NCBI RefSeq assembly: GCF_000374165.1
Contig: NZ_KB893694.1
Span: 62,100 to 126,099 of the forward strand
DNA: 64,000 nt
Direction: 5' to 3'
From: Parafrankia elaeagni
GTDB taxonomy: Bacteria; Actinomycetota; Actinomycetes; Frankiales; Frankiaceae
Under the pieces are notes generated by a model that saw only the letters and a program-made list of their open reading frames with translations, searched no databases and was not told the DNA's origin. The position numbers and the translations under genes were made by a program. Shown here one piece after another: positions 1-64,000 of the stretch; positions within the stretch are counted from its first letter, which is position 1, and each line of letters begins with the position of its first letter.

Positions 1-334
1 CGCGCAGGTGCTCCAGCACACGGCACACGGAGTTCGTCACGCCATCGACCTGAGGTAGAAAGGACTCACTTACCACCGCGACTCGCACACGAGCACGGTG
101 GCAGCGACCGACGCCCACGTGAGGACTACAGTCCGTCCGTCGCGTAAACGTTCGGATACAGCTTGGTGCGACGGGAACTCGGGGCCGGGTGGCGGATCTC
201 GCGACGGGGATCGTTGTCTCACTCCCGCCCCGCTGGGCAGGATGGCAGGGGGCCGGCTGTCGTGCCGGGCCGGCACCGGACCGGCTGGTGCGGCCGGCCG
301 GGGAGACGAGCGCCCACGTGAGCAGGCGGTAGAT
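1..334. other. window edge, no convincing gene
   Basis: This stretch precedes the first supported gene. A minus-strand frame running off the left edge could begin at a GTG near position 41, but too few codons are present to identify it. No strong hairpin or repeat was seen. The region probably holds the promoter of the DUF3099 gene, but I cannot place its -10 and -35 elements. Confidence 0.3.
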
Positions 335-934
335 GTGAAGTGGCGACGGAGCGAGCCAGTACTGATCACGTCGGCGGCTGAGTCCAGACCGGAGGAGATC
401 CATCGCCGGGAGCAGCGTTACATCGCGACGATGTTGTTCCGGGTGGTCTGTTTCGTGCTCGCCGTCGTCGCCCTCGACGGGTGGCTGCGCATCGTCGCGG
501 TCGGTCTCGCGATCATTCTCCCCTGGGTCGCTGTCGTCGTCGCCAACGGCGGCCCGCCGCGCTCGGACCGCCGCCAGGCCGGCTTCGCGGAGCAGGAGCC
601 GGCGCAGGCCGACCCGCACGCCCTCGCCGCCGGACACGAGGTGGTCGACGCGGCCGCCGCCGACGGCGACGGCCGCGCGAAGCCCGGCAGCACCGCCCGC
701 GTCCCTGCCGGGCTGCCGCCCGGCAGGGCGGAACCGGTCGGATCGGCTGACCCGGCTGACCCGGCCGGGCCGACGGGGCCGGCTGGACCGCAGGTGATCG
801 ACTCGGTGGTTCTGGCGTCCGTCACGGTGGAGCCGGGCTCCGGCGGGCCGGCGCCGGAAAGCGGCGCGGCACCGGTGCCTGCGGCGGCCGACGGCAACCC
901 CGCGTACCGCGGCGGCGGGGCCACCCCGGCCTGA
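335..934 (+). CDS. DUF3099 family small membrane protein
   Basis: The 199-residue product has the DUF3099 layout. A short polar N-terminus (LITSAAES) is followed by an Arg-rich stretch (RREQRY) and two closely spaced hydrophobic segments at about residues 33-48 and 50-70, ending in the family-typical [10 protein letters not shown]. The remaining 130 residues are an Ala/Gly/Pro-rich, mostly acidic tail that is probably cytoplasmic and disordered. The GTG start was chosen because the family homology begins just after it; a longer reading from further upstream would add only low-complexity sequence. The family is actinobacterial and of unknown function. The next gene converges on it. Confidence 0.75.
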
Positions 935-967
935 CCTCGCAGCCCGGCACCGACGCGTGCGGCGGGG

Positions 968-1630
968 TCAGCCCGCCTCGGCGGTCTCGGTCGCCGCGGC
1001 GGCCGCCGCCTGGGCGCGGAACACTCCGGGGGCCAGCTCGCCACCGGCGCGGGCCTTCTCCAGGGCCGACGACCACCAGGCGACGTCGTCGAGCAGGATC
1101 TGCAGGCTGGCATCCGTGAACGGGTTGACCGGCTCGCCCTTCTCGTCGAACGTCTGGCCGACGAACGGCAGCACCACCGTGTTGCGCAGCGGCACCGCCT
1201 CCGCCTCGACGGCGATGTGGGCGAGGTGCTCGATCGCGCGGATCGCGCCGCTGATGCCGCCGCTGTAGCCGACGCTGGCGATCGGCTTGTTCCGGAAGCC
1301 GAACGACAGCCACACGGTGTCGATGGCGTTCTTCAGCACGCCCGGCACGCTGTGGTTGTACTCCGGCGTGATGACGACGAACGCGTCGGCGCTCTTCACC
1401 TTCGCGTTCCAGGCACGGACCAACGGATCCGAGTAGGTCGGATCGTTGATGTCGCCGATCGTGCCGAAGTGCTCGGCGAAGATCGGCAGCGGCCAGTCCC
1501 GCAGGTCGGCGACCTCGACGTCGAAGGCGCCGTGCGCCGCGGCGCGCGCCACGACCCAGGGGACGACGCTGTCGGCCGCCCGGCCGGGGCGGGTGCTCCC
1601 GACGATCACCAGAAGCTTGGACACCAGCAC
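968..1630 (-). CDS. NAD(P)H-dependent FMN reductase
   Basis: This 220-residue flavodoxin-fold protein belongs to the NADPH-dependent FMN reductase family, which transfers electrons from NAD(P)H to flavin or quinone-like substrates in the cytosol. The phosphate-binding GSTRPGR lies at about residues 11-17 and the flavin-contacting ITPEYNHSVPG at about 87-97. The C-terminal 25 residues are Ala-rich and probably disordered. It is divergent from a MarR regulator, and the shared spacer holds a perfect palindrome. Control by that regulator, as for quinone- or electrophile-responsive MarR/reductase pairs, is an inference. The natural substrate cannot be told from sequence. A GTG two codons after the first codon is an alternative start. 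Confidence 0.88.
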   Translation of the reverse strand: MLVSKLLVIVGSTRPGRAADSVVPWVVARAAAHGAFDVEVADLRDWPLPIFAEHFGTIGDINDPTYSDPLVRAWNAKVKSADAFVVITPEYNHSVPGVLKNAIDTVWLSFGFRNKPIASVGYSGGISGAIRAIEHLAHIAVEAEAVPLRNTVVLPFVGQTFDEKGEPVNPFTDASLQILLDDVAWWSSALEKARAGGELAPGVFRAQAAAAAATETAEAG

Positions 1631-1655
1631 TCTCCACTCGGTGCGCAGGAAACCA

Positions 1656-1703
1656 CGATACGTTCGTCAGTATCGCCGATAGTTTGCGAAACGCAAACTA
1701 TCG
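1656..1703. promoter_or_regulatory. palindromic operators in MarR/FMN-reductase spacer
   Basis: Two inverted repeats lie between the divergent genes. The stronger one, at 1677-1703, has perfect 12-bp arms (CGATAGTTTGCG and its complement) around AAA. The second, at 1656-1675, has 6-bp arms (CGATAC/GTATCG) around 8 bp. Size and position fit binding of a MarR dimer, giving autoregulation and control of the reductase. This is inferred from the arrangement. Confidence 0.65.
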
Positions 1704-1740
1704 GTATCTGACCTGTCGATGGTCGGGGTAGCCTCCAGAG

Positions 1741-2244
1741 ATGGCAGAGCCTCCGCCGATCCTCGATCAGCAGGTGCTGCCCCTGATCGTCCAGCTCGCC
1801 CGGGTCGGCCAGCGTGCGGCCGGTATCCACATGGCCGGCTGTGTCCGCCCCCGCCAGCACTTCGCGCTCGCGCTGCTCGAGGAGCGCGGCCCGCTCAGCC
1901 AGCACCTGCTGGGCCAGGCCCTGCGGCTCGACCCCAGCAATGTCGTCGGCCTGCTCAACGAGCTGGAGACACTCGGGCTGATCGCCCGCCGCCGGGATCC
2001 CGCCGACCGCCGGCGCCACATCGTCGAGCTGACCGCCGCCGGCGGCACCGAGCTGACCCGTACGAACGCCCGGCTCCGGCTCGTCGAGGACGAGCTCCTC
2101 GCGGCGCTGCGCCCCGAGGAGCGGGCGACGCTGCACAGCCTGCTCGTCCGCGTGGCCGGGGTGGGCGCCGCGGGCGAGGCCGCCGGGGCGTGCGCGGCCG
2201 AGGCCTCCCCGTGCGGCGGCGGGGCCGAGCCGCCGCCCTGCTGA
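1741..2244 (+). CDS. MarR family transcriptional regulator
   Basis: The 167-residue protein has a MarR-type winged helix-turn-helix. The recognition-helix region is LGQALRLDPSNVVGLLNELE (about residues 58-77), followed by a wing with the family-typical DPADRRRHIVELT. The last 20 residues are Ala/Gly/Cys-rich and atypical. MarR proteins bind palindromes as dimers and usually release on binding small aromatic or oxidising ligands. Its divergent neighbour, an FMN reductase, and the palindrome between them suggest that this pair forms one regulatory unit. The gene ends 59 bases before the CoA-transferase. Confidence 0.9.
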   Translation: MAEPPPILDQQVLPLIVQLARVGQRAAGIHMAGCVRPRQHFALALLEERGPLSQHLLGQALRLDPSNVVGLLNELETLGLIARRRDPADRRRHIVELTAAGGTELTRTNARLRLVEDELLAALRPEERATLHSLLVRVAGVGAAGEAAGACAAEASPCGGGAEPPPC

Positions 2245-2303
2245 TTCCCGCGCGGGTAGGGAACCGGCCCGGCGGGCCCGGTCCGGGCACTAGCCTGGCC
2301 TGC

Positions 2304-3485
2304 GTGCTTCCGCTCGCGGGTGTGACCGTCGTCAGCCTGGAACATGCAGTCGCCCTGCCGTTCGCGACCCGGCACCTCGCCGAGCTCGGGGCGCGGGTGA
2401 TCAAGGTCGAGCGGCCGGGTCGCGGTGACTTCGCCCGTGACTACGACCGCGCGGTGCGCGACGGTCTGTCCGCGCACTTCTCCTGGCTGAACCGCTCGAA
2501 GGAGTCGCTCACCCTGGACCTGAAGGTCCCCGCGGCCCGGGCCGCGCTCGACCGGCTGATCGCGGGTGCCGACGTCGTCGCCCAGAACCTCGGGCCCGGC
2601 GCGGCCGCGCGGCTGGGGCTCGACGCGGCGACCCTGGTCGGGCGCCAGCCCGGGCTGGTCGCCGTGGATGTCTCCGGCTACGGGCCGACCGGCCCCTACC
2701 GGGCGCGGAAGGCCTACGACATGCTCGTGCAGGCCGAGTCGGGGCTGATCGCCGTCACCGGCAGCCCGGAGCAGCCGGCGAAGGCGGGGTTCGCCGCCGG
2801 TGACGTCGCCGCCGGCAGCTATGTCATCGAGGCGGTGCTCGCGGCCCTGCTGCGCCAGGCGCGCTCCGGTGCCGGGGCGGCCCTGCAGATCGCCATGCTC
2901 GACGCCCTCACCGAGTGGATGGGCTACCCGGTCCAGACGGTGGAGCACACCGGCACGGAGATGGCCCGGTCGGGGATCAGCCACCCCTCGATCGCCCCCT
3001 ACGACGCCTACCGGACCGCCGACGGCGACGAGGTGCTGATCGGCGTCCAGAACGACGGGGAGTGGCGGCGGCTCGCCGAGGGCCCGCTGGCCCGCCCGGA
3101 TCTCGTCGCGGACCCCGCCTTCGCGACGAACCAGGCCCGGGTGCGCAACCGGGCCCGGACGGACGCCGCGGTGGCCGACGCCGTCGGCGGACTGCGCACG
3201 GCCGAGCTGGAGGCGGGCCTGGAGGCCGCGGGCATCGCCTACGCCCGGGTCAACTCCGTCGCGGACCTGCTCGCCCACCCGCAGCTGGCCGCCCGCGGCC
3301 GATGGGTCGAGGTGGGCTCGCCGGTCGGGCCGGTGCGTCAGTCCCGCCCGGTGGTCGAGTTCCCCGGGGAGCCGGCCCGGCTGGACCCGGTTCCCGCGCT
3401 GGGGGAGCACACCGAGCGCATCCTGGGCGAGGTGGGCCTCTGCGCGGGGGAGATCGCCGAGCTGCGCGCCGCCGGCGCGATCTGA
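2304..3485 (+). CDS. CaiB/BaiF (class III) CoA-transferase
   Basis: This 393-residue protein has the family III CoA-transferase fold, which moves CoA between carboxylic acids through an aspartyl-CoA thioester. The N-terminus LPLAGVTVVSLEHAVALPFA and the segment GARVIKVERPGRGDFAR are typical. The catalytic Asp is probably D139 in KAYDMLVQAESG. Length matches the family. The GTG start is chosen because homology begins with it; a TAGCCT hexamer about 10 bases upstream could be the -10 of a leaderless transcript. The substrate is unknown: formyl-, carnitine- and alpha-methylacyl-CoA enzymes all share this scaffold, and the adjacent genes do not narrow it. Confidence 0.88.
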   Translation: MLPLAGVTVVSLEHAVALPFATRHLAELGARVIKVERPGRGDFARDYDRAVRDGLSAHFSWLNRSKESLTLDLKVPAARAALDRLIAGADVVAQNLGPGAAARLGLDAATLVGRQPGLVAVDVSGYGPTGPYRARKAYDMLVQAESGLIAVTGSPEQPAKAGFAAGDVAAGSYVIEAVLAALLRQARSGAGAALQIAMLDALTEWMGYPVQTVEHTGTEMARSGISHPSIAPYDAYRTADGDEVLIGVQNDGEWRRLAEGPLARPDLVADPAFATNQARVRNRARTDAAVADAVGGLRTAELEAGLEAAGIAYARVNSVADLLAHPQLAARGRWVEVGSPVGPVRQSRPVVEFPGEPARLDPVPALGEHTERILGEVGLCAGEIAELRAAGAI

Positions 3486-3501
3486 CCTTCCCGGGGATGC
3501 G

Positions 3502-4347
3502 ATGAGCTGCGTCAGCCTGACGACCGACTACGGCCTGGTGGACGGGTTCGTCGCCGCCTGCCACGGCGTGCTGCTGCGCCTGGCCCCGGGAGTACCGATC
3601 GTCGACGTGACGCATCTGGTGCCGCGCGGCGACGTCCGGCGCGGGTCCGCCGTGCTCGCGGCGACGGTGCCACACCTGCCGTCCGGGGCGGCCCACGTCG
3701 CCGTGGTCGACCCCGGCGTGGGGACGGGGCGGCGTGCGCTCGCCGTCCGCACCCCGGAGGGGTTCCTGGTCGGCCCGGACAACGGGCTGTTGGTCCCCGG
3801 CGCCGAGGTGCTCGGCGGCGTGCTGGCGGCGGTGGATCTGACCGTGCCGGCGGGCACCCCGGCGACCTTCCACGGCCGGGACGTCTTCGTGCCGGCCGCC
3901 GCGGCCCTGCTGGCCGGGCGTCCGCTCGACGCGCTGGGCACCCCGGTCGACCCGCGGTCGCTTGTGCGGCTGCCGGCGCCGCTGGCACGGGTGTCCGCCG
4001 GCCCGGGCGGGATCCGGCTGGAGTCGGAGGTCCTGCTGGTCGACACGTTCGGCAACGTGGCCCTCGCCGCGCCCGCCGAGCTGCTCGCCGAGGCCGGACT
4101 GCGCCCGGGCACCCGCGCCCGCCTCACCTGTCCGCCTCCCAGCCGCGCTCTCGGCACTGGCGGCCCAGCCGGCCCAGCCAGCCCGGTCGAGCTCACGGTC
4201 GGGGTCACCTTCGGCTCGGTGCGGCCCGGTGAGCTGGTGCTCTACGTCGACTCGTCGGGGCTGGCGGCGGTGGCCCGGCGGGACGGGGACGCGGCCCGGG
4301 CCCTCGGCCTCGCGCCCGGCGACCGGGTGGTCGTCGCCCCGCTCTGA
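3502..4347 (+). CDS. SAM hydroxide adenosyltransferase (DUF62)
   Basis: This 281-residue protein belongs to the DUF62/fluorinase superfamily. Typical members hydrolyse S-adenosylmethionine to adenosine and methionine using a conserved Asp-Arg-His set that orients hydroxide. Here these are visible as D70 in VAVVDPGVG, R77 or R78 just after it, and H124 in TFHGRDVF. The N-terminal SLTTDYG loop (about residues 5-11) is also characteristic. The fluorinase-specific insertion is not evident, so hydrolase rather than halogenase is the better reading. It follows the CoA-transferase by 16 bases on the same strand and could be cotranscribed. Its physiological role is unclear in the family generally. 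Confidence 0.9.
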   Translation: MSCVSLTTDYGLVDGFVAACHGVLLRLAPGVPIVDVTHLVPRGDVRRGSAVLAATVPHLPSGAAHVAVVDPGVGTGRRALAVRTPEGFLVGPDNGLLVPGAEVLGGVLAAVDLTVPAGTPATFHGRDVFVPAAAALLAGRPLDALGTPVDPRSLVRLPAPLARVSAGPGGIRLESEVLLVDTFGNVALAAPAELLAEAGLRPGTRARLTCPPPSRALGTGGPAGPASPVELTVGVTFGSVRPGELVLYVDSSGLAAVARRDGDAARALGLAPGDRVVVAPL

Positions 4348-4380
4348 CCACCCGGGGCGCTCTCGTCAGGAGAAGTCGGA

Positions 4381-5289
4381 TCAGCAGAAGCCCGGCGTGC
4401 CGTACCACGCCGTGGGGGCGGCGGGGGCGTCGTCGCGCAGCACCGTGCCCTCGATCAGCCCGTACGGGCGGTCGGCCGCGAGGTAGACCGAGTCGGGATT
4501 GTCCAGGCCGAACGGCGCCAGGTCGACGAGGAAATGATGCTTGTTCGGCATCGAGAGCCGTATCTCGGCGACCTCCGGGAATCTGACCAGAACTGCCTCG
4601 CCCATGCGGTGCAGGGTCTGCTGGAGGGCCAGGCTGTGTACCTGCGCGAAGGTTTCCAGCAGTGTGCGTGGTATCTCGGCGGCAAGTCGCCCGAAATCCG
4701 GGCCGCCGGTCGCCTGCCCGGTTCCCAGGTAGCGCCAACGTGCCGTCACCTCGGTGGCGAGGATCCGGTCCGACGTCTCCGCGAGGGTCGTGTAGCGGTC
4801 GCGGGGGAATCCGCGGAACTCCGACCCGGTTGTTTTGAGCACCACCACTCCGGCAAGTCCGGAGACGACATGCACGGTGTCCGCCTCGACGGTCACCACG
4901 GTCGTCCGCCGGCCCCCGCCGGACCGGAGGAAGGAGTGGTCATGCGCGTGCCCGTCCGCGGTGATCCGGTCCCAGCCGGACTGCTCGATCTCGATGCGTG
5001 CCGCGGTGACCCACTCGTGACCGGACGTGAAATGACGGCCGAGCCGGGTCGCGAACTCTTCGATCTCGCCGATGCCGCCTTCGCGGGCGAGGGCGTACAC
5101 GACGTTCTTCTGGGTGTCGGTGGTGAGCACGTGGCTGTTGTCTCCCGCGGTGTGGGCGGCGACGAAGTCGCCGCGCAGCGCGGTGGACACGGTCAGGTCA
5201 CTGATCCGGTGGACCGGGGTGGAGCGGTCGACGTGGACGAGGCGGACCTCGGCCTTGCCGTACTGGTTGGGCCCGGGAACGATGGCCAT
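4381..5289 (-). CDS. urate oxidase (uricase)
   Basis: The 302-residue product is a cofactor-free urate oxidase, which converts urate and O2 to 5-hydroxyisourate in purine degradation. The tandem T-fold hallmarks are NQYGKAEVRLV with the catalytic Lys at about K12 and HVLTTDTQKN with the catalytic Thr at about T57. A further signature is MPNKHHFLVDL near the C-terminus. The ATG is preceded by an AAAGGTG ribosome binding site seven bases away, so a longer N-terminal reading is not needed. No other purine catabolism genes lie beside it in this window. It converges on the SAM hydrolase gene. Confidence 0.95.
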   Translation of the reverse strand: MAIVPGPNQYGKAEVRLVHVDRSTPVHRISDLTVSTALRGDFVAAHTAGDNSHVLTTDTQKNVVYALAREGGIGEIEEFATRLGRHFTSGHEWVTAARIEIEQSGWDRITADGHAHDHSFLRSGGGRRTTVVTVEADTVHVVSGLAGVVVLKTTGSEFRGFPRDRYTTLAETSDRILATEVTARWRYLGTGQATGGPDFGRLAAEIPRTLLETFAQVHSLALQQTLHRMGEAVLVRFPEVAEIRLSMPNKHHFLVDLAPFGLDNPDSVYLAADRPYGLIEGTVLRDDAPAAPTAWYGTPGFC

Positions 5290-5926
5290 GGGCACCTTTC
5301 GTGGTCGGCGCGGCGGGCCCGGGCCGGCGCGGCGGGGGTGCGAGGGGCCCGAGGCCCGCGGAGCCCGGCGGGCCCGTCTCATTGTGGCGCCGTTTCGCCC
5401 GCGTTCCCGGTCCGGCCGCACTGGCCTGTTCCGGCCAGGGGGCACCGAAGTCGGGCCGCTCGGAGTGATTCGACCGGCACTTCCGGGGGTGGTGATTGTC
5501 CGGCTGCCGACACATTCAGCTCCGGATACCGGCAGCGCGGGCCCGGTGTCCGGCCGGCGCGCAACGTCGGATATGAGTTGTGCGTCGGACTTACCGGCGC
5601 TGGGAGGGGTTCATGTCGGTCAACCGGAGAGTGTCACTCTCCGAGTTCGTAATCTTGGTGAAACGTGGTTGTCTCGTCGGTGTGGCGAGGTTTTCCCGTG
5701 ATCGACGGGACGTGGTCCGCGGTTGTGGGTACCGTCCGCTCGTGGGCGGTCGAGCAAGTGCACATTCTGTTTCCGTGCGGTCTCTCGCGGTGATGGAATC
5801 GCTTATTGTCGCCACTCCGTTCCGTCTGGTGTCCGTTGGTCCTCGCGGCGTGTTGTCAGGCCGGCCGCGATCGCGCGGGAAAGCCCACCCGACCCGGTCG
5901 CAGCGGTCTTCGGAAGAAGGCATCGC
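5290..5926. other. long divergent intergenic region upstream of uricase and L,D-transpeptidase
   Basis: This 637-base gene-free stretch separates divergent genes. Its most distinct element is a perfect 19-bp palindrome listed separately. The 5570-5860 part is less GC-rich than its surroundings, as expected for a promoter or leader. I looked for a ydaO-type (c-di-AMP) riboswitch, which often precedes actinobacterial cell-wall genes, and saw no convincing match. Confidence 0.4.
5625..5643. promoter_or_regulatory. perfect 19-bp palindrome, candidate operator
   Basis: CGGAGAGTG-T-CACTCTCCG is a perfect inverted repeat with 9-bp arms around one base. It lies 284 bases before the L,D-transpeptidase start and 336 bases from the uricase start. 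Its symmetry fits a dimeric repressor site, but no regulator gene adjoins it, so the binding protein is unknown. Confidence 0.4.
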
Positions 5927-7303
5927 ATGTCTCGCTCGATGATGAGCTCGGCGCGCGCCCGTCGCGGCGCCGCGCCAGCTGTTCCCGGTCCCTTCCGCGG
6001 CTCCGAGCCGTCCCCTCGCGGCTCCGGAGGCGGCCGCGGCCGGGTCGCCCCGGCCCGGCGCGGGATGGCCGGGATCGCCGCGGTGCTCGCCGCCGTCCTG
6101 CTGGCCTCCTGCTCGACGGGCGGCGGGGGTGGCGACACCGCCGCCGCGCCGACCCCGGCGCCGCCTCCCGCGGCCTCGGTGAAGGTGACGCCGGCCGACG
6201 GTGCCACCGGCATCGCGCTCACCGAGTCGGTCGTCGTGACCAGCAACGCTCCGCTGGAGGCGGTCACTGTCAACCGGGGCGCCAGCGCGGCGGAGAAGAC
6301 CGAGCCCGGCACGCTCGCGGGCACGTTCTCCCCGGACCGTCGGACGTGGACGTCCTCGGGCGGCCTGTTCTCCGACAGCCGCTATGACATCCAGGCCACG
6401 ACGACGGCGGCCACCGGCATCGCGGGTACGGCGAACATCGCCTCGAGCTTCACGACGGGCATCCCGGACAATCCGTTCAAGGTGTCGTGGGAGCCGGTGG
6501 CGGGCCAGACCGTCGGGGTGGGCGCCCCGATCAGCCTGACCTTCAGCGCGCCGGTGACCGACCGCGCCGAGGTGCAGCGCCGGCTGTCGGTCAGTGCCGA
6601 CCCGCCCGTGCTCGGCGCCTGGAACTGGATGTCGAACCGCCTGGTCGCGTGGCGCCCGCAGCAGTACTGGACGCCCGGCACCCGGGTGCACGTGGAGGCC
6701 AACCTCGCCGGCTACGACTCCGGGACGGGGTGGATCGGGGTCAAGGACCGGACGATGGACTTCACCATCGGCTCCGCCCAGATCAGCAAGGTCGACGCGG
6801 CGACGCACATGATGCAGGTCTTCAAGGACGACCAGCTGGTGCGGACCATGCCGATCAGCGGTGGCAAGGCCGGCTACCTCACCATGGAGGGCCCGCACAA
6901 CGTCCTCGGCAAGACACCCATGGTGATCATGGACTCGGCCACCGTAGGCGTGCCGAAGGGCCACCCGGAGTACTACTACGAGGAGGTCCAGTGGGCCGTC
7001 CACTACACCAGTGGCGGCCAGTACGTGCACTCCGCCCCGTGGTCGGTCCCATCGCAGGGGCGGGCGAACGTCTCCCACGGATGTGTGAACGCGGCACCCG
7101 CCGACGCCGAGTGGTTCTACAACTTCAGTCAGTTCGGCGACATCATCGACATCAGCAACACCGGGCGGCCGGCGGAGACCTCGCAGCTCGGGAACGAGTG
7201 GTCCGTCCCGTGGGAGACCTGGAAGGCGGGCAGCGCGCTGCCGGTCGAGGAGTCCCCGGCCGGCAGTGTCACCGGGGCCACCACCTCGGCCGGCGGGAAC
7301 TGA
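5927..7303 (+). CDS. L,D-transpeptidase lipoprotein (LdtMt2-like)
   Basis: This 458-residue exported enzyme forms 3-3 peptidoglycan cross-links. A hydrophobic signal segment ends in the lipobox LLASC with the lipidated Cys at about C62. Two Ig-like domains follow (about 85-290), then a YkuD catalytic domain with the active-site SHGCVN motif, H384 and C386. The order is the same as in mycobacterial Ldts. The ATG has a GAAGAAGG ribosome binding site. A later in-frame ATG at 6065 would give a more usual signal peptide and is a possible alternative. It lies on its own, with a strong terminator just downstream. Confidence 0.93.
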   Translation: MSRSMMSSARARRGAAPAVPGPFRGSEPSPRGSGGGRGRVAPARRGMAGIAAVLAAVLLASCSTGGGGGDTAAAPTPAPPPAASVKVTPADGATGIALTESVVVTSNAPLEAVTVNRGASAAEKTEPGTLAGTFSPDRRTWTSSGGLFSDSRYDIQATTTAATGIAGTANIASSFTTGIPDNPFKVSWEPVAGQTVGVGAPISLTFSAPVTDRAEVQRRLSVSADPPVLGAWNWMSNRLVAWRPQQYWTPGTRVHVEANLAGYDSGTGWIGVKDRTMDFTIGSAQISKVDAATHMMQVFKDDQLVRTMPISGGKAGYLTMEGPHNVLGKTPMVIMDSATVGVPKGHPEYYYEEVQWAVHYTSGGQYVHSAPWSVPSQGRANVSHGCVNAAPADAEWFYNFSQFGDIIDISNTGRPAETSQLGNEWSVPWETWKAGSALPVEESPAGSVTGATTSAGGN

Positions 7304-7333
7304 CCACGGCGCCACCCGCGGCCTGAGGTTCCC

Positions 7334-7375
7334 GGGCGGGTGGCCACGGAGCCGTTCCTCCGTGGCCACCCGCCC
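7334..7375 (+). terminator. strong intrinsic-type hairpin after ldt
   Basis: A perfect 18-bp stem starting GGGCGGGTGG closes over the loop CCGTTC and is followed by TTGCGTTCG rather than a clean U tract. It sits 30 bases after the transpeptidase stop codon and probably ends that transcript. Confidence 0.75.
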
Positions 7376-7476
7376 TTGCGTTCGTGATCGGCTGCCCGTG
7401 ATTGGCTTGACGGCGCAAGCTGGACGAAGCGAGTCGGACACGGCGAGCTGGAAGTCGGACCGGAAGTCGAGGCGCG

Positions 7477-8655
7477 GTGGATCGGACGAGCCGCAAGGAC
7501 CAGTTGGACCCGGGTGCGGACCCGGGCGGCGCGGCAGGCGACGGCGGCGGGGCAGGCGACGGCAGCGCGCCAGGCCGGAACGGCCAGCCGGGCCACAGCG
7601 GGGGACCGGCGGGCGACCAGGTGCGGGGCCGGTGGCGAAGGCGCCTGCTCAGCCCGACGACCGGGCTGCCCCACCTGTGGGTCGAGGCCGTCATGCTGGT
7701 GACCCTCTACTACACCTACACGGCGACCCGGGGCGCGGCCGACTCGTCCGAGGCCGGTGCGAACCGGCTGGGCTGGGACATCCTGCACCTGCAGGAACGC
7801 CTGGGCCTCGACATCGAGCTCGGCCTCAACCGCTGGCTGCAGGGCGTCCCGGCGCTGGCGGTCCTGTGCTGCTACTACTACGCCACGCTGCACTTCGTGG
7901 TCACCCCGGGGCTGCTCGTCTGGATGTACCGGCGCCATCCCGGCCGCTACGTCCGCGCCCGGTGGACCCTGGTCTTCACCACGTTGATCTCGCTGGGCGG
8001 GTTCTTCCTGTTCCCCACCGCGCCGCCGCGGCTGCTGCCCGGGACGTCCTATGTCGACACCATGTCCCACTTCGAGGGCTGGGGATGGTGGACCGGAAGC
8101 GCCAGCGCCGCGCCGGACGGCCTGGAGGGCCTCGCCAACCAGTACGCCGCCATGCCCTCCCTGCACTGCGCGTGGGCGCTGTGGTGCGGCGTCCTGCTGG
8201 CCCGGTACGCCCGCACGCCGGTCGTGCGGGTGCTCGGCTGCCTGTACCCGGCCGCGACGGTGTTCATCGTCATGGCCACCTCGAACCACTACATCCTGGA
8301 CGCCGTCGCCGGCTGGGCTGTGCTCGGAGTGAGCGCGCTGCTCGCCCTGGCCGTCACGTCCCGGCGCGCAGCCCGTCAGCCGGGCGGCTCCCCACCGCCC
8401 CCGGCCGACGGCTCCCGGACTCCGGACGCCGGAACGCCACCGGCCGCGGCGGAGGTCGCGGAGCCGGAGCGGGTGGCCCTGACAGCGGCCGAGCCCGGGG
8501 AGAGATCAGGTGCGGAGGCGGAGCCGGGTGCGAGGCCGCCCAGCGGGGAACCGGTGGACGGCGGGACCGCCACCGCGCACTCCGGAGAGCTCCCGGCGGC
8601 CCAGCACCCGGCCGGCCGGCCCGCTCCCACCCGGACGCGGCTCAGCGGGGCCTGA
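7477..8655 (+). CDS. PAP2-superfamily integral membrane phosphatase/transferase
   Basis: The 392-residue protein has a 65-residue Gly/Asp-rich N-terminus, about six membrane segments (residues 70-295) and a long charged Ala/Pro/Glu-rich C-terminal tail. PAP2 catalytic motifs are visible: PSLHCAWALW (about residues 227-236) and SNHYILDAVAG (about 269-279), which carry the two catalytic His residues. The arrangement resembles the inositol phosphorylceramide synthase/Aur1-like branch common in actinobacteria. Likely substrates are lipid phosphates or phosphoinositol lipids, but this is not determinable here. The start is GTG with a GAGGCG upstream. Confidence 0.85.
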   Translation: MDRTSRKDQLDPGADPGGAAGDGGGAGDGSAPGRNGQPGHSGGPAGDQVRGRWRRRLLSPTTGLPHLWVEAVMLVTLYYTYTATRGAADSSEAGANRLGWDILHLQERLGLDIELGLNRWLQGVPALAVLCCYYYATLHFVVTPGLLVWMYRRHPGRYVRARWTLVFTTLISLGGFFLFPTAPPRLLPGTSYVDTMSHFEGWGWWTGSASAAPDGLEGLANQYAAMPSLHCAWALWCGVLLARYARTPVVRVLGCLYPAATVFIVMATSNHYILDAVAGWAVLGVSALLALAVTSRRAARQPGGSPPPPADGSRTPDAGTPPAAAEVAEPERVALTAAEPGERSGAEAEPGARPPSGEPVDGGTATAHSGELPAAQHPAGRPAPTRTRLSGA

Positions 8656-8818
8656 GCGGGCCGGCGCTCACACTTTTTCCGCCACCTTCACCCGGTGCGT
8701 TCCCGATGTCGGGGATGTGCGAAAGTTGCGGAGCGATGTGATGATCTGCGTCGCGGCCCAGGGGCCTCGCGCACGCCGTGCAAGCGGCGGCGCACCCGTC
8801 AGTTCACCGGCCCCGGGC

Positions 8819-8833
8819 AGGTCAGCCTGACCT
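8819..8833. promoter_or_regulatory. 15-bp palindrome before OmpA-domain gene
   Basis: AGGTCA-GCC-TGACCT is a perfect inverted repeat 33 bases upstream of the OmpA-domain gene. It could be an operator, or a small hairpin in the leader. No regulator for it is visible nearby. The rest of the 8656-8866 spacer shows nothing else clear. Confidence 0.3.
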
Positions 8834-8866
8834 CCGTCCCGTCCCACGTCGAGCCCGGAGCACCTC

Positions 8867-10066
8867 ATGTCCTCGCCCTCGGTGGCGCTCCTCCGGCGCC
8901 CCCGTCCGGTTGCGTTTGTCGTCGCGTTGGTTCTCGCGGGGCTGTTGCTCGCCCTGGTCGCCCTCTGGTTGCGCCGCGGCCCGATCGAGGACGACCTGGC
9001 CGATCGAGCGGCCGAGGCCGTCCGGGCGAGTGGTGCGGCCCGGGCCTGGGTCAGCGTCGACGGGCGGGACGTCGTGCTCCACGGCCGCTTCGACAGCACC
9101 GAGGAGGCGCGCCAGGCCCAGTCGGCGGCTGCCGTCTTCGGCGCCGGCTCCGTCCGGCTGGCCGGTGACGCGGTCGTCGCCGCCGAGCCCTCCCGCCCGC
9201 TGGTCATCGGGGTGAGCGGGGACGGCGGGGCCCCGTCCGGGCTGGCCCTGAGCGCCACCGTTCCGGACAGTGCGACCCGGGCCGACCTGCTCGGTTCCGC
9301 CGCGGACGCGTCCGGCGGCGCCGTCTCGGCGACCGTCACCGTCGATCCGCAGGTGGCCACTCCGGCCCTGGAGGCTCTCGGCGAGGTCGCCACGGCGCTG
9401 GGCCGGCAGGCCGGCGCGCGGTCGGTGACCATCGACGGCTCCTCGCTGGTCCTGCAGGGCGGGGCGCCCGACGCGGCCGCTCGCGCGACGATCGGTGCCG
9501 AGGTGCTGGCCGCGGTGCAGCCGTGGCTCCCGGGGGCCTCGCTGGACAACCGGCTGGCGGTCGGGGCCGGCGCCACCGTCGTGCTGGACCCGGAGACGGG
9601 CGTCGCCAGGCCGGCCGGCCAGGCAGCTGACCCCGCCACCGGCGGCAGCGCGACCGGCGGGACCGGCGGGACCGGCGCGACCGGCGCGACCGGCGGAACC
9701 GTTGACGGCACCCGTGCCGCGCTGCGGGTGGCGCTGGAGGGCGCGCGCCTGACCTTCGCCATCGATGACGCGACCCTGGACGCCGCCGTGCGCGCCGGCC
9801 TCGACAAGGTGGCCCGCGCGTTGCTTCCCGGTGATCTCACCGTTCTCGTCGGGGGCCACACGGACAGCACCGGTCCGCTCGCGCTCAACCAGGCGCTCTC
9901 GGTCGACCGGGCCAGCGCGGCCCGTGAGTACCTGGTGCTGCGGGGCGTGCCCGCGGAGCGGGTCCGGGCCGCCGGCTTCGGCCCGGACCGGCCGGTCGCC
10001 GACAACGCCACGATCTCCGGCCGGGCCGAGAACCGGCGGGTGGACGTCACCCCGCTCGCGGGCTGA
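8867..10066 (+). CDS. OmpA-domain cell envelope protein (ArfA-like)
   Basis: This 399-residue protein has one N-terminal membrane segment (about residues 16-36), an extracellular region with BON-like repeats (about 45-225), a Gly/Thr linker made of short repeats, and a C-terminal OmpA/MotB peptidoglycan-binding domain. That domain is marked by GGHTDSTGPLALNQALSVDR and a terminal AENRRVDV. The arrangement resembles mycobacterial ArfA (Rv0899), which has a membrane anchor, BON domains and OmpA domain. It probably links the membrane to peptidoglycan; pore activity cannot be judged from sequence. The ATG follows a CGGAGCACC ribosome binding site. Confidence 0.85.
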   Translation: MSSPSVALLRRPRPVAFVVALVLAGLLLALVALWLRRGPIEDDLADRAAEAVRASGAARAWVSVDGRDVVLHGRFDSTEEARQAQSAAAVFGAGSVRLAGDAVVAAEPSRPLVIGVSGDGGAPSGLALSATVPDSATRADLLGSAADASGGAVSATVTVDPQVATPALEALGEVATALGRQAGARSVTIDGSSLVLQGGAPDAAARATIGAEVLAAVQPWLPGASLDNRLAVGAGATVVLDPETGVARPAGQAADPATGGSATGGTGGTGATGATGGTVDGTRAALRVALEGARLTFAIDDATLDAAVRAGLDKVARALLPGDLTVLVGGHTDSTGPLALNQALSVDRASAAREYLVLRGVPAERVRAAGFGPDRPVADNATISGRAENRRVDVTPLAG

Positions 10067-10156
10067 GCCCCATCCCGCACCGATCGGCGGTGTGCCACCT
10101 TGAACAGCGGGCGATGATCGGGGATGGATCGGGCCTGGCGTGGTAGGTAGTGCGCT

Positions 10157-10558
10157 ATGGGCGAGAACAGTATGGGGCTGCATGAGCAGTCCGGAGCCCT
10201 CTCACCAGGAACGATCGACCGCCACCGGGCGATCGCGTCGCTGATGGAGGAGCTGGAGGCCGTCGACTGGTACGACCAGCGGGTCGAGGCGGCCACGGAC
10301 CCGGAGCTGGCCGCGCTGCTGGCGCACAACCGGGACGAGGAGAAGGAACACGCGGCGATGACGCTGGAGTGGCTGCGTCGCCGTGACCCGGTGCTGGACT
10401 CGCAACTGCGTACATACCTGTTCACCTCGGTTCCGGTGACGGAGGTCGAGGAGGTGGCGATGAGCGACGAGGGCCCTGACGGAGACGCCTCGGCGCGGGC
10501 CGCGGAGCCGTCGGACGGCTCGCTGGGGATCGGAAGCCTGAGAGGTGTGAGCGAGTGA
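10157..10558 (+). CDS. encapsulated ferritin-like cargo protein (EncFtn)
   Basis: The 133-residue protein is an encapsulin-associated ferritin, which oxidises Fe(II) inside the encapsulin shell. Residues matching the EncFtn ferroxidase centre are E32, E62 and H65, in MEELEAVDWYDQRV and HNRDEEKEHAAM, and W38/Y39 are also present. After the two helices comes an acidic flexible linker and then the C-terminal encapsulation peptide DGSLGIGSLRG, which docks the cargo on the shell's inner face. Its stop codon overlaps the start of the encapsulin gene (GTGA), so the two are translationally coupled. A second ATG at 10172 is an alternative start. Confidence 0.96.
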   Translation: MGENSMGLHEQSGALSPGTIDRHRAIASLMEELEAVDWYDQRVEAATDPELAALLAHNRDEEKEHAAMTLEWLRRRDPVLDSQLRTYLFTSVPVTEVEEVAMSDEGPDGDASARAAEPSDGSLGIGSLRGVSE

Positions 10559-11385
10559 ACCATCTACTGCGTGGCTATGCACCCGTGACCGAGGCGGGCT
10601 GGAAGGCCATCGACGACGAGGCCCGGGGGCGGCTGACGACGAACCTCGCCGCCCGCAAGCTGGTCGACTTCGCCGGTCCCCACGGCTGGTCCTATTCGGC
10701 CACCCCGCTCGGGCGGGTCGCTCCGCTGCAGTCGCAGCCCGGTGACGGTGTGCGCGCCCGGCTGCGCCAGGTGCTTCCCGTGATGGAGCTGCGGGCGCCG
10801 TTCACCGTCGACCGCGGAGAACTGGAGGCGATCGACCGGGGCGCCGACGACATCGACCTCTCCGGTCTGGAGGACGCGGCCCGGCGGGTGGCGGTGACCG
10901 AGAACTCGGTCGTCTTCCACGGCAATGCCGAGGCAGGCATCGTCGGCATCGCCGAGGCGTCCTCCCATCCCCCGCTGGAGCTGGGGGCGGACACCGACTC
11001 CTACCCGCGCACAGTCGCCAAGGCGGTCGCTCTGCTGCGCCGGGCCGGTATCGGCGGGCCGTACGGGCTGGCCGTCGACCCCGACGGCTACACCGCGATC
11101 CTGGAGGCGACCGAGCACGGTGGATACCTGCTGATCAGCCATCTCAAGCAGATTCTCGACGGCCCGGTGGTGCGGGCGCCGGGGATCCACGGCGCGGTGG
11201 TGCTGAGCCAGCGGGGCGGGGACTTCATCTTCGATTCCGGCCAGGACCTCTCCGCCGGCTACTCGTCCCACACGCTGGACGAGGTGGAGCTGTACCTGGA
11301 GGAGAGCTTCACCTTCCGGGTGACCGAACCGGACGCCGCGGTCGCACTGGTGCCCGGCGCCGACCGCCCGGCCAGCCAGGCCTGA
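10555..11385 (+). CDS. encapsulin nanocompartment shell protein
   Basis: This 276-residue HK97-fold protein is an encapsulin (linocin M18 family), expected to self-assemble into a small icosahedral shell around the EncFtn cargo. Family features include the N-terminal helix with LAPVTEAGWKAID-like sequence (here YAPVTEAGWKAIDDEAR), VAVTENSVVFHGNAEAGIVGI around residue 105-130, and a C-terminal SHTLDEVELYLEESFTFRV. Length is normal for a T=1 encapsulin. It is the second gene of a two-gene iron-storage operon, closed by a strong hairpin 17 bases downstream. Confidence 0.96.
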   Translation: MNHLLRGYAPVTEAGWKAIDDEARGRLTTNLAARKLVDFAGPHGWSYSATPLGRVAPLQSQPGDGVRARLRQVLPVMELRAPFTVDRGELEAIDRGADDIDLSGLEDAARRVAVTENSVVFHGNAEAGIVGIAEASSHPPLELGADTDSYPRTVAKAVALLRRAGIGGPYGLAVDPDGYTAILEATEHGGYLLISHLKQILDGPVVRAPGIHGAVVLSQRGGDFIFDSGQDLSAGYSSHTLDEVELYLEESFTFRVTEPDAAVALVPGADRPASQA

Positions 11386-11401
11386 GCGCCCGGCAGCGCC
11401 C

Positions 11402-11438
11402 GCGGACCGGATCCCGGCTCAGCCGGGATCCGGTCTGC
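11402..11438 (+). terminator. hairpin terminator after encapsulin operon
   Basis: A stem of 14 perfect pairs beginning GACCGGATCC, extended outward by a G-T and two more pairs, closes over the loop TCA. It lies just after the encapsulin stop and has no U tract, as is common in high-GC actinobacteria. Confidence 0.7.
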
Positions 11439-11705
11439 CCGCCTCGCCCCGGTAGCCGTGCGCGGGCACCTTGTTCGCACCGCCACGGAATGAGGCCCGC
11501 CTTGTTGCTCTGCGCATCAGGCCATCGCGGTCCGTGTGTGAGGTAGGTAAGGCTCTCTTGCGCACACCGTCCGTTCCGTGGCACTCTATCGATAAGGGAA
11601 GCCTTAGCTAAGCCTGAACCTCGGTGCGAAGGGGTCCCCCGGAACGGCAACGGTCCACTCTCTCGGTGGTTTCGGCCCCGACGACTCCGGGCGTGGTGAG
11701 GTGCG
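11439..11705. other. intergenic region upstream of bfd
   Basis: This gene-free stretch between the encapsulin operon and bfd is the probable bfd promoter region. It contains the two iron-box-like sites listed separately and locally lower GC around 11500-11620. No open frame with coding character was seen on either strand. Confidence 0.4.
11543..11622. promoter_or_regulatory. two candidate iron boxes (DtxR/IdeR/DmdR-like) upstream of bfd
   Basis: By eye, 11543-11561 (GTAGGTAAGGCTCTCTTGC) matches about 13 of 19 positions of the actinobacterial iron-box TTAGGTTAGGCTCACCTAA. The segment 11604-11622 matches the opposite strand of that consensus at about 12 positions and contains the short palindrome TTAGCTAA. 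The spacer between them is about 40 bases. Iron-dependent control of the adjacent ferredoxin and bacterioferritin genes would make sense, but both matches are imperfect. Confidence 0.4.
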
Positions 11706-11900
11706 GTGCTCGTCTGTTCATGCTTTGCTGTCTCCGACCGGACGCTACGTAGCGTGATTGCTTCGGGCGCCTGTGACACGGAGGAGATCGGTGCGAGGTG
11801 TGACGCCGGCACGGGGTGCGGCGGCTGCCTCGAGGAGATCGCCGACCTGCTCGACGAGGCGATGCCGCGTCGGCGTCGTCCGGTCGCCAGATCAGCCTAG
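11706..11900 (+). CDS. bfd: bacterioferritin-associated ferredoxin (Bfd)
   Basis: This 64-residue [2Fe-2S] protein has the Bfd ligand pattern: C4-x-C6 near the N-terminus (MLVCSCFAVSD) and C38-x2-C41 in GTGCGGCLEE. Bfd donates electrons to the haem of bacterioferritin so that stored iron is released as Fe(II). The bacterioferritin gene lies 203 bases downstream on the same strand, which supports the assignment. Two additional Cys, at about 23 and 32, are not known ligands in the family. The Arg-rich C-terminus is slightly long. Confidence 0.92.
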   Translation: MLVCSCFAVSDRTLRSVIASGACDTEEIGARCDAGTGCGGCLEEIADLLDEAMPRRRRPVARSA

Positions 11901-11973
11901 AGACCCACCGGGGCCTCCTGGGACGTGATCTCGGTGGGGTCGGTGCGGGTACCCGCGGCCGTCTGCGGGATCC

Positions 11974-11994
11974 GCCGCATGTTCACCATGCGGC
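11974..11994. repeat. small hairpin between bfd and bfr
   Basis: GCCGCATG and its complement CATGCGGC flank a 5-base loop. It could be an attenuating or RNA-stabilising stem between the two genes. Nothing else was identified in the 203-base spacer except the bfr ribosome binding site. Confidence 0.3.
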
Positions 11995-12103
11995 CTTCCG
12001 GCACGCCGGTCGAGGGTCTGCCCAGTCTGAGGGTGCCGCCGCCGCATATCCGCCGGGACGTTTCACGGGGGTCGCCGGGTGATATTGCTGGAGGTTACCG
12101 GCG

Positions 12104-12574
12104 GTGCGTGGCGACGAACAGATCGTCGAGAGGCTGAACGCGGTTCTGACGAATGAGCTGACCGCCGTCAACCAGTACTTCCTGCATTCGAGAATGCAGC
12201 GGAACTGGGGATACAAGCACATTTCCGAGCACTACTACCATGAGTCGATCGACGAGATGAAGCACGCCGATCGACTCATCCACCGGGTGCTCTACCTCGG
12301 TGGTCTGCCGAACCTCCAGCGACTGCACACCCTGCGCATCGGGGAGACGGTTCCCGAGCAGCTGACCCTCGACCGTACGCACGAGACCGAGGCGGTGGAC
12401 CTGCTCCGGGAGTCGATCGCACTGTTCCGGACAAAGGGCGACGTCGGATCGGCCGTGCTCCTCGAGGAGATCCTCACATCCGAGGAGGAGCACATCGACT
12501 GGCTCGACGCGCAGCTCGAACTCATCTCCCAGCTCGGCGCCACGGAGTACCTGTCCCAGCAGATCCGCGACTGA
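12104..12574 (+). CDS. bfr: bacterioferritin
   Basis: This 156-residue haem-containing ferritin forms a 24-mer cage that oxidises and stores iron. The ferroxidase ligands E18, E51 and H54 are visible (LTNELTAVNQY; ESIDEMKHADR) along with the second-half ExxH set in TSEEEHIDWLD. M52 is in the position of the haem-binding Met. Length is standard. The GTG start has a GGAGG ten bases upstream. It follows bfd and stands next to the encapsulin/EncFtn operon, so two different ferritin systems are side by side. Confidence 0.96.
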   Translation: MRGDEQIVERLNAVLTNELTAVNQYFLHSRMQRNWGYKHISEHYYHESIDEMKHADRLIHRVLYLGGLPNLQRLHTLRIGETVPEQLTLDRTHETEAVDLLRESIALFRTKGDVGSAVLLEEILTSEEEHIDWLDAQLELISQLGATEYLSQQIRD

Positions 12575-12592
12575 CCGACGGTGCCGGTGGCC

Positions 12593-12644
12593 GGCCTCGA
12601 CCGCCGGCCTCGACCGCCGGCCTCGACCGCCGGCCTTGACCGTC
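12593..12644. repeat. 13-bp tandem repeat, four copies
   Basis: Three exact copies of GGCCTCGACCGCC are followed by a fourth copy with two changes (GGCCTTGACCGTC). The array lies in the spacer between bacterioferritin and the DUF2630 gene. The function is unknown; slippage-generated repeats are common in such GC-rich spacers. Confidence 0.85.
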
Positions 12645-12661
12645 GACCCCAGCCACCGGCT

Positions 12662-12693
12662 GCGGCCCGGGACCGACTGGTGCCCCGGGCCGC
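12662..12693 (+). terminator. GC-rich hairpin after bfr
   Basis: A 10-bp perfect stem (GCGGCCCGGG and its complement) encloses 12 bases. It lies between bacterioferritin and the DUF2630 gene and may end the bfr transcript. It has no U tract. Confidence 0.45.
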
Positions 12694-12713
12694 GGCATGG
12701 TTGGCTGAGGCCG

Positions 12714-12959
12714 GTGGACGACAAAGCGATCTTCACGCGCATCGACTCGCTGGTGGCGGAGGAGCACGAGCTGCGCTCCCGGCGCAGCAGCGGCCAGATC
12801 GACTCCGACGCGGAGACCGACCGCCTCACCGAACTCGAGGAGACCCTCGACCAGTGCTGGGATCTGCTGCGCCGCCGCCGCGCGGCCCGGGATGCCGGCG
12901 AGGACCCGGACGAGGCCCGCGCCGGCTCCAGTACCCAGGTCGAGGGCTACCTGCAGTAA
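12714..12959 (+). CDS. DUF2630 family small protein
   Basis: The 81-residue product matches the DUF2630 pattern: N-terminal VDDKAIFTRIDSLVAEEHEL, a central acidic heptad-like helix LTELEETLDQCWDLLRRRRA, and a C-terminal VEGYLQ. It is probably an all-helical, cytosolic protein. The function of the family is unknown. The GTG start is chosen because family homology begins with it; the upstream in-frame extension is low-complexity. It converges on the alpha/beta hydrolase gene across a small GC-rich palindrome at 12985-12999. Confidence 0.85.
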   Translation: MDDKAIFTRIDSLVAEEHELRSRRSSGQIDSDAETDRLTELEETLDQCWDLLRRRRAARDAGEDPDEARAGSSTQVEGYLQ

Positions 12960-13020
12960 CGCCGGGTCCGAGCCGCCGGCGCCCGGCCGCCAGGCGGCCA
13001 GGCGGCGGAGGGCTGTGGGC

Positions 13021-14586
13021 TCAGTGCCCGAGCAGGGCGGCGGCATCCTCCGGGAGGAGAAAGCCACCGTCGACGCCGGCCTGGGTCGCCTCCGCCAGCC
13101 GTTGCTCGTAGCTGCCCAGATCGGGGTAGAGCTGGGCCAGCCGCTCGCCGTCCAACGGCGTGGTCGCCCCGAACAGGACGCACAGCCCCTCACCCTCCCC
13201 TGACAGGGTCGCGGTGGGCACGTCCAGCGCAGGCAGGCGCACACCGCCGAGCGCGTTGCCGTCCTCGTCGCGGGCGATGCGGCCGTCCGGTGTGGTGGTG
13301 ATCCTCGGCGCCTGCGGCGGGGGGGTGCCGTCCCGCGCCCACCGGGCCAGGAGCCGCACGGCGCTGTTCATCACCAGGTACTGGGGAGCGTCGTTGACCG
13401 GCTGGGCACAGTCCTTGCCGCTGGACGAGTTCAGCTCCCGCGCCATCAGCGGGTCGACGAAGTCCATGACGAAGCGGTCCAGATGGGCGGTGCCGGCCAC
13501 CTCCCACGTCCGCAGGTACGCGGTGTCGGGCTGGCGGGCGTCCAGGTAGGTGAACGGACCCGCCCGCACATCGCTCTCAGCCTCCACGACCAGTACCGGG
13601 ACGTCCAGATCAGTGCGGATCAGGGTCGGGCGCATCGAGTCCTGGGCGTCCGCCGACGAGTCACCGAGCGGCGCCGCGTACGGGCCCCGGCTGTGCACCA
13701 GAAACCCGTCGAACCGGTCGGCCGGCGGGACCAGCGGATGCACGGCGTTGAGGTAGGCGAGGAGCCGGGCCGCCGACTGCGACTCGCCGTCCGCCAGCAC
13801 CGTCGCGACCGGGAGGCCGCGCAGCGGTCCGTCCGGGTTCCGCACCGCCCGCGCGGCATCGGTGAAGATGTCGTACGAATAGGCGTCGCCGGGATGGCTC
13901 AGCGACCCGTAACGCGCTCGGTCCCAGGCCCGCAGGCCGAGGAGGCCGTTCACGCCGACGGACTGCGCGGACACCCCGACCCAGGCATAGCCGCCGCGGA
14001 CCAGCTCCTGGTGGGCGTACCCGAAGTCGGTCGGGGTCTCCGTGGTGGCGGTGACGTTGAGCCATTCGACGACGACGGTGCCGTTGAACCGCGCCGGGTC
14101 GCGCGGTCGCTCGATCAGCAGCCTCGTCCGGTACGGGGCGGGCTCGCCGGGGGAGGCCTGCCAGTAGCCGTCGGCGGAGCGGGCACCGGCGGTCCGGTAG
14201 GGGCGGGCCTCGCCTTCGAGCTGGTACTCGCTCTCCTCGTAGCCGGCGGCGGCCACGGCGGTGACCGGGGGGATGACGAGGGACAGGAACGGATGTCCCC
14301 GCAGACCGCCGGTGATCGGGGTCGTCACCGGAGCGGCCCGCTCCACGGCCGAAGGCTCCGCAGCCGAAGGCTCGGCGGCCGCCAGCACGGCCGCGGGCGG
14401 GTCGCCGGGGGAGGCCGGTGGTGGGGGCGCCGCGGGGCCCGCGGGCAGGCAGAAGGCGGCGGCGAGCGCCGCTGTGGTCAGGGTCGCGGTGGCCAGGAAT
14501 CCGACGAACCGGCGCCCGATAGCAGGGGGGCGGCCGGCTGAGCGGCGGAGCCGACGGGTGCCGACGGGGGTCCGGGTCGGACGCAC
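13021..14586 (-). CDS. secreted alpha/beta hydrolase domain protein
   Basis: The 521-residue protein starts with an Arg-rich n-region and a hydrophobic signal segment (about residues 25-52), so it is probably exported. The body resembles the large alpha/beta hydrolase-domain family found in actinobacteria. It has RFNGTVVVEWLNVTA in the core strand region, VGVSAQSVGV, and a candidate nucleophile elbow LADGESQSAARLLAYLNA with the Ser in GESQS; a catalytic His is likely in GTAHLDRF. Substrates of this family are unknown. The GTG start is supported by a GAGGAG ribosome binding site. Confidence 0.8.
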   Translation of the reverse strand: MRPTRTPVGTRRLRRSAGRPPAIGRRFVGFLATATLTTAALAAAFCLPAGPAAPPPPASPGDPPAAVLAAAEPSAAEPSAVERAAPVTTPITGGLRGHPFLSLVIPPVTAVAAAGYEESEYQLEGEARPYRTAGARSADGYWQASPGEPAPYRTRLLIERPRDPARFNGTVVVEWLNVTATTETPTDFGYAHQELVRGGYAWVGVSAQSVGVNGLLGLRAWDRARYGSLSHPGDAYSYDIFTDAARAVRNPDGPLRGLPVATVLADGESQSAARLLAYLNAVHPLVPPADRFDGFLVHSRGPYAAPLGDSSADAQDSMRPTLIRTDLDVPVLVVEAESDVRAGPFTYLDARQPDTAYLRTWEVAGTAHLDRFVMDFVDPLMARELNSSSGKDCAQPVNDAPQYLVMNSAVRLLARWARDGTPPPQAPRITTTPDGRIARDEDGNALGGVRLPALDVPTATLSGEGEGLCVLFGATTPLDGERLAQLYPDLGSYEQRLAEATQAGVDGGFLLPEDAAALLGH

Positions 14587-14854
14587 GGGAGCTCCTCGAC
14601 TCGTCTTGGTGGTCGCCGTTGGCGCGCGCAGCGTAACGGGCGACCACCCGCAAATCGGGCTGCCGTTCTCCGGTCGGGGCGTGGCGTTCCTACGGGTTTG
14701 CCCGAACGGTCAGTCGTCGTCCTCGCCGTGCCCTCCGTCCTCTCCGGCACCCGCCCATCCGGCGAAGCTCACTGCCCCGAACGGACCGCGCGGCCTCCGG
14801 ACGGACCGAACGGCCGCCGACCGCGACGAGCGGCCAGGGAAGGCCTGAGGGTGA

Positions 14855-15508
14855 TCAGGCCTTCCCGGGCGGAGGTGGAGGCGGAGAGCAGGCCAGGGTG
14901 CGCAGCAGAGTGAAGGTGTCGCGGATCAGGTTCGGCAGGTCCCGCTGGTCGTCGCCACCGCCACCGTCATCACTGTGGGCGTTGCCGCGGGCTTCTCGGT
15001 CATCGGTGTGCCCGCCGCCGATCCAGCGCGCGAACGCGATCCTGAAGACCGCCATCCCCGCCTCCCCGGCGAGACCGGCGTCCGGGTCCACGACGCCGCG
15101 ACGGCGCAGCGCCTCCGCTGTCGCCGCGGCGAGCGACGCGAGTTTGAGCAGCTCACGTTCCTGAAGACTCGGATTGGCATCGATCACGAGCTGGCGCTGC
15201 CGGGCGTGCTCGCGACGCTCCTCGGGGAAGAAGGTGGCCAGGGCGTCGAGGGCTGCCCCCATCGCGTCCATGGCCCCCGCTGCGGCGGGGGCGCCGGTGA
15301 CTGCGTTCATCAGAAGCTCGCGAAGCAGGTCCTCGTTCCCGAAGAGGACCTCGCGCTTGTCGGCGAAGTGCCGGAAGAAGGTCCGCTCGGTCAGCCCGGC
15401 CCGCGCGGCGATCTCCGCGACGGCCGTCCGGTCGAAGCCGCGTTCCCGGTAGAGCTCCAGCGCCGCCTGCGTCAGGCGGCTGCGTGCGTCGGGGGCCCAG
15501 CGGCTCAT
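14855..15508 (-). CDS. TetR family transcriptional regulator
   Basis: This 217-residue repressor has a TetR helix-turn-helix in its first 50 residues (AALELYRERGFDRTAVAEIA then AGLTERTFFRHFADKREVLF). The ligand-binding domain ends in a disordered Asp/Gly- and Pro-rich tail. It is divergent from an SDR-type oxidoreductase gene, and two nearly identical palindromes occupy the shared promoter region. It therefore most likely represses itself and the oxidoreductase until a ligand binds. The inducer is unknown. Confidence 0.93.
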   Translation of the reverse strand: MSRWAPDARSRLTQAALELYRERGFDRTAVAEIAARAGLTERTFFRHFADKREVLFGNEDLLRELLMNAVTGAPAAAGAMDAMGAALDALATFFPEERREHARQRQLVIDANPSLQERELLKLASLAAATAEALRRRGVVDPDAGLAGEAGMAVFRIAFARWIGGGHTDDREARGNAHSDDGGGGDDQRDLPNLIRDTFTLLRTLACSPPPPPPGKA

Positions 15509-15525
15509 ATCTGTGATCGTAGGCC

Positions 15526-15575
15526 ATGTCAGCAACTGACATCGCCGTGCTAGGGTCATGTCAGTTGCTGACATG
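15526..15575. promoter_or_regulatory. twin TetR operators in divergent promoter
   Basis: Two palindromes share the arm ATGTCAG/CTGACAT. Site 1 (15526-15542) has the centre CAA, and site 2 (15557-15575) has the centre TTG and one extra pair on each arm. Their centres are 32 bp apart, about three helical turns, so two dimers could bind the same DNA face. A TAGGGT hexamer between the sites may be the -10 of the rightward promoter. They are very probably the binding sites of the adjacent TetR regulator. Confidence 0.8.
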
Positions 15576-15659
15576 CCCCCCCTGGCCGGCGCCGCGGTCA
15601 TCCCCGCGGCCCACCCGACGCGACCAGGCAGGCCGATCGAACCCGTCCGGAGGTCTCTC

Positions 15660-16580
15660 ATGCGTGTCCTCGTCACCGGCGCATCCGGTTTCATCGGCTC
15701 GGCCGTGGTGCCCGAGCTGCTCGCCGCCGGCCACCAGGTCGTCGGCCTCGCCCGTTCGGACGACTCCGCCGCCGCGATCGCCGCCGCCGGCGCCCAGGTG
15801 CACCGCGGCTCCCTCGACGACCTCGACAGCCTGAGGACCGGAGCGGCCGACTCCGACGGCGTCATCCACCTCGCGTTCATCCACGACTTCGCCGACTTCG
15901 ACGGCGCCGCCAGGACGGACCGCCGCGCCATCGACACCTTCGGGGCGGCCCTGGCAGGCTCCGACCGTCCCCTCGTCATCGCCTCCGGCGTGCTCGGCCT
16001 GGCTCCGGGCCGGGTCGCCACCGAGCAGGACAGGCCCGACCTGACCGCCGGCGGCATGGCGGCACACCGGGGCGCGAACGCGCAGGCCGCACTCGCCCTG
16101 GCCGAGAAGGGCGTCCGGTCGTCGGTCCTGCGCCTTCCCCCGACCGTGCACGGAGCGGGTGACCACGGGTTCGTCGCGACGGCGGTGGACGTCGCCCGGC
16201 AGCGCGGCGCCTCCGGCTATGTCGGTGACGGCGCGAACCGCTGGCCGGCCGTGCACCGGCTCGACGCCGCCCGCCTGTTCCGGCTGGCCGTCGAGAAGGC
16301 CCCCGCCGGGTCGGTGCTGCACGGCATCGCGGACGAGGGCGTCCCCGTCCGCGCCCTCGCCGAGGTCATCGGCCGGCACCTCGGCCTGCCCACGGTCGCG
16401 GTACCGCCGGAGCGGGCGGCCGAGCACTTCGGCTGGCTGGGGCCGCTCCTCGCGGCCGACGCACCGGCCTCCAGCACCCTCACCCGGAAACTGCTCGACT
16501 GGAACCCGAGCGCCCCCGACCTCCTGGCCGACCTCGACGAGGGCCACTACTTCCTCGACCGCACGGCGTCGCCCTCGTAG
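15660..16580 (+). CDS. extended SDR / NAD-dependent epimerase-like oxidoreductase
   Basis: This 306-residue Rossmann-fold protein begins MRVLVTGASGFIGSAVVPEL, with the extended-SDR nucleotide-binding GxxGxxG at about residues 7-13. The usual YxxxK catalytic pair is not evident; the corresponding stretch reads MAAHRGANAQAALALAEKG, so it may be an atypical SDR that acts as a reductase, sensor or binding protein. The C-terminal half (HRLDAARLFRLAVE) is typical of sugar-epimerase-like atypical SDRs. The ATG has a GGAGG site. Its divergent TetR neighbour probably controls it. Confidence 0.85.
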   Translation: MRVLVTGASGFIGSAVVPELLAAGHQVVGLARSDDSAAAIAAAGAQVHRGSLDDLDSLRTGAADSDGVIHLAFIHDFADFDGAARTDRRAIDTFGAALAGSDRPLVIASGVLGLAPGRVATEQDRPDLTAGGMAAHRGANAQAALALAEKGVRSSVLRLPPTVHGAGDHGFVATAVDVARQRGASGYVGDGANRWPAVHRLDAARLFRLAVEKAPAGSVLHGIADEGVPVRALAEVIGRHLGLPTVAVPPERAAEHFGWLGPLLAADAPASSTLTRKLLDWNPSAPDLLADLDEGHYFLDRTASPS

Positions 16581-16655
16581 CCGGGCAGCTGTCGGCACAG
16601 GGTGGCGGTATCCGCCTGGCCGGCGGTGCCGTTCGGACGGGTGGCAGTGGTGGGG

Positions 16656-18254
16656 TCAGCCGGCGGCGGGGGTGCTCGGGCCGGCGGGGGTGCTCGGGCC
16701 GGCGGCGGCGTCCAGCTCGGCTGCCTCGGTGGGCTCGAGGTCCGGGCGGATCGGCAGTGAGACCCGGAAGCGGGTGTCGCCGGGGACGGAGGTGACCGTC
16801 AGGTTGCCGTGGTGGCGGCTGACGACGATGCGCCAGGAGATGTCGAGCCCGAGCCCGGTGCCCTCGCCGACTGCCTTCGTCGTGAAGAACGGCTCGAAGA
16901 TCCGCTCCTGGATCTCCGGTGCGACGCCGGTACCGGTGTCGCGGATCTCCACTACCAGGTCGTCGTGGTCCGCCCAGGTGGCGATCGTGAGGGTTCCGGA
17001 GCCGCCCATCGCCGCGGTGGCGTTGTCGATGAGGTTCGTCCAGACCTGGTTGAGCTCGGCGGCGTGGACGGGGATCTCCGGCAGGGTCCGGTCGTACTCG
17101 CGGGCGACCCGGACCCCGGCGAGTTTGCCCCCGAGCATGGTGAGGGTGCTGTCGAGCAGTTCGTGCACGTCGACCTGGCGGTAGGGCGCCCGGTCGAGCT
17201 GGGAGTACTGCTTGGTGGCCGCGAGCAGGCCGGAGATCCGGTTCGTGGACTCCTCGATCTCCTTCATGAGCAGTTCGCTCTCGACCGTGTAGGTCAGCCA
17301 GCGGACGGCGCCTTCGAGGATCTCCGGGGAGACGGTGACGGCGACCCGCTCCAGCCAGTCGACGTCGATGCCGCCCTGGACGAAGGTCGGCGCCAGCTCC
17401 CAGCCGCCGGTGACGCCGTGGTCGTCGAGCCAGTCCGCGACGGCGTCCTCGCGGTCGCTGGTCTCCATCGGCGTCAGAGCGGGTGCCTTCCCGACGCGCT
17501 CGGCGGCGTCCTCCTGCAGGCCGATCAGGGCCTCCAGCGCCGGGCGGTCGTAGGGGCCGGCGGCGATCATCCCCAGTTTGTGCCGCATGCCGGCGACCCG
17601 TTCCCGCAGCGAGACGGTGGCGCGCACCGCGGCGGCGGCCGGGTTGTTGAGCTCGTGGGTGAGCCCGGCGGACAGCGACCCGAGCGCGAGGAGCCGCTCG
17701 CGCTGCCCGGTCAGCTGCTGGAGGTTCTTCTGCCCGAAGAACAGCCCCTCCAGCATGTGGACGGCCATCGGGAACCAGTCGCGCATGAGCCGCGACAGCG
17801 CCGTGCCGTCCAGCACGACGAACCGGGACGGGGCCGTGACCCGCAGGGAGTTGGTGTAGACCTGCGGGACCCGGTCCTCGAGGTAGGCGAACCAGGCGCC
17901 GGCGTAGACGCCGCGCTGGCTGGTCCGGGAGACCTCGACGTCGTCGTCGCCGACCCGCCGGGTGAGGACGATGGTGCCTTCGACCAGCACGTAGAAGCAG
18001 GTGGCCGGATCGCCTTCCAGGAAGACCGGGCCGGCTTCGATCAGCTCGACGTGGCCGTTGCGGCAGATCCACTCGAGCTGGTCGTCGGTGAGCTTCTCGA
18101 AGAGGAACAGGCTGCGCAGCTCGTCGATGTCACAGGGCAGCGCGGTGCCCCTGACGCACGCCTGGCCCATGGCCTGGGCGCCGTCGGCCTGGGCGCCGTC
18201 TGCCGTGCCGGCCTGGGCGCCGCCCGCCGGCGCACCTTCCGTCTCGCCCGCCAT
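16656..18254 (-). CDS. sensor histidine kinase with cyclic-nucleotide-binding-type domain
   Basis: The 532-residue soluble protein has a low-complexity N-terminus, a CNB/Crp-like domain at about residues 45-155, and a histidine kinase core. The domain shows IEAGPVFLEGDPATCFYVLVEG and RGVYAGAWFAY. The core has the phosphoacceptor H200 in LTHELNNPAAAA, the N box in LNQVWTNLIDNATAAM, and G boxes in IRDTGTGV and GEGTGLGLDIS. No membrane segment is visible, so the signal is cytosolic. It lies 17 bases downstream of the REC-flavoprotein gene and is probably cotranscribed with it, which makes that protein its likely partner. The ligand of the CNB domain is unknown. The start has a GAGGAGG site. Confidence 0.92.
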   Translation of the reverse strand: MAGETEGAPAGGAQAGTADGAQADGAQAMGQACVRGTALPCDIDELRSLFLFEKLTDDQLEWICRNGHVELIEAGPVFLEGDPATCFYVLVEGTIVLTRRVGDDDVEVSRTSQRGVYAGAWFAYLEDRVPQVYTNSLRVTAPSRFVVLDGTALSRLMRDWFPMAVHMLEGLFFGQKNLQQLTGQRERLLALGSLSAGLTHELNNPAAAAVRATVSLRERVAGMRHKLGMIAAGPYDRPALEALIGLQEDAAERVGKAPALTPMETSDREDAVADWLDDHGVTGGWELAPTFVQGGIDVDWLERVAVTVSPEILEGAVRWLTYTVESELLMKEIEESTNRISGLLAATKQYSQLDRAPYRQVDVHELLDSTLTMLGGKLAGVRVAREYDRTLPEIPVHAAELNQVWTNLIDNATAAMGGSGTLTIATWADHDDLVVEIRDTGTGVAPEIQERIFEPFFTTKAVGEGTGLGLDISWRIVVSRHHGNLTVTSVPGDTRFRVSLPIRPDLEPTEAAELDAAAGPSTPAGPSTPAAG

Positions 18255-18271
18255 GTGGCCTCCTCAGCGTC

Positions 18272-20008
18272 TCAGCGTCTCGCCAGGTAGCGGTGCACGA
18301 GGGCGACGGCCATCGCGCCTTCGCCGACGGCCGAGGCGACCCGCTTGACCGACTCGGCCCGGGCGTCGCCGGCCACGAACACCCCGGGCAGGCTGCTTTC
18401 CAGGTGGTAGGGGTCCCGCTCGGCGCCCCAGCCCGCCGGCCGCCGCCCGTCGACGACGAGATCCGGCCCGGCCAGGACGAAGCCGTGCTCGTCCCGGGCG
18501 ACGACCCCGTCCAGCCAGTCGGTGCGGGGCGCGGCGCCGATGAAGATGAACAGCCACTGGGTGTCGACCCGCTCGGTCTCGCCCGTCGCGTTGTCCCGCA
18601 GGACAAGACCCTCCAGGTGGCCGTCGCCGTGCCCGGAGACGACCTCCGTGCAGGCGCGGACGTGGATGTTCGGCACGGCCGCGATCTGCTCGATGAGGTA
18701 GTGGGACATGGACGCCTCCAGCCCCCGGCCCCGGACGAGCATCGTCACCGACTTCGCGTGCCGGGCGAAGTACATCGCCGCCTGACCGGCCGAGTTCGCG
18801 CCGCCGACGACGTAGACGTTCTCGCCGCTGCAGCTCGGCGCCTCGGTGAGCGCGGAGCCGTAGAACACCCCCTGGCCGGTCAGATCGCTCAGGCCGGGGG
18901 CGTCGAGCTGCCGGTAGGAGACGCCGGTGGCGAGGATGACCGCGTGCGCGTCGATGCTGCCCCCGTCCCCGAGGACCAGCCGCCGGGCGGGGCCCGCGGC
19001 CTCCAGGGCCACCACGTCGGCGGTGGTCAGCAGCTCCGCGCCGAACTTGACCGCCTGCCGGCGGGCCCGGTCGGTGAGCTGGGAGCCGGAGACGCCGTCG
19101 GGGAAGCCGAGGTAGTTCTCGATCCGTGAGCTCTGGCCGGCCTGGCCGCCGGTCGCGTGCCGTTCGACGAGCAGCGTCCGCAGCCCCTCGGAGGCCCCGT
19201 ACACCGCCGCGCCGAGGCCCGCCGGGCCACCGCCGACGACGACGAGATCGTAGAAGTCGCCAGCGGGCGCGGTCGCCAGCCCGACCCGGCTCGCGAGCTC
19301 GCCGTCGGTCGGGTTGACCAGGGCGGTGCCGTCGGTGGTGATGACGCAGGGGATCGTGTCCGGCGACGCGCCGGCGGCGGCGAGCAGCCGCTCGCCCTCC
19401 GGCTCGTCCGCCAGATACCACCGGTAGGGCACGTGGTTGCGGGCCAGGAAGTCGCGCACCTCGTAGGACCGGGCCGACCACCGGTGCCCCACCACCCGCG
19501 TCTCGGCGACGGGCCGGCGGTCCGTGGCGAGCCAGGCGTCGAGCAGGGCGTCCAGGACGGGGTAGAGCTTCTCCTCCGGCGGGTCCCACGGCTTGAGCAG
19601 GTAGTGGTCGAGATCGATGACGTTGATCGCGTCGATCGCGGCGCTGGTGTCCGCGTAGGCGGTGAGCAGCACCCGGCGGGCGGTGGGGAACAGGTCCATC
19701 GCCTGCTCCAGGAACTCGATGCCGTTCATGCCCGGCATGCGGTAGTCGGCGAGCAGGATCGCGACCTCGTCGCCACGCAGCTTGATCTCGCTCAGCGCCT
19801 CCAGGGCCTGCGCGCCCGACTCGGCGCGCACGATCCGGTAGTCGCCGCCGTACCGGCGCCGCAGGTCCCGGGCGACCGCCCGGGAGACGTTCACGTCGTC
19901 GTCGATGGTCAGCAGCACCGGGCGGGGAGCCCCGCGCCCGGCCCGGCCGCCGGTGGAGGCGGAGCCGGCGGCGGCAGGCTCCGGCGGGTGCGGACTGGGT
20001 GTCGTCAC
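18272..20008 (-). CDS. response regulator fused to thioredoxin-reductase-like flavoprotein
   Basis: This 578-residue fusion has a receiver domain at about 30-155 with the phosphoacceptor D88 in LLADYRMPGMNG and a K in LLKPWD. A glutaredoxin-like stretch lacking a CxxC follows at about 165-240. The C-terminal FAD/NAD(P)-binding module resembles thioredoxin reductase, with VVVGGGPAGLGAAVYGASEG, IENYLGF and VYVVGGANSAGQAA. The canonical CxxC is absent: that position reads GVFYGSALTEAPSC. The module matches the subfamily more often found fused to CNB domains. Here the CNB domain is in the adjacent kinase instead. Phosphorylation-controlled flavin redox activity is the simplest inference; substrates are unknown. 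The start codon is GTG. Confidence 0.92.
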   Translation of the reverse strand: MTTPSPHPPEPAAAGSASTGGRAGRGAPRPVLLTIDDDVNVSRAVARDLRRRYGGDYRIVRAESGAQALEALSEIKLRGDEVAILLADYRMPGMNGIEFLEQAMDLFPTARRVLLTAYADTSAAIDAINVIDLDHYLLKPWDPPEEKLYPVLDALLDAWLATDRRPVAETRVVGHRWSARSYEVRDFLARNHVPYRWYLADEPEGERLLAAAGASPDTIPCVITTDGTALVNPTDGELASRVGLATAPAGDFYDLVVVGGGPAGLGAAVYGASEGLRTLLVERHATGGQAGQSSRIENYLGFPDGVSGSQLTDRARRQAVKFGAELLTTADVVALEAAGPARRLVLGDGGSIDAHAVILATGVSYRQLDAPGLSDLTGQGVFYGSALTEAPSCSGENVYVVGGANSAGQAAMYFARHAKSVTMLVRGRGLEASMSHYLIEQIAAVPNIHVRACTEVVSGHGDGHLEGLVLRDNATGETERVDTQWLFIFIGAAPRTDWLDGVVARDEHGFVLAGPDLVVDGRRPAGWGAERDPYHLESSLPGVFVAGDARAESVKRVASAVGEGAMAVALVHRYLARR

Positions 20009-20318
20009 CGTGCCGAGAGTGCCGCTGGACGGGCTGGCCGGCAGGCTGCGGGACGTCGACTGCGATCGGTCACCCGCTCAGTCTAGGGCGGCTGGCCTGG
20101 CCATCCCGGTATTCAGGGCCATTCATCCGGTAGCGGAACGTATGCGCGGGACGCCCGATCCGGTCAGCAGGCGCAGGCGTTCCGCCGCCCGGCGGATCTG
20201 CCGCGGGCTTGCCCTGACGTGCGCGTGAACCTCTAGCGTCGAGGACGACGACGAGACCGGGGCCGGGCGGCACCGCACGGCCCGGCTCGGCCACGGGTGG
20301 AGGGCGGAGGTCGCCGGG
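20009..20318. other. divergent promoter region, REC-flavoprotein / MerR
   Basis: This 310-base stretch separates divergent genes and must hold promoters in both directions. Locally lower GC occurs around 20100-20145. I did not find a convincing long palindrome of the MerR type (17-19 bp between -35 and -10). Confidence 0.35.
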
Positions 20319-20741
20319 ATGCGCATCGGTGAGCTGGCGCGGCTCGCGGGGACGAGCACCCGCGCGCTGCGGCACTACGAGGAGCGCGGGCTGCTCGCCG
20401 CCCGTCGGCTCGCCAACGGCTACCGCGACTACAGCGCCGCGGATCTGCGCGAGGTCGAGGAGATCCGAGCACGGGTGGCGGACGGGTTCGCGCTCGCCGA
20501 GACCCGTCCCTTCGTCGAGTGCCTGCGGGCGGGGGAGGGGACCAGCGACGCCTGCGTGGACTCGATCGAGGGCTACCGCCGCCGGATCGCGCAGGTCGAC
20601 GCCGAGATCGCCCGGCTGCGGCACGTGCGGGAGCGGCTGGCGGCCCAACTCGACACGGCGTGCCACGGTGCCCGCGGCCAGGGGGACGTCCCGCCCGCGC
20701 CGCCGGGGTGCGTGCTGTTCCCGGCTCAGCCCGGCGTCTGA
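20319..20741 (+). CDS. MerR family transcriptional regulator
   Basis: The 140-residue protein has the MerR DNA-binding domain (MRIGELARLAGTSTRALRHYEERGLL, residues 1-26, then NGYRDYSAADL) and a dimerisation helix (about 80-115). Four Cys residues follow the DNA-binding domain (FVECL, SDACVD, DTACHG, PPGCVL), which could serve thiol or metal sensing. They do not form the SoxR CxxCxxC(x5)C cluster. The next gene on the same strand is a thioredoxin, so a thiol-redox regulon is plausible. The first ATG is used because homology starts there. Confidence 0.9.
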   Translation: MRIGELARLAGTSTRALRHYEERGLLAARRLANGYRDYSAADLREVEEIRARVADGFALAETRPFVECLRAGEGTSDACVDSIEGYRRRIAQVDAEIARLRHVRERLAAQLDTACHGARGQGDVPPAPPGCVLFPAQPGV

Positions 20742-20771
20742 CCGCCGTCACGTCTCCTTCCTGTCGTCTCC

Positions 20772-20813
20772 TTCTCCGTACCTTTCGGCCGTTTCTCCGT
20801 ACCTTTCCGCCGT
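20772..20813. repeat. 21-bp tandem direct repeat before thioredoxin gene
   Basis: Two adjacent 21-bp units, TTCTCCGTACCTTTC(G/C)GCCGT, differ at one position. Their length equals two helical turns. They lie 61 bases before the thioredoxin start and 31 bases after the MerR stop, in the place expected for an operator or promoter of trxA. Confidence 0.8.
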
Positions 20814-20873
20814 GCGCCGGCCAGCCCCCGCGGCCGGGCGGGCGGATCACCCAAGCTCTGAGGGAGCTGTCTC

Positions 20874-21236
20874 ATGCCTGTTCACGAGATCTCCGCCGCC
20901 GACGGTGTGGTGTGGGAGGTCGGCGACGACACCTTCGCGGACGCCGTGCTGCGGTCCCCGGTCCCGGTGCTGGTCGACTTCCAGGCCGACTGGTGCCCGC
21001 CCTGCCGGATGATGCGGCCGATCCTGCGCCAGGTCGCGTCCGAGCTGGCCGGCCGGCTGCGCGTCGTCGAGGTGGACGTCGACGCCAGCCCGCGCACCGC
21101 GCTCGCCCACGGCGTGCTGGCCATGCCGACGATGGTCGTCGTCCGTGACGGCCGGGCGGTGGCGACGCTGGTGGGCGCCCGCAGCCGCCGGCGCCTGCTG
21201 GACGACATCGCCGACCACCTGGTGGGCCAGCCGTAG
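20874..21236 (+). CDS. thioredoxin-like protein with WCPPC active site
   Basis: This 120-residue thioredoxin-fold protein carries the redox motif ADWCPPC (C41, C44) instead of the canonical WCGPC, followed by RMMRPILRQVASEL. The cis-Pro loop is present in AMPTMVVV. The WCPPC variant shifts redox potential in known thioredoxins and is found in some thioredoxin subfamilies; which substrates are affected here is unknown. The 14-residue N-terminal extension before the fold is short and lacks a signal peptide, so it is cytosolic. MerR lies upstream and a metallo-beta-lactamase hydrolase downstream on the same strand. Confidence 0.92.
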   Translation: MPVHEISAADGVVWEVGDDTFADAVLRSPVPVLVDFQADWCPPCRMMRPILRQVASELAGRLRVVEVDVDASPRTALAHGVLAMPTMVVVRDGRAVATLVGARSRRRLLDDIADHLVGQP

Positions 21237-21307
21237 GACCGCGCCGGGCCACGGGTGGGCGGTCGGGGGTTCTGGAGCGGCGGGGCCGGGCTCCGTAGGC
21301 TCACGGT

Positions 21308-22018
21308 GTGAGCGAGCGCCTGTACTTCCGTCAGCTTCTGTCCGGTCGTGACTTCGCGGTCGGTGACCCCGCGGCGACGCAGATGGTCAACTTCGTCTAC
21401 CTGATCGGTGACCGGGAGACCGGGGAGGCCGTCGTGGTCGACCCCGCCTACCGGGTGGGCGACCTGCTCGACGTGCTCGCCGCCGACGACATGCGGCTGA
21501 CCGGGGCGCTGGTCACCCACCACCACGCAGACCATGTGGGCGGCACCGCCTTCGGCATCGAGCTGGAGGGCATCCGCGAGCTGCTGGAACGCACCTCCGT
21601 CCCGATCCACCTGCAGCGGGACGAGGCGGAGTGGGTGCGGCGCGGGACGGGGGTGGGCGCGGCCGAGCTCGTCGAGCACGACGACGACGACGTGGTCACC
21701 GTCGGCTCGGTGGACATCCGGCTGCTGCACACGCCGGGGCACACCCCGGGCAGCCAGTGCTTCCTCGTCGACGGCCGCCTCGTCGCCGGGGACACGCTGT
21801 TCCTCGAGGGCTGCGGGCGGATGGACTTCCCCGGCGGCGACGCGGCCAAGATGTACGACAGCCTGCGGCGCCTCGGCACCCTGCCGGACGACGTGACCGT
21901 CTACCCGGGCCACCGGTACTCGGCGGAGTCCTCGGCCGAGCTCAGCGTGGTGCGCAAGATGAACTACGTCTTCCGGCCGACGAGCTCCAGGCAGTGGCTC
22001 GCCATGCTCGGCGCCTGA
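21308..22018 (+). CDS. metallo-beta-lactamase-fold hydrolase (glyoxalase II / persulfide dioxygenase-like)
   Basis: The 236-residue protein has the MBL zinc/iron motif THHHADHVGG (H71-H76), later metal ligands in LHTPGHTPGS and AGDTLF, and a terminal YPGH. The N-terminus (RDFAVGDPAATQMVNFVYLIGD) matches a widespread actinobacterial MBL group related to glyoxalase II and persulfide dioxygenases. Either thioester hydrolysis or sulfur oxidation is possible; the thioredoxin and SelW-like neighbours lean towards thiol or sulfane-sulfur chemistry, but this is inference. The start is GTG, with an alternative a few codons downstream. Confidence 0.85.
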   Translation: MSERLYFRQLLSGRDFAVGDPAATQMVNFVYLIGDRETGEAVVVDPAYRVGDLLDVLAADDMRLTGALVTHHHADHVGGTAFGIELEGIRELLERTSVPIHLQRDEAEWVRRGTGVGAAELVEHDDDDVVTVGSVDIRLLHTPGHTPGSQCFLVDGRLVAGDTLFLEGCGRMDFPGGDAAKMYDSLRRLGTLPDDVTVYPGHRYSAESSAELSVVRKMNYVFRPTSSRQWLAMLGA

Positions 22019-22104
22019 CCGCTCGCGGTGGCGACGTACGGGGTGGCGACGTACGGAGTGGCGATGCACAGGGTGGGCGGGAACGTACGGGGTAGGGGTC
22101 GGCT

Positions 22105-22395
22105 GTGACCGGTGAGGCCAGGCAGGAACGCCCCCGGGTGGAGATCGAGTACTGCACCCGCTGCAGGTGGCTGCCGCGGGCGGCCTGGCTGGCGCAGGAG
22201 CTGCTGACCACGTTCGAGGCCGAGCTGGGCGCGGTCGCCCTCGTCCCGGGCACGGGCGGGGTGTTCACCGTGCGGGTGGACGGAGAGGTGCTCTGGGACC
22301 GCGCGGAGCAGGGCTTTCCCGAGCCGTCCGCGGTGAAGCGCGCCCTGCGCGACCGGGTCGCCCCGGACCGCCCGCTGGGCCACGTCGAGCGCTGA
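22105..22395 (+). CDS. SelT/SelW/SelH (Rdx) family redox protein, cysteine form
   Basis: This 96-residue thioredoxin-fold protein matches the selenoprotein-W-like family. The redox motif is CTRC (C17, C20) after VEIEY, in the place where animal homologues carry CxxU. The C-terminal segment GEVLWDRAEQGFPEPSAVKR is the usual family signature. It is thought to function in thiol redox reactions, with unknown partners. It is the last gene of the same-strand run MerR-thioredoxin-MBL-Rdx. A 15-bp GTGGCGACGTACGG-type direct repeat lies just upstream around 22026-22056. Confidence 0.88.
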   Translation: MTGEARQERPRVEIEYCTRCRWLPRAAWLAQELLTTFEAELGAVALVPGTGGVFTVRVDGEVLWDRAEQGFPEPSAVKRALRDRVAPDRPLGHVER

Positions 22396-22451
22396 CCCGC
22401 CGGCCACGGGCCGGCGCGCCCACCGCCCGTGCACCGGAAGCCCACCCACCG

Positions 22452-22503
22452 GGACGCCCCGGGACGGGCCCGGGGCACCACGACGTGGCACCCCGGGGCG
22501 TCC
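22452..22503. terminator. bidirectional terminator between Rdx and CAP genes
   Basis: A 12-bp stem (GGACGCCCCGGG and its complement) encloses a second, imperfect hairpin (CCGGGG..CCACG/CGTGG..CCCCGG). It lies between convergent genes and can act in both directions. Confidence 0.65.
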
Positions 22504-22523
22504 GTCAGAGGCGGAGGTTCGGC

Positions 22524-23318
22524 CTACCGGCGGCCGAAGGCCTGCGTCCAGTAGTGGCGGTAGGTGCCGCCACCCTGGGCGTAGCCGACGCCGAGGTGCG
22601 TGGAGCCGCAGTTGAGGATGTTCGCCCGGTGCCCGGAGCTGTTCATCCACATCTGGATGGTGGCTGCCGGGGTCGTCGAGCCGGCGGCGATGTTCTCGGA
22701 AACGGAGCTGTTCGGCCAGCCGGCCGCCCGGGCCCGGCTGATGTGGGTGCTGCCGTTGAGGCCGGTGTGGCTGAAGTAGTTGTTCGTCGCCATGTCCGCG
22801 GAGTGCGCCTGGGCCGCGGCGGTCAGGCTGGCGTCGAACAGGAGCGGGCCGCAGCCGGCCTTCTGCCGCTCGACGTTGGTGAGCCGCAGGATCTCGTCCT
22901 GCGCGGTGCCGCTCCCCGGCGGGTTGGCCGGCGGCGGGTTGGCCGGCGGCGGAGGCGGGGGGTTCTGCGTCGGCGGGTTGGCCGGCGGCGGAGGCGGTAC
23001 CGGCGGGCGGGTCGTCGGGACGGGCGGGCGGGTGGTCGGCGCCGGCGGGATGGTCGGCGGCGCCGTGGTGGGCCCGGCCGGCGCGGTCGTGGCCGGCGCC
23101 GTCGTCGGCGCGGCCGGTGTGGTCGTGCCCGGTGTGGTCGGGCCCGGGGTCCCCGGTGTGGGAGCGGTGGACGCCGAGGCGCTCACGCTCGGTGCCGGGG
23201 TGGGCGGGTGGTATCCGCCACCGGGCGAACCGCCCGGGCCGGATCGGCAGGACGCGACGGCCGCCATCAGGGCGACCGCGGTAGCTGCGCTGGCGACGGC
23301 CTTACGGACCGGGGCCAT
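22524..23318 (-). CDS. CAP/SCP domain lipoprotein
   Basis: The 264-residue product has a signal peptide ending in VASC (lipobox, lipidated Cys about C24), a long Pro/Thr/Ala-rich linker (about 30-135) and a C-terminal CAP domain. Domain hallmarks are ILRLTNVERQKAGCGPL, HSADMATNNYFSHTG, SENIAAG and HRANILNCGSTHLGVGYA. CAP proteins are secreted, and bacterial members are suggested to bind lipids or cell-wall components; the exact role is unknown. The ATG is preceded by AAAGGAG. The Pro-rich region probably spans the cell wall. Confidence 0.92.
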   Translation of the reverse strand: MAPVRKAVASAATAVALMAAVASCRSGPGGSPGGGYHPPTPAPSVSASASTAPTPGTPGPTTPGTTTPAAPTTAPATTAPAGPTTAPPTIPPAPTTRPPVPTTRPPVPPPPPANPPTQNPPPPPPANPPPANPPGSGTAQDEILRLTNVERQKAGCGPLLFDASLTAAAQAHSADMATNNYFSHTGLNGSTHISRARAAGWPNSSVSENIAAGSTTPAATIQMWMNSSGHRANILNCGSTHLGVGYAQGGGTYRHYWTQAFGRR

Positions 23319-23443
23319 GGAGACTCCTTTGGGTGATCTCCCCCCTCGCAACGCCTGGAACTGTAGCGAACCCGACAGAACCCGCGCCCGGCGGGTCCGA
23401 CGCGCCTGCGGAGCGGCCGGGCGGGACGCGCGTGCCTGGCTGC

Positions 23444-24592
23444 TCAGGGCGCCGCGCCGCCCTGGCTGTAGACGTCCCAACGGCCCTCGTCGACGGTGAG
23501 CCAGACCGGCGTCCCGCGGACCAGTCGCAGTTCGGCGAACAGCCGGGCGGGGATCTCGGCCCGCGCCGCGGGGGTGCTGGCGACCTGCACCCGCACCCGG
23601 TCGCCGAGCGTCTCCACCGAGGTCACCGGGCCGGTGAGAACCTGGGCGCCGGGTGCGGCACCGGGCTCGCCGCGGTGCACCCCGATCTCGGACGGCCGCA
23701 GTGCCACCAGCACCGGCCCGTCCGCCGTGCCCGGCGGGGCCGCCACGGTGACGGGCCGGTCGGCGGTCGCGTCGAGGGTGACCACGCCACCGGCGGCGGT
23801 GCCCGGGAACAGGTTGAGGCCGGCGAGGCGGGCGACGTACGGCGTGCGCGGCCGGGTGATCACCTCGGCGGGTTCGCCGCGCTGCACCACCCGCCCCCGC
23901 TCCAGCACGGCGACGTCGTCGGCGAGCGTGAGTGCGTCGACCGGGTCGTGGGTGACCATGACGACGGGGACGTCCAGCGTCGGCAGCAGGGCGCGGATCT
24001 CGGCGCGGACCTCCAGGCGGGTGCCGGCGTCGAGGGCGGCGAGCGGCTCGTCGAGGAGCAGGATGCCGGGCCCCGGCGCGAGCGCGCGGGCGAGTGCGAC
24101 CCGTTGCGCCTGCCCGCCGGACAACGCCCCGGGCCGCAGGTGGGCGACCTCGGCGAGGCCGAGTCGGTCGAGCATCTCCCGGGCCGCGGTGCGGGCCGCC
24201 GCCCGCCGCACCCGGTGGCGCACCCGCGGCCCGAAGGCCACGTTGTCGATCGCGGACAGGTGCGGGAAGAGCAGGTAGTCCTGGAAGACGTAGCCGGCGC
24301 CGCGCTGCTCGGGGGGGACGAAGCGGCGGGCCTGCGGGTCGTCGAGGACGGCGCCGTCCAGCTCGATGCGCCCTCGCTGCAGCGGGACGAGCCCGGCCAG
24401 CGCCCGGAGCAGCGTGCTCTTGCCGGCGCCGTTCGGCCCGAGGACGGCGAGGGTGCGGCCCGGCTCGACAGCCAGGTCGGCGTCCAGTGCGAGCGTGCCG
24501 AGCTCGATCCCGATCCGGGCGACGAGCCCGGTGCGGCGCGGTGTGCCGGGCGGCGCCTTCTCCAGGGCGGACGGACCGGACGTCTCGATCAT
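23444..24592 (-). CDS. modC: molybdate ABC transporter ATP-binding protein ModC
   Basis: This 382-residue ATPase energises molybdate uptake. Walker A is GPNGAGKST (about 52-60), the signature LSGGQAQR lies near residue 150, Walker B is ILLLDEPLAALD, and the switch His is in VTHDPVDAL. The C-terminal third holds the TOBE/MOP-like oxyanion domain (LRPSEIGVHRGEP and following). It overlaps modB by four bases (ATGA), showing translational coupling. The modA-modB-modC order supports molybdate, although tungstate and sulfate importers share this layout. Confidence 0.93.
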   Translation of the reverse strand: MIETSGPSALEKAPPGTPRRTGLVARIGIELGTLALDADLAVEPGRTLAVLGPNGAGKSTLLRALAGLVPLQRGRIELDGAVLDDPQARRFVPPEQRGAGYVFQDYLLFPHLSAIDNVAFGPRVRHRVRRAAARTAAREMLDRLGLAEVAHLRPGALSGGQAQRVALARALAPGPGILLLDEPLAALDAGTRLEVRAEIRALLPTLDVPVVMVTHDPVDALTLADDVAVLERGRVVQRGEPAEVITRPRTPYVARLAGLNLFPGTAAGGVVTLDATADRPVTVAAPPGTADGPVLVALRPSEIGVHRGEPGAAPGAQVLTGPVTSVETLGDRVRVQVASTPAARAEIPARLFAELRLVRGTPVWLTVDEGRWDVYSQGGAAP

Positions 24593-25464
24593 GCAAGGCC
24601 CACGGTGTGCCGACCGTTCCACCAGCGGCCGCGCAGGGCGACCAGGACGACGATGCTGACCGTCAGCAGCACGAGGGACAGCGCGACCGCCTTGTCCGGG
24701 TCGACCTCCATGGCCAGGTAGACGGCCAGCGGCATGGTCTGGGTGGTCTTCGGGAAGTTGCCGGCGAAGGTGATCGTCGCACCGAACTCGCCCAGCGCCC
24801 GGGCCCAGCACAGTACGGCACCGGCGGCGACCGCCGGCAGGATCATCGGCAGGGTGACCCGGAAGAAGACCGTCACCCGGCTGGCGCCGAGCGTGGCCGC
24901 GGCGTCCTCGAACCGCCGGTCGGCGGCGCTGAGCGCGCCCTCGACCGACAGGACGAGGAACGGCATCGCCACGAACGCCTGAGCGATGATCACCGCGTCG
25001 GTGGTGAACGGGATCGTGAACCCGAACCAGTCGTCGAGGCGCGAGCCGACGATGCCGCGCCGGCCCAGCACGAGCAGCAGCGAGACACCGCCGACGACCG
25101 GCGGCAGGACGAGCGGGATGGTCACCAGCGCCCGCAGCAGCGAGCGCCCCGGGAAGGTGGCGCGGGCGAGCGCCCACGCCAGCGGAATGCCGAACAGCAT
25201 GCAGACGACGGTCGCGATGGTCGCCGTGCGAACCGACAGCCACAGCGCGTGGCGGGTCGAGGGATCGGTCAGCAGGTCCGGCAGCGATTCCCACGGCGCC
25301 CGGATGATCAGTGCGAGCAGGGGCATCAGCAGGAACAGGGCGGCAAGAGCCGCCGGCACGGCCAGGGGCCACGGCGCGCGCCCACGTGCCTCGCTCCGCG
25401 AGCGTGCGGGTGGCCGGGGCCGTGCCGGCCGGGCCACTGGCCGTGCCAGGCGGCGGGTGGTCAC
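24589..25464 (-). CDS. modB: molybdate ABC transporter permease ModB
   Basis: This 291-residue permease has an Arg-rich N-terminus and about six membrane segments. The EAA-type coupling motif is in EDAAATLGASRVTVFFRVTLP, and LGEFGATITFAGN is typical of ModB/CysT permeases. It overlaps both neighbours by four bases. The permease takes substrate delivered by ModA across the cytoplasmic membrane. It starts with GTG. Confidence 0.94.
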   Translation of the reverse strand: MTTRRLARPVARPARPRPPARSRSEARGRAPWPLAVPAALAALFLLMPLLALIIRAPWESLPDLLTDPSTRHALWLSVRTATIATVVCMLFGIPLAWALARATFPGRSLLRALVTIPLVLPPVVGGVSLLLVLGRRGIVGSRLDDWFGFTIPFTTDAVIIAQAFVAMPFLVLSVEGALSAADRRFEDAAATLGASRVTVFFRVTLPMILPAVAAGAVLCWARALGEFGATITFAGNFPKTTQTMPLAVYLAMEVDPDKAVALSLVLLTVSIVVLVALRGRWWNGRHTVGLA

Positions 25465-26288
25465 GCCGGCGGGCCGAAACCGGCCTCGGTCAGCACCGCG
25501 GCGCCCTCGTCGGACAGGACGAACTCGACGAACTCCTCCGCCGTCTGCGCCTCCTTCGACTCGTTCACCGTCGCCACCGGGTAACTGGTCCTCGCGTTCA
25601 CGTCGGCCGGGATCTCGATCCCGGTGACCCTGTCCTCGGCCGAGGCGACGTCGGTCTGGTAGACGAGGCCGGCGTCGACCTCACCCAGGCCGACGGTCGT
25701 CAGCACGGCCTTGACGTCCGGACCGAAGGTGACCGGCGTGACCTGCAGGCCGGCCTTCTCCAGCACCGTGGTGGCGGCCACGCCACACGGCACCCGCGCC
25801 TCGCACAGCGCGACCTTCACGTCGGGGTCGGCCAGGTCGGCGAGATCGTCGATCCGGGCCGGGTTGTCCCTGGGGACCGCGATCTCCAGCGAGTTGGTCG
25901 CGAAGGTCTTCGGGTCGGCCGCGTTGCCGGCGTCCACGACCTCGGTCATGTTCCTCGTGCTCGCCGAGGCGAAGACGTCCGCCGGAGCGCCGTTGTTGAT
26001 CTGCTGTGCCAGCGCGGAGCTCGCGGCGAAGGAGAACTCGACCGTCGTCCCCGGGTGGTCGGCCTCGAACTGCCTGCCCAGCTCGGTGAACGTCTCGGTG
26101 AGCGAGGCGGCGGCGAAGACGGTGATGGTGTGGGGCTCCGCGGCGGCCGTGGTGGCGGCGGGCGGAGCGGCCGTGCTCTCGTCGTCATCGTCGGATCCGC
26201 AGCCGGCAGCGACCAGCGCGAGTGCGGGAACGAGGACCAACGGAACGGCGAGGCGGGACACACGGGTTTTGCGCGCGGTACGGATCAT
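25461..26288 (-). CDS. modA: molybdate-binding lipoprotein ModA
   Basis: This substrate-binding lipoprotein of about 275 residues has a signal peptide ending in VAAGC and then an acidic Asp/Glu stretch. The ModA fold begins ITVFAAASLTETFTELG, followed by FSFAASSALAQQINNGAPAD, whose Ser residues typically bind the oxyanion. A disulfide is possible between the Cys residues of ALCEARVPCG. The ATG start is chosen because the signal peptide follows it; an upstream GTG at 26303 would add five residues. It is the first gene of the modABC operon and divergent from a PPOX gene. Confidence 0.93.
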   Translation of the reverse strand: MIRTARKTRVSRLAVPLVLVPALALVAAGCGSDDDDESTAAPPAATTAAAEPHTITVFAAASLTETFTELGRQFEADHPGTTVEFSFAASSALAQQINNGAPADVFASASTRNMTEVVDAGNAADPKTFATNSLEIAVPRDNPARIDDLADLADPDVKVALCEARVPCGVAATTVLEKAGLQVTPVTFGPDVKAVLTTVGLGEVDAGLVYQTDVASAEDRVTGIEIPADVNARTSYPVATVNESKEAQTAEEFVEFVLSDEGAAVLTEAGFGPPA

Positions 26289-26351
26289 TGGCACGGGATG
26301 CACGATACAGCCGCAATCGCGCTTCTATGGCCGCTTTCTGATCCGCGTTTA

Positions 26352-26365
26352 CGGTTTGGTAACCG
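26352..26365. promoter_or_regulatory. small palindrome in modA / PPOX spacer
   Basis: CGGTT-TGGT-AACCG lies in the 99-base spacer between divergent modA and the PPOX gene. It could be an operator, but it does not resemble the ModE consensus and no ModE gene is present. Confidence 0.3.
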
Positions 26366-26387
26366 CTGTCGTGGCAGGTGAGAGGCT

Positions 26388-26930
26388 GTGGCTGTGACGA
26401 TGGACCTGCGTGCCCGCGGCCCGGCCTTCCTCGAGTTCTGGCGCGAGCGGCACCTGTGCAGCCTGACGACGGTGCGCCCGGACGGCACGGCCCACGTCGT
26501 TCCCGTGGGCGTGACGCTCGAGCCGGCGGTCGGCCTGGCCCGCGTGATCACCATGCGGGGGTCGCGCAAGGTCGCCCTCGTCGCCGCCCGCGGGGCGTTC
26601 GACCTGACCGGACCGTCGGCCGAGCCGGGCCTCCGGTCGGCGGAAACCGACCCCGAGGGGATGGGTATTGATAGTGAATTGTCCGTAATTATGAATGATG
26701 GCGCGGGTGTCGACGGCCCGCCGCGCCGGCGCGGGGGCGCACGGGTGGCCGTCTGTCAGATCGACGGCGGGCGGTGGTCGACCCTCGAAGGGCTCGCGGT
26801 CGTCCGGGACGAGCCGGCCGCCGTCGCCGAGGCCGAGCGCCGTTACGCCGAGCGGTACCGGACTCCGCGGGTCAACCCGCAGCGGGTCGTGCTGGAGATC
26901 TCGGTGACCCGTGTCCTCGGGACGCTGTGA
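26388..26930 (+). CDS. PPOX-class (F420-dependent type) oxidoreductase with internal insertion
   Basis: The 180-residue product has the split-barrel flavin-binding fold of the pyridoxamine phosphate oxidase/F420-dependent family. Its N-terminal strand set is RHLCSLTTVRPDGTAHVVPVGV and VITMRGSRK, and its C-terminal half is VAVCQIDGGRWSTLEGLAVV to RYAERYRTPR. The two halves are normally close together. Here about 45 extra residues intervene (about 68-112), encoded partly by a 36-bp AT-rich patch at 26666-26701 that is about 31 percent GC. The reading frame stays open, so the protein may still fold with a surface loop. The substrate is unknown. Confidence 0.85.
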   Translation: MAVTMDLRARGPAFLEFWRERHLCSLTTVRPDGTAHVVPVGVTLEPAVGLARVITMRGSRKVALVAARGAFDLTGPSAEPGLRSAETDPEGMGIDSELSVIMNDGAGVDGPPRRRGGARVAVCQIDGGRWSTLEGLAVVRDEPAAVAEAERRYAERYRTPRVNPQRVVLEISVTRVLGTL

Positions 26931-26939
26931 GCCGTGACC

Positions 26940-26979
26940 GGCCGTGACCGGCCGTGACCGGTCACGGCCGGTCACGGCC
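26940..26979. terminator. 40-bp perfect palindrome after PPOX gene
   Basis: Two copies of GGCCGTGACC are followed directly by two copies of the complement GGTCACGGCC, giving 20-bp arms with no spacer. A third GCCGTGACC copy precedes it at 26931-26939. It starts nine bases after the PPOX stop and could act as a terminator hairpin or as a protein-binding site. Confidence 0.7.
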
Positions 26980-27172
26980 GACAGGCTGGAAACGTCGGAT
27001 CCGATGTGACCCGGATCGCAGTCCGTTACCTGTCGTTAACGATGTCGGGCGTCTCGCCCGAACCCGCGGCGGCACTGTGACGCGTAACAGTCGACACGGC
27101 GCGGTGACTGACAGACCCGGGCCATGCGGACACTAGACTGCGCACTCCGGGCGGCGCGGTACGGGAGGTGCG

Positions 27173-29116
27173 GTGATCGCTGGGGTTGCGGGCCTGGCCG
27201 CGGCTGCGTCGTCGGTCGGCATGCTGATCGTCACCGCGGACGGTCGGGTCGCCTGGGTGAACGACGCCCTCGTCGAGCTCGTCACCGGCCTGCGGAACCC
27301 CGACTCGGCGTTCGAGGCACGGCTCGCGGTCGCCGAGGCCGGCCTGCCGCTGACCGGGCTGCACCCGTCCGCCCCGCCGGCCGTCCTGGACTGGACCGGC
27401 CCCGACGGCTCGCCCCGCCTGCTGCGCGCCTCCTGCCGGGACATGAGCGCCGGCCAGCCGTCCGAGCTGTTGCTGTTCGAGATCGTTGACCTGACCGCCG
27501 AGATCACCGCGTTCGGCGCCGGCCCGCCGGCCGCGCCAGCGCCTTCCGGGGCCGCGCCGGGCGGTTCCGGGGAGCCGGCGAGAGGCGTCCCGGGAGACCC
27601 GGTGGGGGATCTCATGGGGGATGTCGTCGCGGAACTGGCGGCGGCCGTGCTGGGGGGCGCGGGTGCCGTGGGCCTGGGGGAGACAGCCGTCCCCACCGCG
27701 GCCGACGAGTTCCCGCCCACCCATGGCACCGCTGCCCCGGAAGGCGCTGGCGCGGCCGCGGGCGATCCCGCCCCGCTCGCCGAGCAGGCCCCGCTCGCCG
27801 AGCAGGCCCGTCCCGACACCCACGGCATCGATCCCCTCACCGGTCTGAGCACCCGCTACGCCCTCGCGGAGGAGCTGGAGAGCAGGGTCGCGGGCACGGA
27901 GGCGACGGACGGCTCGCTGCTGATCCTCGACATCGACCATCTCGCCGACGTCAACGACCTGCAGGGGTACTCGATCGGTGACGCCGTCCTGCGGGCGGTG
28001 GCCCAGGCCCTGCGGGAGGAGCTCCCCGCCGGCAGTCGCCTCGGGCGCCTCGGCGGGGACGAGTTCGCCGTCGTCCTCCCCGCCGGGGGCGGCAGCGAGG
28101 GCCTGGCCGTCGCCGAGCAGCTCTGCGCGGCGATCGCGGCCCGCACCGCCGCCGCCGAGGACGTCGCCGTCCAGGCCACCGTCAGCATCGGCGTCGTCCC
28201 GCTCGAGCTGGCGGCGGGCAGTGAGGCCGCCTTCGCCTGGGCGGACCTGGCCCTGCGCGAGGCCAAGCGCTCCGGGCGCAACCGGGTCCGGCTGTTCACC
28301 CGTGAGCAGTACGACGAGGCGGCGCTGCGGGTGACGGTCACCAGCCGGGTCGCCGCCGCGCTCGACAACGGCCAGATGTCGCTGGACGTCCTGCCCGTCG
28401 TCGACCTGGCCAGCCGGGAGATCGTCGGGTTCGAGCTGCTCTCCCGGCTGCGGGACGGAGTCTGGCCCGAGCTCGGCCCGCGTGGCTTCCTGGCCGCCGC
28501 CGAACACACCGACCTGGGCCTGCACCTCGACCGGTGGGTCGTGCTCCGGGCCGTGAACGCCCTCGTCAGCGGGCTGCCCGGGCGGGTCTACGTCAATCTG
28601 GCCGCCCGCTCCCTGCGGGACCCGGCCTTCGGCGACTTCATCCTCTCCACACTGCGCGACAGCCGGGTCGACCCGGCCAGGCTCGCCCTGGAGATCCCCG
28701 AGGGCGCCGCGGTGGCCAATCTGGACGCGGCCCGGCGGCTCGCCGAGCAGCTCACCGCCGCCGGCTGCCCGGTTCTGCTCGACGACTTCGGAATGACCAG
28801 CGGGGCCGTCATCGCGCTGCGGAACCTCCCGCTGTGGGCTGTCAAGATCGACAGCAGTCTGGTGCGGACCGTGGACACCAGCGCGCGTGACCGCGCCGTC
28901 GTCGAGGCGGTCGTCCAGATCGCGCGGACGGCGGGCATGACCGTGATCGCCGAGGGGGTGGACCGGGCGGCGCTGCCGCAGGCCCTCCTCGACATCGGGG
29001 TCACAGTCGCGCAGGGCTATCACGTCGGCCGTCCGCGGCGCCTCGCCGAGCTCCTCGGCGGCGACGGTGACGACGACGTCACGACGGTGATGAGCCTCGG
29101 CGGCTACCGCCGCTGA
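27173..29116 (+). CDS. PAS-GGDEF-EAL cyclic di-GMP enzyme
   Basis: The 647-residue protein has a PAS-like N-terminus (SSVGMLIVTADGRVAWVNDA), a variable low-complexity linker (about 118-220), a GGDEF domain with an intact LGRLGGDEFAVV motif (near 300), and an EAL domain (about 385-630). No RxxD inhibition site precedes GGDEF. EAL hallmarks are largely kept (FELLSRL, YVNLAARSL, LALEIPE, LDDFG, VKIDSSLV, IAEGVD), but the usual EAL triplet reads ELL and the loop after DDFG is altered. It may therefore be a cyclase, a phosphodiesterase or both. No membrane segment is apparent. BldD, a c-di-GMP-binding regulator, is encoded in the same window. Confidence 0.92.
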   Translation: MIAGVAGLAAAASSVGMLIVTADGRVAWVNDALVELVTGLRNPDSAFEARLAVAEAGLPLTGLHPSAPPAVLDWTGPDGSPRLLRASCRDMSAGQPSELLLFEIVDLTAEITAFGAGPPAAPAPSGAAPGGSGEPARGVPGDPVGDLMGDVVAELAAAVLGGAGAVGLGETAVPTAADEFPPTHGTAAPEGAGAAAGDPAPLAEQAPLAEQARPDTHGIDPLTGLSTRYALAEELESRVAGTEATDGSLLILDIDHLADVNDLQGYSIGDAVLRAVAQALREELPAGSRLGRLGGDEFAVVLPAGGGSEGLAVAEQLCAAIAARTAAAEDVAVQATVSIGVVPLELAAGSEAAFAWADLALREAKRSGRNRVRLFTREQYDEAALRVTVTSRVAAALDNGQMSLDVLPVVDLASREIVGFELLSRLRDGVWPELGPRGFLAAAEHTDLGLHLDRWVVLRAVNALVSGLPGRVYVNLAARSLRDPAFGDFILSTLRDSRVDPARLALEIPEGAAVANLDAARRLAEQLTAAGCPVLLDDFGMTSGAVIALRNLPLWAVKIDSSLVRTVDTSARDRAVVEAVVQIARTAGMTVIAEGVDRAALPQALLDIGVTVAQGYHVGRPRRLAELLGGDGDDDVTTVMSLGGYRR

Positions 29117-29184
29117 CCTGGTGCGCGCCGGCGGTGGCACCCTTCCGCTGGCTCCGGCGTGGTCGCCGTGCGTAGTGTCGGTCC

Positions 29185-30480
29185 ATGGTTGCGGCGTCGG
29201 ACGCGGCACCGGACGCGGCGCCGTCGGAGCGTTCCCGGCCCGGCGCGCCCTCCCAGCGACTTCAGCGCTGGCAGCTGTTGCTGCTGGCGGTGGCTGCGGC
29301 GCTCGGCACGATGCTGCTCCCGTCGTGTGGTGCCTCGTCCGCGGGCAGCGACCCGCCTGGGCGCGAGACCGGCACGGCGGGGGCGGCGTCCGCCCCCGCG
29401 CAGGGTTCCGGGGCCTCCGGGAACGGTGCGGCGGGCCGCCCGGTCCTGGCTCCGGACCAGCCAGGGGAGCACCCGGTCGGCTACCGGACCCTGACGGTGA
29501 CGGACGAGAAGCGCCCGCACCGCCCCCTGGTGACCTCAGTGTGGTATCCGGCCCGCGCCGGCACCGACCCTGCGGCCGGCACCGACCCTGCGGCCGGCCT
29601 CGCGCGCTATCCGGTGACGGACGGGGTGACGCTCACGTCCCCCCGCGCGGGGGAGGGGCTCCCGGCCGCGCCCGGCCGCTTCCCGATGGTGGTCATGTCG
29701 CACGGCAGCGCCGGCAGCCGGGTGCAGCTCGCCTACCTCGCCGAGGCGCTGGCGAGCCGCGGGTTCGTCGTGGCCGCGCCGGACCACCCCGGCGACACCA
29801 TGATCGAGGTGGCCGAGGGCCGGCAGGCCCCGCTCGTCGATCTGGCCAGCGACCGGCTCCTCGACGTCTCGAGCGTCATCAGCGCGTTCACGAAGCCCGA
29901 CTGCCCGATCGCCGGCATGGTGCGGCCGGACCAGATCGGCATCGTCGGGTTCTCCTTCGGCGGCCTGACCTCGATGGCCTCTCCGGTGGGCTTCCTGCAC
30001 GCCCCCGCTGACAGCCGGATCCGGGCTGTCGTCGGGATCGCCCCGGCAACCGAGGTCATTCCGGCGGATCAGCTCGCCCGGCTCCGGGTGCCGACGATCA
30101 TGATCGGCGGCCTGATGGACGGCGCGGTGCCGCTCGACCGCAACGCGCGGCCCGCCTTCGGTGAGCTCACCGGCTCCCGCCCGCGTTACTTCGTCACCGT
30201 TGCCGGCGGGACGCACAACTCGTTCACCGAGATCTGTGCCCAGGCCGCCGCGGCCCGCGATCGCCCGGTGGCGGAGGGCGTGCGGGTGCGGCTGGAGGTC
30301 ACGGCGGACATGACCTGCCGACCCCCCGCCATCGACATCGACCGGGCGCATCGCCTCACCGTCTACTACACCGTGGCGTTCCTGGAGAGTCAGCTGGCCG
30401 GCGCGGCCGGTTACGACCGTTACCTCACTGCGGCGGCGGCCCGGACCTTCCCCGAGAGCGAGCTGCACGCGGTGGACTGA
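29185..30480 (+). CDS. alpha/beta hydrolase lipoprotein (PAF-acetylhydrolase-like)
   Basis: The 431-residue product has an N-terminal membrane segment ending in the lipobox LLPSC (about C48), then a disordered Gly/Ala region, and an alpha/beta hydrolase domain. The nucleophile elbow is VGFSFGG, the oxyanion region is VVMSHGSAGSR, and a catalytic His is likely in GGTHNSFTEIC. The fold resembles platelet-activating-factor acetylhydrolase/dienelactone hydrolase proteins. An 18-bp tandem repeat near 29563-29598 encodes two GTDPAA units. It sits 68 bases after the GGDEF-EAL gene; a TAGTGT hexamer eight bases before the ATG could be a promoter element for a leaderless start. Confidence 0.85.
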   Translation: MVAASDAAPDAAPSERSRPGAPSQRLQRWQLLLLAVAAALGTMLLPSCGASSAGSDPPGRETGTAGAASAPAQGSGASGNGAAGRPVLAPDQPGEHPVGYRTLTVTDEKRPHRPLVTSVWYPARAGTDPAAGTDPAAGLARYPVTDGVTLTSPRAGEGLPAAPGRFPMVVMSHGSAGSRVQLAYLAEALASRGFVVAAPDHPGDTMIEVAEGRQAPLVDLASDRLLDVSSVISAFTKPDCPIAGMVRPDQIGIVGFSFGGLTSMASPVGFLHAPADSRIRAVVGIAPATEVIPADQLARLRVPTIMIGGLMDGAVPLDRNARPAFGELTGSRPRYFVTVAGGTHNSFTEICAQAAAARDRPVAEGVRVRLEVTADMTCRPPAIDIDRAHRLTVYYTVAFLESQLAGAAGYDRYLTAAAARTFPESELHAVD

Positions 30481-30677
30481 GGGCTCGGCGTGCCGACCAC
30501 ACCCGCGGGGGACACGGTTGTGGTCTGATCGGCGCGGTTGCGGTCGGTGACCTGGGCGAACGTGTCGGTGTGCGCCGCGCCCGCAGACCGGCGCGGCCAA
30601 TCGGACGACCGTCCCCGATCACGGCGGCTACCGTGACCCGACCGGCCGGTGCCCGACTGCCAGTGGCACCAGGCCGC

Positions 30678-30698
30678 CCGGGCGCCGTTGGCGCCCGG
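30678..30698. repeat. hairpin in leader of the following gene
   Basis: A 9-bp perfect stem CCGGGCGCC/GGCGCCCGG has the 3-base loop GTT. It sits about 48 bases before the ATG and its GAGGAGG site, and could be a terminator for the upstream hydrolase or part of a leader. Confidence 0.4.
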
Positions 30699-30745
30699 CA
30701 CCACCCAGCGGCACGGTGTTGTGACCCGCGAGGAGGTCGACCAGG

Positions 30746-31411
30746 ATGTCCGCACGCCAGATCCGGCGGTTCCACCTTGAGCGTGCAGTCGACGTGTCCG
30801 GAGTGTCCGGCACCGGCGCTGTCGCTTTCGGAGTGCAGGCCCCGGACGGAACCTGTGTCCTCTGGTGGAACTCCGACCACGGCTCGGTTGCCATCTACCC
30901 GTCGATGGGAACGTTGCTGGCGATCCACGGCCATGCCGGGATGACCCGGGCGGTCTACATCGACAGCCCCGAGTCTCCCGCCGCGGTCCTGGCCGATCCC
31001 ACGCTGGCTGACCTGGTGCCAGCCGGCTCGGTGGTGACGGACTCGGCCGCGGTGCGGGCCGCGGCGGCATCGGTGCGACCCGGCCGGGCTTCGAGCCCTG
31101 GTCGGGCTTCGAGCCATGGTCGGGCGCCGCGTCCTGGTCGGGCGAGCGGGCGCCGGTCGTCGGCAGCGGTGCGTGATACCGGCCGGCGCGGGCGCGCCGT
31201 CCGGCCGTCCTGGGAAGCCACCGCCGGGTCGATCATCGCCCGGATGGCCGCGCGGGGAGGTGCCGCGCGCGTCCTGCAGAGTGAGCGTCCGCCGGTCGAG
31301 GAGGGGCCAGGGGAGCGGGCGCCGGCGCGGCGGCTGCCGGTGCGGCCGCTGTCTGCTCAGGTGAGTGGGCGGAAGCACGGGACGGTCGGGCCGTCCGGGT
31401 CGATGGTGTAG
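30746..31411 (+). CDS. conserved actinobacterial protein of unknown function
   Basis: The first 90 residues (RRFHLERAVDVSGVSGTGAV, then VLWWNSDHGSVAIYP, LLAIHGHAGMTRAVYID) match a short conserved actinobacterial domain of the SGVSGTGVVAEGV type that I have seen in uncharacterised proteins. The remaining 130 residues are Arg/Ala/Ser-rich, with imperfect repeats, and look disordered. The GAGGAGG ribosome binding site fixes the start. The last 55 bases overlap the end of the convergent gene. Function unknown. Confidence 0.65.
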   Translation: MSARQIRRFHLERAVDVSGVSGTGAVAFGVQAPDGTCVLWWNSDHGSVAIYPSMGTLLAIHGHAGMTRAVYIDSPESPAAVLADPTLADLVPAGSVVTDSAAVRAAAASVRPGRASSPGRASSHGRAPRPGRASGRRSSAAVRDTGRRGRAVRPSWEATAGSIIARMAARGGAARVLQSERPPVEEGPGERAPARRLPVRPLSAQVSGRKHGTVGPSGSMV

Positions 31412-31995
31412 AGGGCGAGCGTGCCGGCCATGTCCTGAGGGTCGACACCGATCGTTCGCATGTCGTCGGCCATGCCCGCCATGATCCCGAGCGCGTGCCG
31501 CACCAGCACGGCACCCATGCCACGCGGGTTGTCGACATGGGAGTGGAACTCGACGGCTGACCGTGCGTCCGAGGTCAGCGTGGCCAGGGCGCCGAGCCGG
31601 ATGCGGTCGGTCAGGGTCTCCCAGACCCGTTCCGACTGCGGTGCTTCCGGGCTGCGCCATACCTGGCGGTAGGACATGGCCGCGATCACCGCGGCGGGCG
31701 GTCGCCCGGTGCGCAGGTGGATCGTGACCGTCCACATCGCCAGCAGCCAGGTCAGTGCGGACATGGTGCGGTGGGGGTCGTCCTCGACGCGTTCGACGAG
31801 CTGTTGCTCGGCGGCAAAGCGGTTCTGACGTGAGAGCCACGAAACGACAAGTCGCTCCATGTCAACCACATCGATCATGGGCAGTTCTCGAGGATGGGGG
31901 CGGGCGAGCGCGGCGGCCCGGCGTGAGCTGGTGTCCACCAGAGCCAACGCCCCCGTGTCCGGGAGAGTCTGCCAGGCGAGTCCCGACAGCGGCAT
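31357..31995 (-). CDS. hypothetical helical protein
   Basis: The 212-residue product has no recognised domain. It is mainly helical, with ordinary composition for a coding sequence (LAMWTVTIHLRTGRPPAAVI; AVEFHSHVDNPRGMGAVLVR). The ATG at 31995 was chosen; an in-frame GTG three codons earlier, in a TACTGT-like -10 context, is an alternative. Its 3' end overlaps the convergent conserved gene by 55 bases. Pairing of the two suggests a shared accessory unit, but nothing shows the function. Confidence 0.55.
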   Translation of the reverse strand: MPLSGLAWQTLPDTGALALVDTSSRRAAALARPHPRELPMIDVVDMERLVVSWLSRQNRFAAEQQLVERVEDDPHRTMSALTWLLAMWTVTIHLRTGRPPAAVIAAMSYRQVWRSPEAPQSERVWETLTDRIRLGALATLTSDARSAVEFHSHVDNPRGMGAVLVRHALGIMAGMADDMRTIGVDPQDMAGTLALYTIDPDGPTVPCFRPLT

Positions 31996-32229
31996 GGCGG
32001 CCACAGTAGCCGGGGTCGGGAGCTTTAACCATCAGCGTTGATGAAAGATTGTTGTCATTTCGGTTTCCAGTGCTACCCGTCAGTGCTGGTCGGTCCGGAT
32101 TTCTGTCGGTCCTGTCACCAGGCTGGCCGGAAACCGTCACGAGAAGGTTCGGCGGCGTGCCCAGAGTGCCCGGTCAGGGACACATCGGACCCGCCGCCGT
32201 GCCGCTACTCGCCCAGAAGGTCTAGGACG

Positions 32230-34350
<2,121 letters not shown>

Positions 34351-34371
34351 CCGCCGCGCCGGCGGCACCGG

Positions 34372-36882
34372 TCAGTGGTGGACGAGCTCACCCTGCTGGT
34401 CTTCGGGAGCCGCCGGCGGGCCTGAGGTCGTCCCGGAGCCGCCTGCGGCGAACTCGTCCGGCGCGGGCTCGGGGCTGCCTTCACTGCTGGCGGGCGAGGC
34501 GGCGTCCGGTGCCGCGACGGGCGGTGATGTTCCGGCCCGGCCGGTGCGGGCCTGCGTCGCGGCGGCGGTCGGCAGCCACCAGGCGGACCTCCCGAGCAGC
34601 CGCAACGCGGCCGGCAGGAGCACCAGGCGGACCACAGCGACGTCCAGCAGCAGCCCGAACGCCAGCAGGATGCCGGCCGGCCGCAGCAGCGGATCGGCCG
34701 GCAGGGCCAGCGCGGTGAGGACGACGGCCGCGATCGCCGTGACGGCGGCGGCGGTCGGCGCGCCCTCCCGGTAGCCGGTGGTGACCGCCATGCGGGGGTC
34801 CGCCGTCCGGGTGAACGTCTCCCGCATCCGGGACACCATGAAGACACCGTGCCCGGCCGTGAGGCCGACCAGGAGCCCGACCGCCACCACCGGGAGGACC
34901 GCGGCGACCGGTCCCTGTCGCCAGATCCCGAGCGGGCCGGCGAGCCAGCCCCACTGGAGCAGCGCAACGGCGGCGCCGGACGTCCCGACGAGGCTGAGCA
35001 GGGAGCCGAGCGTGACCGCCAGGGCGGCTGGCAGGCCGCGCAGCGCCAGGGCGAGCGCGGCGGCCGTCAGCCCGACGGCGAGGGCGAGGGCGAGTGGCAG
35101 GGTGTCGGTCAGCCGCTGGGCGACGTCGATGTCGATCGCCGTCCGACCGCCGACCGTGAGCCGGGCCCCCGTGGTGACCGCGAGGCCCGCGGCGCGGCCG
35201 CGGATGTCGTGCAGCAGCTCCGCCGTCGCCGGATCGCCCGGCCCGGAGAGCGGGACCACGGTGATCGTCGCCAGGTCGTTCCCGAAGCGGGGTTCGGTCG
35301 TCAGCGCGACGTCGCGCATGCCCCCGACGGTCCCGCGGATCTGCTGGACCGCGCGCTCGGGGTCCGGTGCGCCGGCAGTGTCGATCACCAGGAGGAGCGG
35401 GCCGGTGAACCCGGGGCCGAAGACCACGCTCAGCTGATCAGGAGTGTCCCGGAGGATCCCGTCCGAGGCGGCGGTGATGCTGTGGTCGAGGGGCCCCGGC
35501 CGCAGATCGGCCACCGGCAGGGCGACCGCGCCGAGCGCGGCCAGGCCGAGGAGCAACGCCCGGACCGGCCGCCACGTGGCCGTCCGTGCCCCCGGTGGCC
35601 TTCGCGTCCCCTGTGGCCTTCGTGTCCCCTGGGACCGTCGTGTGCCCTGGGGCCGTCGTGTCTCTCGTTCGTGTCGCGTACCGCCCGGGGCAGCCGCGGG
35701 CTCCCCGCCCGTGTCGTTCGCCCGGACCGCGCCGAACGCGGCGACCGGCAGCGTGAGAGCGACGCAGACGGAGAGAGCGACGCTCCCGGCTGTCGCCAGG
35801 CCCAGCACCGTCAGCATCGGCACGCGGGTGACGGCCAGCGTGAGGGGCGTGACCATCATGATCAGGCCGGCGAGGGCGACATCCGCCCCGGTGGTCCGCA
35901 GCGTGCGTCCGGCCGCCTCCGCACCCCGGTGTCCGGAAGCGACCTCCTGCCGGAACCTCGCGGTGACGAGCAGCGTGAACCCGAGCGCGGTGACGAGCCC
36001 GACCGCCAGCGCCGGTGCCACGGTGGCGGTGTCGAAACCCGCCCGGACGACCGCCGCCCGCGCGGCGAAGCCGCCGACGACGACGCTGACCAGGCCTGCG
36101 ACCAGGGCAGCCCCCACAGCCGGGAGCAGGGCGAGGGCGGCCGTCGGACCGGAGGTGGCTGCCGACGCGGCCGCGACGGCGAGAACGACCGCGAGAACGA
36201 CGGCCAGGGCGAGGAGCCCGGTGAGCACGGCACCGGGCGGCCGGGACCACTGCTCGGCCGCCGGCCCCGTGATGTCGACGGTGATCCCGGCATCACGTGC
36301 CGGTCGGGCCGCCGCGATCAGTGCGTCACGCGTTCCGACGGCCAGGTCCGGGCTCGTCACACTGAACGTGACCAGCGCGTACGCGGACCGGCCGTCACCG
36401 GCCAGCCCGCTCTCACCGGCCAGCCCGCTCCTGTCGGCGCGTCGGGTGTCGCCGGGGACGGCGTCACCGAGGGGATCACCCACCCGCGCGACCCGGGGGA
36501 CCTCGCGCAGCGCGGCCAGAGTGCGGTCCACCGCGGCCTGGTACCGCGGGTCGGCGAGGGTCGACTCGTCGCCGTCGGGGGCACCCAGGCGCAGGACGAA
36601 CGACGCGGTCGCCGCGTCCCCGGCCTGGGCGGCGGCATCGGCAGCCGACCGGCGCTGGCGGACGAGATCCGCGGCTTGCGCCGACCCCGTTCCGGACAGG
36701 GCGGGCCCGGCGAGCGCGGCGCCCGCGGAGTGGCCGGGACGAAGGTGGAGGACGCCGTCGACCGACCCGGACGACCACACGGCACCCGTGCCGGCCAGCA
36801 CGAGGAAGGCCAGCCACAGCCCCAGGACGGCCCGGCCGTGCCGGTGGCAGGACCGGCCGAGGCGGTACAGAACGGTGCGCAC
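34372..36882 (-). CDS. MMPL-family RND transporter
   Basis: The 836-residue protein has two halves, each with a large extracytoplasmic loop and a six-helix membrane bundle, as in MmpL lipid and drug exporters. Recognisable parts are the N-terminal membrane anchor after YRLGRSCHRHGRAVLGLW, the first permease block LGFTLLVTARFRQEVASG and the second AGHGVFMVSRMRETFTR. A cytoplasmic linker has an 18-bp tandem repeat encoding GTRRPQ-like units (around 35590-35665). Substrate unknown. The GTG start has an AAGGAGA site eight bases upstream. It is divergent from a TetR regulator and convergent with the P-type ATPase (21-base gap). Confidence 0.9.
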   Translation of the reverse strand: MRTVLYRLGRSCHRHGRAVLGLWLAFLVLAGTGAVWSSGSVDGVLHLRPGHSAGAALAGPALSGTGSAQAADLVRQRRSAADAAAQAGDAATASFVLRLGAPDGDESTLADPRYQAAVDRTLAALREVPRVARVGDPLGDAVPGDTRRADRSGLAGESGLAGDGRSAYALVTFSVTSPDLAVGTRDALIAAARPARDAGITVDITGPAAEQWSRPPGAVLTGLLALAVVLAVVLAVAAASAATSGPTAALALLPAVGAALVAGLVSVVVGGFAARAAVVRAGFDTATVAPALAVGLVTALGFTLLVTARFRQEVASGHRGAEAAGRTLRTTGADVALAGLIMMVTPLTLAVTRVPMLTVLGLATAGSVALSVCVALTLPVAAFGAVRANDTGGEPAAAPGGTRHERETRRPQGTRRSQGTRRPQGTRRPPGARTATWRPVRALLLGLAALGAVALPVADLRPGPLDHSITAASDGILRDTPDQLSVVFGPGFTGPLLLVIDTAGAPDPERAVQQIRGTVGGMRDVALTTEPRFGNDLATITVVPLSGPGDPATAELLHDIRGRAAGLAVTTGARLTVGGRTAIDIDVAQRLTDTLPLALALAVGLTAAALALALRGLPAALAVTLGSLLSLVGTSGAAVALLQWGWLAGPLGIWRQGPVAAVLPVVAVGLLVGLTAGHGVFMVSRMRETFTRTADPRMAVTTGYREGAPTAAAVTAIAAVVLTALALPADPLLRPAGILLAFGLLLDVAVVRLVLLPAALRLLGRSAWWLPTAAATQARTGRAGTSPPVAAPDAASPASSEGSPEPAPDEFAAGGSGTTSGPPAAPEDQQGELVHH

Positions 36883-37342
36883 AAGCTGTCTCCTTGCGGG
36901 GTGTTGCCCGCCGTCGTCGCGGATTTCACGCGGACGTGCGCCCAGCCCCTCGGAGCCGGCCCGTTCCCTGACCGTTCGGCGGTGCCCGATGGTGACTTCG
37001 TGGGACCGCACGGCGATCGCCCGCCCACGATGCGCGCCCCGCACTCAGCGACTGGCTTTCGTCCGGTACGGGGTGGTTCGTCCGTCACCGGTGGGGCCTG
37101 CCCGGGTGGCTCTCGTCCCGGCGTGGGACCAACTCGTCCCAGCGGGACAACGCCCGGCCCGGACCATGACTGGTCCGTCGAGGGCAGCTGTCGCCCGGAG
37201 TAGCCCCGAAAAGGCGGGTGCTGGGCCACAATGGGCCCGCCGATCCCGATCTGACAGGCCCGTGACGTGCGGGATCGGTCTCCGTAACGGCCGTTTCGGG
37301 CCGCTGTGGGGTGCTCGCGGGCCGGGACGGGAGAAGAAGATC
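36883..37342. other. 460-base divergent promoter region, MMPL / TetR
   Basis: The gene-free stretch between the divergent transporter and regulator contains three short palindromes listed separately. I cannot assign -10 or -35 elements with confidence. Confidence 0.4.
37115..37177. promoter_or_regulatory. palindromes that may be operators for the TetR/MMPL pair
   Basis: Two short inverted repeats occur 21 bases apart: GTCCC-GGCGT-GGGAC at 37115-37129 and GTCCC-AGC-GGGAC starting at 37136. A third, CGGACCA-TGAC-TGGTCCG, lies at 37160-37177. They sit between the transporter and its divergent TetR gene. Which of them binds TetR is unknown. Confidence 0.4.
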
Positions 37343-38182
37343 GTGACGGTCGAACTGGTGGACCGCCGGGTGGGCACAGGCGCCGGCAGGCTCAAGCTGA
37401 GCGCCACGGCGCTGGACCTGTTCGCGCAGCGGGGCGTGAGCGCCACCTCACTGCAGATGATCGCGGACGCGGCGGGTGTCACCAAGGCGGCTGTCTATCA
37501 CCACTTCAAGAGCAAGGACGAGATCGTGCTCGCCGTGGTCCGGCCCGCACTCGACCACCTCGCCGAGGTCGCCGCACTCGCGGAGAGCAAGCGGTCACGG
37601 TCCGCCCAGGTCGACGCGGTGATCCGCGGTCTGGCCGACCTGGTGATCGGCAACCGGCGCCTCTACGGGCTCATGCACGGGGACCCGACCTGTGCCGCGA
37701 TCCTGCGGGAACGCTCCGGGTACCCCGCCCTGGCCGAGCGCCTCGTCGCCGTGCTCGCCGGCCCCACACCTGACGTGGGGTCGGTGATGGCGGCCGGCAT
37801 GCTGCTGACCGGATTACGTGGCGCGGGGATCGACCCTCGGGTGACAGCGCTGGACGACGAGCAGTTCCGCCGCCATCTCGTGGACTGCTCCCAGCGGCTC
37901 ATCCGCGCCCGGCGTCCGTCGGCGGGTTCAGGCAGGTCCCCGCGTCACCCTGGCATCGCACCCCGGCACACGCAGGTCTCCGACGCCGCCCGCGCCCTGG
38001 ATGTCGCTCCGGTTGTCGCTCCGGCCGCCGCTGGTCCCGGCGTCGTCGCGCGGACTCCCGCCGCCCCCCTCACCGCCGCTGCCACGGCTCCCGCCACGGT
38101 TCCCGGCGCTGTCCCCGGTTTCGGCGCCGCCGGCGAGGACGCCGCTGCGAGTGCTGTCCCGCTCGACGAGCGAGACGGGTAG
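37343..38182 (+). CDS. TetR family regulator divergent from MMPL transporter
   Basis: The 279-residue protein has a TetR helix-turn-helix (LDLFAQRGVSATSLQMIADA then VTKAAVYHHFKSKDEIVLAV). A typical ligand domain follows to about residue 195 (LVDCSQRLIRARRPS). The final 85 residues are Ala/Pro/Arg-rich and overlap the convergent LacI gene by 255 bases, which is unusual; the true functional end is probably earlier, but no stop occurs there. The GTG start has GAGAAG upstream. It probably controls the divergent MMPL transporter. Confidence 0.85.
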   Translation: MTVELVDRRVGTGAGRLKLSATALDLFAQRGVSATSLQMIADAAGVTKAAVYHHFKSKDEIVLAVVRPALDHLAEVAALAESKRSRSAQVDAVIRGLADLVIGNRRLYGLMHGDPTCAAILRERSGYPALAERLVAVLAGPTPDVGSVMAAGMLLTGLRGAGIDPRVTALDDEQFRRHLVDCSQRLIRARRPSAGSGRSPRHPGIAPRHTQVSDAARALDVAPVVAPAAAGPGVVARTPAAPLTAAATAPATVPGAVPGFGAAGEDAAASAVPLDERDG

Positions 38183-39187
38183 CACCGTCTCCCGGGCGTC
38201 CGCCTCGCCGCTCGCCATCTGGATCAGCAGGCGGGCCGCCTCGGCGCCCAGCCGATCCGGGTGGCGCGCCACCGACGTGAGCGACGGCTCGGTGAGCTCG
38301 CCCCAGGCGATGCCGTCGACGCCGATCAGCATCACACCACCGGGCACCTCCCGCCCGGCCTGGCGCAGCGCCTGCGCGGCACCGACCGCCTGGAGGTCGT
38401 TGGTGCAGAAGATCGCGTCCACCCGTGGGTCGGAGGCGAGGATCTGATCCGTCGCCCAGCGCCCGCCGTCGAGTGTGTAGTCGCTGGCGAGGGACCGCCA
38501 GGGAGGCATCGAGCGTCCACCGGCCTGCAGCTCGGCGCGGAAACCGGTACGCCGGGCGCGGGCGGTCGTCAGGTGCTCCGGGCCGCAGATCATCGCGATG
38601 CGGCGCGCCCCGCGGGCAAGGAGGTGCGCCGCGGCGAGCCGACCGGCGGCGAGATCGTCCGAGAAGACCCCGCCGGCGCCGGCCACGGCCAGCCGCTCGT
38701 CACACGCGACGACCGCTATCCCGCTGTCGATCATGTGCTGGACCTGGTCGGTGTGGCCGGAGGTCGAACAGACGAGCACGCCGTCGGCGGCGCCCGCCAT
38801 GCGGTCGAGGTAGTCGGCCTCGCGAGCGTCGTCCAGGTTGGCGCTGGCGAGGAAGACGGCCCACCCCAGGGACTGCGCCACCGTCTCGACGCCGTGGGCG
38901 ATCTGGGCGAAGAACGGGTTCTGCGCGTCCGGGACGATCAGCCCGACCGCGTGGCGGGTCGATGTGCGGGGCGTGTGTGCCCCGCTGCCCGGCCGGTAGC
39001 CGAGACGGTGGGCCGCGGCCCGTACCCGGGCGCTGGACTCGCCGCTGACCGACCGCCGACCGGCCAGGGCGTTGCTGACCGTGGAGACGCTGACGCCGGC
39101 AAGTGCCGCGACCTCGCGGATCGTGGCGGGCCGCTTCACCGCCGCTTCCCGGGACGTAACGCGCTCGATGTAGCGGTCGGTAGACAT
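37928..39187 (-). CDS. LacI family transcriptional regulator
   Basis: A LacI-type regulator of about 419 residues. The DNA-binding domain reads PATIREVAALAGVSVSTVSNALAG with the hinge helix in SSARVRAAAHRLGYRP. The periplasmic-binding-protein-like effector domain follows (VGLIVPDAQNPFFAQI, GVMLIGVDGIAWGELTEPSL, VSLVERDSTR). About 78 low-complexity Gly/Ser/Asp-rich residues come after the domain and overlap the convergent TetR gene. The nearby sugar or other target genes are not visible, so its ligand is unknown. The start is uncertain between ATG at 39187 and ATG at 39196; the GGAGGTG site is very close to the former. Confidence 0.88.
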   Translation of the reverse strand: MSTDRYIERVTSREAAVKRPATIREVAALAGVSVSTVSNALAGRRSVSGESSARVRAAAHRLGYRPGSGAHTPRTSTRHAVGLIVPDAQNPFFAQIAHGVETVAQSLGWAVFLASANLDDAREADYLDRMAGAADGVLVCSTSGHTDQVQHMIDSGIAVVACDERLAVAGAGGVFSDDLAAGRLAAAHLLARGARRIAMICGPEHLTTARARRTGFRAELQAGGRSMPPWRSLASDYTLDGGRWATDQILASDPRVDAIFCTNDLQAVGAAQALRQAGREVPGGVMLIGVDGIAWGELTEPSLTSVARHPDRLGAEAARLLIQMASGEADARETVLPVSLVERDSTRSGVLAGGAETGDSAGNRGGSRGSGGEGGGGSPRDDAGTSGGRSDNRSDIQGAGGVGDLRVPGCDARVTRGPA

Positions 39188-39196
39188 CACCTCCAT

Positions 39197-39493
39197 TAAA
39201 GGTCGATGTCGCCCGCCCGGGAGGTCGCGTCGGTCACGCTGCTCACCCGCAAGGAAGGCGAAGGGTGACCGTCGGGGACTCCAAGGGACTTTTGACGTGC
39301 TCTTAAGGATCGCTTAGGCCTGCGTTGATGAGGTGGAAAGGCCGCAGGGAGAGAGAGCCCCCAGTCCACCCGGCGGAGGTAACCCCCACCCTCCGGCGGG
39401 TTTCCGGCCCGGGTCGTGGTCCGTCCCAACCACGGCCCGGGCCACAGGCCCCGACCCGCGCGGGCGCGTCCGACGTCGCGCGGGCGCTGTCGG
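39197..39493. other. 297-base region upstream of lacI-type gene
   Basis: This gene-free region lies between the LacI start and the end of gltX. It contains a relatively AT-rich stretch around 39285-39335, likely the LacI promoter. No palindrome clearly matching the LacI half-site CGNTNNCG was located by eye. Confidence 0.35.
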
Positions 39494-40954
39494 TCAGGCC
39501 GTGCTCACAGCCGTTCCGAGCCGGTCGACGGCCTGGCGCAGCCGGGCGAGGGTCTTCTCCCGGCCGAGAACGGTCATCGACTCGAACAGCGGCAGGCCGA
39601 CACCACGGCCGGTGACGGCAACCCGGACCGGCGCCTGCGCCTTGCCGAGCTTGAGGCCGTAGCCCTCGCCGATTCCGACAAGCGCCTCGCGCAGCGAGTC
39701 CTCGTCCCAGGCCACACTCTCGTAGCCGGCGGCGACGTCGCGCAGCAGCTCCCGGGCCGGGCCCTTCATCGCCTTCGTCCACGAGGCCTCGTCGATCGAC
39801 ACCGAGGGGAGGAAGGCGAAGTCGACCATGGGGACGATCTCTGACAGCACCGACACCCGAGTCTGCGCCAGCGGCGCGAGAGCGGCGAAGACCTCCGGGG
39901 AGAAGCCCTCGGCTGGCCACGGCGGCGCCGCGATCTCGCCCTCGCCCCCGCCCGGGCCCGGGCCCGCCGCCGGCGTCAGCCAGGGCTCGCAGGCGGCCAT
40001 GAACTCCTCGACGCTCATCGCCCTGATGTACTCGCCGTTGAAGGCCCGCAGCTTCTTCTCGTCGAAGAACGCCGGGGAGGGCTTCACGTCCTCGAGCCGG
40101 AACGTGCTCTCGATCGTGGCGAAGGGCACGATCTCCTCGTCGCCGGGCGGCGCCCAGCCGAGAAGCATCAGATAGTTCTTCATCGCCGCCGAGAGGTACC
40201 CCTCGGCGCGGTAGGACTCCAGCGCGACCTTGTCGCGCCGCTTCGACAGCTTCTGCCGCTTCTCGTTGACGATGACCGGGACGTGCGCCCACACCGGCGG
40301 GGTGGCGCCGAGCGCTGCCCACAGCAACTGCTGCTTCGGCGTGTTGGGCAGGTGCTCCTCGCCGCGGATGACGTGGGTGATGCCCATGTCGAGATCGTCG
40401 ACCACGTTGGCGAGCAGGAAGACCGCGGATCCGTCCGCCCGGGCGATGACGAAGTCCTCGATGGTGTCGTTCGGGAACTCCGGCGTGCCGCGGATCACGT
40501 CGACGACCACGGTCGTGCCCTCGTCGGGTGTGCGGAAGCGCAGGGCCCGGCCCGGGCCCGGGCCGAGCCCGCGGTCCCGGCAGAAGCCGTCGTAGCCGCG
40601 CTGCGCGTTCCCGGTCCGCTCGGCGAGCAGGTCACGGGTGCAGTCGCAGTGGTAGGCCTGCCCCGCGGTGAACAGGCCGGCTGCGGCCTCGCGGTGCCGT
40701 TCGGCCCGCTCCGACTGGAACAGCGGGCCCTCGTAGCCGCCCGGGCTGATACCCAGCCAGTCCAACGCGCTGATGATGCCGGCGGTCCACTCCGGGCGGT
40801 TACGGGACGCGTCGGTGTCCTCGACGCGGAGTACGAAGTCGCCGCCGGAGCCGCGGGCCACCAGCCAGTTGAACAGCGCCGACCGTGCGCCGCCCACATG
40901 GAACATGCCGGTCGGCGACGGTGCGAATCGCACCCGCACCCGTCCAGAGCTCAT
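39494..40954 (-). CDS. gltX: glutamate--tRNA ligase
   Basis: This 486-residue class Ib synthetase charges tRNA-Glu. The HIGH-type motif is in [20 protein letters not shown] (about residues 10-29), and the KMSKS-type motif is KLSKRRDKV (about 250). A zinc-binding-like Cys set is visible in [11 protein letters not shown] and DGFCRDRG. The C-terminal anticodon-binding half follows with normal length. The ATG start gives the standard N-terminus [15 protein letters not shown]. It is divergent from a PaaX-type regulator. No tRNA genes lie beside it here. Confidence 0.96.
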
Positions 40955-41052
40955 GGTCGCCGAGCGTACAGGTCGACCGGGTCCGGGCCGACCGACGTCA
41001 CCGGGACCACAGGAGATCCGGACCAGTGGCGTGGAACGGCGCCGGCGGCTCG

Positions 41053-41067
41053 TAAAATCAGATGGCG
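41053..41067 (+). promoter_or_regulatory. TAAAAT -10 element, probable leaderless start of PaaX-type gene
   Basis: A near-perfect -10 hexamer TAAAAT lies eight bases before the GTG start codon. With the transcription start near the GTG, the mRNA would have little or no 5' leader, as is common in actinobacteria. A matching -35 was not clear. Confidence 0.55.
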
Positions 41068-42071
41068 TGACAGCGCCCGCTCGGCTGGCCGGTCGCGACC
41101 GTGATCCCGGTCGTGGCCGTCGCTCCACTGTCCGTGAGTCGAGACCGCGGGCTCCGGGGGTGAATTCGGCTCTCCCGGAGCCCGCCGATGTCGTCGACCT
41201 GCCCCGGGTGCAGGTCGGTGCGCAGCCGCAGCATCTGCTGACGACCCTGCTCGGTGACTACTGGGCCGGGTGCCGCGAGCACATCCCATCCGTCGTGCTG
41301 GTCAGCCTCCTCGCGGACTTCGACGTCAGCACCGTGGGTGCGCGGGCCGCACTGAGCCGGCTGTCCCGGCGCGGTCTCCTGGAGCCGTCCCGGATCGGCC
41401 GGAACACCTACTACGGGCTGACGGCCGAGGCCTCGCTCGCTGTCCGGGAGTCCCTGAACCGCACCTTCGGCTTCGGTCTCCGGCACGAACCGTGGGACGG
41501 GCGCTGGACCGTGGCGGCCTTCTCCATCCCGGAAGGGCAGCGCGACGTCCGCCACGCGGTGCGGGCGCGGCTGCGCTGGTTGGGCTTCGCCCCGCTCTAC
41601 GACGGGATGTGGGTGACGCCCCGCCTCGTCGGGGAGGCGGCCCGGCGGGTCTTCGCCGAGCTGGGTGTGAGTGCTTCCACGGTACTGATCACCACCTCCG
41701 AGGCGAGGCGTACCGATCCGCGCCCGCCGATGGCCGCATGGGACCTCAGCGAGCTGCAGCGCACCTACGAGGACTTCGTCAGCACCTATGCCCCGTTGCT
41801 CGAACGGGTCCGTCATGGGGACGTCCAGGGAGCGGAGGCGCTGGCCGCGCGGACCGCGGTGCTCGAGTCCTGGGCGCGTTTCCCGAGCCTCGACCCGGAC
41901 CTGCCGATCGATCTTCTTCCCGGCCGCTGGCCTCGTAGGGAGGCCCGGACCGTCTTCGCCGAGATCTATGACGGCCTGGCTGCGCCGGCGGTGACGCGGG
42001 TCCGGGACCTGCTCGCCGTCGTCTCGCCAGACCTTGCCGATCTCGTCCGGCTCCACACCACGGTCGGCTAG
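41067..42071 (+). CDS. PaaX family transcriptional regulator
   Basis: The 334-residue protein has the PaaX layout: N-terminal winged helix ([20 protein letters not shown], then [20 protein letters not shown]), a central region ([20 protein letters not shown]), and a C-terminal PaaX domain (LLGRW-like segment; [20 protein letters not shown]). PaaX regulators repress phenylacetate or related aromatic degradation genes and are released by CoA thioesters. No such pathway lies in this window, so its targets are elsewhere. The first 45 residues form an unrelated Arg-rich extension. The start was chosen by its promoter context. Confidence 0.88.
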
Positions 42072-42157
42072 TTGCCGCGACCGGCTGGGTCCGCCCCGGC
42101 TGGTGCGTCTGTCGACTGGTGACGGCATCACCGAGATCCTTCTCGGTGCCGGTGCGG

Positions 42158-42997
42158 TCAGCCTGACGCGCCCCGCGGCAGGGGTACCGATGACCTGGCG
42201 ACCGCCGCCCTGCCCTGCCCTGCGCGACCGACGATCTCCGGCGGCAGCCCGAGCAGGTCCAGGACCGCGCTCGGGGGCTGGGTGGGGGTGGTGGCGATGT
42301 GGGTGCGCCAGTGTGTTTCGGCGGCGTCGGGGTCGTGGTGGGTGATGAGGTCGAGGAGGTGGGTGTGGTCGTGGTGGTTGTGGGGGGTGGGGTGGGGGGG
42401 TGGGGTGTGGGTGTCGAGGATGTGGCGGAGCATGCCGGCGATCATGGTGAGGGTCTGGTTGCCGGCGTGTTCGAGGAGCTGGTGGTGGAAGTGGTTGGGG
42501 TCGGGGTGGGTGAGGGCGGTGTGCAGGGCGGTGAGGGTGGTGTCGGTGTGGTGGGTGGCGAGGAGGCGGACGGCGGCGGGTTCGAGCAGGGTGTGGGCGG
42601 TGTGGACGTCGGCGACGGTGGTGTGGCGGTGTTCGAGGACGAGGCCGGCGTAGCGGGCGGCGACCTGGCCGTCGGGGGTGTGGACGCGGGCTCCGCCGTG
42701 GGCGCCGCGGCGGACGGAGATGAGGGCTTCGGATTCGAGGACGCGGAAGGCTTCGCGCAGGGTGGGGCGGGAGACGCCGAACTGTTCCATGAGGACGGCT
42801 TCGGGGGGCAGGGCGTCGCCTTCGACGAGTTCACCGCGGACGATCTGGCGGCGGAGTTGGGCTGCGACGAGTTCCGCGGTCTTCGGCACCCGGATCTGCT
42901 GGCGAGCCAGGCCGCTGCGGGGCTCAGCCCGAGCCGTTGACGGACCGCTCGTACCGGGTGCGTTCCGACCGTCATGCTGCTGCGCGGATACCGTCAT
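42158..42997 (-). CDS. GntR/FadR-type regulator with His-rich C-terminal domain
   Basis: The 279-residue protein has a GntR winged helix (TAELVAAQLRRQIVRGELVE, then QFGVSRPTLREAFRVLESEA) and an FCD-like helical domain. That domain is extremely His/Thr-rich (HPDPNHFHHQLLEHAGNQTL; HNHHDHTHLLDLITHHDPDA); FCD domains bind metals through His, which fits. The coding DNA is nearly free of C on the plus strand over 42290-42640, a striking bias. The C-terminus extends past the LLGLPPE end by about 20 residues. The ATG at 42997 is chosen; its ribosome site is weak. Confidence 0.85.
   Translation of the reverse strand: MTVSAQQHDGRNAPGTSGPSTARAEPRSGLARQQIRVPKTAELVAAQLRRQIVRGELVEGDALPPEAVLMEQFGVSRPTLREAFRVLESEALISVRRGAHGGARVHTPDGQVAARYAGLVLEHRHTTVADVHTAHTLLEPAAVRLLATHHTDTTLTALHTALTHPDPNHFHHQLLEHAGNQTLTMIAGMLRHILDTHTPPPHPTPHNHHDHTHLLDLITHHDPDAAETHWRTHIATTPTQPPSAVLDLLGLPPEIVGRAGQGRAAVARSSVPLPRGASG
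42274..42342. repeat. 69-bp segment identical to 32237-32305
   Basis: The 3' part of this GntR gene is base-identical to the remnant fused in front of the P-type ATPase 10 kb upstream. Both copies are in the same orientation. Flanks diverge sharply on both sides. Confidence 0.9.
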
Positions 42998-43756
42998 TCT
43001 TCCGTGCCTCTCGAGAACGGTCGCAGCGCATGGCGCCGTGGGCATTCCGGCGTAGCACCGGTACCGATAAATGGGGTCGATTGTGACACCAACCCGGGCA
43101 CGTTGCTGCCGCCGAGGCCGGCTTCTCCATCTGGCAGAAAGAACGATACACGGTCCGAAATCGGGGGAGTGCCCAGTGGGTCATCGGGTATGTGGTCCTC
43201 ATGTGCTTCGATGCGACTGCTGGCCGAGTGTCGTCCAGGTGCTCCATCCAGCCCGAGGCCCTGCTGCCGGTGCAATCAAACCTGCGCCGCGGATAGGACG
43301 GTGCCTGCGCCCGTGGCTTTTTCCTCCGGTGTCGCAGACCCCTGCCGGTGACGCCACGGATGGCTTTCCCCCATTGAGACACCTGCGGCGACGGGGGTAA
43401 CCAGGTTACTGTGCGAGCTCCCGCGGATGAAGGTCGGTGGGTGCGTCCCCGGCAGGGCCGCTGCTCCTGTCGTGCCCCGCTCCCGAACCACCCGGAAACG
43501 TCCGTCGGCACGCCCGGTCACCGGTGTTCCCACCCACACCGCGCTGCGGACCAGGTCCGTGCGCCGTGCCCCGCCCGGCAATACGTGCGTGCCGCAATGA
43601 GATCGGAACCGCAACAGGGCTGGCACGCATTACGCCCGGGACGACAATGCGTCCCGGGCGCAAATGCGGCCAGGTATGCGCCAGCCGAGCCCACCAGGCT
43701 GCCGGCAGGCGATGCGAGCGGCGCCGTCGCCGAGCCAGCTGCGGGTGGGCGGATAA
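42998..43756. other. 759-base gene-free stretch between two GntR genes
   Basis: No frame with coding character was recognised here on either strand. A perfect GTAACC-A-GGTTAC palindrome at 43397-43409 might be a GntR operator (FadR-type sites often have TGGT/ACCA symmetry), but it is distant from both start codons. The GC content appears lower than in neighbouring genes. Confidence 0.4.
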
Positions 43757-44767
43757 TCAGTGCCGGTGGGCGATGGCCTCCTCGACATGCCGCCGGATGC
43801 AGGACCGGGCGAGATGCTCCGCCAGGGCGGCCTCGCCCCGGGTGATCGCGTCGACGATCTCGGCATGCAGCGGATGCTGCCACCACTGCCCCAGCCGGTC
43901 ACCCTCGTCGTGCGGATGGGCGAGATCCGCGAGTACCCGGATGAACAGTTCGGCGGCCGGATTGCCTGCCAGGCGGGCAATCTCCAGGTGCAGCAGCACG
44001 GACGCCTCGCCGGCCGTGCCAGCGGCGACGGGGCCCGAGCGTGAGCCGCCCGGCCGGTTCCGCGACCGCCCGCCGGTGGCCCGGGCACCGGGCGCGACGG
44101 GCTCCAGCGCACCGCGCAGCCGGGCGAGGCCGGCGGTGTCGATCTGCTCGGCGAGCCGCCGCACGGCCACTGCCTCCAGCGCTGACCAGGTCTCGCACAG
44201 GTGCTCCGGCCGGGCCCGCGCGAAATCGAGGTAGACCCGGGCGACGTCGCGGACGCCATCGTGGTCGGGAGCGGTCACGACGAGCCCGCCCCCGGGCCCC
44301 GGCCGAGGTCGCGCGACCCAGCGGCTCTCCAGCAGCCGGACCGCCTCGCGCAGCACGGATCTGCCGACCTGGTAGCGCTCCATGAGCTGGGCTTCGGAGC
44401 CGAGGCCCTCGCCGACGGGCCAGCCGCGACGGATGATCTCCAGCTCGATGGTGCGGGCCAGTCTGGAGGCGAGAGTGCGCTGGCCGAGCCGGGAGGTGAA
44501 CTCCTGCGGCGGGCCGACAGCGAGGCTGACGGCGCCGCTGTCGAGAGAGCCGTTGTCGAGAGGACCGCCGTGCAGATGGCCGGCGTGGACATGCCCGGTC
44601 TTGGGACGTCGGTTCGTGGTGTGGCCACTGCCGGCATGTCCACCGCCGGAGTGCCCACCGAGGGGTGCGCCGCCTGTCGGTGCGGCGTTGCGGGGGGAAC
44701 TGCGCACCGGGCTGTGGAGGGCGCCGGGCACTGCATTCCGGCCGGTTGGGGTGAGCCCGTCAGACAC
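43757..44767 (-). CDS. GntR/FadR-type regulator
   Basis: The 336-residue protein has an unusual 90-residue Gly/His-rich N-terminal extension (SGGGHAGSGHTTNRR). A GntR winged helix follows (ASRLARTIELEIIRRGWPVG; YQVGRSVLREAVRLLESRW), then an FCD domain with His candidates (LLHLEIARLAGNPAAELFIR; HPLHAEIVDAITRGEAALAE). The GTG start has an excellent GGAGGAAG site. It is the second FadR-type gene in 3 kb, and no metabolic target genes are adjacent, so its ligand and targets are unknown. Confidence 0.85.
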   Translation of the reverse strand: MSDGLTPTGRNAVPGALHSPVRSSPRNAAPTGGAPLGGHSGGGHAGSGHTTNRRPKTGHVHAGHLHGGPLDNGSLDSGAVSLAVGPPQEFTSRLGQRTLASRLARTIELEIIRRGWPVGEGLGSEAQLMERYQVGRSVLREAVRLLESRWVARPRPGPGGGLVVTAPDHDGVRDVARVYLDFARARPEHLCETWSALEAVAVRRLAEQIDTAGLARLRGALEPVAPGARATGGRSRNRPGGSRSGPVAAGTAGEASVLLHLEIARLAGNPAAELFIRVLADLAHPHDEGDRLGQWWQHPLHAEIVDAITRGEAALAEHLARSCIRRHVEEAIAHRH

Positions 44768-45751
44768 TGGTCTTCCTCCGGATGTACTCGTTGGCCTTCG
44801 TCGGTCTTTCCAACGCAGCCATGACTGCTCCGACGGCGGTTGCGACCCTCGCCCCGGCTCGCGTACGCCGGCGGCGGGGACGGCACCCGCAGTGTGATGA
44901 GTTTCCTTTCCGGATGTGTTCCGTGCCGGCACCGGAGTGTTCCCCGTGGACGGCACTGACGTTCGCCCCCCCGGCACCCGGAAGCGTGTTCCAGATAAGG
45001 GTCTCCAGTCAACCGATTGCAGCTACCCATGAGTGCCCCACCGCCGACGGTTTGGCATCTGCGCAGGTCCGGAGGCCCGGGCCCGGGTGGCACAGAAGCG
45101 TCATCGGAGGATGCACATGCGTCTGGGAATGCTCCTGCGCTGGCAGTTTCGACTGCGAAGCAGATCCTCCCCGCTCCGGCCCACCAACCGCTCCTCCGCG
45201 CCCCGCCGGACCGGGTCCGCCGTGCGCGTCATCCGGCGGCCGTGTCGCATCCCATCCACGCCTTGGGCCGGCAGTGGCACTTTCGAGCCAGGGCATCCCT
45301 CGCGTCGCTTCATGTCGCAAACGGAAGTTCCTCCCGGGCTGCCAATACGCGATGCGCCCCGACTGCCCCCGGCCCGAATCGACAGCGGCCGGCGGCCCCG
45401 TGTCCGCTTTGCTTCGCTGATATTTCGACGCTATTTCGTTGCTGGTTGCCGGGAGTGCGGAGGAGCTTCTCGGGAGGCTTGTCGCGGTGTCGGTCAATGG
45501 CTGGGCGGGGCTGCGGTAAAGCCCGCGTGGCCCGGGGTCGGGCCTGGAGGTCGCAGCTGTGGGTGGTTGCTCAACGTGACGAACCCGGTCCTCGTTGAGG
45601 CGGATCGGCCCGGGTGGCAAGGGCCTCCTGGGCCACCACGTCAGGGACTGAAGTCCCGAGGCGACCACCTTCGTCACGTAGCGCGCCGAAGCACTCTCTT
45701 AAAGTATAAACAAGTCGACTTATTGTCGATATCTGAGAACTTGTGTTAGGA
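44768..45751. other. 984-base gene-free stretch upstream of MHYT gene
   Basis: No convincing coding sequence was found on either strand. Near its right end, 45644-45657 forms the hairpin GGGACT-GA-AGTCCC followed by GAGG, a layout seen at the right end of IS200/IS605-type elements and their RNA. The last 60 bases are AT-rich and hold the MHYT promoter region, with the 10-bp palindrome AAGTCGACTT at 45712-45721. The stretch may be decayed mobile DNA. Confidence 0.4.
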
Positions 45752-47023
45752 ATGGGCGTCTTTTCGTTCTCGGGGGGAACATTGATCACGGCGCAGGCTG
45801 TCCATCAGCACGCGAGTCAGGATCTTCTGTTTGTTGCGGTGTCCGTCCTGCTGGCGATGATCGGGTCGTTCGCCGCGTTGGTCTGTTCGATGCGGATACC
45901 TTTTGCGGTGGGTCGGTCGCGGTACGTCTGGACGACGCTCGCCGCCGTCTCGCTGGGGGGCGGGGCGGTCTGGTCGATGCACTTCATCGGGATGATCGGC
46001 TACCAGGTCGCCGACCGGGACCTGCGCTACAGCCTTCCGTTGACCGGGGTGTCGCTGCTCATTGCGATCGTGGTGTCCGCGGTGGGTCTGTCCCTGGTCG
46101 CCCGCCGCCGGGAGAGCCGCGCACGGCTCGCCGTCGGCGGTGTCGTCGCGGGGCTGGGAGTCGCGGCGATGCACTACACGGGTATGGCCGCGATGCATGT
46201 GGGCAGTGACATCACCTACCGGCGCCCGATCGTCGTGCTGTCGGTCGCCATCGCCATCGGCGCGGCGCTGGCCGCCATGTGGATCGCCTTCCGGGTGGTG
46301 AAGGGGTGGCACGTGGCGGTCGCCTCGGTCGTCATGGCCATCGCGGTCTGCGGAATGCACTACACGGCCATGGCCGCCACCAGGGTCGAGGCGACGGCGA
46401 CCCCCGAACCGGTCACCGGCGCCGATCCGATCACTCTCGCGCTTCTCGTCTGTGTCCTGGCGTTCTCGGTGCTCGCGGTCGTCATCTTCGCGGCGCTGGG
46501 TGGGGTCACCTATGCCGACCCCTTCTCCTCCGCACGCGTGTACGGCCACCGCCGTGGCCTTCCCGGGCCGACGGCGGCTCCCGCCCGGCCACGGCAGCGT
46601 GCCGAGTCGCCCGACCAGGTCGGCGGTCCCGACCAGGTCAACCGTCCTGACCAGGTCAACCGTCCTGACCAGGTCAACCGTCCTGACCAGGGCGGCCGCT
46701 CGCGCGAGGCCGGCCGCCATGAGGCGGTCCGTTCTCGCGCCGCGGGTCCTGCCCGTGAGGGAGGCCGGACGGTCTCCGCGGGGCCGGCGGGCACCGCGCG
46801 GCCGGCAGAGCGGGAGTGGACGGGAGAGCGGGAGTGGACGGGAGAGCCCGGGCCCGCCGGGCCTCCGGAGCGGGCGGAACCGGCCGGGTGGTCCCACCAG
46901 CCAGGGCGACCCGCGCCGTCGGGCTGGGCCCAGCTGCCGGAGCAGCCGGCAGGGGAGTACTGGGCGCAGCCCGGCGCGGGAGCCCAGCCGTCCACGTGGA
47001 CAGGCCGGCCGGACGGCGTGTAG
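45752..47023 (+). CDS. MHYT-domain membrane sensor protein
   Basis: This 423-residue protein has seven membrane segments (residues about 20-255) with MHYT-family repeats: SMHFIGM, AMHYTGMAAMHV and GMHYTAMAA. The Met/His/Tyr residues are proposed to bind copper and sense O2, CO or NO. Most MHYT proteins are fused to a signalling output; here the C-terminus is a Pro/Arg/Glu-rich cytoplasmic tail with repeated segments (RPDQVN three times; EWTGER twice) and no enzymatic domain. The ATG is a choice: a GTG at 45743 and a TTG at 45782, the latter after GGGGGGAA, are alternatives. Confidence 0.85.
   Translation: MGVFSFSGGTLITAQAVHQHASQDLLFVAVSVLLAMIGSFAALVCSMRIPFAVGRSRYVWTTLAAVSLGGGAVWSMHFIGMIGYQVADRDLRYSLPLTGVSLLIAIVVSAVGLSLVARRRESRARLAVGGVVAGLGVAAMHYTGMAAMHVGSDITYRRPIVVLSVAIAIGAALAAMWIAFRVVKGWHVAVASVVMAIAVCGMHYTAMAATRVEATATPEPVTGADPITLALLVCVLAFSVLAVVIFAALGGVTYADPFSSARVYGHRRGLPGPTAAPARPRQRAESPDQVGGPDQVNRPDQVNRPDQVNRPDQGGRSREAGRHEAVRSRAAGPAREGGRTVSAGPAGTARPAEREWTGEREWTGEPGPAGPPERAEPAGWSHQPGRPAPSGWAQLPEQPAGEYWAQPGAGAQPSTWTGRPDGV
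46635..46690. repeat. 18-bp tandem repeat inside MHYT gene tail
   Basis: Three copies of GACCAGGTCAACCGTCCT occur in tandem, encoding the peptide repeat DQVNRP, with related partial copies on both sides. It gives the C-terminal tail a low-complexity character and may vary in length between strains. Confidence 0.8.
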
Positions 47024-47116
47024 ACCGGTCGCCGGCACCATGGCGGCGACCGGCCGCGGGGCTGCGAGGGCCCCGGGCCGTGCGGTCACTCGGCTCACCC
47101 GCCGTACGGTGGGCGG

Positions 47117-48532
47117 GTGAGCCTCTTCGACGCCGACGTGCCGGGGCTGCCGGACTCGTCCGGCCCGCTCGCGGCCAGGCTTCGCCCGCGAGATCTGGAC
47201 GAACTGGTCGGCCAGCGTCATCTGCTGGCCGCGGGGAGCCCGCTGCGCCGGCTGGTCGAGGGCGGTGGCATGACCTCGGTCGTGCTCTGGGGGCCGCCCG
47301 GCACCGGCAAGACGACGCTGGCCCACATCGTGTCGCGGGCCAGCCGCCGCCGGTTCCGCGAGCTGTCGGCGGTCACCGCGGGTGTGAAGGACGTCCGCGC
47401 GGTTGTGGACGAGGCCAGGGACACACTGTCCATGTCGGGCGTGCGCACTGTCCTGTTCATCGACGAGGTGCACCGCTTCACCCGGACGCAGCAGGACGCT
47501 CTGCTGCCCTCGGTGGAGAAGGGATGGGTCACCCTGGTCGCCGCGACCACCGAGAACCCCTTTTTCTCCGTCGTCTCTCCGTTGCTCTCCCGGTCGTTGC
47601 TGCTCACACTCGAGCCGCTGACCGACGCCGACATCGTCGAGCTGATCGAGCGGGCGGTTCGTGATCCGCGCGGCTACGGCGGCGCGGTGGAGCTGACCGG
47701 AGAGGCACGGGAGCATCTCGTGCGGCTCGCCGGCGGGGACGCCCGGCGGGCGCTGACCGCGCTGGAGGCTGGCGCCGAGGCGGTGCTGGAGGGGGCGAAG
47801 AGGTCTGTCGCCGCGACCGGCAGCGACGGGGACGGCGGCGTCCCCGGCCCCGGCCCCGTCCCGCTCGGGCTGGAGCTGCTGGAGCGTGCGGTCGACCGGG
47901 CCGCGGTCCGCTACGACCGCGAGGGTGACCAGCACTACGACGTGGTGAGCGCCTTCATCAAGTCGATGCGCGGTGGCGACGTCGACGCCGCTCTGCACTA
48001 CCTGGCCCGGATGCTCGAGGCGGGGGAGGACCCGCGGTTCGTCGCCCGCCGCATGGTCATCCTCGCCAGTGAGGACATCGGTATGGCCGACCCGGGTGCG
48101 CTCGGTGTGGCGGTGTCGGCGGCGCAGGCACTGGAGCTGGTCGGCCTGCCCGAGGCGCGCCTCGCCCTCGGCCAGGCGGTGATCCATCTGACGCTCGCGC
48201 CGAAGTCGAACGCGGTGATCACGGCGATGGACGCCGCGGCGGCCGACGTGCGCGCCGGCCGGCTGGGCCCGGTGCCGTCGCACCTGCGTGACGCCCACTA
48301 CCGGGGCGCCACACGGCTGGGCCACGGTGCTGGCTACCAGTACCCACACGATCACCCGGAAGGGGTGGTCCGTCAGCAGTACGCACCAGACGTCCTCGCC
48401 CGGTCGGACTACTACCGTCCATCCGGGCACGGGTTCGAGCGCCGGGCGGCTGACCGGGTGCGGTTCCTGCGCGGCGTCCTGCGCGGACAGCCCTCGTCGC
48501 CCTCCGCGCCCCCGGCGGGCGACGAGGGCTGA
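47117..48532 (+). CDS. rarA: replication-associated recombination protein A (RarA/MgsA)
   Basis: The 471-residue AAA+ ATPase acts at stalled replication forks. Walker A is [10 protein letters not shown] (about residues 54-63), Walker B is [10 protein letters not shown], and sensor 1 is AATTENPFF. The C-terminal MgsA tetramerisation domain shows [20 protein letters not shown] and [18 protein letters not shown] hexamer lies just before the GTG start, so the transcript may be leaderless. It begins the conserved block leading to alaS, as in other actinobacteria. Confidence 0.95.
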
Positions 48533-48797
48533 GGGCCTGTTCCCGGCTGTGCCCGGCCCGGGACGGACACGGACGGCCCGGGGGTTACCGGTGGTGTGCG
48601 CGCACTGGTCGGTAAGGTCACTGGCGAACGGCTCCGGTGGTCCCTGCGCCGTGGCCGGCACGACGGGCCTGACGACTCGCCCGCGCGGGGCTCCGCCCGC
48701 GAGCGGTGCGATCGATCCGGGTCCGGCACGGCCAGGCGTCATCCAGATGCAGGCGTCATCCAGACCAGCGTTACCGACAACGATGGAGGCGAAGCAC

Positions 48798-49301
48798 ATG
48801 TCCGGTGGTGCGGTCGCGGGCCTGATCGCCTCGGGGGCGTTCGCGGTGCTCGTGCTCTTCGCCTGCTATGTCCTGTTCAAGCTCGGCAAGATCTTCGATG
48901 AGACGGCTGCCCGGGTGCGGCAGACCGGGATCGCGATCGACGAGGGCACCGCACGGGTCCGCCAGGCGGGCACGACCGTCGACGAGGTGAACGTCGCCCT
49001 CGCGCACGTGAACAAGGAGCTGGGCCGGATCGACGCGATCACGGCGAACGTGGAGACGGTGACGACCAACGTCTCGTCCCTGACGTCGCTGTTCGCCGCG
49101 ACGCTCGGCGGCCCGGTGGTGCGGGTCGCGGCGTTCAGCTACGGGGTGCGCCAGGCGGTCGCGAAGCGCTCGAAGGCCGACCTCACGGCCCGGGTGTCCG
49201 CCCAGATGAAGGCGGAGAAGTCACAGCGGCGGGCTGCCAGGCGCGCGCCCGCGGGCAGCGCGGTCGGCGCGGGCAGCGACGGCCGGAGCGGTGGCCGCTG
49301 A
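48798..49301 (+). CDS. DUF948 domain membrane-anchored protein
   Basis: The 167-residue product has one N-terminal membrane segment (about residues 6-28) followed by a long coiled-coil-like helix with repeats (ETAARVRQTGIAIDEGTARV; HVNKELGRIDAITANVETVT). It fits DUF948, found just before alaS in many actinobacteria. Function unknown; the helix may form a membrane-proximal oligomer. The ATG with GGAGG seven bases upstream is preferred over an earlier ATG at 48783. Confidence 0.85.
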   Translation: MSGGAVAGLIASGAFAVLVLFACYVLFKLGKIFDETAARVRQTGIAIDEGTARVRQAGTTVDEVNVALAHVNKELGRIDAITANVETVTTNVSSLTSLFAATLGGPVVRVAAFSYGVRQAVAKRSKADLTARVSAQMKAEKSQRRAARRAPAGSAVGAGSDGRSGGR

Positions 49302-49663
49302 TGGTGACCCGGGTGTTCTACGTCGCGCTCGGTGCGGCGACGGGCGTGCTGGCGGTGCGGCAGGTGGCCAGGGCCGTGTCGGCGCTCTCGCCGACCAGCG
49401 TCGCGGGGTCTCTCGTACAGTCGATGCGGGAGTTCGCCGCCGACGTGGCCGAGGCCATGGCCGAGCGTGAGGAGGAGATACGCTCCGCGCTCGGCCTGGA
49501 CGAGCCGGATGCCGCCGGCGGTCCGGACGACCCCGCCCGTGGCCGGCCCGGTGACCCTGCCGGTGGTGATGTCCTCCGGGGCGCGCCACAGGGTTCCCCG
49601 GGGCCCGCGGTGTTCGACCCGGAGCAGACGATGCGCCTGGTGCCGGGGGCACGCCGGCCCTGA
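49301..49663 (+). CDS. DUF6167-type small membrane protein
   Basis: This 120-residue protein has a short N-terminal hydrophobic segment ([20 protein letters not shown]) and an acidic helix ([20 protein letters not shown]). The disordered tail ends in an EQTMRLVPG segment. It overlaps the DUF948 gene by one base (TGATG), so the two are translationally coupled and probably work together. This pairing before alaS is common in actinobacteria, but its role is unknown. Confidence 0.78.
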
Positions 49664-49764
49664 CCCTCCAGCCGGTGACGGCCGACCCAGGCCGCGGATC
49701 CGGCGCCGGCCGGCTTCCCGCTGGTCGGCCGACCCATCCCGACAACCCTGGACGACGTGAACCG

Positions 49765-52407
49765 ATGGACACGGCCGAGATCCGCCGCCGCTTTCTGAAC
49801 CACTTCTCCGAGCGGGGTCACACCGTGGTCCCCAGTGCGTCCCTGGTGGCGCAGGACCCGACCCTGCTGCTGGTGAACGCCGGCATGGTGCCGTTCAAGC
49901 CCTACTTCGTCGGTGACCTCACACCGCCGTGGAGCCGGGCGACCAGCGTGCAGAAATGCGTGCGGACCGTGGACATCGACAACGTCGGCCGCACCGCCCG
50001 GCACGCCTCCTTCTTCCAGATGTGCGGGAACTTCTCCTTCGGCGACTACTTCAAGGCCGAGGCGATCCCGTTCGCCTTCGAGCTGATCACCGAGGGCTAC
50101 GGCTTCCGGCCGGACGACCTGTGGGCCACCGTCTACCTCGACGACGACGAGGCCGAGGAGATCTGGCGCACCCTGCTGCCCGCGGAGCGCATCCAGCGGC
50201 GCGGCAAGAAGGACAACTTCTGGTCGATGGGCGTGCCGGGCCCGTGCGGGCCGTGCAGCGAGATCTACTTCGACCGCGGGCCCGAGTACGGGCGTGACGG
50301 CGGCCCGGAGGCGGACGAGGACCGCTACCTGGAGATCTGGAACCTCGTCTTCATGCAGTACGCGCGGGGCGAGGGCAGCGAGTACGGGTACGAGATCGTC
50401 GGGGACCTGCCCAGCCGCAGCATCGACACCGGCATGGGCCTCGAACGCATGGCCACCCTCCTGCAGGGGGTCGAGAACCTCTACGAGATCGACATCTCCC
50501 GGCCGGTGCTGGACGCCGCCGGCCGGCTCACCGGCGCCCGCTACGGCGCGGACCCGGCGGCCGACGTCCGGCTGCGCGTCGTCGCGGACCACACCCGGAC
50601 CGCCGCGATGCTGATCTCGGACGGGGTCTCCCCGTCCAACGAGGGGCGTGGCTACGTCCTGCGGCGGATGCTGCGGCGCGCGGTCCGTGACGCCCGGCTG
50701 CTCGGCGCCCGCGAGCCGGTGATGGCGGAGCTGTTCGCCGAGGTCCGCCAGGCGATGGGCCCGATCTACCCGGAGTTGATCGACCAGGCGGAGGCGATCA
50801 CCGCGGTCGCGGTCGCGGAGGAGGCCGCGTTCCTGGAGACGCTGCGGACGGGCACCACGCTGTTCGACACCGCGGCCACCCAGGCGCGTTCCACCGGGTC
50901 CACGCAGCTCAGCGGCGAGTCCGCGTTCCGGCTGCACGACACCTACGGGTTCCCCATCGACCTGACAATCGACATGGCCGCCGACGCGGGCCTGACGGTG
51001 GACGAGGCCGGTTTCCGCCGCCTGATGGAACGCCAGCGCCAGGCGGCGAAGGCGGACCGGGCGTCGCGGCGGATCGGCAACCTCGACCTGTCGGCCTTCC
51101 GGCCGATCCTCGCCACCGCCGGTCCCACCGCCTTCACCGGCTACTCCGAGCTGGCCCGCGAGTCCGGCGTGGTCGGCATCGTCGGCATCGGTGACGGCAG
51201 CAGCCTGACCACGGTCGGCGAGGGCGACGAGGCCGGCATCATCCTGGACACGACGCCCTTCTACGCCGAGGGCGGTGGCCAGGAGGCGGACCTCGGCCGG
51301 ATCCTTTTCGACGGCGGCGAGTGCGAGGTCCTCGACGTCCAGCGCCCCGTGCCCGAGCTGGTCATGCACCGGGTGAAGGTACTGCGCGGCGAGCTGCGGG
51401 TCGGCGCGGACGTCGCCGCCGAGGTCGACGCCCAGCGTCGGCGGGCGGTGTCCCGCTCGCACACGGCCACCCATCTCGTGCACACCGCGTTCCGCCGGGC
51501 GCTGGGCGAGTCGGCCACGCAGGCCGGGTCGCTGAACTCGCCGGGGCGGCTGCGCTTCGACTTCCACGCGGTCGGAGCGATCCCCGACTCGGTTCTCGCC
51601 GACGTGGAGGACGAGGTCAACGAGGTCGCGCTGCGCGATCTCGAGGTCCGCTGGTACGTCACCTCGCAGGCGGAGGCGCGCCGCCTCGGCGCGATGGCGC
51701 TGTTCGGCGAGAAGTACGGAGACGAGGTCCGGGTCGTGGACGTCGGGGACTACGCCCGCGAGCTCTGCGGTGGCACGCATGTGTCCAGTTCGGCCCAGCT
51801 CGGCGCGATCAAGCTGCTGTCCGAGTCGTCCATCTCGGCCGGAACGCGTCGGGTCGAGGCGCTGGTCGGGATGGATGCCTTCCGCTTCCTGGCCCGCGAG
51901 CACCTGCTCGTCTCCCAGCTGTCCGGTGCGCTGAAGGCCCGTCCCGACGAGCTCGTGGACCGGGTCGCGGACATCGTCACCCGGCTTCGCGACGCGGAGC
52001 GGGAGCTGGAGCGGGTGCGGGCGCAGGCGGTACTGGCCGGTGCGGCCGCCCTCGCGGTCGGCGCCGAGGAGGTCGGCGGGGTCGCCCTCGTCGCCGCCCA
52101 GGTGCCGGCGGGAACCCCCGCGGACGACGTGCGGCTGCTGGCTCTGGACGTGCGCGGCCGGCTCGCCGGCCGCCCCGCGGTCGTGGCCGTCGTCGAGGCG
52201 GCGGGGGCGTCGATCGTCATCGCGACCGACGACGCCGCCCGCGGCCGGGGGCTGCGGGCCGGCGACCTGGTCCGCCAGTCCTGGGCCGCGCTTGGCGGCA
52301 AGGGCGGGGGGAAGCCGGACGTCGCGCAGGGCGGCCGGGGTGATGCCTCGATGATCCCGAAGGTGTTCGCCCGGATCCGCGAGCTGGTCGCCGACCAGAG
52401 CGCGTGA
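49765..52407 (+). CDS. alaS: alanine--tRNA ligase
   Basis: The 880-residue enzyme charges tRNA-Ala. The class II catalytic domain starts [20 protein letters not shown] and contains the characteristic [20 protein letters not shown]. The editing domain has [12 protein letters not shown] and the CGGTHV zinc motif, and the C-terminal DHHA1 domain follows ([14 protein letters not shown]). Its stop overlaps the ruvX start by four bases. All domains appear complete and of normal length. Confidence 0.97.
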
Positions 52408-52967
52408 GCGACACCGGAGCGCCCAGCCCTGACAGCGGCCGCGCCGCCGGCGGTGACGCGGCCGGCGGTGACGCCGGCCGCGGGGTCCGGATCGGGGTGG
52501 ATGTCGGCTCGGTGCGGGTCGGGGTCGCGGCCAGCGATCCGGACGGGCTGCTGGCCGTTCCGGTCACCACGCTGCGCCGGTCCGGTTCAGGTCGTCGTCA
52601 CACGGACGTCGACGAGCTTGCCGACATCGTCCGGGAGAGGCACGCTGTCGAGGTTGTCGTCGGTCTGCCGCGCCACCTTTCCGGCAGGGAGGGTGATGCG
52701 GTCCGTCACGCGCGGGAGTACGCCGAGCTCCTTTCCGCGCGTGTCGCGCCCGTACCGGTCCGTCTCGTCGACGAGCGGCTCACCACGGTCGTCGCTCATC
52801 GCAGAATGGCTGAGCGCGGACTGCGGTCGCGGGCCCGCCGTGATCTTGTGGATCAGGAGGCAGCAGTGCAGATCCTCCAGCACCACCTGGACATCCGTCG
52901 GGCACGAGGGGGAACCGGCGGCGCCGCCGCCCGGGGCGGTACTCCGCGGCCTCTGGATCCGGCGTGA
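52404..52967 (+). CDS. ruvX: Holliday junction resolvase-like RuvX/YqgF
   Basis: The 187-residue protein has an RNase H-like fold with the first catalytic Asp in [20 protein letters not shown]. Further motifs are [13 protein letters not shown] and [14 protein letters not shown]. The C-terminal conserved Asp lies in [13 protein letters not shown]. The family acts in pre-16S rRNA 5' end processing and may resolve junctions. A GTG start overlaps alaS (GTGA), and its end overlaps the mltG start by four bases. A 25-residue low-complexity N-terminus is extra. Confidence 0.93.
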
Positions 52968-54445
52968 GCCGGAACGGGGGCGGATTCGACGACCTTTTCG
53001 GCGATGCCGGCTACGACGATCGCGACGACCGCCGGGTGGGCGGGCGCGCCGAGCGCCACCGGGCCGCGGCGGCATCCGGCCCCGGCCGGCGCAGCCAGGA
53101 CCGCGCCGGCTATGACGATCCCGGCTACGACGATGCCGGCTACGACGATGCCGCCGCCTACGGCGAGGCCGGGTATGGCGCGAGCAGTCACGCCTCCGAC
53201 GATCCCGACCCGGCCGGCTATGACCCGGCTCCGGCCGGATACGACCCGGCCTACGCCGACGACGCCGGCTACGACGGGGATTCCGCCTATGCCGACGACG
53301 GCGGGTACGGCGGCGGGTACGGGGACGACGACGGCGCGGGCCGCCGGGGAGGCCGCGGGCATCCGGAGGCGTCCGGTGGGCACCGGCCGGCGCGGGCGCT
53401 GCCGAAGCTGATCGGTGTCCTCGTGGTGGTCGCCGCGCTGCTCGGCGCGGGCATCTTCGGCATCGGCAAGGTCATCGGCCGCGTCGGCGGGGAGCCCGCC
53501 GCCGACTACTCGGGCATCGGTGAGGGCATCGTCGTCGTCCAGATCCCCGCCGGCGCCACGTCCTCCGACATCGGCACCGCACTGGCGAAGGCGGACGTCG
53601 TCGCCAGCGGCCGGGCGTTCGTGAACGTCGCGACCCGGGACAGCCGGGCGCTGTCCATCCAGCCCGGGACCTACCGGCTGCGCTCGAAGATGAGCGCGGC
53701 GTCGGCGCTGGACGCCCTGCTCGACGACGCGTCCTCCGCGCTGTTCCGGTACACCATCAGCCCCGGGGACACGGTCCGCACGGTGCTGCTGGCGCTGTCC
53801 GAGCGGACCGGCACTCCGTTGGCCGAGCTCGAGGAGCTGGCCCGGGACCCGAGCTCGCTGGGTCTGCCCGACTACGCCGGCGACAACCTCGAGGGCTACC
53901 TGTTTCCGTCGACGTACGACGTGGCGCCGGACACCGACCCGGTCGACATCCTGAAGGAGGCCGTGGCCCGCTTCGGCGCCTACGCCGACGAGCACGACCT
54001 CGAGGGCCGCGCCCGTGCGATGGGCCGGGAGCCGGGCGCCATCGTGATCGTGGCCTCCATCATCGAGAAGGAGGTGGCGAACGAGAGCGAGGGGCCCAAG
54101 GTGGCCCGGGTCATCTACAACCGGCTGGCGGACGACAGCGGCCGGTTCCGCCGCCTCGACATGGACTCGACCACCCGCTACGCCACGAACGAGTACGAGG
54201 GGCCACTCACCCGGGAGCAGCTGGACGACGAGAATCCGTACAACACCCGCGCCGTCCCGGGCCTGCCGCCCGGGGCGATCGCGAGCCCGAGCCCGTGGGC
54301 GCTGGAATCGGCGTTGAACCCGGCGGACGGGCCCTGGTTCTACTTCGTCTCCATGCCGCAGACCAGGGAGACCGTCTTCGCCGCCAACCAGGCGGAGTTC
54401 GACGAGGCGATGGCGGAGTACTACCGCCAGGGAGGATCGGAGTAG
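52964..54445 (+). CDS. mltG: endolytic transglycosylase MltG
   Basis: The 493-residue protein has a long cytoplasmic N-terminus (about 1-145) with repeated GYDD/GYD units, one membrane segment (LPKLIGVLVVVAALLGAGIF) and an extracytoplasmic YceG domain. The catalytic Glu is in IVASIIEKEVANE. Other family segments are LEGYLFPSTYDV, FRRLDMDSTTRYA and NPYNTRAVPGLPPG. MltG cuts nascent glycan strands during septal and lateral wall growth. It is in the alaS-ruvX-mltG-aroE order typical of the phylum. Confidence 0.96.
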   Translation: MSRNGGGFDDLFGDAGYDDRDDRRVGGRAERHRAAAASGPGRRSQDRAGYDDPGYDDAGYDDAAAYGEAGYGASSHASDDPDPAGYDPAPAGYDPAYADDAGYDGDSAYADDGGYGGGYGDDDGAGRRGGRGHPEASGGHRPARALPKLIGVLVVVAALLGAGIFGIGKVIGRVGGEPAADYSGIGEGIVVVQIPAGATSSDIGTALAKADVVASGRAFVNVATRDSRALSIQPGTYRLRSKMSAASALDALLDDASSALFRYTISPGDTVRTVLLALSERTGTPLAELEELARDPSSLGLPDYAGDNLEGYLFPSTYDVAPDTDPVDILKEAVARFGAYADEHDLEGRARAMGREPGAIVIVASIIEKEVANESEGPKVARVIYNRLADDSGRFRRLDMDSTTRYATNEYEGPLTREQLDDENPYNTRAVPGLPPGAIASPSPWALESALNPADGPWFYFVSMPQTRETVFAANQAEFDEAMAEYYRQGGSE

Positions 54446-54448
54446 GCC

Positions 54449-55420
54449 GTGGCGATCAGCTCAGGCGACCACACGGAGCCGGTCGGGCCGGGTCCGGCCG
54501 TCCGGCGTGCGGCGGTGCTGGGCGCACCGGTGGGGCACTCCCTCTCACCGGTGCTGCACATGTCCGCCTACGCGCGCCTGGGGTTGGCCGACTGGAGCTA
54601 CACCGCGATCGAGTGCGACGAGGCCGGGCTGCCGGCGATGCTGGACCGGCTGCGGACCGAGCCCGGCTGGGCCGGCGTCTCGCTGACCATGCCGCTCAAG
54701 ACGGCCGTCGTCGACCTGCTCGACGAGACCGACCCGACGGCGGCGCTGCTCGGCGCCGCGAACACGGTGGTGGTCCGGCCGGGCGGCCGGCTGGCCGGCT
54801 TCAACACCGACGTCGACGGCGTCGGCTACGCGCTGCGCCGGCTGCTGGGCCGCGCCGTGCCCGTCCAGCCACTGGTGCTCGGGGCGGGCGGGACGGCGCG
54901 GGCGGCGGTCGCGGCCCTCGCCCGGGCGGGTGCCGGCCGGGTCGCGATCGTCGCCCGCCGCCCGGGCTCGGTCTCCGAGCTGGTGGGGATCGGCGCCCGG
55001 CTCGGGGTCTCGGTCACCGCCCTGCCGTGGGGGATCCTCGCCGGTGGGATGCCCGCCGGTCCCGACCTGGTGATCTCCACCACGCCGGCCGGGGCGACGG
55101 ACATCCTGGCCCGGCATCCGTGGCCGGTCACCTGCCCGCTGCTGGAACTGCTCTACCACCCCTGGCCGACGGCCCTGGCCGCCGGCGCCTACCGGTCCGG
55201 CGCCCGGGTGGTCGGTGGCCTGGAGGTCCTGGTGGGGCAGGCGGTCGGGCAGGTCCGCCACTTCACCGGGCGCGCGGTGGACGAGGGCGCGCTGCTCGCC
55301 GCCGGACTGGCGGCACTGTCGTCGCGCCGCACCGGCCGCGTGGAGCTCGTGAGCGGCCCGGCCGCGGCGGGGGCGACGGGGTCGGCGGTGGATCCCGTGG
55401 TGACGGGACCCGGCGGATGA
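54449..55420 (+). CDS. aroE: shikimate dehydrogenase
   Basis: This 323-residue enzyme reduces 3-dehydroshikimate to shikimate with NADPH. The substrate-binding SLSPVLHMSAY is near residue 31, the catalytic-Lys region is TMPLKTAVVDLLDE, the NTDVDGVGY motif is intact, and the nucleotide-binding loop is VLGAGGTARAAV. The C-terminal third is shorter in recognised motifs, with an additional disordered tail. It begins three bases after mltG. GTG start with GGAGG upstream. Confidence 0.92.
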   Translation: MAISSGDHTEPVGPGPAVRRAAVLGAPVGHSLSPVLHMSAYARLGLADWSYTAIECDEAGLPAMLDRLRTEPGWAGVSLTMPLKTAVVDLLDETDPTAALLGAANTVVVRPGGRLAGFNTDVDGVGYALRRLLGRAVPVQPLVLGAGGTARAAVAALARAGAGRVAIVARRPGSVSELVGIGARLGVSVTALPWGILAGGMPAGPDLVISTTPAGATDILARHPWPVTCPLLELLYHPWPTALAAGAYRSGARVVGGLEVLVGQAVGQVRHFTGRAVDEGALLAAGLAALSSRRTGRVELVSGPAAAGATGSAVDPVVTGPGG

Positions 55421-55430
55421 GCGCCGGCGG

Positions 55431-56087
55431 ATGAGCCTGGTGACGGCCGCGGTGACTGCCTTGGCCGTCGGCTGTGCGGCGCTGCCGGTCGCGGCGCTGC
55501 CCGGGGTCGTCGGTTCCTTCGAACCGGCGGACGGCCGGCCGCCCCGGCGGGCGGTGCCCTCAGGTCCCGCGCTGGCCGCGATCACCCTGGGCCTGCTCGC
55601 GGCCGTGGCCGCGGTGATCTACCCGCATACCGGCCGGCTGCCCGCCTACCTGTACCTGACCGTCGTCGGCGTGCTGCTCGCCGCCGTCGACCTGCGGGTG
55701 CACCGGCTGCCCGACCGGATCGTGCTGCCCTCCTACGCCGTGCTGGCCGTCCTGCTCGCGCTGCCCACGCTGGGCGAGGACGCACCGGGGCGCTGGTCGC
55801 GGGCGGTGGTCGCCGGAGCGGTGGCCTGGCTGTTGTACGGGGGGCTGCGGCTCCTCCCGGGCGCCGGGCTCGGGCGCGGGGACGTGAAGCTCGCCGGGTT
55901 GCTCGGCATGGCGGTGGGCTGGCTGGGCTGGCCGGCCGTCGCGGTCTGGTTCGTCGCGACGACCCTGCTCTCCGGGCTGGTGGCGATGGCGCTGCTGCTC
56001 CTGCGCCGGGTGTCCCGGCGTGATCCGATCGCCTACGGCCCGTTTCTGCTCACCGGTGCTCTGGTCGCGGTGCTGTGCACGGGATGA
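55431..56087 (+). CDS. type IV prepilin peptidase (A24 family)
   Basis: The 218-residue protein has about seven membrane segments and the two catalytic Asp motifs of this aspartic peptidase family: VDLRVHRLPDRIVLPSY (first Asp in the AAVDLRVHRLP region, about residue 86) and GRGDVKLAG (about residue 150). The N-terminal zinc-Cys region of bifunctional PilD is absent, so it probably cleaves but does not methylate prepilins. No pilin genes lie in the window. It is embedded among shikimate genes, starting 10 bases after aroE. Confidence 0.85.
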   Translation: MSLVTAAVTALAVGCAALPVAALPGVVGSFEPADGRPPRRAVPSGPALAAITLGLLAAVAAVIYPHTGRLPAYLYLTVVGVLLAAVDLRVHRLPDRIVLPSYAVLAVLLALPTLGEDAPGRWSRAVVAGAVAWLLYGGLRLLPGAGLGRGDVKLAGLLGMAVGWLGWPAVAVWFVATTLLSGLVAMALLLLRRVSRRDPIAYGPFLLTGALVAVLCTG

Positions 56088-56253
56088 GTGAGGGATGAGC
56101 GAGGAATCACCGGGATGACCGGGATGGCCACGACCGCCGCTGGCCCGCTGTGGGTGGGCCTGGGTCGGTTTGGGCTGGCCTGGCCGGTCGATCCGCTTCG
56201 GTGCGAGGTCCGGCGGTCGTGCGGGGGCTGCCCGCCGTGAAAGACTGGGTGAC

Positions 56254-57438
56254 ATGGTGCGCTGGTTGACGGCGGGGGAGTCGCATGGTCCCGCTCTGGT
56301 CGCGACGGTCGAGGGGCTGCCCGCGGGCATCGCGGTGACCCGGGCGGAGATCGGTGCCGAGCTGGCCCGTCGCCGTCTCGGCCATGGCCGCGGCGCGCGG
56401 ATGAAGTTCGAGCGCGACGAGATCGAGCTGCTCGGTGGAATGCGCCACGGCGTGACCATCGGCGGCCCGGTCAGCATCGTCGTCCGCAACACCGAGTGGC
56501 CCAAGTGGGATCGGGTCATGTCGCCCGATCCGGTCGACGCCGAGGAGCTGGCGGGGCTCGGCCGCAACGCGCCGCTGACCCGCCCGCGGCCCGGCCACGC
56601 CGACCTGGCCGGCATGCAGAAGTACGGCTTCGACGACGCGCGGCCGGTCCTGGAGCGCGCGAGCGCACGGGAGACCGCCGCCCGGGTGGCGCTCGGCACG
56701 GTCGCCAAGGCGTTCCTGCAGCAGGCGTACGGCATCGAGATCGTCTCGCACGTCGTCGCGATCGGCGCGGCCGAGGTGCCCCCGGGCACGCCTGCGCCGG
56801 TGTCGCTGGCCGCGGTCGACGCCGATCCGGTGCGCTGTGCCGACCCGGCCGCGAGCGCACGCATGATCGCCGAGATCGACGCTGCCCACCGCGACGCGGA
56901 CACGCTCGGCGGCATCGTCGAGGTGCTCGCCTACGGCTGCCCGCCAGGGCTGGGGAGCTACGTCCACGGTGACCGCCGGCTCGACGCGCGGATCGCGGCC
57001 GAGCTCATGGGTATCCAGGCGATCAAGGGCGTCGAGTTCGGCGACGGCTTCCTCACCGCCCGGCGGCGCGGCTCGGTCGCGCACGACGAGATCGAGCCCC
57101 TCGACGGGCCGGGCATGCGGGTGCGGCGGTCCAGCGACCGCGCCGGCGGGGTCGAGGGCGGCATGACGACTGGTGAGCCGCTGCGCGTCCGTGCCGCGAT
57201 GAAGCCGATCTCCACCCTGTCACGGCCGCTCGCGACGATCGACGTGGCCACCGGCGACCCGGCTGTGGCCATCGCCCAGCGGTCCGACGTCTGCGCCGTT
57301 CCCGCGGCCGGAGTCGTGGCCGAGGCCATGGTCGCCCTGGTGCTCGCCGGCTCGGCGCTGGAGAAGTTCGGCGGCGATTCGGTCGAGGAGTCCCGGCGCA
57401 ACTGCGAGGCCTACCTCAAGTCGTTGGCGGTGCGCTGA
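56254..57438 (+). CDS. aroC: chorismate synthase
   Basis: The 394-residue enzyme makes chorismate from EPSP using reduced FMN. Conserved segments are [21 protein letters not shown] near the N-terminus, the central [20 protein letters not shown] and [15 protein letters not shown]-terminal segments [17 protein letters not shown] and [17 protein letters not shown] are typical. The ATG is used; a GTG one codon later is an alternative. It leads aroC-aroK-aroB, with two-base and one-base junctions. Confidence 0.97.
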
Positions 57439-57440
57439 CC

Positions 57441-58085
57441 ATGCGGACCGGAAACAACGCGCCGCACGCGCCGCACGCGCCGCACGCGCCGGGCGAGGCG
57501 CTGCACCCGGTGGCCGACTCGTCGCGTCCGGTCGACTCCGCGCCGCGGATGCCGCGGCCGGAGGCGGGAGTCGGCCCGGCCGCCGTGCTGGTCGGCGCGC
57601 CCGGGGCGGGCAAGAGCACGGTCGGCATGGCCCTCGCGCAGCGCCTCGGGGTGGCGTTCCGCGACACCGACGCGGACGTCGAGGCGACCCTCGGGATGAG
57701 CGTCTCCGACGTCTTCCTCGAACACGGCGAGGAGTACTTCCGCGCGGCTGAGCGCACCGCGGTGCTGGTCGCCCTCGACGAGCACGCGGGAGTGCTCGCT
57801 CTCGGCGGCGGCGCGGTGCTCGACGCCGAGGTACGCGCGGCCCTGGCCCGGCACTGGGTCGTCTATCTCGATGTCAGCGCGTCCGACGCCGCGCGGCGGG
57901 TCGGGCTGGCCCGTGACCGGCCGCTCCTGGTGGAGGGCCCACGCACGCGGCTGGCCGCCCTGCTGAAGGCCCGCCGCCCGCTCTACGAGGAGGTTGCCGC
58001 GATCACGGTCGACACCGGCGCCCTCGGCGTCGAGGAGGTCGTCGCCCAGATCCTGGTCGAACATGCGGGAAGGGCGAGCCGCTGA
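57441..58085 (+). CDS. aroK: shikimate kinase
   Basis: The 214-residue kinase phosphorylates shikimate. The Walker A loop is [12 protein letters not shown] (about residues 52-63), DTDADVEA follows, and the substrate-binding region is ALGGGAVL. It has about 45 extra N-terminal residues beginning with a 9-bp tandem repeat that encodes [11 protein letters not shown], which suggests a later true start; in-frame alternatives were not resolved. The stop codon overlaps aroB by one base. Confidence 0.94.
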
Positions 58086-59200
58086 TGTCGGCGACGAAGG
58101 TTTCCGACGTGGTCCGGATCCGGGTCGCCCCGGCCGGTGACCGACCGTACGAGGTTGCGCTGGGTGAAGGCGTGCTCGGCGAGCTGCGGCCCCTGGTGGC
58201 GGGGCGGACCCGTGTGGCGGTCATCCATCCGCGGGCGCTGCGCACCACCGCTGCCTCGGTCGTCGCCGAGCTGCGCGGCGACGCCGGCGTCGAGGCCCAC
58301 GTGATCGAGGTCCCCGACGGTGAGGAGGCCAAGCAGCTGCGGATCGCGGGCACCTGCTGGGACACGCTCGGCCGGCTCGGTTTCACCCGGGACGACCTGG
58401 TCATCGGCCTGGGCGGCGGCACCACCACCGACCTCGCCGGCTATGTCGCCGCCAGCTGGCTGCGAGGCGTCGACGTCATCCAGGTGCCGACAACGCTGCT
58501 CGGGATGGTTGATGCCGCCGTCGGCGGCAAGACCGGGATCGACATCGACGCCGGCAAGAACCTGGTCGGTGCGTTCCACCAGCCGCTGGCCGTGCTCTGC
58601 GACCTGGCCGTTCTGGGCTCGTTGCCCGCGGTGGAGGTCCAGGCCGGTCTCGCCGAGGTCGTGAAGGCCGGGTTCATCGCCGATCCGCGCATCCTTGACC
58701 TGCTGGAGGCCGATCCCACCGGGGCGGCGCACCTGCCGGAACTGGTGGAGCGCTCGATCAGGGTCAAGGCGGAGGTCGTCTCCGGCGATCCGCGCGAGGC
58801 GGGCCGTCGCGAGATCCTCAACTACGGTCACACGCTGGCCCACGCGATCGAGAAGGTCGAGAAGTTCACCTGGCGGCACGGTGCCGCGGTGTCTGTCGGC
58901 CTGGTGTTCGCGGCCGAGCTCTCCCGCCGGGTCGCGGGCCTGGACAACGCCACCGCCGCCCGGCACCGCGACATTCTGCGGGCGATCGGCCTCCCCGTGG
59001 AATACCGCGAGGACCGCTGGCCACAGCTGCTCGACGCCATGCGGGTGGACAAGAAGACGCGCGGGCGGCGCCTGCGGTTCGTCGTCCTGGAGTCGCTGGG
59101 GCAGACCCGCGCCTTCGACGGCGCGGAGCCGGACCTGCTGCTCGCCGTGTACGCCGCCGCCGTGGCTCCCGGCGGCGGCGTACACGCGGCTGGCGCCTGA
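58085..59200 (+). CDS. aroB: 3-dehydroquinate synthase
   Basis: The 371-residue enzyme converts DAHP to 3-dehydroquinate with NAD and zinc. Family motifs include [53 protein letters not shown], and the metal-ligand segment [17 protein letters not shown]. Length is standard. It is the last gene of the aro run and ends just before a strong bidirectional terminator. Confidence 0.97.
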
Positions 59201-59207
59201 CCTTCCT

Positions 59208-59258
59208 GCTCTCCTGCCTCCACCCGCCGGTGGATCCGGCGGGTGGAGGCAGGAGAGC
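59208..59258. terminator. strong bidirectional terminator between aroB and ABM gene
   Basis: A perfect 23-bp stem beginning GCTCTCCTGCCTCC closes over the loop TGGAT. It lies between convergent genes (aroB ends 7 bases before, the ABM stop is 3 bases after) and very likely serves both. Confidence 0.85.
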
Positions 59259-59261
59259 GGC

Positions 59262-59549
59262 TCAGGTGAGCGAGCGGGCCAGCTCGGCGTCGTACTCGGC
59301 CACCGATGCGGAGATCATCACCGTGTTCTGTTCCTCGGTGGGCCCACTGCCGCGGAAGGCCTCGACCGCCTCCCGCGTCTCCCAGCGTTCGAAGACGTTG
59401 ATGCGCCCCGGATCGGTGAGGTCGGGGGAGATGGCGAAGTCGAGGCACCCCGAGGCAGCGCGCGCCTGCCGCACGATCTCGGTACAGCCGGCGAGATAGC
59501 GCTCTCGCCGGGCGGGGTCGACGAGGAGCTGTCCGGCCACAATGATCAT
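59262..59549 (-). CDS. antibiotic biosynthesis monooxygenase (ABM) domain protein
   Basis: The 95-residue protein is a single ABM/ferredoxin-like domain: IIVAGQLLVDPARRERYLAG, then ASGCLDFAISPDL and INVFERWETREAVEAF. Such small dimeric proteins range from cofactor-free quinone monooxygenases to haem-binding relatives. Substrate is unknown. The ATG has a GGAGGG site seven bases upstream. Confidence 0.9.
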   Translation of the reverse strand: MIIVAGQLLVDPARRERYLAGCTEIVRQARAASGCLDFAISPDLTDPGRINVFERWETREAVEAFRGSGPTEEQNTVMISASVAEYDAELARSLT

Positions 59550-59785
59550 GGTTTCACCCTCCTGGTCGTGAAGGTCGACGACCTGTGAGTGCAGACTCTC
59601 CACCGTGCCGGAACTCATCCCTGGCGGGGACTGCAGTGGGCCCGGGACGCGACCGCCCGGGCTGTCGAGCGGTCGCGGACGGGATCTGTAGACTTTGCCG
59701 CGGCCTGAAACGGTGACGAGCGACGGCTGGCAGGCGAGTACGGATCGATCTGCCGGGCGGCGACCGGAACGGAGAGACACGCGCA

Positions 59786-60349
59786 GTGGCGACAACGAAC
59801 GACCTGAAGAACGGCATGACGCTCGATATCGACGGGGTGTTGTGGAACGTCGTCGGATTCCAGCACGTCAAGCCGGGCAAGGGCGGGGCGTTCGTCCGGA
59901 CGACGCTGAAGAACGTGCTGACCGGCAAAGTCGTCGACCGGACCTTCAACGCCGGGATCAAGGTGGACGTCGCGACCGTCGACCGCCGAGAGATGACCTA
60001 TCTGTACCGGGACGGCGCCGACTTCGTGTTCATGGACAGCGAGTCCTACGACCAGATCCCGGTTCCGCCGGGCGTGGTGGGCGGCGTCGCCGACTACATG
60101 CTGGAGAACACGATCGCGACCGTGGCGCTGCACGACGACGCGCCGCTCTACGTGGAGCTCCCGGCCAGCGTCGAACTGACGATCTCCGAGACCGAGCCCG
60201 GCGTCCAGGGCGACCGGTCGACCGGCGGGACGAAGCCGGCGACCCTCGAGACGGGCGCCAGCATCCAGGTGCCGCTGTTCATCACGACCGGTGAGAAGGT
60301 CAAGGTGGACACCCGCGACGGTCGTTATCTCGGTCGGGTGACGAGCTGA
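59786..60349 (+). CDS. efp: translation elongation factor P
   Basis: The 187-residue factor relieves ribosome stalling at polyproline. Domain I begins [20 protein letters not shown] and carries the modification loop [11 protein letters not shown] (Lys about K34, unmodified in many actinobacteria). Domains II and III follow, ending [17 protein letters not shown]. Start is GTG. A TAGACT hexamer about 95 bases upstream could be its -10. The efp-nusB pair is conserved. Confidence 0.96.
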
Positions 60350-60885
60350 GCGCCAGGTCCAAGGCGCGGAAACGCGCTCTTGACATTCTGTATGAGGCGG
60401 ACCTGCGTTCGGTGCGGCCGATGGAGACCCTGGCCGCCCGGCGGGCACAGTCGGATCCTCCAGTCCCCGACTACGCATCCGACCTGGTCGAGGGTGTGGT
60501 CTCGCACCTGGCGGAGATCGACGGCCATATCGCCCGTTTCGCGCAGGGCTGGTCGCTGGACCGGATGCCTCCGGTCGATCGCAACATCCTGCGGATCGCA
60601 GTCCTGGAACTGTTCTGGCGTGGGGACGTACCGGACGGCGTCGTGATCGACGAAGCGGTGAGGCTGGCCAAGACCATCTCGACCGACCGCTCACCGGCGT
60701 TCGTGAACGGCCTGCTGGCCAGCCTGTTGCAGGAGAAGCCGGCGGCGGGCGGCCCGGCGACCGGGTACGGAAGTGCCCCCGGCCCCGCCGCTGCCGATCC
60801 GGCTGGCGACGGTGACGCCGCGGCCGGAGACGACCGGGATGCGGCCGGCGGCACGGTGCTGCGGGCGGAGACTGCCGAGGGCTGA
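60346..60885 (+). CDS. nusB: transcription antitermination factor NusB, apparent CTG start
   Basis: The 179-residue protein binds boxA RNA with S10 in rRNA antitermination. The NusB N-terminal helix ([20 protein letters not shown]) is encoded upstream of the first ATG or GTG, and the frame between an in-frame stop at 60292 and there has no ATG, GTG or TTG. The CTG at 60346, overlapping efp's stop as CTGA, is the only fitting start and gives a normal N-terminus. Later motifs are [18 protein letters not shown] and [16 protein letters not shown] later GTG at 60412 would delete the first helix. The C-terminal tail is acidic and disordered. Confidence 0.85.
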
Positions 60886-60968
60886 GAGACTGCCGCGGGC
60901 TGATCGGCGGCGGGGCTCTGACAGGCGACGCGCTCTGTAGACGGGCCTGCCTGCCTGTCTCGCGGTGT

Positions 60969-60998
60969 CCCGGTACGTCACCGTGGTGACGTACCGGG
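60969..60998. terminator. bidirectional terminator between nusB and bldD
   Basis: A perfect 14-bp stem beginning CCCGGTACGTCACC with a 2-base formal loop (GT) lies between the convergent genes. No U tract follows. The preceding 60886-60968 shows nothing else. Confidence 0.7.
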
Positions 60999-61127
60999 TC
61001 CCCCCCAGAAAACCTGTGCTGTGCTGATACGGCGGTGCTGTGCTGGTCGGGCAGTGGTGCTGCTCAGCGGAGCTGTCCCGGTGGGCCGGCTGCTCCCGGT
61101 GCGTCGGGTGCGTCGGGTGCGGCTGGC

Positions 61128-61625
61128 CTAGGCGTCCGAGGCGGCGGGCTCGCTGCCCTGCTCGGGCGAAAGCACACCCCAGGACACGAGCTGCTCGGTG
61201 AGCTTGCTCGGGGACGTGTCGTAGATCACCGCGAGGGACCGAAGGTCCTCGTAGCGGATGGAGAGCACGCGCCCGTTGTAGTCGCCGCGCTGGCTCTGGA
61301 TCGTGGCCGCGTACCGCGCAAGCGGGCCGCCCTGCTCCTTCGGGACCTGCGCGAGGCGCTCGAGGTCGAGCACGATGCGCGGCGACTGCTCGAGAGGAGC
61401 GACGGTCGAGCCTTCGGGAAGGAGCTCACCGACCGGTACGCCGTAGAACTCGGCCAGCTCGGAGAGCCGCTGGACGGTGACGGCACGGTCACCCCGCTCG
61501 TAGGAGCCCACCACGACGGCCTTCCACCGACCGTGCGACTTCTCCTCGACGCCATGGAGCGAGAGCCCCTGCTGGGTGCGTATCGCGCGCAGCCGAGCAC
61601 CGAGCGCCTTCGCATAGTCGGACAT
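61128..61625 (-). CDS. bldD: BldD developmental regulator
   Basis: The 165-residue protein is highly similar to Streptomyces BldD as I recall it: N-terminal HTH with LRAIRTQQGLSLHGVEEKS, GRWKAVVVGSYERGDRAVTV, and a C-terminal domain with RYAATIQSQRGDYNGRVLSI. In Streptomyces BldD binds tetrameric c-di-GMP through a C-terminal RGD-x8-RxxD motif and represses development genes. Here RGDYNGRVLSIRYED matches that signature. It is divergent from the pyr operon. The ATG is chosen; a GTG at 61637 would add four residues. Confidence 0.95.
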   Translation of the reverse strand: MSDYAKALGARLRAIRTQQGLSLHGVEEKSHGRWKAVVVGSYERGDRAVTVQRLSELAEFYGVPVGELLPEGSTVAPLEQSPRIVLDLERLAQVPKEQGGPLARYAATIQSQRGDYNGRVLSIRYEDLRSLAVIYDTSPSKLTEQLVSWGVLSPEQGSEPAASDA

Positions 61626-62087
61626 CGAAGTGCCCACTCCTGTCGTGGTCGATCACTTGGAACCGGGGCTCGTGCCGCCGGCGGTTACCGATAGTAGTGC
61701 CCGCCAGGTTGCGACTCGACACCCGGGGGGTCGTGTCGCCTCTTTCTTTGTACCACTTTCTGTAGCCCTCTGGTCGCGGCTGGCATTAGCGCCGTCGGTA
61801 CTTCCTGGCTGAAGAGTGAACGGGTGCGCGTCGTCTAACTGTGGTGACGTGTAGTGACGATTAGCGTCCTCGGTATGCGGAGCATCGTGATTCGAGTCAC
61901 TCTCAGCGACGATCGGCCGTGGCCGACGGATGGCGAGGACGAACCCGTCCGTATTGGGACGACGTCCGTCGCAGTCGCGGCCCTCAGGCCTGCCTGACCC
62001 GCTTCGCGGCCCCTGACCTGGCTGGTACCGTCGCGTTGACCGCTCCTTTAAGGACCGTCCCGTGAGGCGGGGAAGGAGGGACACCTC
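61626..62087. other. 462-base divergent region, bldD / pyrR
   Basis: This spacer holds the bldD promoter and the pyr promoter and leader. GC falls around 61735-61770. I see a TACCGT hexamer at 62026-62031 that could be the pyr -10, placing transcription start near 62040 and giving a short leader. The bldD promoter was not resolved. Confidence 0.4.
62047..62080 (+). promoter_or_regulatory. PyrR-binding leader with overlapping ribosome binding site
   Basis: The segment 62056-62069 reads CGTCCCGTGAGGCG and matches the PyrR RNA-binding consensus ARUCCNGNGAGGYU at all positions except the first and last. It can fold into a hairpin (CCGTCCC...GGCGGGG), just before the GGAAGGAGGG ribosome binding site. 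In mycobacteria PyrR represses translation through such a site when UMP is high. No transcription-terminator hairpin is evident, so a translational mode is likely. Confidence 0.75.
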
Positions 62088-62792
62088 GTGGCTGCGGCCG
62101 CGCAAGGCGACCCTGCCCGGAACACGTCCGGGCGACCGGCGGGGAAGGCAGCCCGCCCCCGGGACGGGGCCGGCGTCGATCCGGGTGTCGCACCTGTCGC
62201 AACCGGCGCACCCGTCGCAACCGGCCGGCCCGGTGACAGTGAGCAGCCGGGCGCCATCCGCACCGTGCTCTCCGCCGCCGACATGAACCGTGTGGTCAGC
62301 CGGATGGCCCATCAGGTGCTGGAGAAGACCTCCGGTGGTGACGGAGTGGTGCTGCTCGGCATCCCGACACGGGGGGTTCCCCTCGCCCACCGGCTTGCCC
62401 GCCGGGTCACCGACGTCGAGGGCGTGAGCCTCCCCGTCGGCTCGCTGGATCCGACGATGTACCGGGACGACCTCCGGCTGCGGGGCGTGCGCCCCCTGGA
62501 GGTGACCGAGATCCCCGACTGCGGTGTGGACGGGATGGTCGTCGTTCTTGTTGACGACGTCCTCTATTCCGGCCGCACCGTGCGGGCCGCGCTCGACGCA
62601 CTCTCCGCCTACGGAAGGCCCCGCGCGGTACAGCTTGCCGTCCTCGTCGACCGGGGTCACCGCGAGCTGCCTATCCGCGCCGACTACGTGGGGAAGAACA
62701 TGCCCACCTCGCGCCGTGAGTCGGTGGCTGTCCGCCTCCGTGAGGTCGACGACCTGGACGCCGTGTGCATCGTCTCTCCGGACGCACCGTGA
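62088..62792 (+). CDS. pyrR: pyrimidine operon regulator PyrR / uracil phosphoribosyltransferase
   Basis: The 234-residue protein has the PRT fold, with the PRPP-binding motif [36 protein letters not shown] and [16 protein letters not shown] are typical PyrR segments. It binds the operon leader RNA in response to UMP and may also make UMP from uracil. About 58 extra residues of low-complexity sequence precede the fold; the GTG start is supported by the ribosome site, though a start further in cannot be excluded. Confidence 0.94.
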
Positions 62793-62832
62793 CGGCACGG
62801 GGCTGGGCTCACCCGGGTGCCGGGAGGTGGCT

Positions 62833-63765
62833 GTGAAACGCCATCTTCTCTCGACCGCCGACCTGGAGCTGGCCGACGCGGTGCTGGTGCTCGACACCGC
62901 GGACCGGATGGCGCGGATTGCCGATGCCCCGGTCCGCAAGCTGCCGACGCTGCGTGGCCGGACCGTCGTCAATCTGTTCTTCGAGGATTCCACCCGTACC
63001 CGCACGTCCTTCGAGGTAGCCGCCAAGAGGCTGTCGGCCGATGTGATCAATTTTTCGGCCCGGGGGTCAAGCGTGTCGAAGGGCGAGAGCCTGAAGGACA
63101 CGGCGCAGACCCTCGAGGCGATGGGCGCCGACGCGGTGGTCTGCCGGCACCCGGCCAGCGGCGCGCCGCACCGCCTCGCCTCCTGGGTACAGGGCAGCGT
63201 CGTGAACGCCGGCGACGGCACGCACGAGCACCCCACCCAGGCCCTGCTGGACGCCTTCACGATCCGCCGCCGGCTCGGCCGTCTCGAAGGCCTCGCCGTC
63301 ACGATCGTCGGGGACGTCCTGCACTCGCGGGTGGCGCGGTCCAACATCTGGCTGCTGACGACCCTGGGCGCGCACGTCACCGTGGTGGCCCCGCCGACCC
63401 TCATCCCGCTGGGTATCTCCGGCTGGCCGGTGGAGGTCTCCTACGACCTCGACGCCGTCCTGCCCAAGAGCGACGTCGTCATGATGCTGAGGGTGCAGCG
63501 GGAGCGGATGTCCGCGGCCTTCTTCCCCTCCGAGCGGGAGTACAGCCGCCGGTACGGCCTCGACGCCGACCGCGCGGCGCTGATGCCCGACCACGCCCTG
63601 GTCATGCACCCGGGCCCGATGGTCCGCGGAATGGAGATCGCGTCCTCCGTGGCCGACTCGCCGCGCTCGACGGTGGTCGAACAGGTGGCCAACGGGATCA
63701 GTGTGCGGATGGCGGTCCTCTACCTGCTGCTGGGCGGCAGCGGCACCGAACGGGAGTCCTCATGA
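62833..63765 (+). CDS. pyrB: aspartate carbamoyltransferase catalytic subunit
   Basis: The 310-residue enzyme forms carbamoyl-aspartate in pyrimidine synthesis. The carbamoyl-phosphate motif is [19 protein letters not shown], with [19 protein letters not shown] and [12 protein letters not shown] following. The aspartate-binding segment is [12 protein letters not shown]. Start is GTG with GGAGG upstream. It overlaps pyrC by four bases (ATGA). Confidence 0.97.
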
Positions 63766-64000
63766 CATCGGTGATCGTGCTGCGCGACGTCCGCCCGCTC
63801 GGCGGCGACCCCCGCGACCTGGTCCTCGCGCAGGGCGTGGTCGCCGCGGTCACACCGCCCGGCGGTGGCGAGCTCACCGGCGTGGTGGCGGACGCCGCCG
63901 AGGGCGCGGCCGGCGGCACCCGCCGCGGCCCCCTCGTCGTCGACGGCAGGGACCTGATCGCGCTGCCGGGGCTGGTCGACCTGCACACCCATCTGCGGGA
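63762..64000 (+). CDS. pyrC: dihydroorotase, N-terminal part
   Basis: The gene runs off the window edge after 79 codons. The N-terminal strand set is followed by the amidohydrolase zinc motif [12 protein letters not shown], with the first metal-binding His pair. It overlaps pyrB, in the usual pyrR-pyrB-pyrC order. Dihydroorotase closes carbamoyl-aspartate to dihydroorotate. Confidence 0.93.

Follow-up and report, generated by a model that had tools for sequence, protein, structure and literature searches.

In Parafrankia elaeagni, a soluble histidine kinase and a response regulator built on a thioredoxin reductase (TrxR)-like flavoprotein probably form a dedicated two-component unit, in which relay from the kinase to receiver residue D88 would control the passage of electrons from NAD(P)H to FAD, the docking of an electron acceptor, or both. 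Response regulators act mostly on DNA, second messengers, or proteins. Those combining a receiver (REC) domain with thioredoxin reductase were catalogued in a 2018 census of archaeal two-component systems, with Heimdallarchaeota named (PMC5847659), and have the same domain pair as the protein described here. The available passages of that census mention no kinase partner, glutaredoxin (Grx) fold, CxxC loss, zinc finger, or decayed forms lacking a kinase (PMC5847659). A search of open-licence literature found no functional study of the REC-TrxR pair; one further lead (PMC6599016) names, in its accessible part, only an unspecified thioredoxin reductase.

Gene pair and domain organization

Both genes lie on the minus strand of the window, the 64,000-nucleotide stretch of contig NZ_KB893694.1 analyzed here. 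The REC-flavoprotein gene (20008 to 18272, 578 aa, GTG start) is followed after 17 bp by the kinase gene (18254 to 16656, 532 aa, ATG start). The GTG start is uncertain, because residues 1–26 are weakly conserved and badly modelled and a RefSeq relative begins at about residue 22. Neither protein contains a transmembrane-like stretch (top 19-residue Kyte-Doolittle means 1.05 and 1.34). A preliminary description of the locus had proposed a two-gene unit of a soluble kinase with a cyclic nucleotide-binding (CNB)-type sensor and a REC-TrxR-like fusion; open reading frames, coordinates, strand, and domains bore this out, and D88 and the stretch GVFYGSALTEAPSC (residues 380–393) match its quotation.

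The REC-flavoprotein comprises three domains, the first of which is a receiver (residues about 31–161, 19526–19918, minus strand; Response_reg 47.9 bits in Pfam, also recognized in the model) with the acceptor set D36, D37, D88, T116, and K139. A glutaredoxin-fold domain follows (residues about 166–246, 19271–19513, minus strand), identified by hhalign (98.6% against the active Grx domain of the fusions L126–L129) and by thioredoxin/glutaredoxin fold elements at 170–241 in the model. P220 occupies the candidate cis-Pro position in 81/81 close sequences. SARS (178–181) stands in place of CPDC, position 178 is Cys only in L126–L129 among 67 aligned sequences, and the domain thus lacks the redox Cys of a glutaredoxin. 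This second lost CxxC, between REC and flavoprotein, had been overlooked in the preliminary description.

The remainder is a TrxR-like FAD/NAD(P) module (residues 252–577, 18278–19255, minus strand; Pyr_redox_2 102.8 bits), delimited by Pfam, alignments, and structure superposition, with GGGPAG at 259–264 and GGANSAG at 402–408. The redox-active CxxC is given as an NTR motif, as are the thioredoxin-binding motifs GR/KG and FF, in the portion of PMC9025218 available to us. Here YGSALTEA (383–390) stands where the redox CxxC belongs, so the protein is not classed as TrxR; its cysteines are 221, 393, and 453, and CxxC occurs nowhere in it, in agreement with the loss first described. Neither of the two motif stretches (Grx fold and TrxR module) has CxxC in any of 63 relatives. 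Such joint loss in both domains would also suit a redox-dead pseudoenzyme scaffold, its FAD fold merely a dimerization platform for REC. A mere scaffold would be expected to lose its cofactor motifs, yet the FAD (GxGxxG; G259, G261, G264) and NAD(P) (GxGxxA/G; G402, N405, S406) residues are kept in 63/63 relatives without CxxC, and motif residues of both kinds are retained across the classes of the flavoprotein family, making a pure scaffold improbable.

A surviving disulfide reductase working through C393 is very unlikely. C393 is invariant in 81/81 close sequences; in the wider set, however, it is Cys in 32/38 kinase-linked proteins and in 0/17 kinase-less ones, CxxC is absent in 63/63, and a distinct TrxR homologue bearing CATC (L090) is encoded in the same Parafrankia genome. 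We rejected this role since C393 conservation is confined to the close set.

The AF2 model of the flavoprotein is predicted in the flavin-reducing, hydride-transfer orientation, superimposing on the FR form of Lactococcus lactis TrxR at 2.1 Å over 298 residues and on the FO form at 7.6 Å over 292, with the proviso that AF2 yields one state and its FR preference may have causes unrelated to function. Good coverage in alignments to solved structures was confined to flavoprotein residues 249–578 and kinase residues 186–505.

The closest redox-active counterparts are the Grx-TrxR fusions L126–L129 (open frame of 411 aa in L126), whose two-domain core is homologous to that of the window protein; unlike it, they have intact Grx CPDC or CGDC and TrxR CATC motifs and no REC or CNB match. 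Judged by sequence comparison, the REC-flavoprotein derives from this disulfide-reductase lineage with both reactive Cys pairs lost. With neither Cys pair of the Grx-TrxR lineage left but the flavin and pyridine-nucleotide motifs retained, the electron acceptor is probably no disulfide handled by an active-site CxxC. Compared with bacterial thioredoxin reductase and AhpF, the window protein is without a redox CxxC in either domain and has a REC domain. A TrxR fold without CxxC and a ferredoxin or flavodoxin partner characterize TrxR-like ferredoxin/flavodoxin-NADP+ reductases such as Bacillus cereus FNR1/FNR2; the window protein is similar in fold and lacks CxxC, and in sequence and Z it is nearer to TrxR than to FNR. 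FNR1 and FNR2 are not known to have REC or a Grx fold.

Kinase and receiver occur together

Among the best 80 of 566 relatives, the kinase gene is present on the same strand and downstream at 79/80 loci, close by in all carrying loci except L050, where it lies 3.8 kb away. The L029 locus stops at a contig edge. A survey of 149 Actinomycetota genomes gave 18 that encode a REC protein of this type (broken in G141), and the kinase was present in exactly those 18. Across 396 Actinomycetota genomes, both were found in 46, a flavoprotein match alone in three, and a kinase match alone in five. By coordinates, 48/55 flavoprotein loci in these genomes are adjacent to a kinase (46 downstream, two upstream); at the other seven, the kinase is cut by a contig end (four), a broken kinase-like gene lies upstream (one), the flavoprotein gene itself is cut short (one), or the exception is true (L149). 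The kinase was next door for 53 of the 54 assessable REC-flavoproteins of the window type. In L149, the 14 kb read contain no kinase, one lies 22 kb off on the contig, and the acceptor residues are all kept.

Plasmids gave the same picture: ten matches extended over REC among the 60 best-ranked of 99 matched records. Each of the ten has a kinase, which abuts in nine and in the tenth lies 2.6 kb off, beyond a transposase and one further gene. Phyla with the pair are Actinomycetota (including many Streptomyces), Deinococcota, Pseudomonadota, and Cyanobacteriota. The notion of functionally unrelated chance neighbors, in favor of which no evidence turned up, has a negligible probability given adjacency maintained in four phyla, and the co-occurrence data rule it out. 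Kinase and flavoprotein distances correlate over 80 pairs (r = 0.915; best of 2000 permutations 0.27), mostly through shared ancestry. Several kinases, e.g. L130, L141, L142, L158, and L159, have no REC-flavoprotein in their vicinity, and 13/70 are without a listed one inside 6 kb. The preliminary description had suggested a gene-neighborhood search, with failure to co-occur counting against the pairing; the two genes do co-occur.

Receiver integrity follows kinase presence. D36, D37, D88, T116, and K139 are kept in 81/81 close REC-flavoproteins, 80 of them seen with a kinase, and the full set recurs in 27/27 more distant kinase-linked proteins (13/13, one with E36, plus a further 14/14). A complete readable set was found in 0/17 kinase-less relatives, although in L103, whose cut N-terminus leaves the set readable in part, D88, T, and K are still present. 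The receiver is therefore not degenerate, the outcome that had been named as speaking against the proposal. As the acceptor residues are whole with a kinase and decayed without one, His-to-Asp phosphotransfer from the kinase to D88 has strong indirect support and is a probable step. The kinase-less proteins group in one clade in the trees, so they represent in essence one loss followed by decay and not 17 independent tests. Fisher p-values computed for the receiver residues and for the co-occurrence take no account of relatedness. Co-occurrence, adjacency, and the tie between receiver residues and kinase presence together uphold the kinase-receiver unit.

The kinase-less clade had gone unremarked in the preliminary description. 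A single clade of kinase-linked forms is compatible with the data (p-AU 0.657 and 0.217 in two trees), and more than one placement of the root among L120, the CNB forms, and the remaining REC-bearing proteins agrees with the tree.

A kinase with a CNB-like sensor

The kinase combines a catalytic ATPase domain (residues about 359–501, 16752–17180, minus strand; HATPase_c 80.7 bits, also supported by model and structure alignment) with the H-box LTHELNNP, in which H200 (17655–17657, minus strand) is the predicted phosphorylation site. H200, E201, N204, N407, N411, D439, G441, G465, and G467, from the H-box and the ATP-binding N and G boxes, are conserved in 80/80 close kinases. Model and residue spacing place a helical insert of ~100 residues in the DHp hairpin (residues about 233–312, 17319–17558, minus strand; model pTM 0.37), and the H200-to-N407 spacing is 207–213 in 80/80 close kinases. 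The insert is absent from the preliminary description.

The sensor (residues about 37–149, 17808–18146, minus strand) is CNB-like: cNMP_binding scores 25.1 bits in the window kinase, below the Pfam cut-off of 27.5, the domain matches DNR and cNMP-binding chains, and the region is strand-rich in the same model. Four of five homologous partner kinases scanned exceed the cut-off (30.8–69.3 bits); the fifth has a receiver instead. The ligand implied by such a domain is doubtful. Cyclic-nucleotide-binding domains have a phosphate-binding cassette with the motif GE...R[S/T]A, and the position of its Glu, assigned by alignment reading to residue 120, is Ala in 71 close kinases, the window kinase (A120) among them, and Ser in nine. 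With the canonical ligand Glu missing in 80/80, a cyclic nucleotide is disfavored as the signal of this kinase type, and the cue is probably of another kind. Distant partner kinases L119, L120, and L135 have a canonical-looking cassette by pattern match. C41, C64, and C86 of the domain are all present in 67/80 close kinases; the trio suggested a metal or redox sensor and is mostly missing from the distant partners shown.

CNB-fused relatives and the UBP zinc finger

Relatives of the flavoprotein fused directly to CNB domains exist, as the preliminary description held. Of eight tree rows labelled as CNB forms, six pass the Pfam cut-off (L097, L098, L099, L121, L123, and L124), whereas L122 and L125 have no front domain recognized by Pfam. 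Several records annotate these relatives as "cyclic nucleotide-binding domain-containing thioredoxin-disulfide reductase". Like the window protein, they have a Grx fold and a TrxR-like core with both CxxC pairs lost; unlike it, they have CNB in place of REC and no kinase of the window family in the stretches read. The GEL glutamate is present in the five where CNB was read (L097, L098, L121, L123, and L124). The further suggestion that the sensor had been split off a CNB-flavoprotein fusion goes beyond the trees, which allow more than one branching order of CNB-fused and REC-fused forms.

A zinc-finger gene lies next to the CNB-fused relatives L098, L123, and L124, and a UBP-type zinc-finger gene adjoins 62/80 loci related to the window pair (61 on the kinase strand, one convergent), a partner overlooked in the preliminary description. 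It is missing in 18/80 and is not beside the window pair, the sole zf-UBP match of the Parafrankia genome being on another contig. Of 149 Actinomycetota genomes, 33 contain a member of the flavoprotein family, which in four is the redox-active Grx-TrxR only; zf-UBP occurs in 21 of these 33 and in 10 of the other 116. One CNB-fused relative follows trxA and a UBP zinc-finger gene inside a dnaK-grpE-dnaJ-clpB cluster, and clpB and trxA matches reappear at L122 and L123.

Two other candidate partners were discarded. For the divergent MerR-TrxA-MBL-Rdx genes (20319–22395), MBL alone recurs outside P. colletiae (L009), well in L011 and L012 and weakly in L016 and L085. S-(hydroxymethyl)mycothiol dehydrogenase, encoded beside the Tsukamurella copy, matches strongly only in L016 and L085 among 80 loci and is therefore no general partner.

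Proposed mechanism

The zinc-finger and chaperone neighbors bear on a different reading, in which the flavoprotein senses the redox state of NAD(P)H or flavin, phosphorylation sets binding, the output is a protein contact (the UBP zinc finger being one candidate), and turnover is low or absent. The loss of both catalytic Cys pairs alongside retained cofactor motifs, the zinc-finger adjacency and genome association, and the chaperone-cluster setting of the CNB-fused relative all agree with it. However, the NAD(P)H/FAD motifs and the hydride-transfer orientation of the model suit turnover equally well, and the zinc-finger gene is neither universal nor beside the window pair; we consider this reading possible but do not favor it.

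We favor a phosphorelay that gates the flavoprotein. The soluble kinase would sense a cytoplasmic cue, probably not a cyclic nucleotide, via its CNB-like domain and autophosphorylate on H200, from which phosphate would pass to D88 of the partner receiver. Phosphorylation may then shift the seating of the receiver and the redox-dead glutaredoxin fold on the TrxR-type FAD/NAD(P)H module, and the shifted seating may control NAD(P)H-to-FAD electron flow, acceptor docking, or both. In many species, the product of the neighboring gene for a small UBP-type zinc finger would be a likely partner. An output through a flavoprotein instead of DNA binding, as first put forward, is supported. The analysis demonstrates the architecture, the pairing in one operon, the pattern of conservation, and the homology of the lost active sites; we infer that phosphorylation alters flavin oxidoreductase activity, and the phosphotransfer, the gating, the catalysis, and the zinc-finger role are all presumed, since the conserved flavoprotein fold may be kept for binding alone. 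Rather unlikely, in our assessment, is a widespread non-transcriptional module in which a former disulfide reductase serves as a phosphorylation-gated NAD(P)H/flavin switch with interchangeable REC or CNB front, its output through the UBP zinc finger linked to redox and protein-quality stress.

The kinase-less sister clade offers a ready natural control for the effect of phosphorylation, and the lost cysteines make the destination of the electrons a directly testable question. If the proposed relay is true, a response regulator gating an NAD(P)H-flavin module would link a two-component system directly to the flow of electrons in the cell.

Results and discussion

Both genes of the pair lie on the minus strand, the gene for the 578-residue receiver (REC) and TrxR-like flavoprotein at 20008 to 18272 and that for a soluble, 532-residue histidine kinase at 18254 to 16656, 17 bp downstream. 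The preliminary description had paired a CNB kinase with a receiver–TrxR-like fusion, and its coordinates, D88 and the string GVFYGSALTEAPSC were all correct on re-reading both open reading frames. The flavoprotein shares 97% identity with that of P. colletiae, and the window genome is Parafrankia-like. The AF2 model of the flavoprotein (mean pLDDT 80.3, pTM 0.68) comprises REC (residues 31–161), a thioredoxin/glutaredoxin fold (about 166–246) and an FAD/NAD(P) module (252–577).

Among the best 80 of 566 relatives, hence close ones (loci from named genomes, all Actinomycetota by title), the kinase was present downstream on the same strand in 79; it lies 3.8 kb away in locus L050, and locus L029 stops at a contig edge. 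A flavoprotein family member (E ≤ 1e-60) occurred in 33 of 149 Actinomycetota genomes, four with the redox-active Grx–TrxR form only, and the 18 genomes with the kinase-linked type (broken in G141) were exactly the 18 with the kinase. A 396-genome sample, which contains the 149 again and used a cut-off of 1e-165 picked from them, yielded 55 flavoprotein loci (49 genomes) versus 70 kinase loci (51 genomes), with 46 genomes common to both. Seven of these flavoprotein loci were non-adjacent by coordinates: the kinase is truncated at a contig end in four, a broken kinase-like gene lies upstream in one, one locus is itself cut, and L149 is a true exception. Of the five kinase-only genomes (G141, G177, G308, G363 and G379), the first four were read; the flavoprotein falls below threshold in G177, is frame-broken in G308 and fragmented in G141, and none was found on the 3.7-kb contig of G363. 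For 13 of the 70 kinase loci, the nearest 6 kb contained none of the listed flavoproteins. In the 60 best-ranked of 99 matching plasmid records, all ten with a REC match carried the kinase (nine abutting, one 2.6 kb off), and 5 of 15 kinase records had no REC-bearing match among those 60. We regard the pairing of kinase and receiver as almost certain.

Some loci (L095, L118, L143 and L146) hold two or three kinases. One REC-flavoprotein is followed by three tandem kinases of the same family in L118 (2856–8861), and two kinases flank it in L095 and L146. The partner kinase lacks a CNB match in L161 and L162, and in L161 it has a weak match to REC at its front; both loci encode an additional large HATPase protein upstream, a layout that suggests a multi-step relay. 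Two nucleotide cyclase genes and a gene of the Pycsar effector family stand ~4 kb from a lone kinase of the family on a Mycolicibacterium arabiense plasmid (L141, 6016–13210), and on cyanobacterial plasmids (L096, L144, L147) the kinase–flavoprotein unit comes after glgX and an AGE-family epimerase gene.

We propose a phosphorelay in which the kinase would pass phosphate from its predicted site H200 to D88 of the receiver and thereby gate NAD(P)H–flavin electron flow or acceptor docking. The full acceptor set (D36, D37, D88, T116, K139) was found in 81/81 close kinase-type proteins, in 13/13 (one with E36) plus 14/14 more distant kinase-linked proteins, and in L149, which has no adjacent kinase. 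By contrast, it was complete in 0/17 relatives (L101–L117; L103 N-terminus unreadable) that have a receiver-like domain, partly weak (profile scores 18–84 bits), and lack a family kinase in the surrounding DNA that was read; seven keep the acidic pair, four D88, two Ser/Thr116 and five Lys139. No kinase match at E ≤ 1e-45 occurred in the eight genomes with the kinase-less type only. Receiver decay here and strict retention elsewhere are as predicted by phosphotransfer to D88, which is very probably the target. The kinase-less relatives form one clade (SH-aLRT 95 in a 17-row tree; 100/100 in a 16-row tree) and hence one event, so the small p-value for receiver decay against kinase absence should not be read at face value. 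Arg occupies position 297 in all 17, against Glu or Asp in the others (Glu297 of the flavin-domain motif RIENYLGFP), and the function of the 17 may therefore differ too.

The flavoprotein's middle domain is matched (98.6% probability) by the active glutaredoxin domain of short Grx–TrxR fusions (L126–L129). These fusions keep both motifs intact (CPDC or CGDC, and CATC); in alignment to them, SARS stands in place of CPDC in the flavoprotein. Neither motif stretch contained CxxC in any of the 63 other relatives of the tree set (38 kinase-linked REC, 17 kinase-less REC and 8 other forms, six of the latter with Pfam CNB), so the two redox sites are gone together, with FAD and NAD(P) motifs retained. 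The window genome also encodes a TrxR homologue with CATC (L090). TrxRs alternate between flavin-oxidising (FO) and flavin-reducing (FR) forms. The model lies 2.1 Å (298 residues) from the FR form of L. lactis TrxR (5mh4) versus 7.6 Å (292 residues) from its FO form (5mjk). A protein lacking CxxC would not need to adopt FO, and it is reasonable to suppose that its geometry is permanently hydride-accepting; since AF2 returns a single state, the model is a hint of this. The flavoprotein is probably active, and with slightly less assurance we consider it gated by phosphorylation. Response regulators as a thioredoxin docking site, described in PMC9584953, offer a possible precedent for REC set against a Trx-like fold.

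Divergent from and adjoining the pair (20319–22395, plus strand) are a MerR regulator, a thioredoxin (WCPPC), an MBL-fold hydrolase and an Rdx/SelWTH-type gene, a set complete only in P. colletiae among the best-80 loci. An iron-storage compartment cluster (10157–11385 and 12104–12574, plus strand) comprises an EncFtn-like encapsulated ferritin gene, directly followed by the encapsulin shell gene (Linocin_M18), and a nearby ferritin-like gene. A UBP-type zinc-finger gene stands at the kinase in 62 of the best-80 loci (61 same strand; L033 convergent), and the Tsukamurella copy is zf-UBP by Pfam (54.6 bits). Across the 149 genomes, zf-UBP occurs in 21/33 with the flavoprotein family versus 10/116 without; it adjoins family genes by coordinates in 7/33 (G128, G100, G045, G097, G106, G050, G092), spanning kinase-linked, kinase-less and CNB forms. 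The window genome's sole zf-UBP match is on a different contig from the pair (contig 54; L100, 90–1698), following Sir2-like and GNAT genes, a set reminiscent of eukaryotes, where a deacetylase occurs together with ZnF-UBP. In Streptomyces angustmyceticus (L098, 1–7296), dnaK-grpE-dnaJ-cbpM-clpB-trxA-UBP precedes a CNB-fused relative, and clpB and trxA were also matched in L122 and L123; these surroundings hint at redox or protein-quality stress.

A 2018 study (PMC5847659) described combinations of REC with TrxR as Mycobacterium-like, and no functional study of the pair was found in the open-licence literature, the scope of our search. We file the pair not as a thioredoxin reductase, but as a new two-component system variant with an enzyme-like output.
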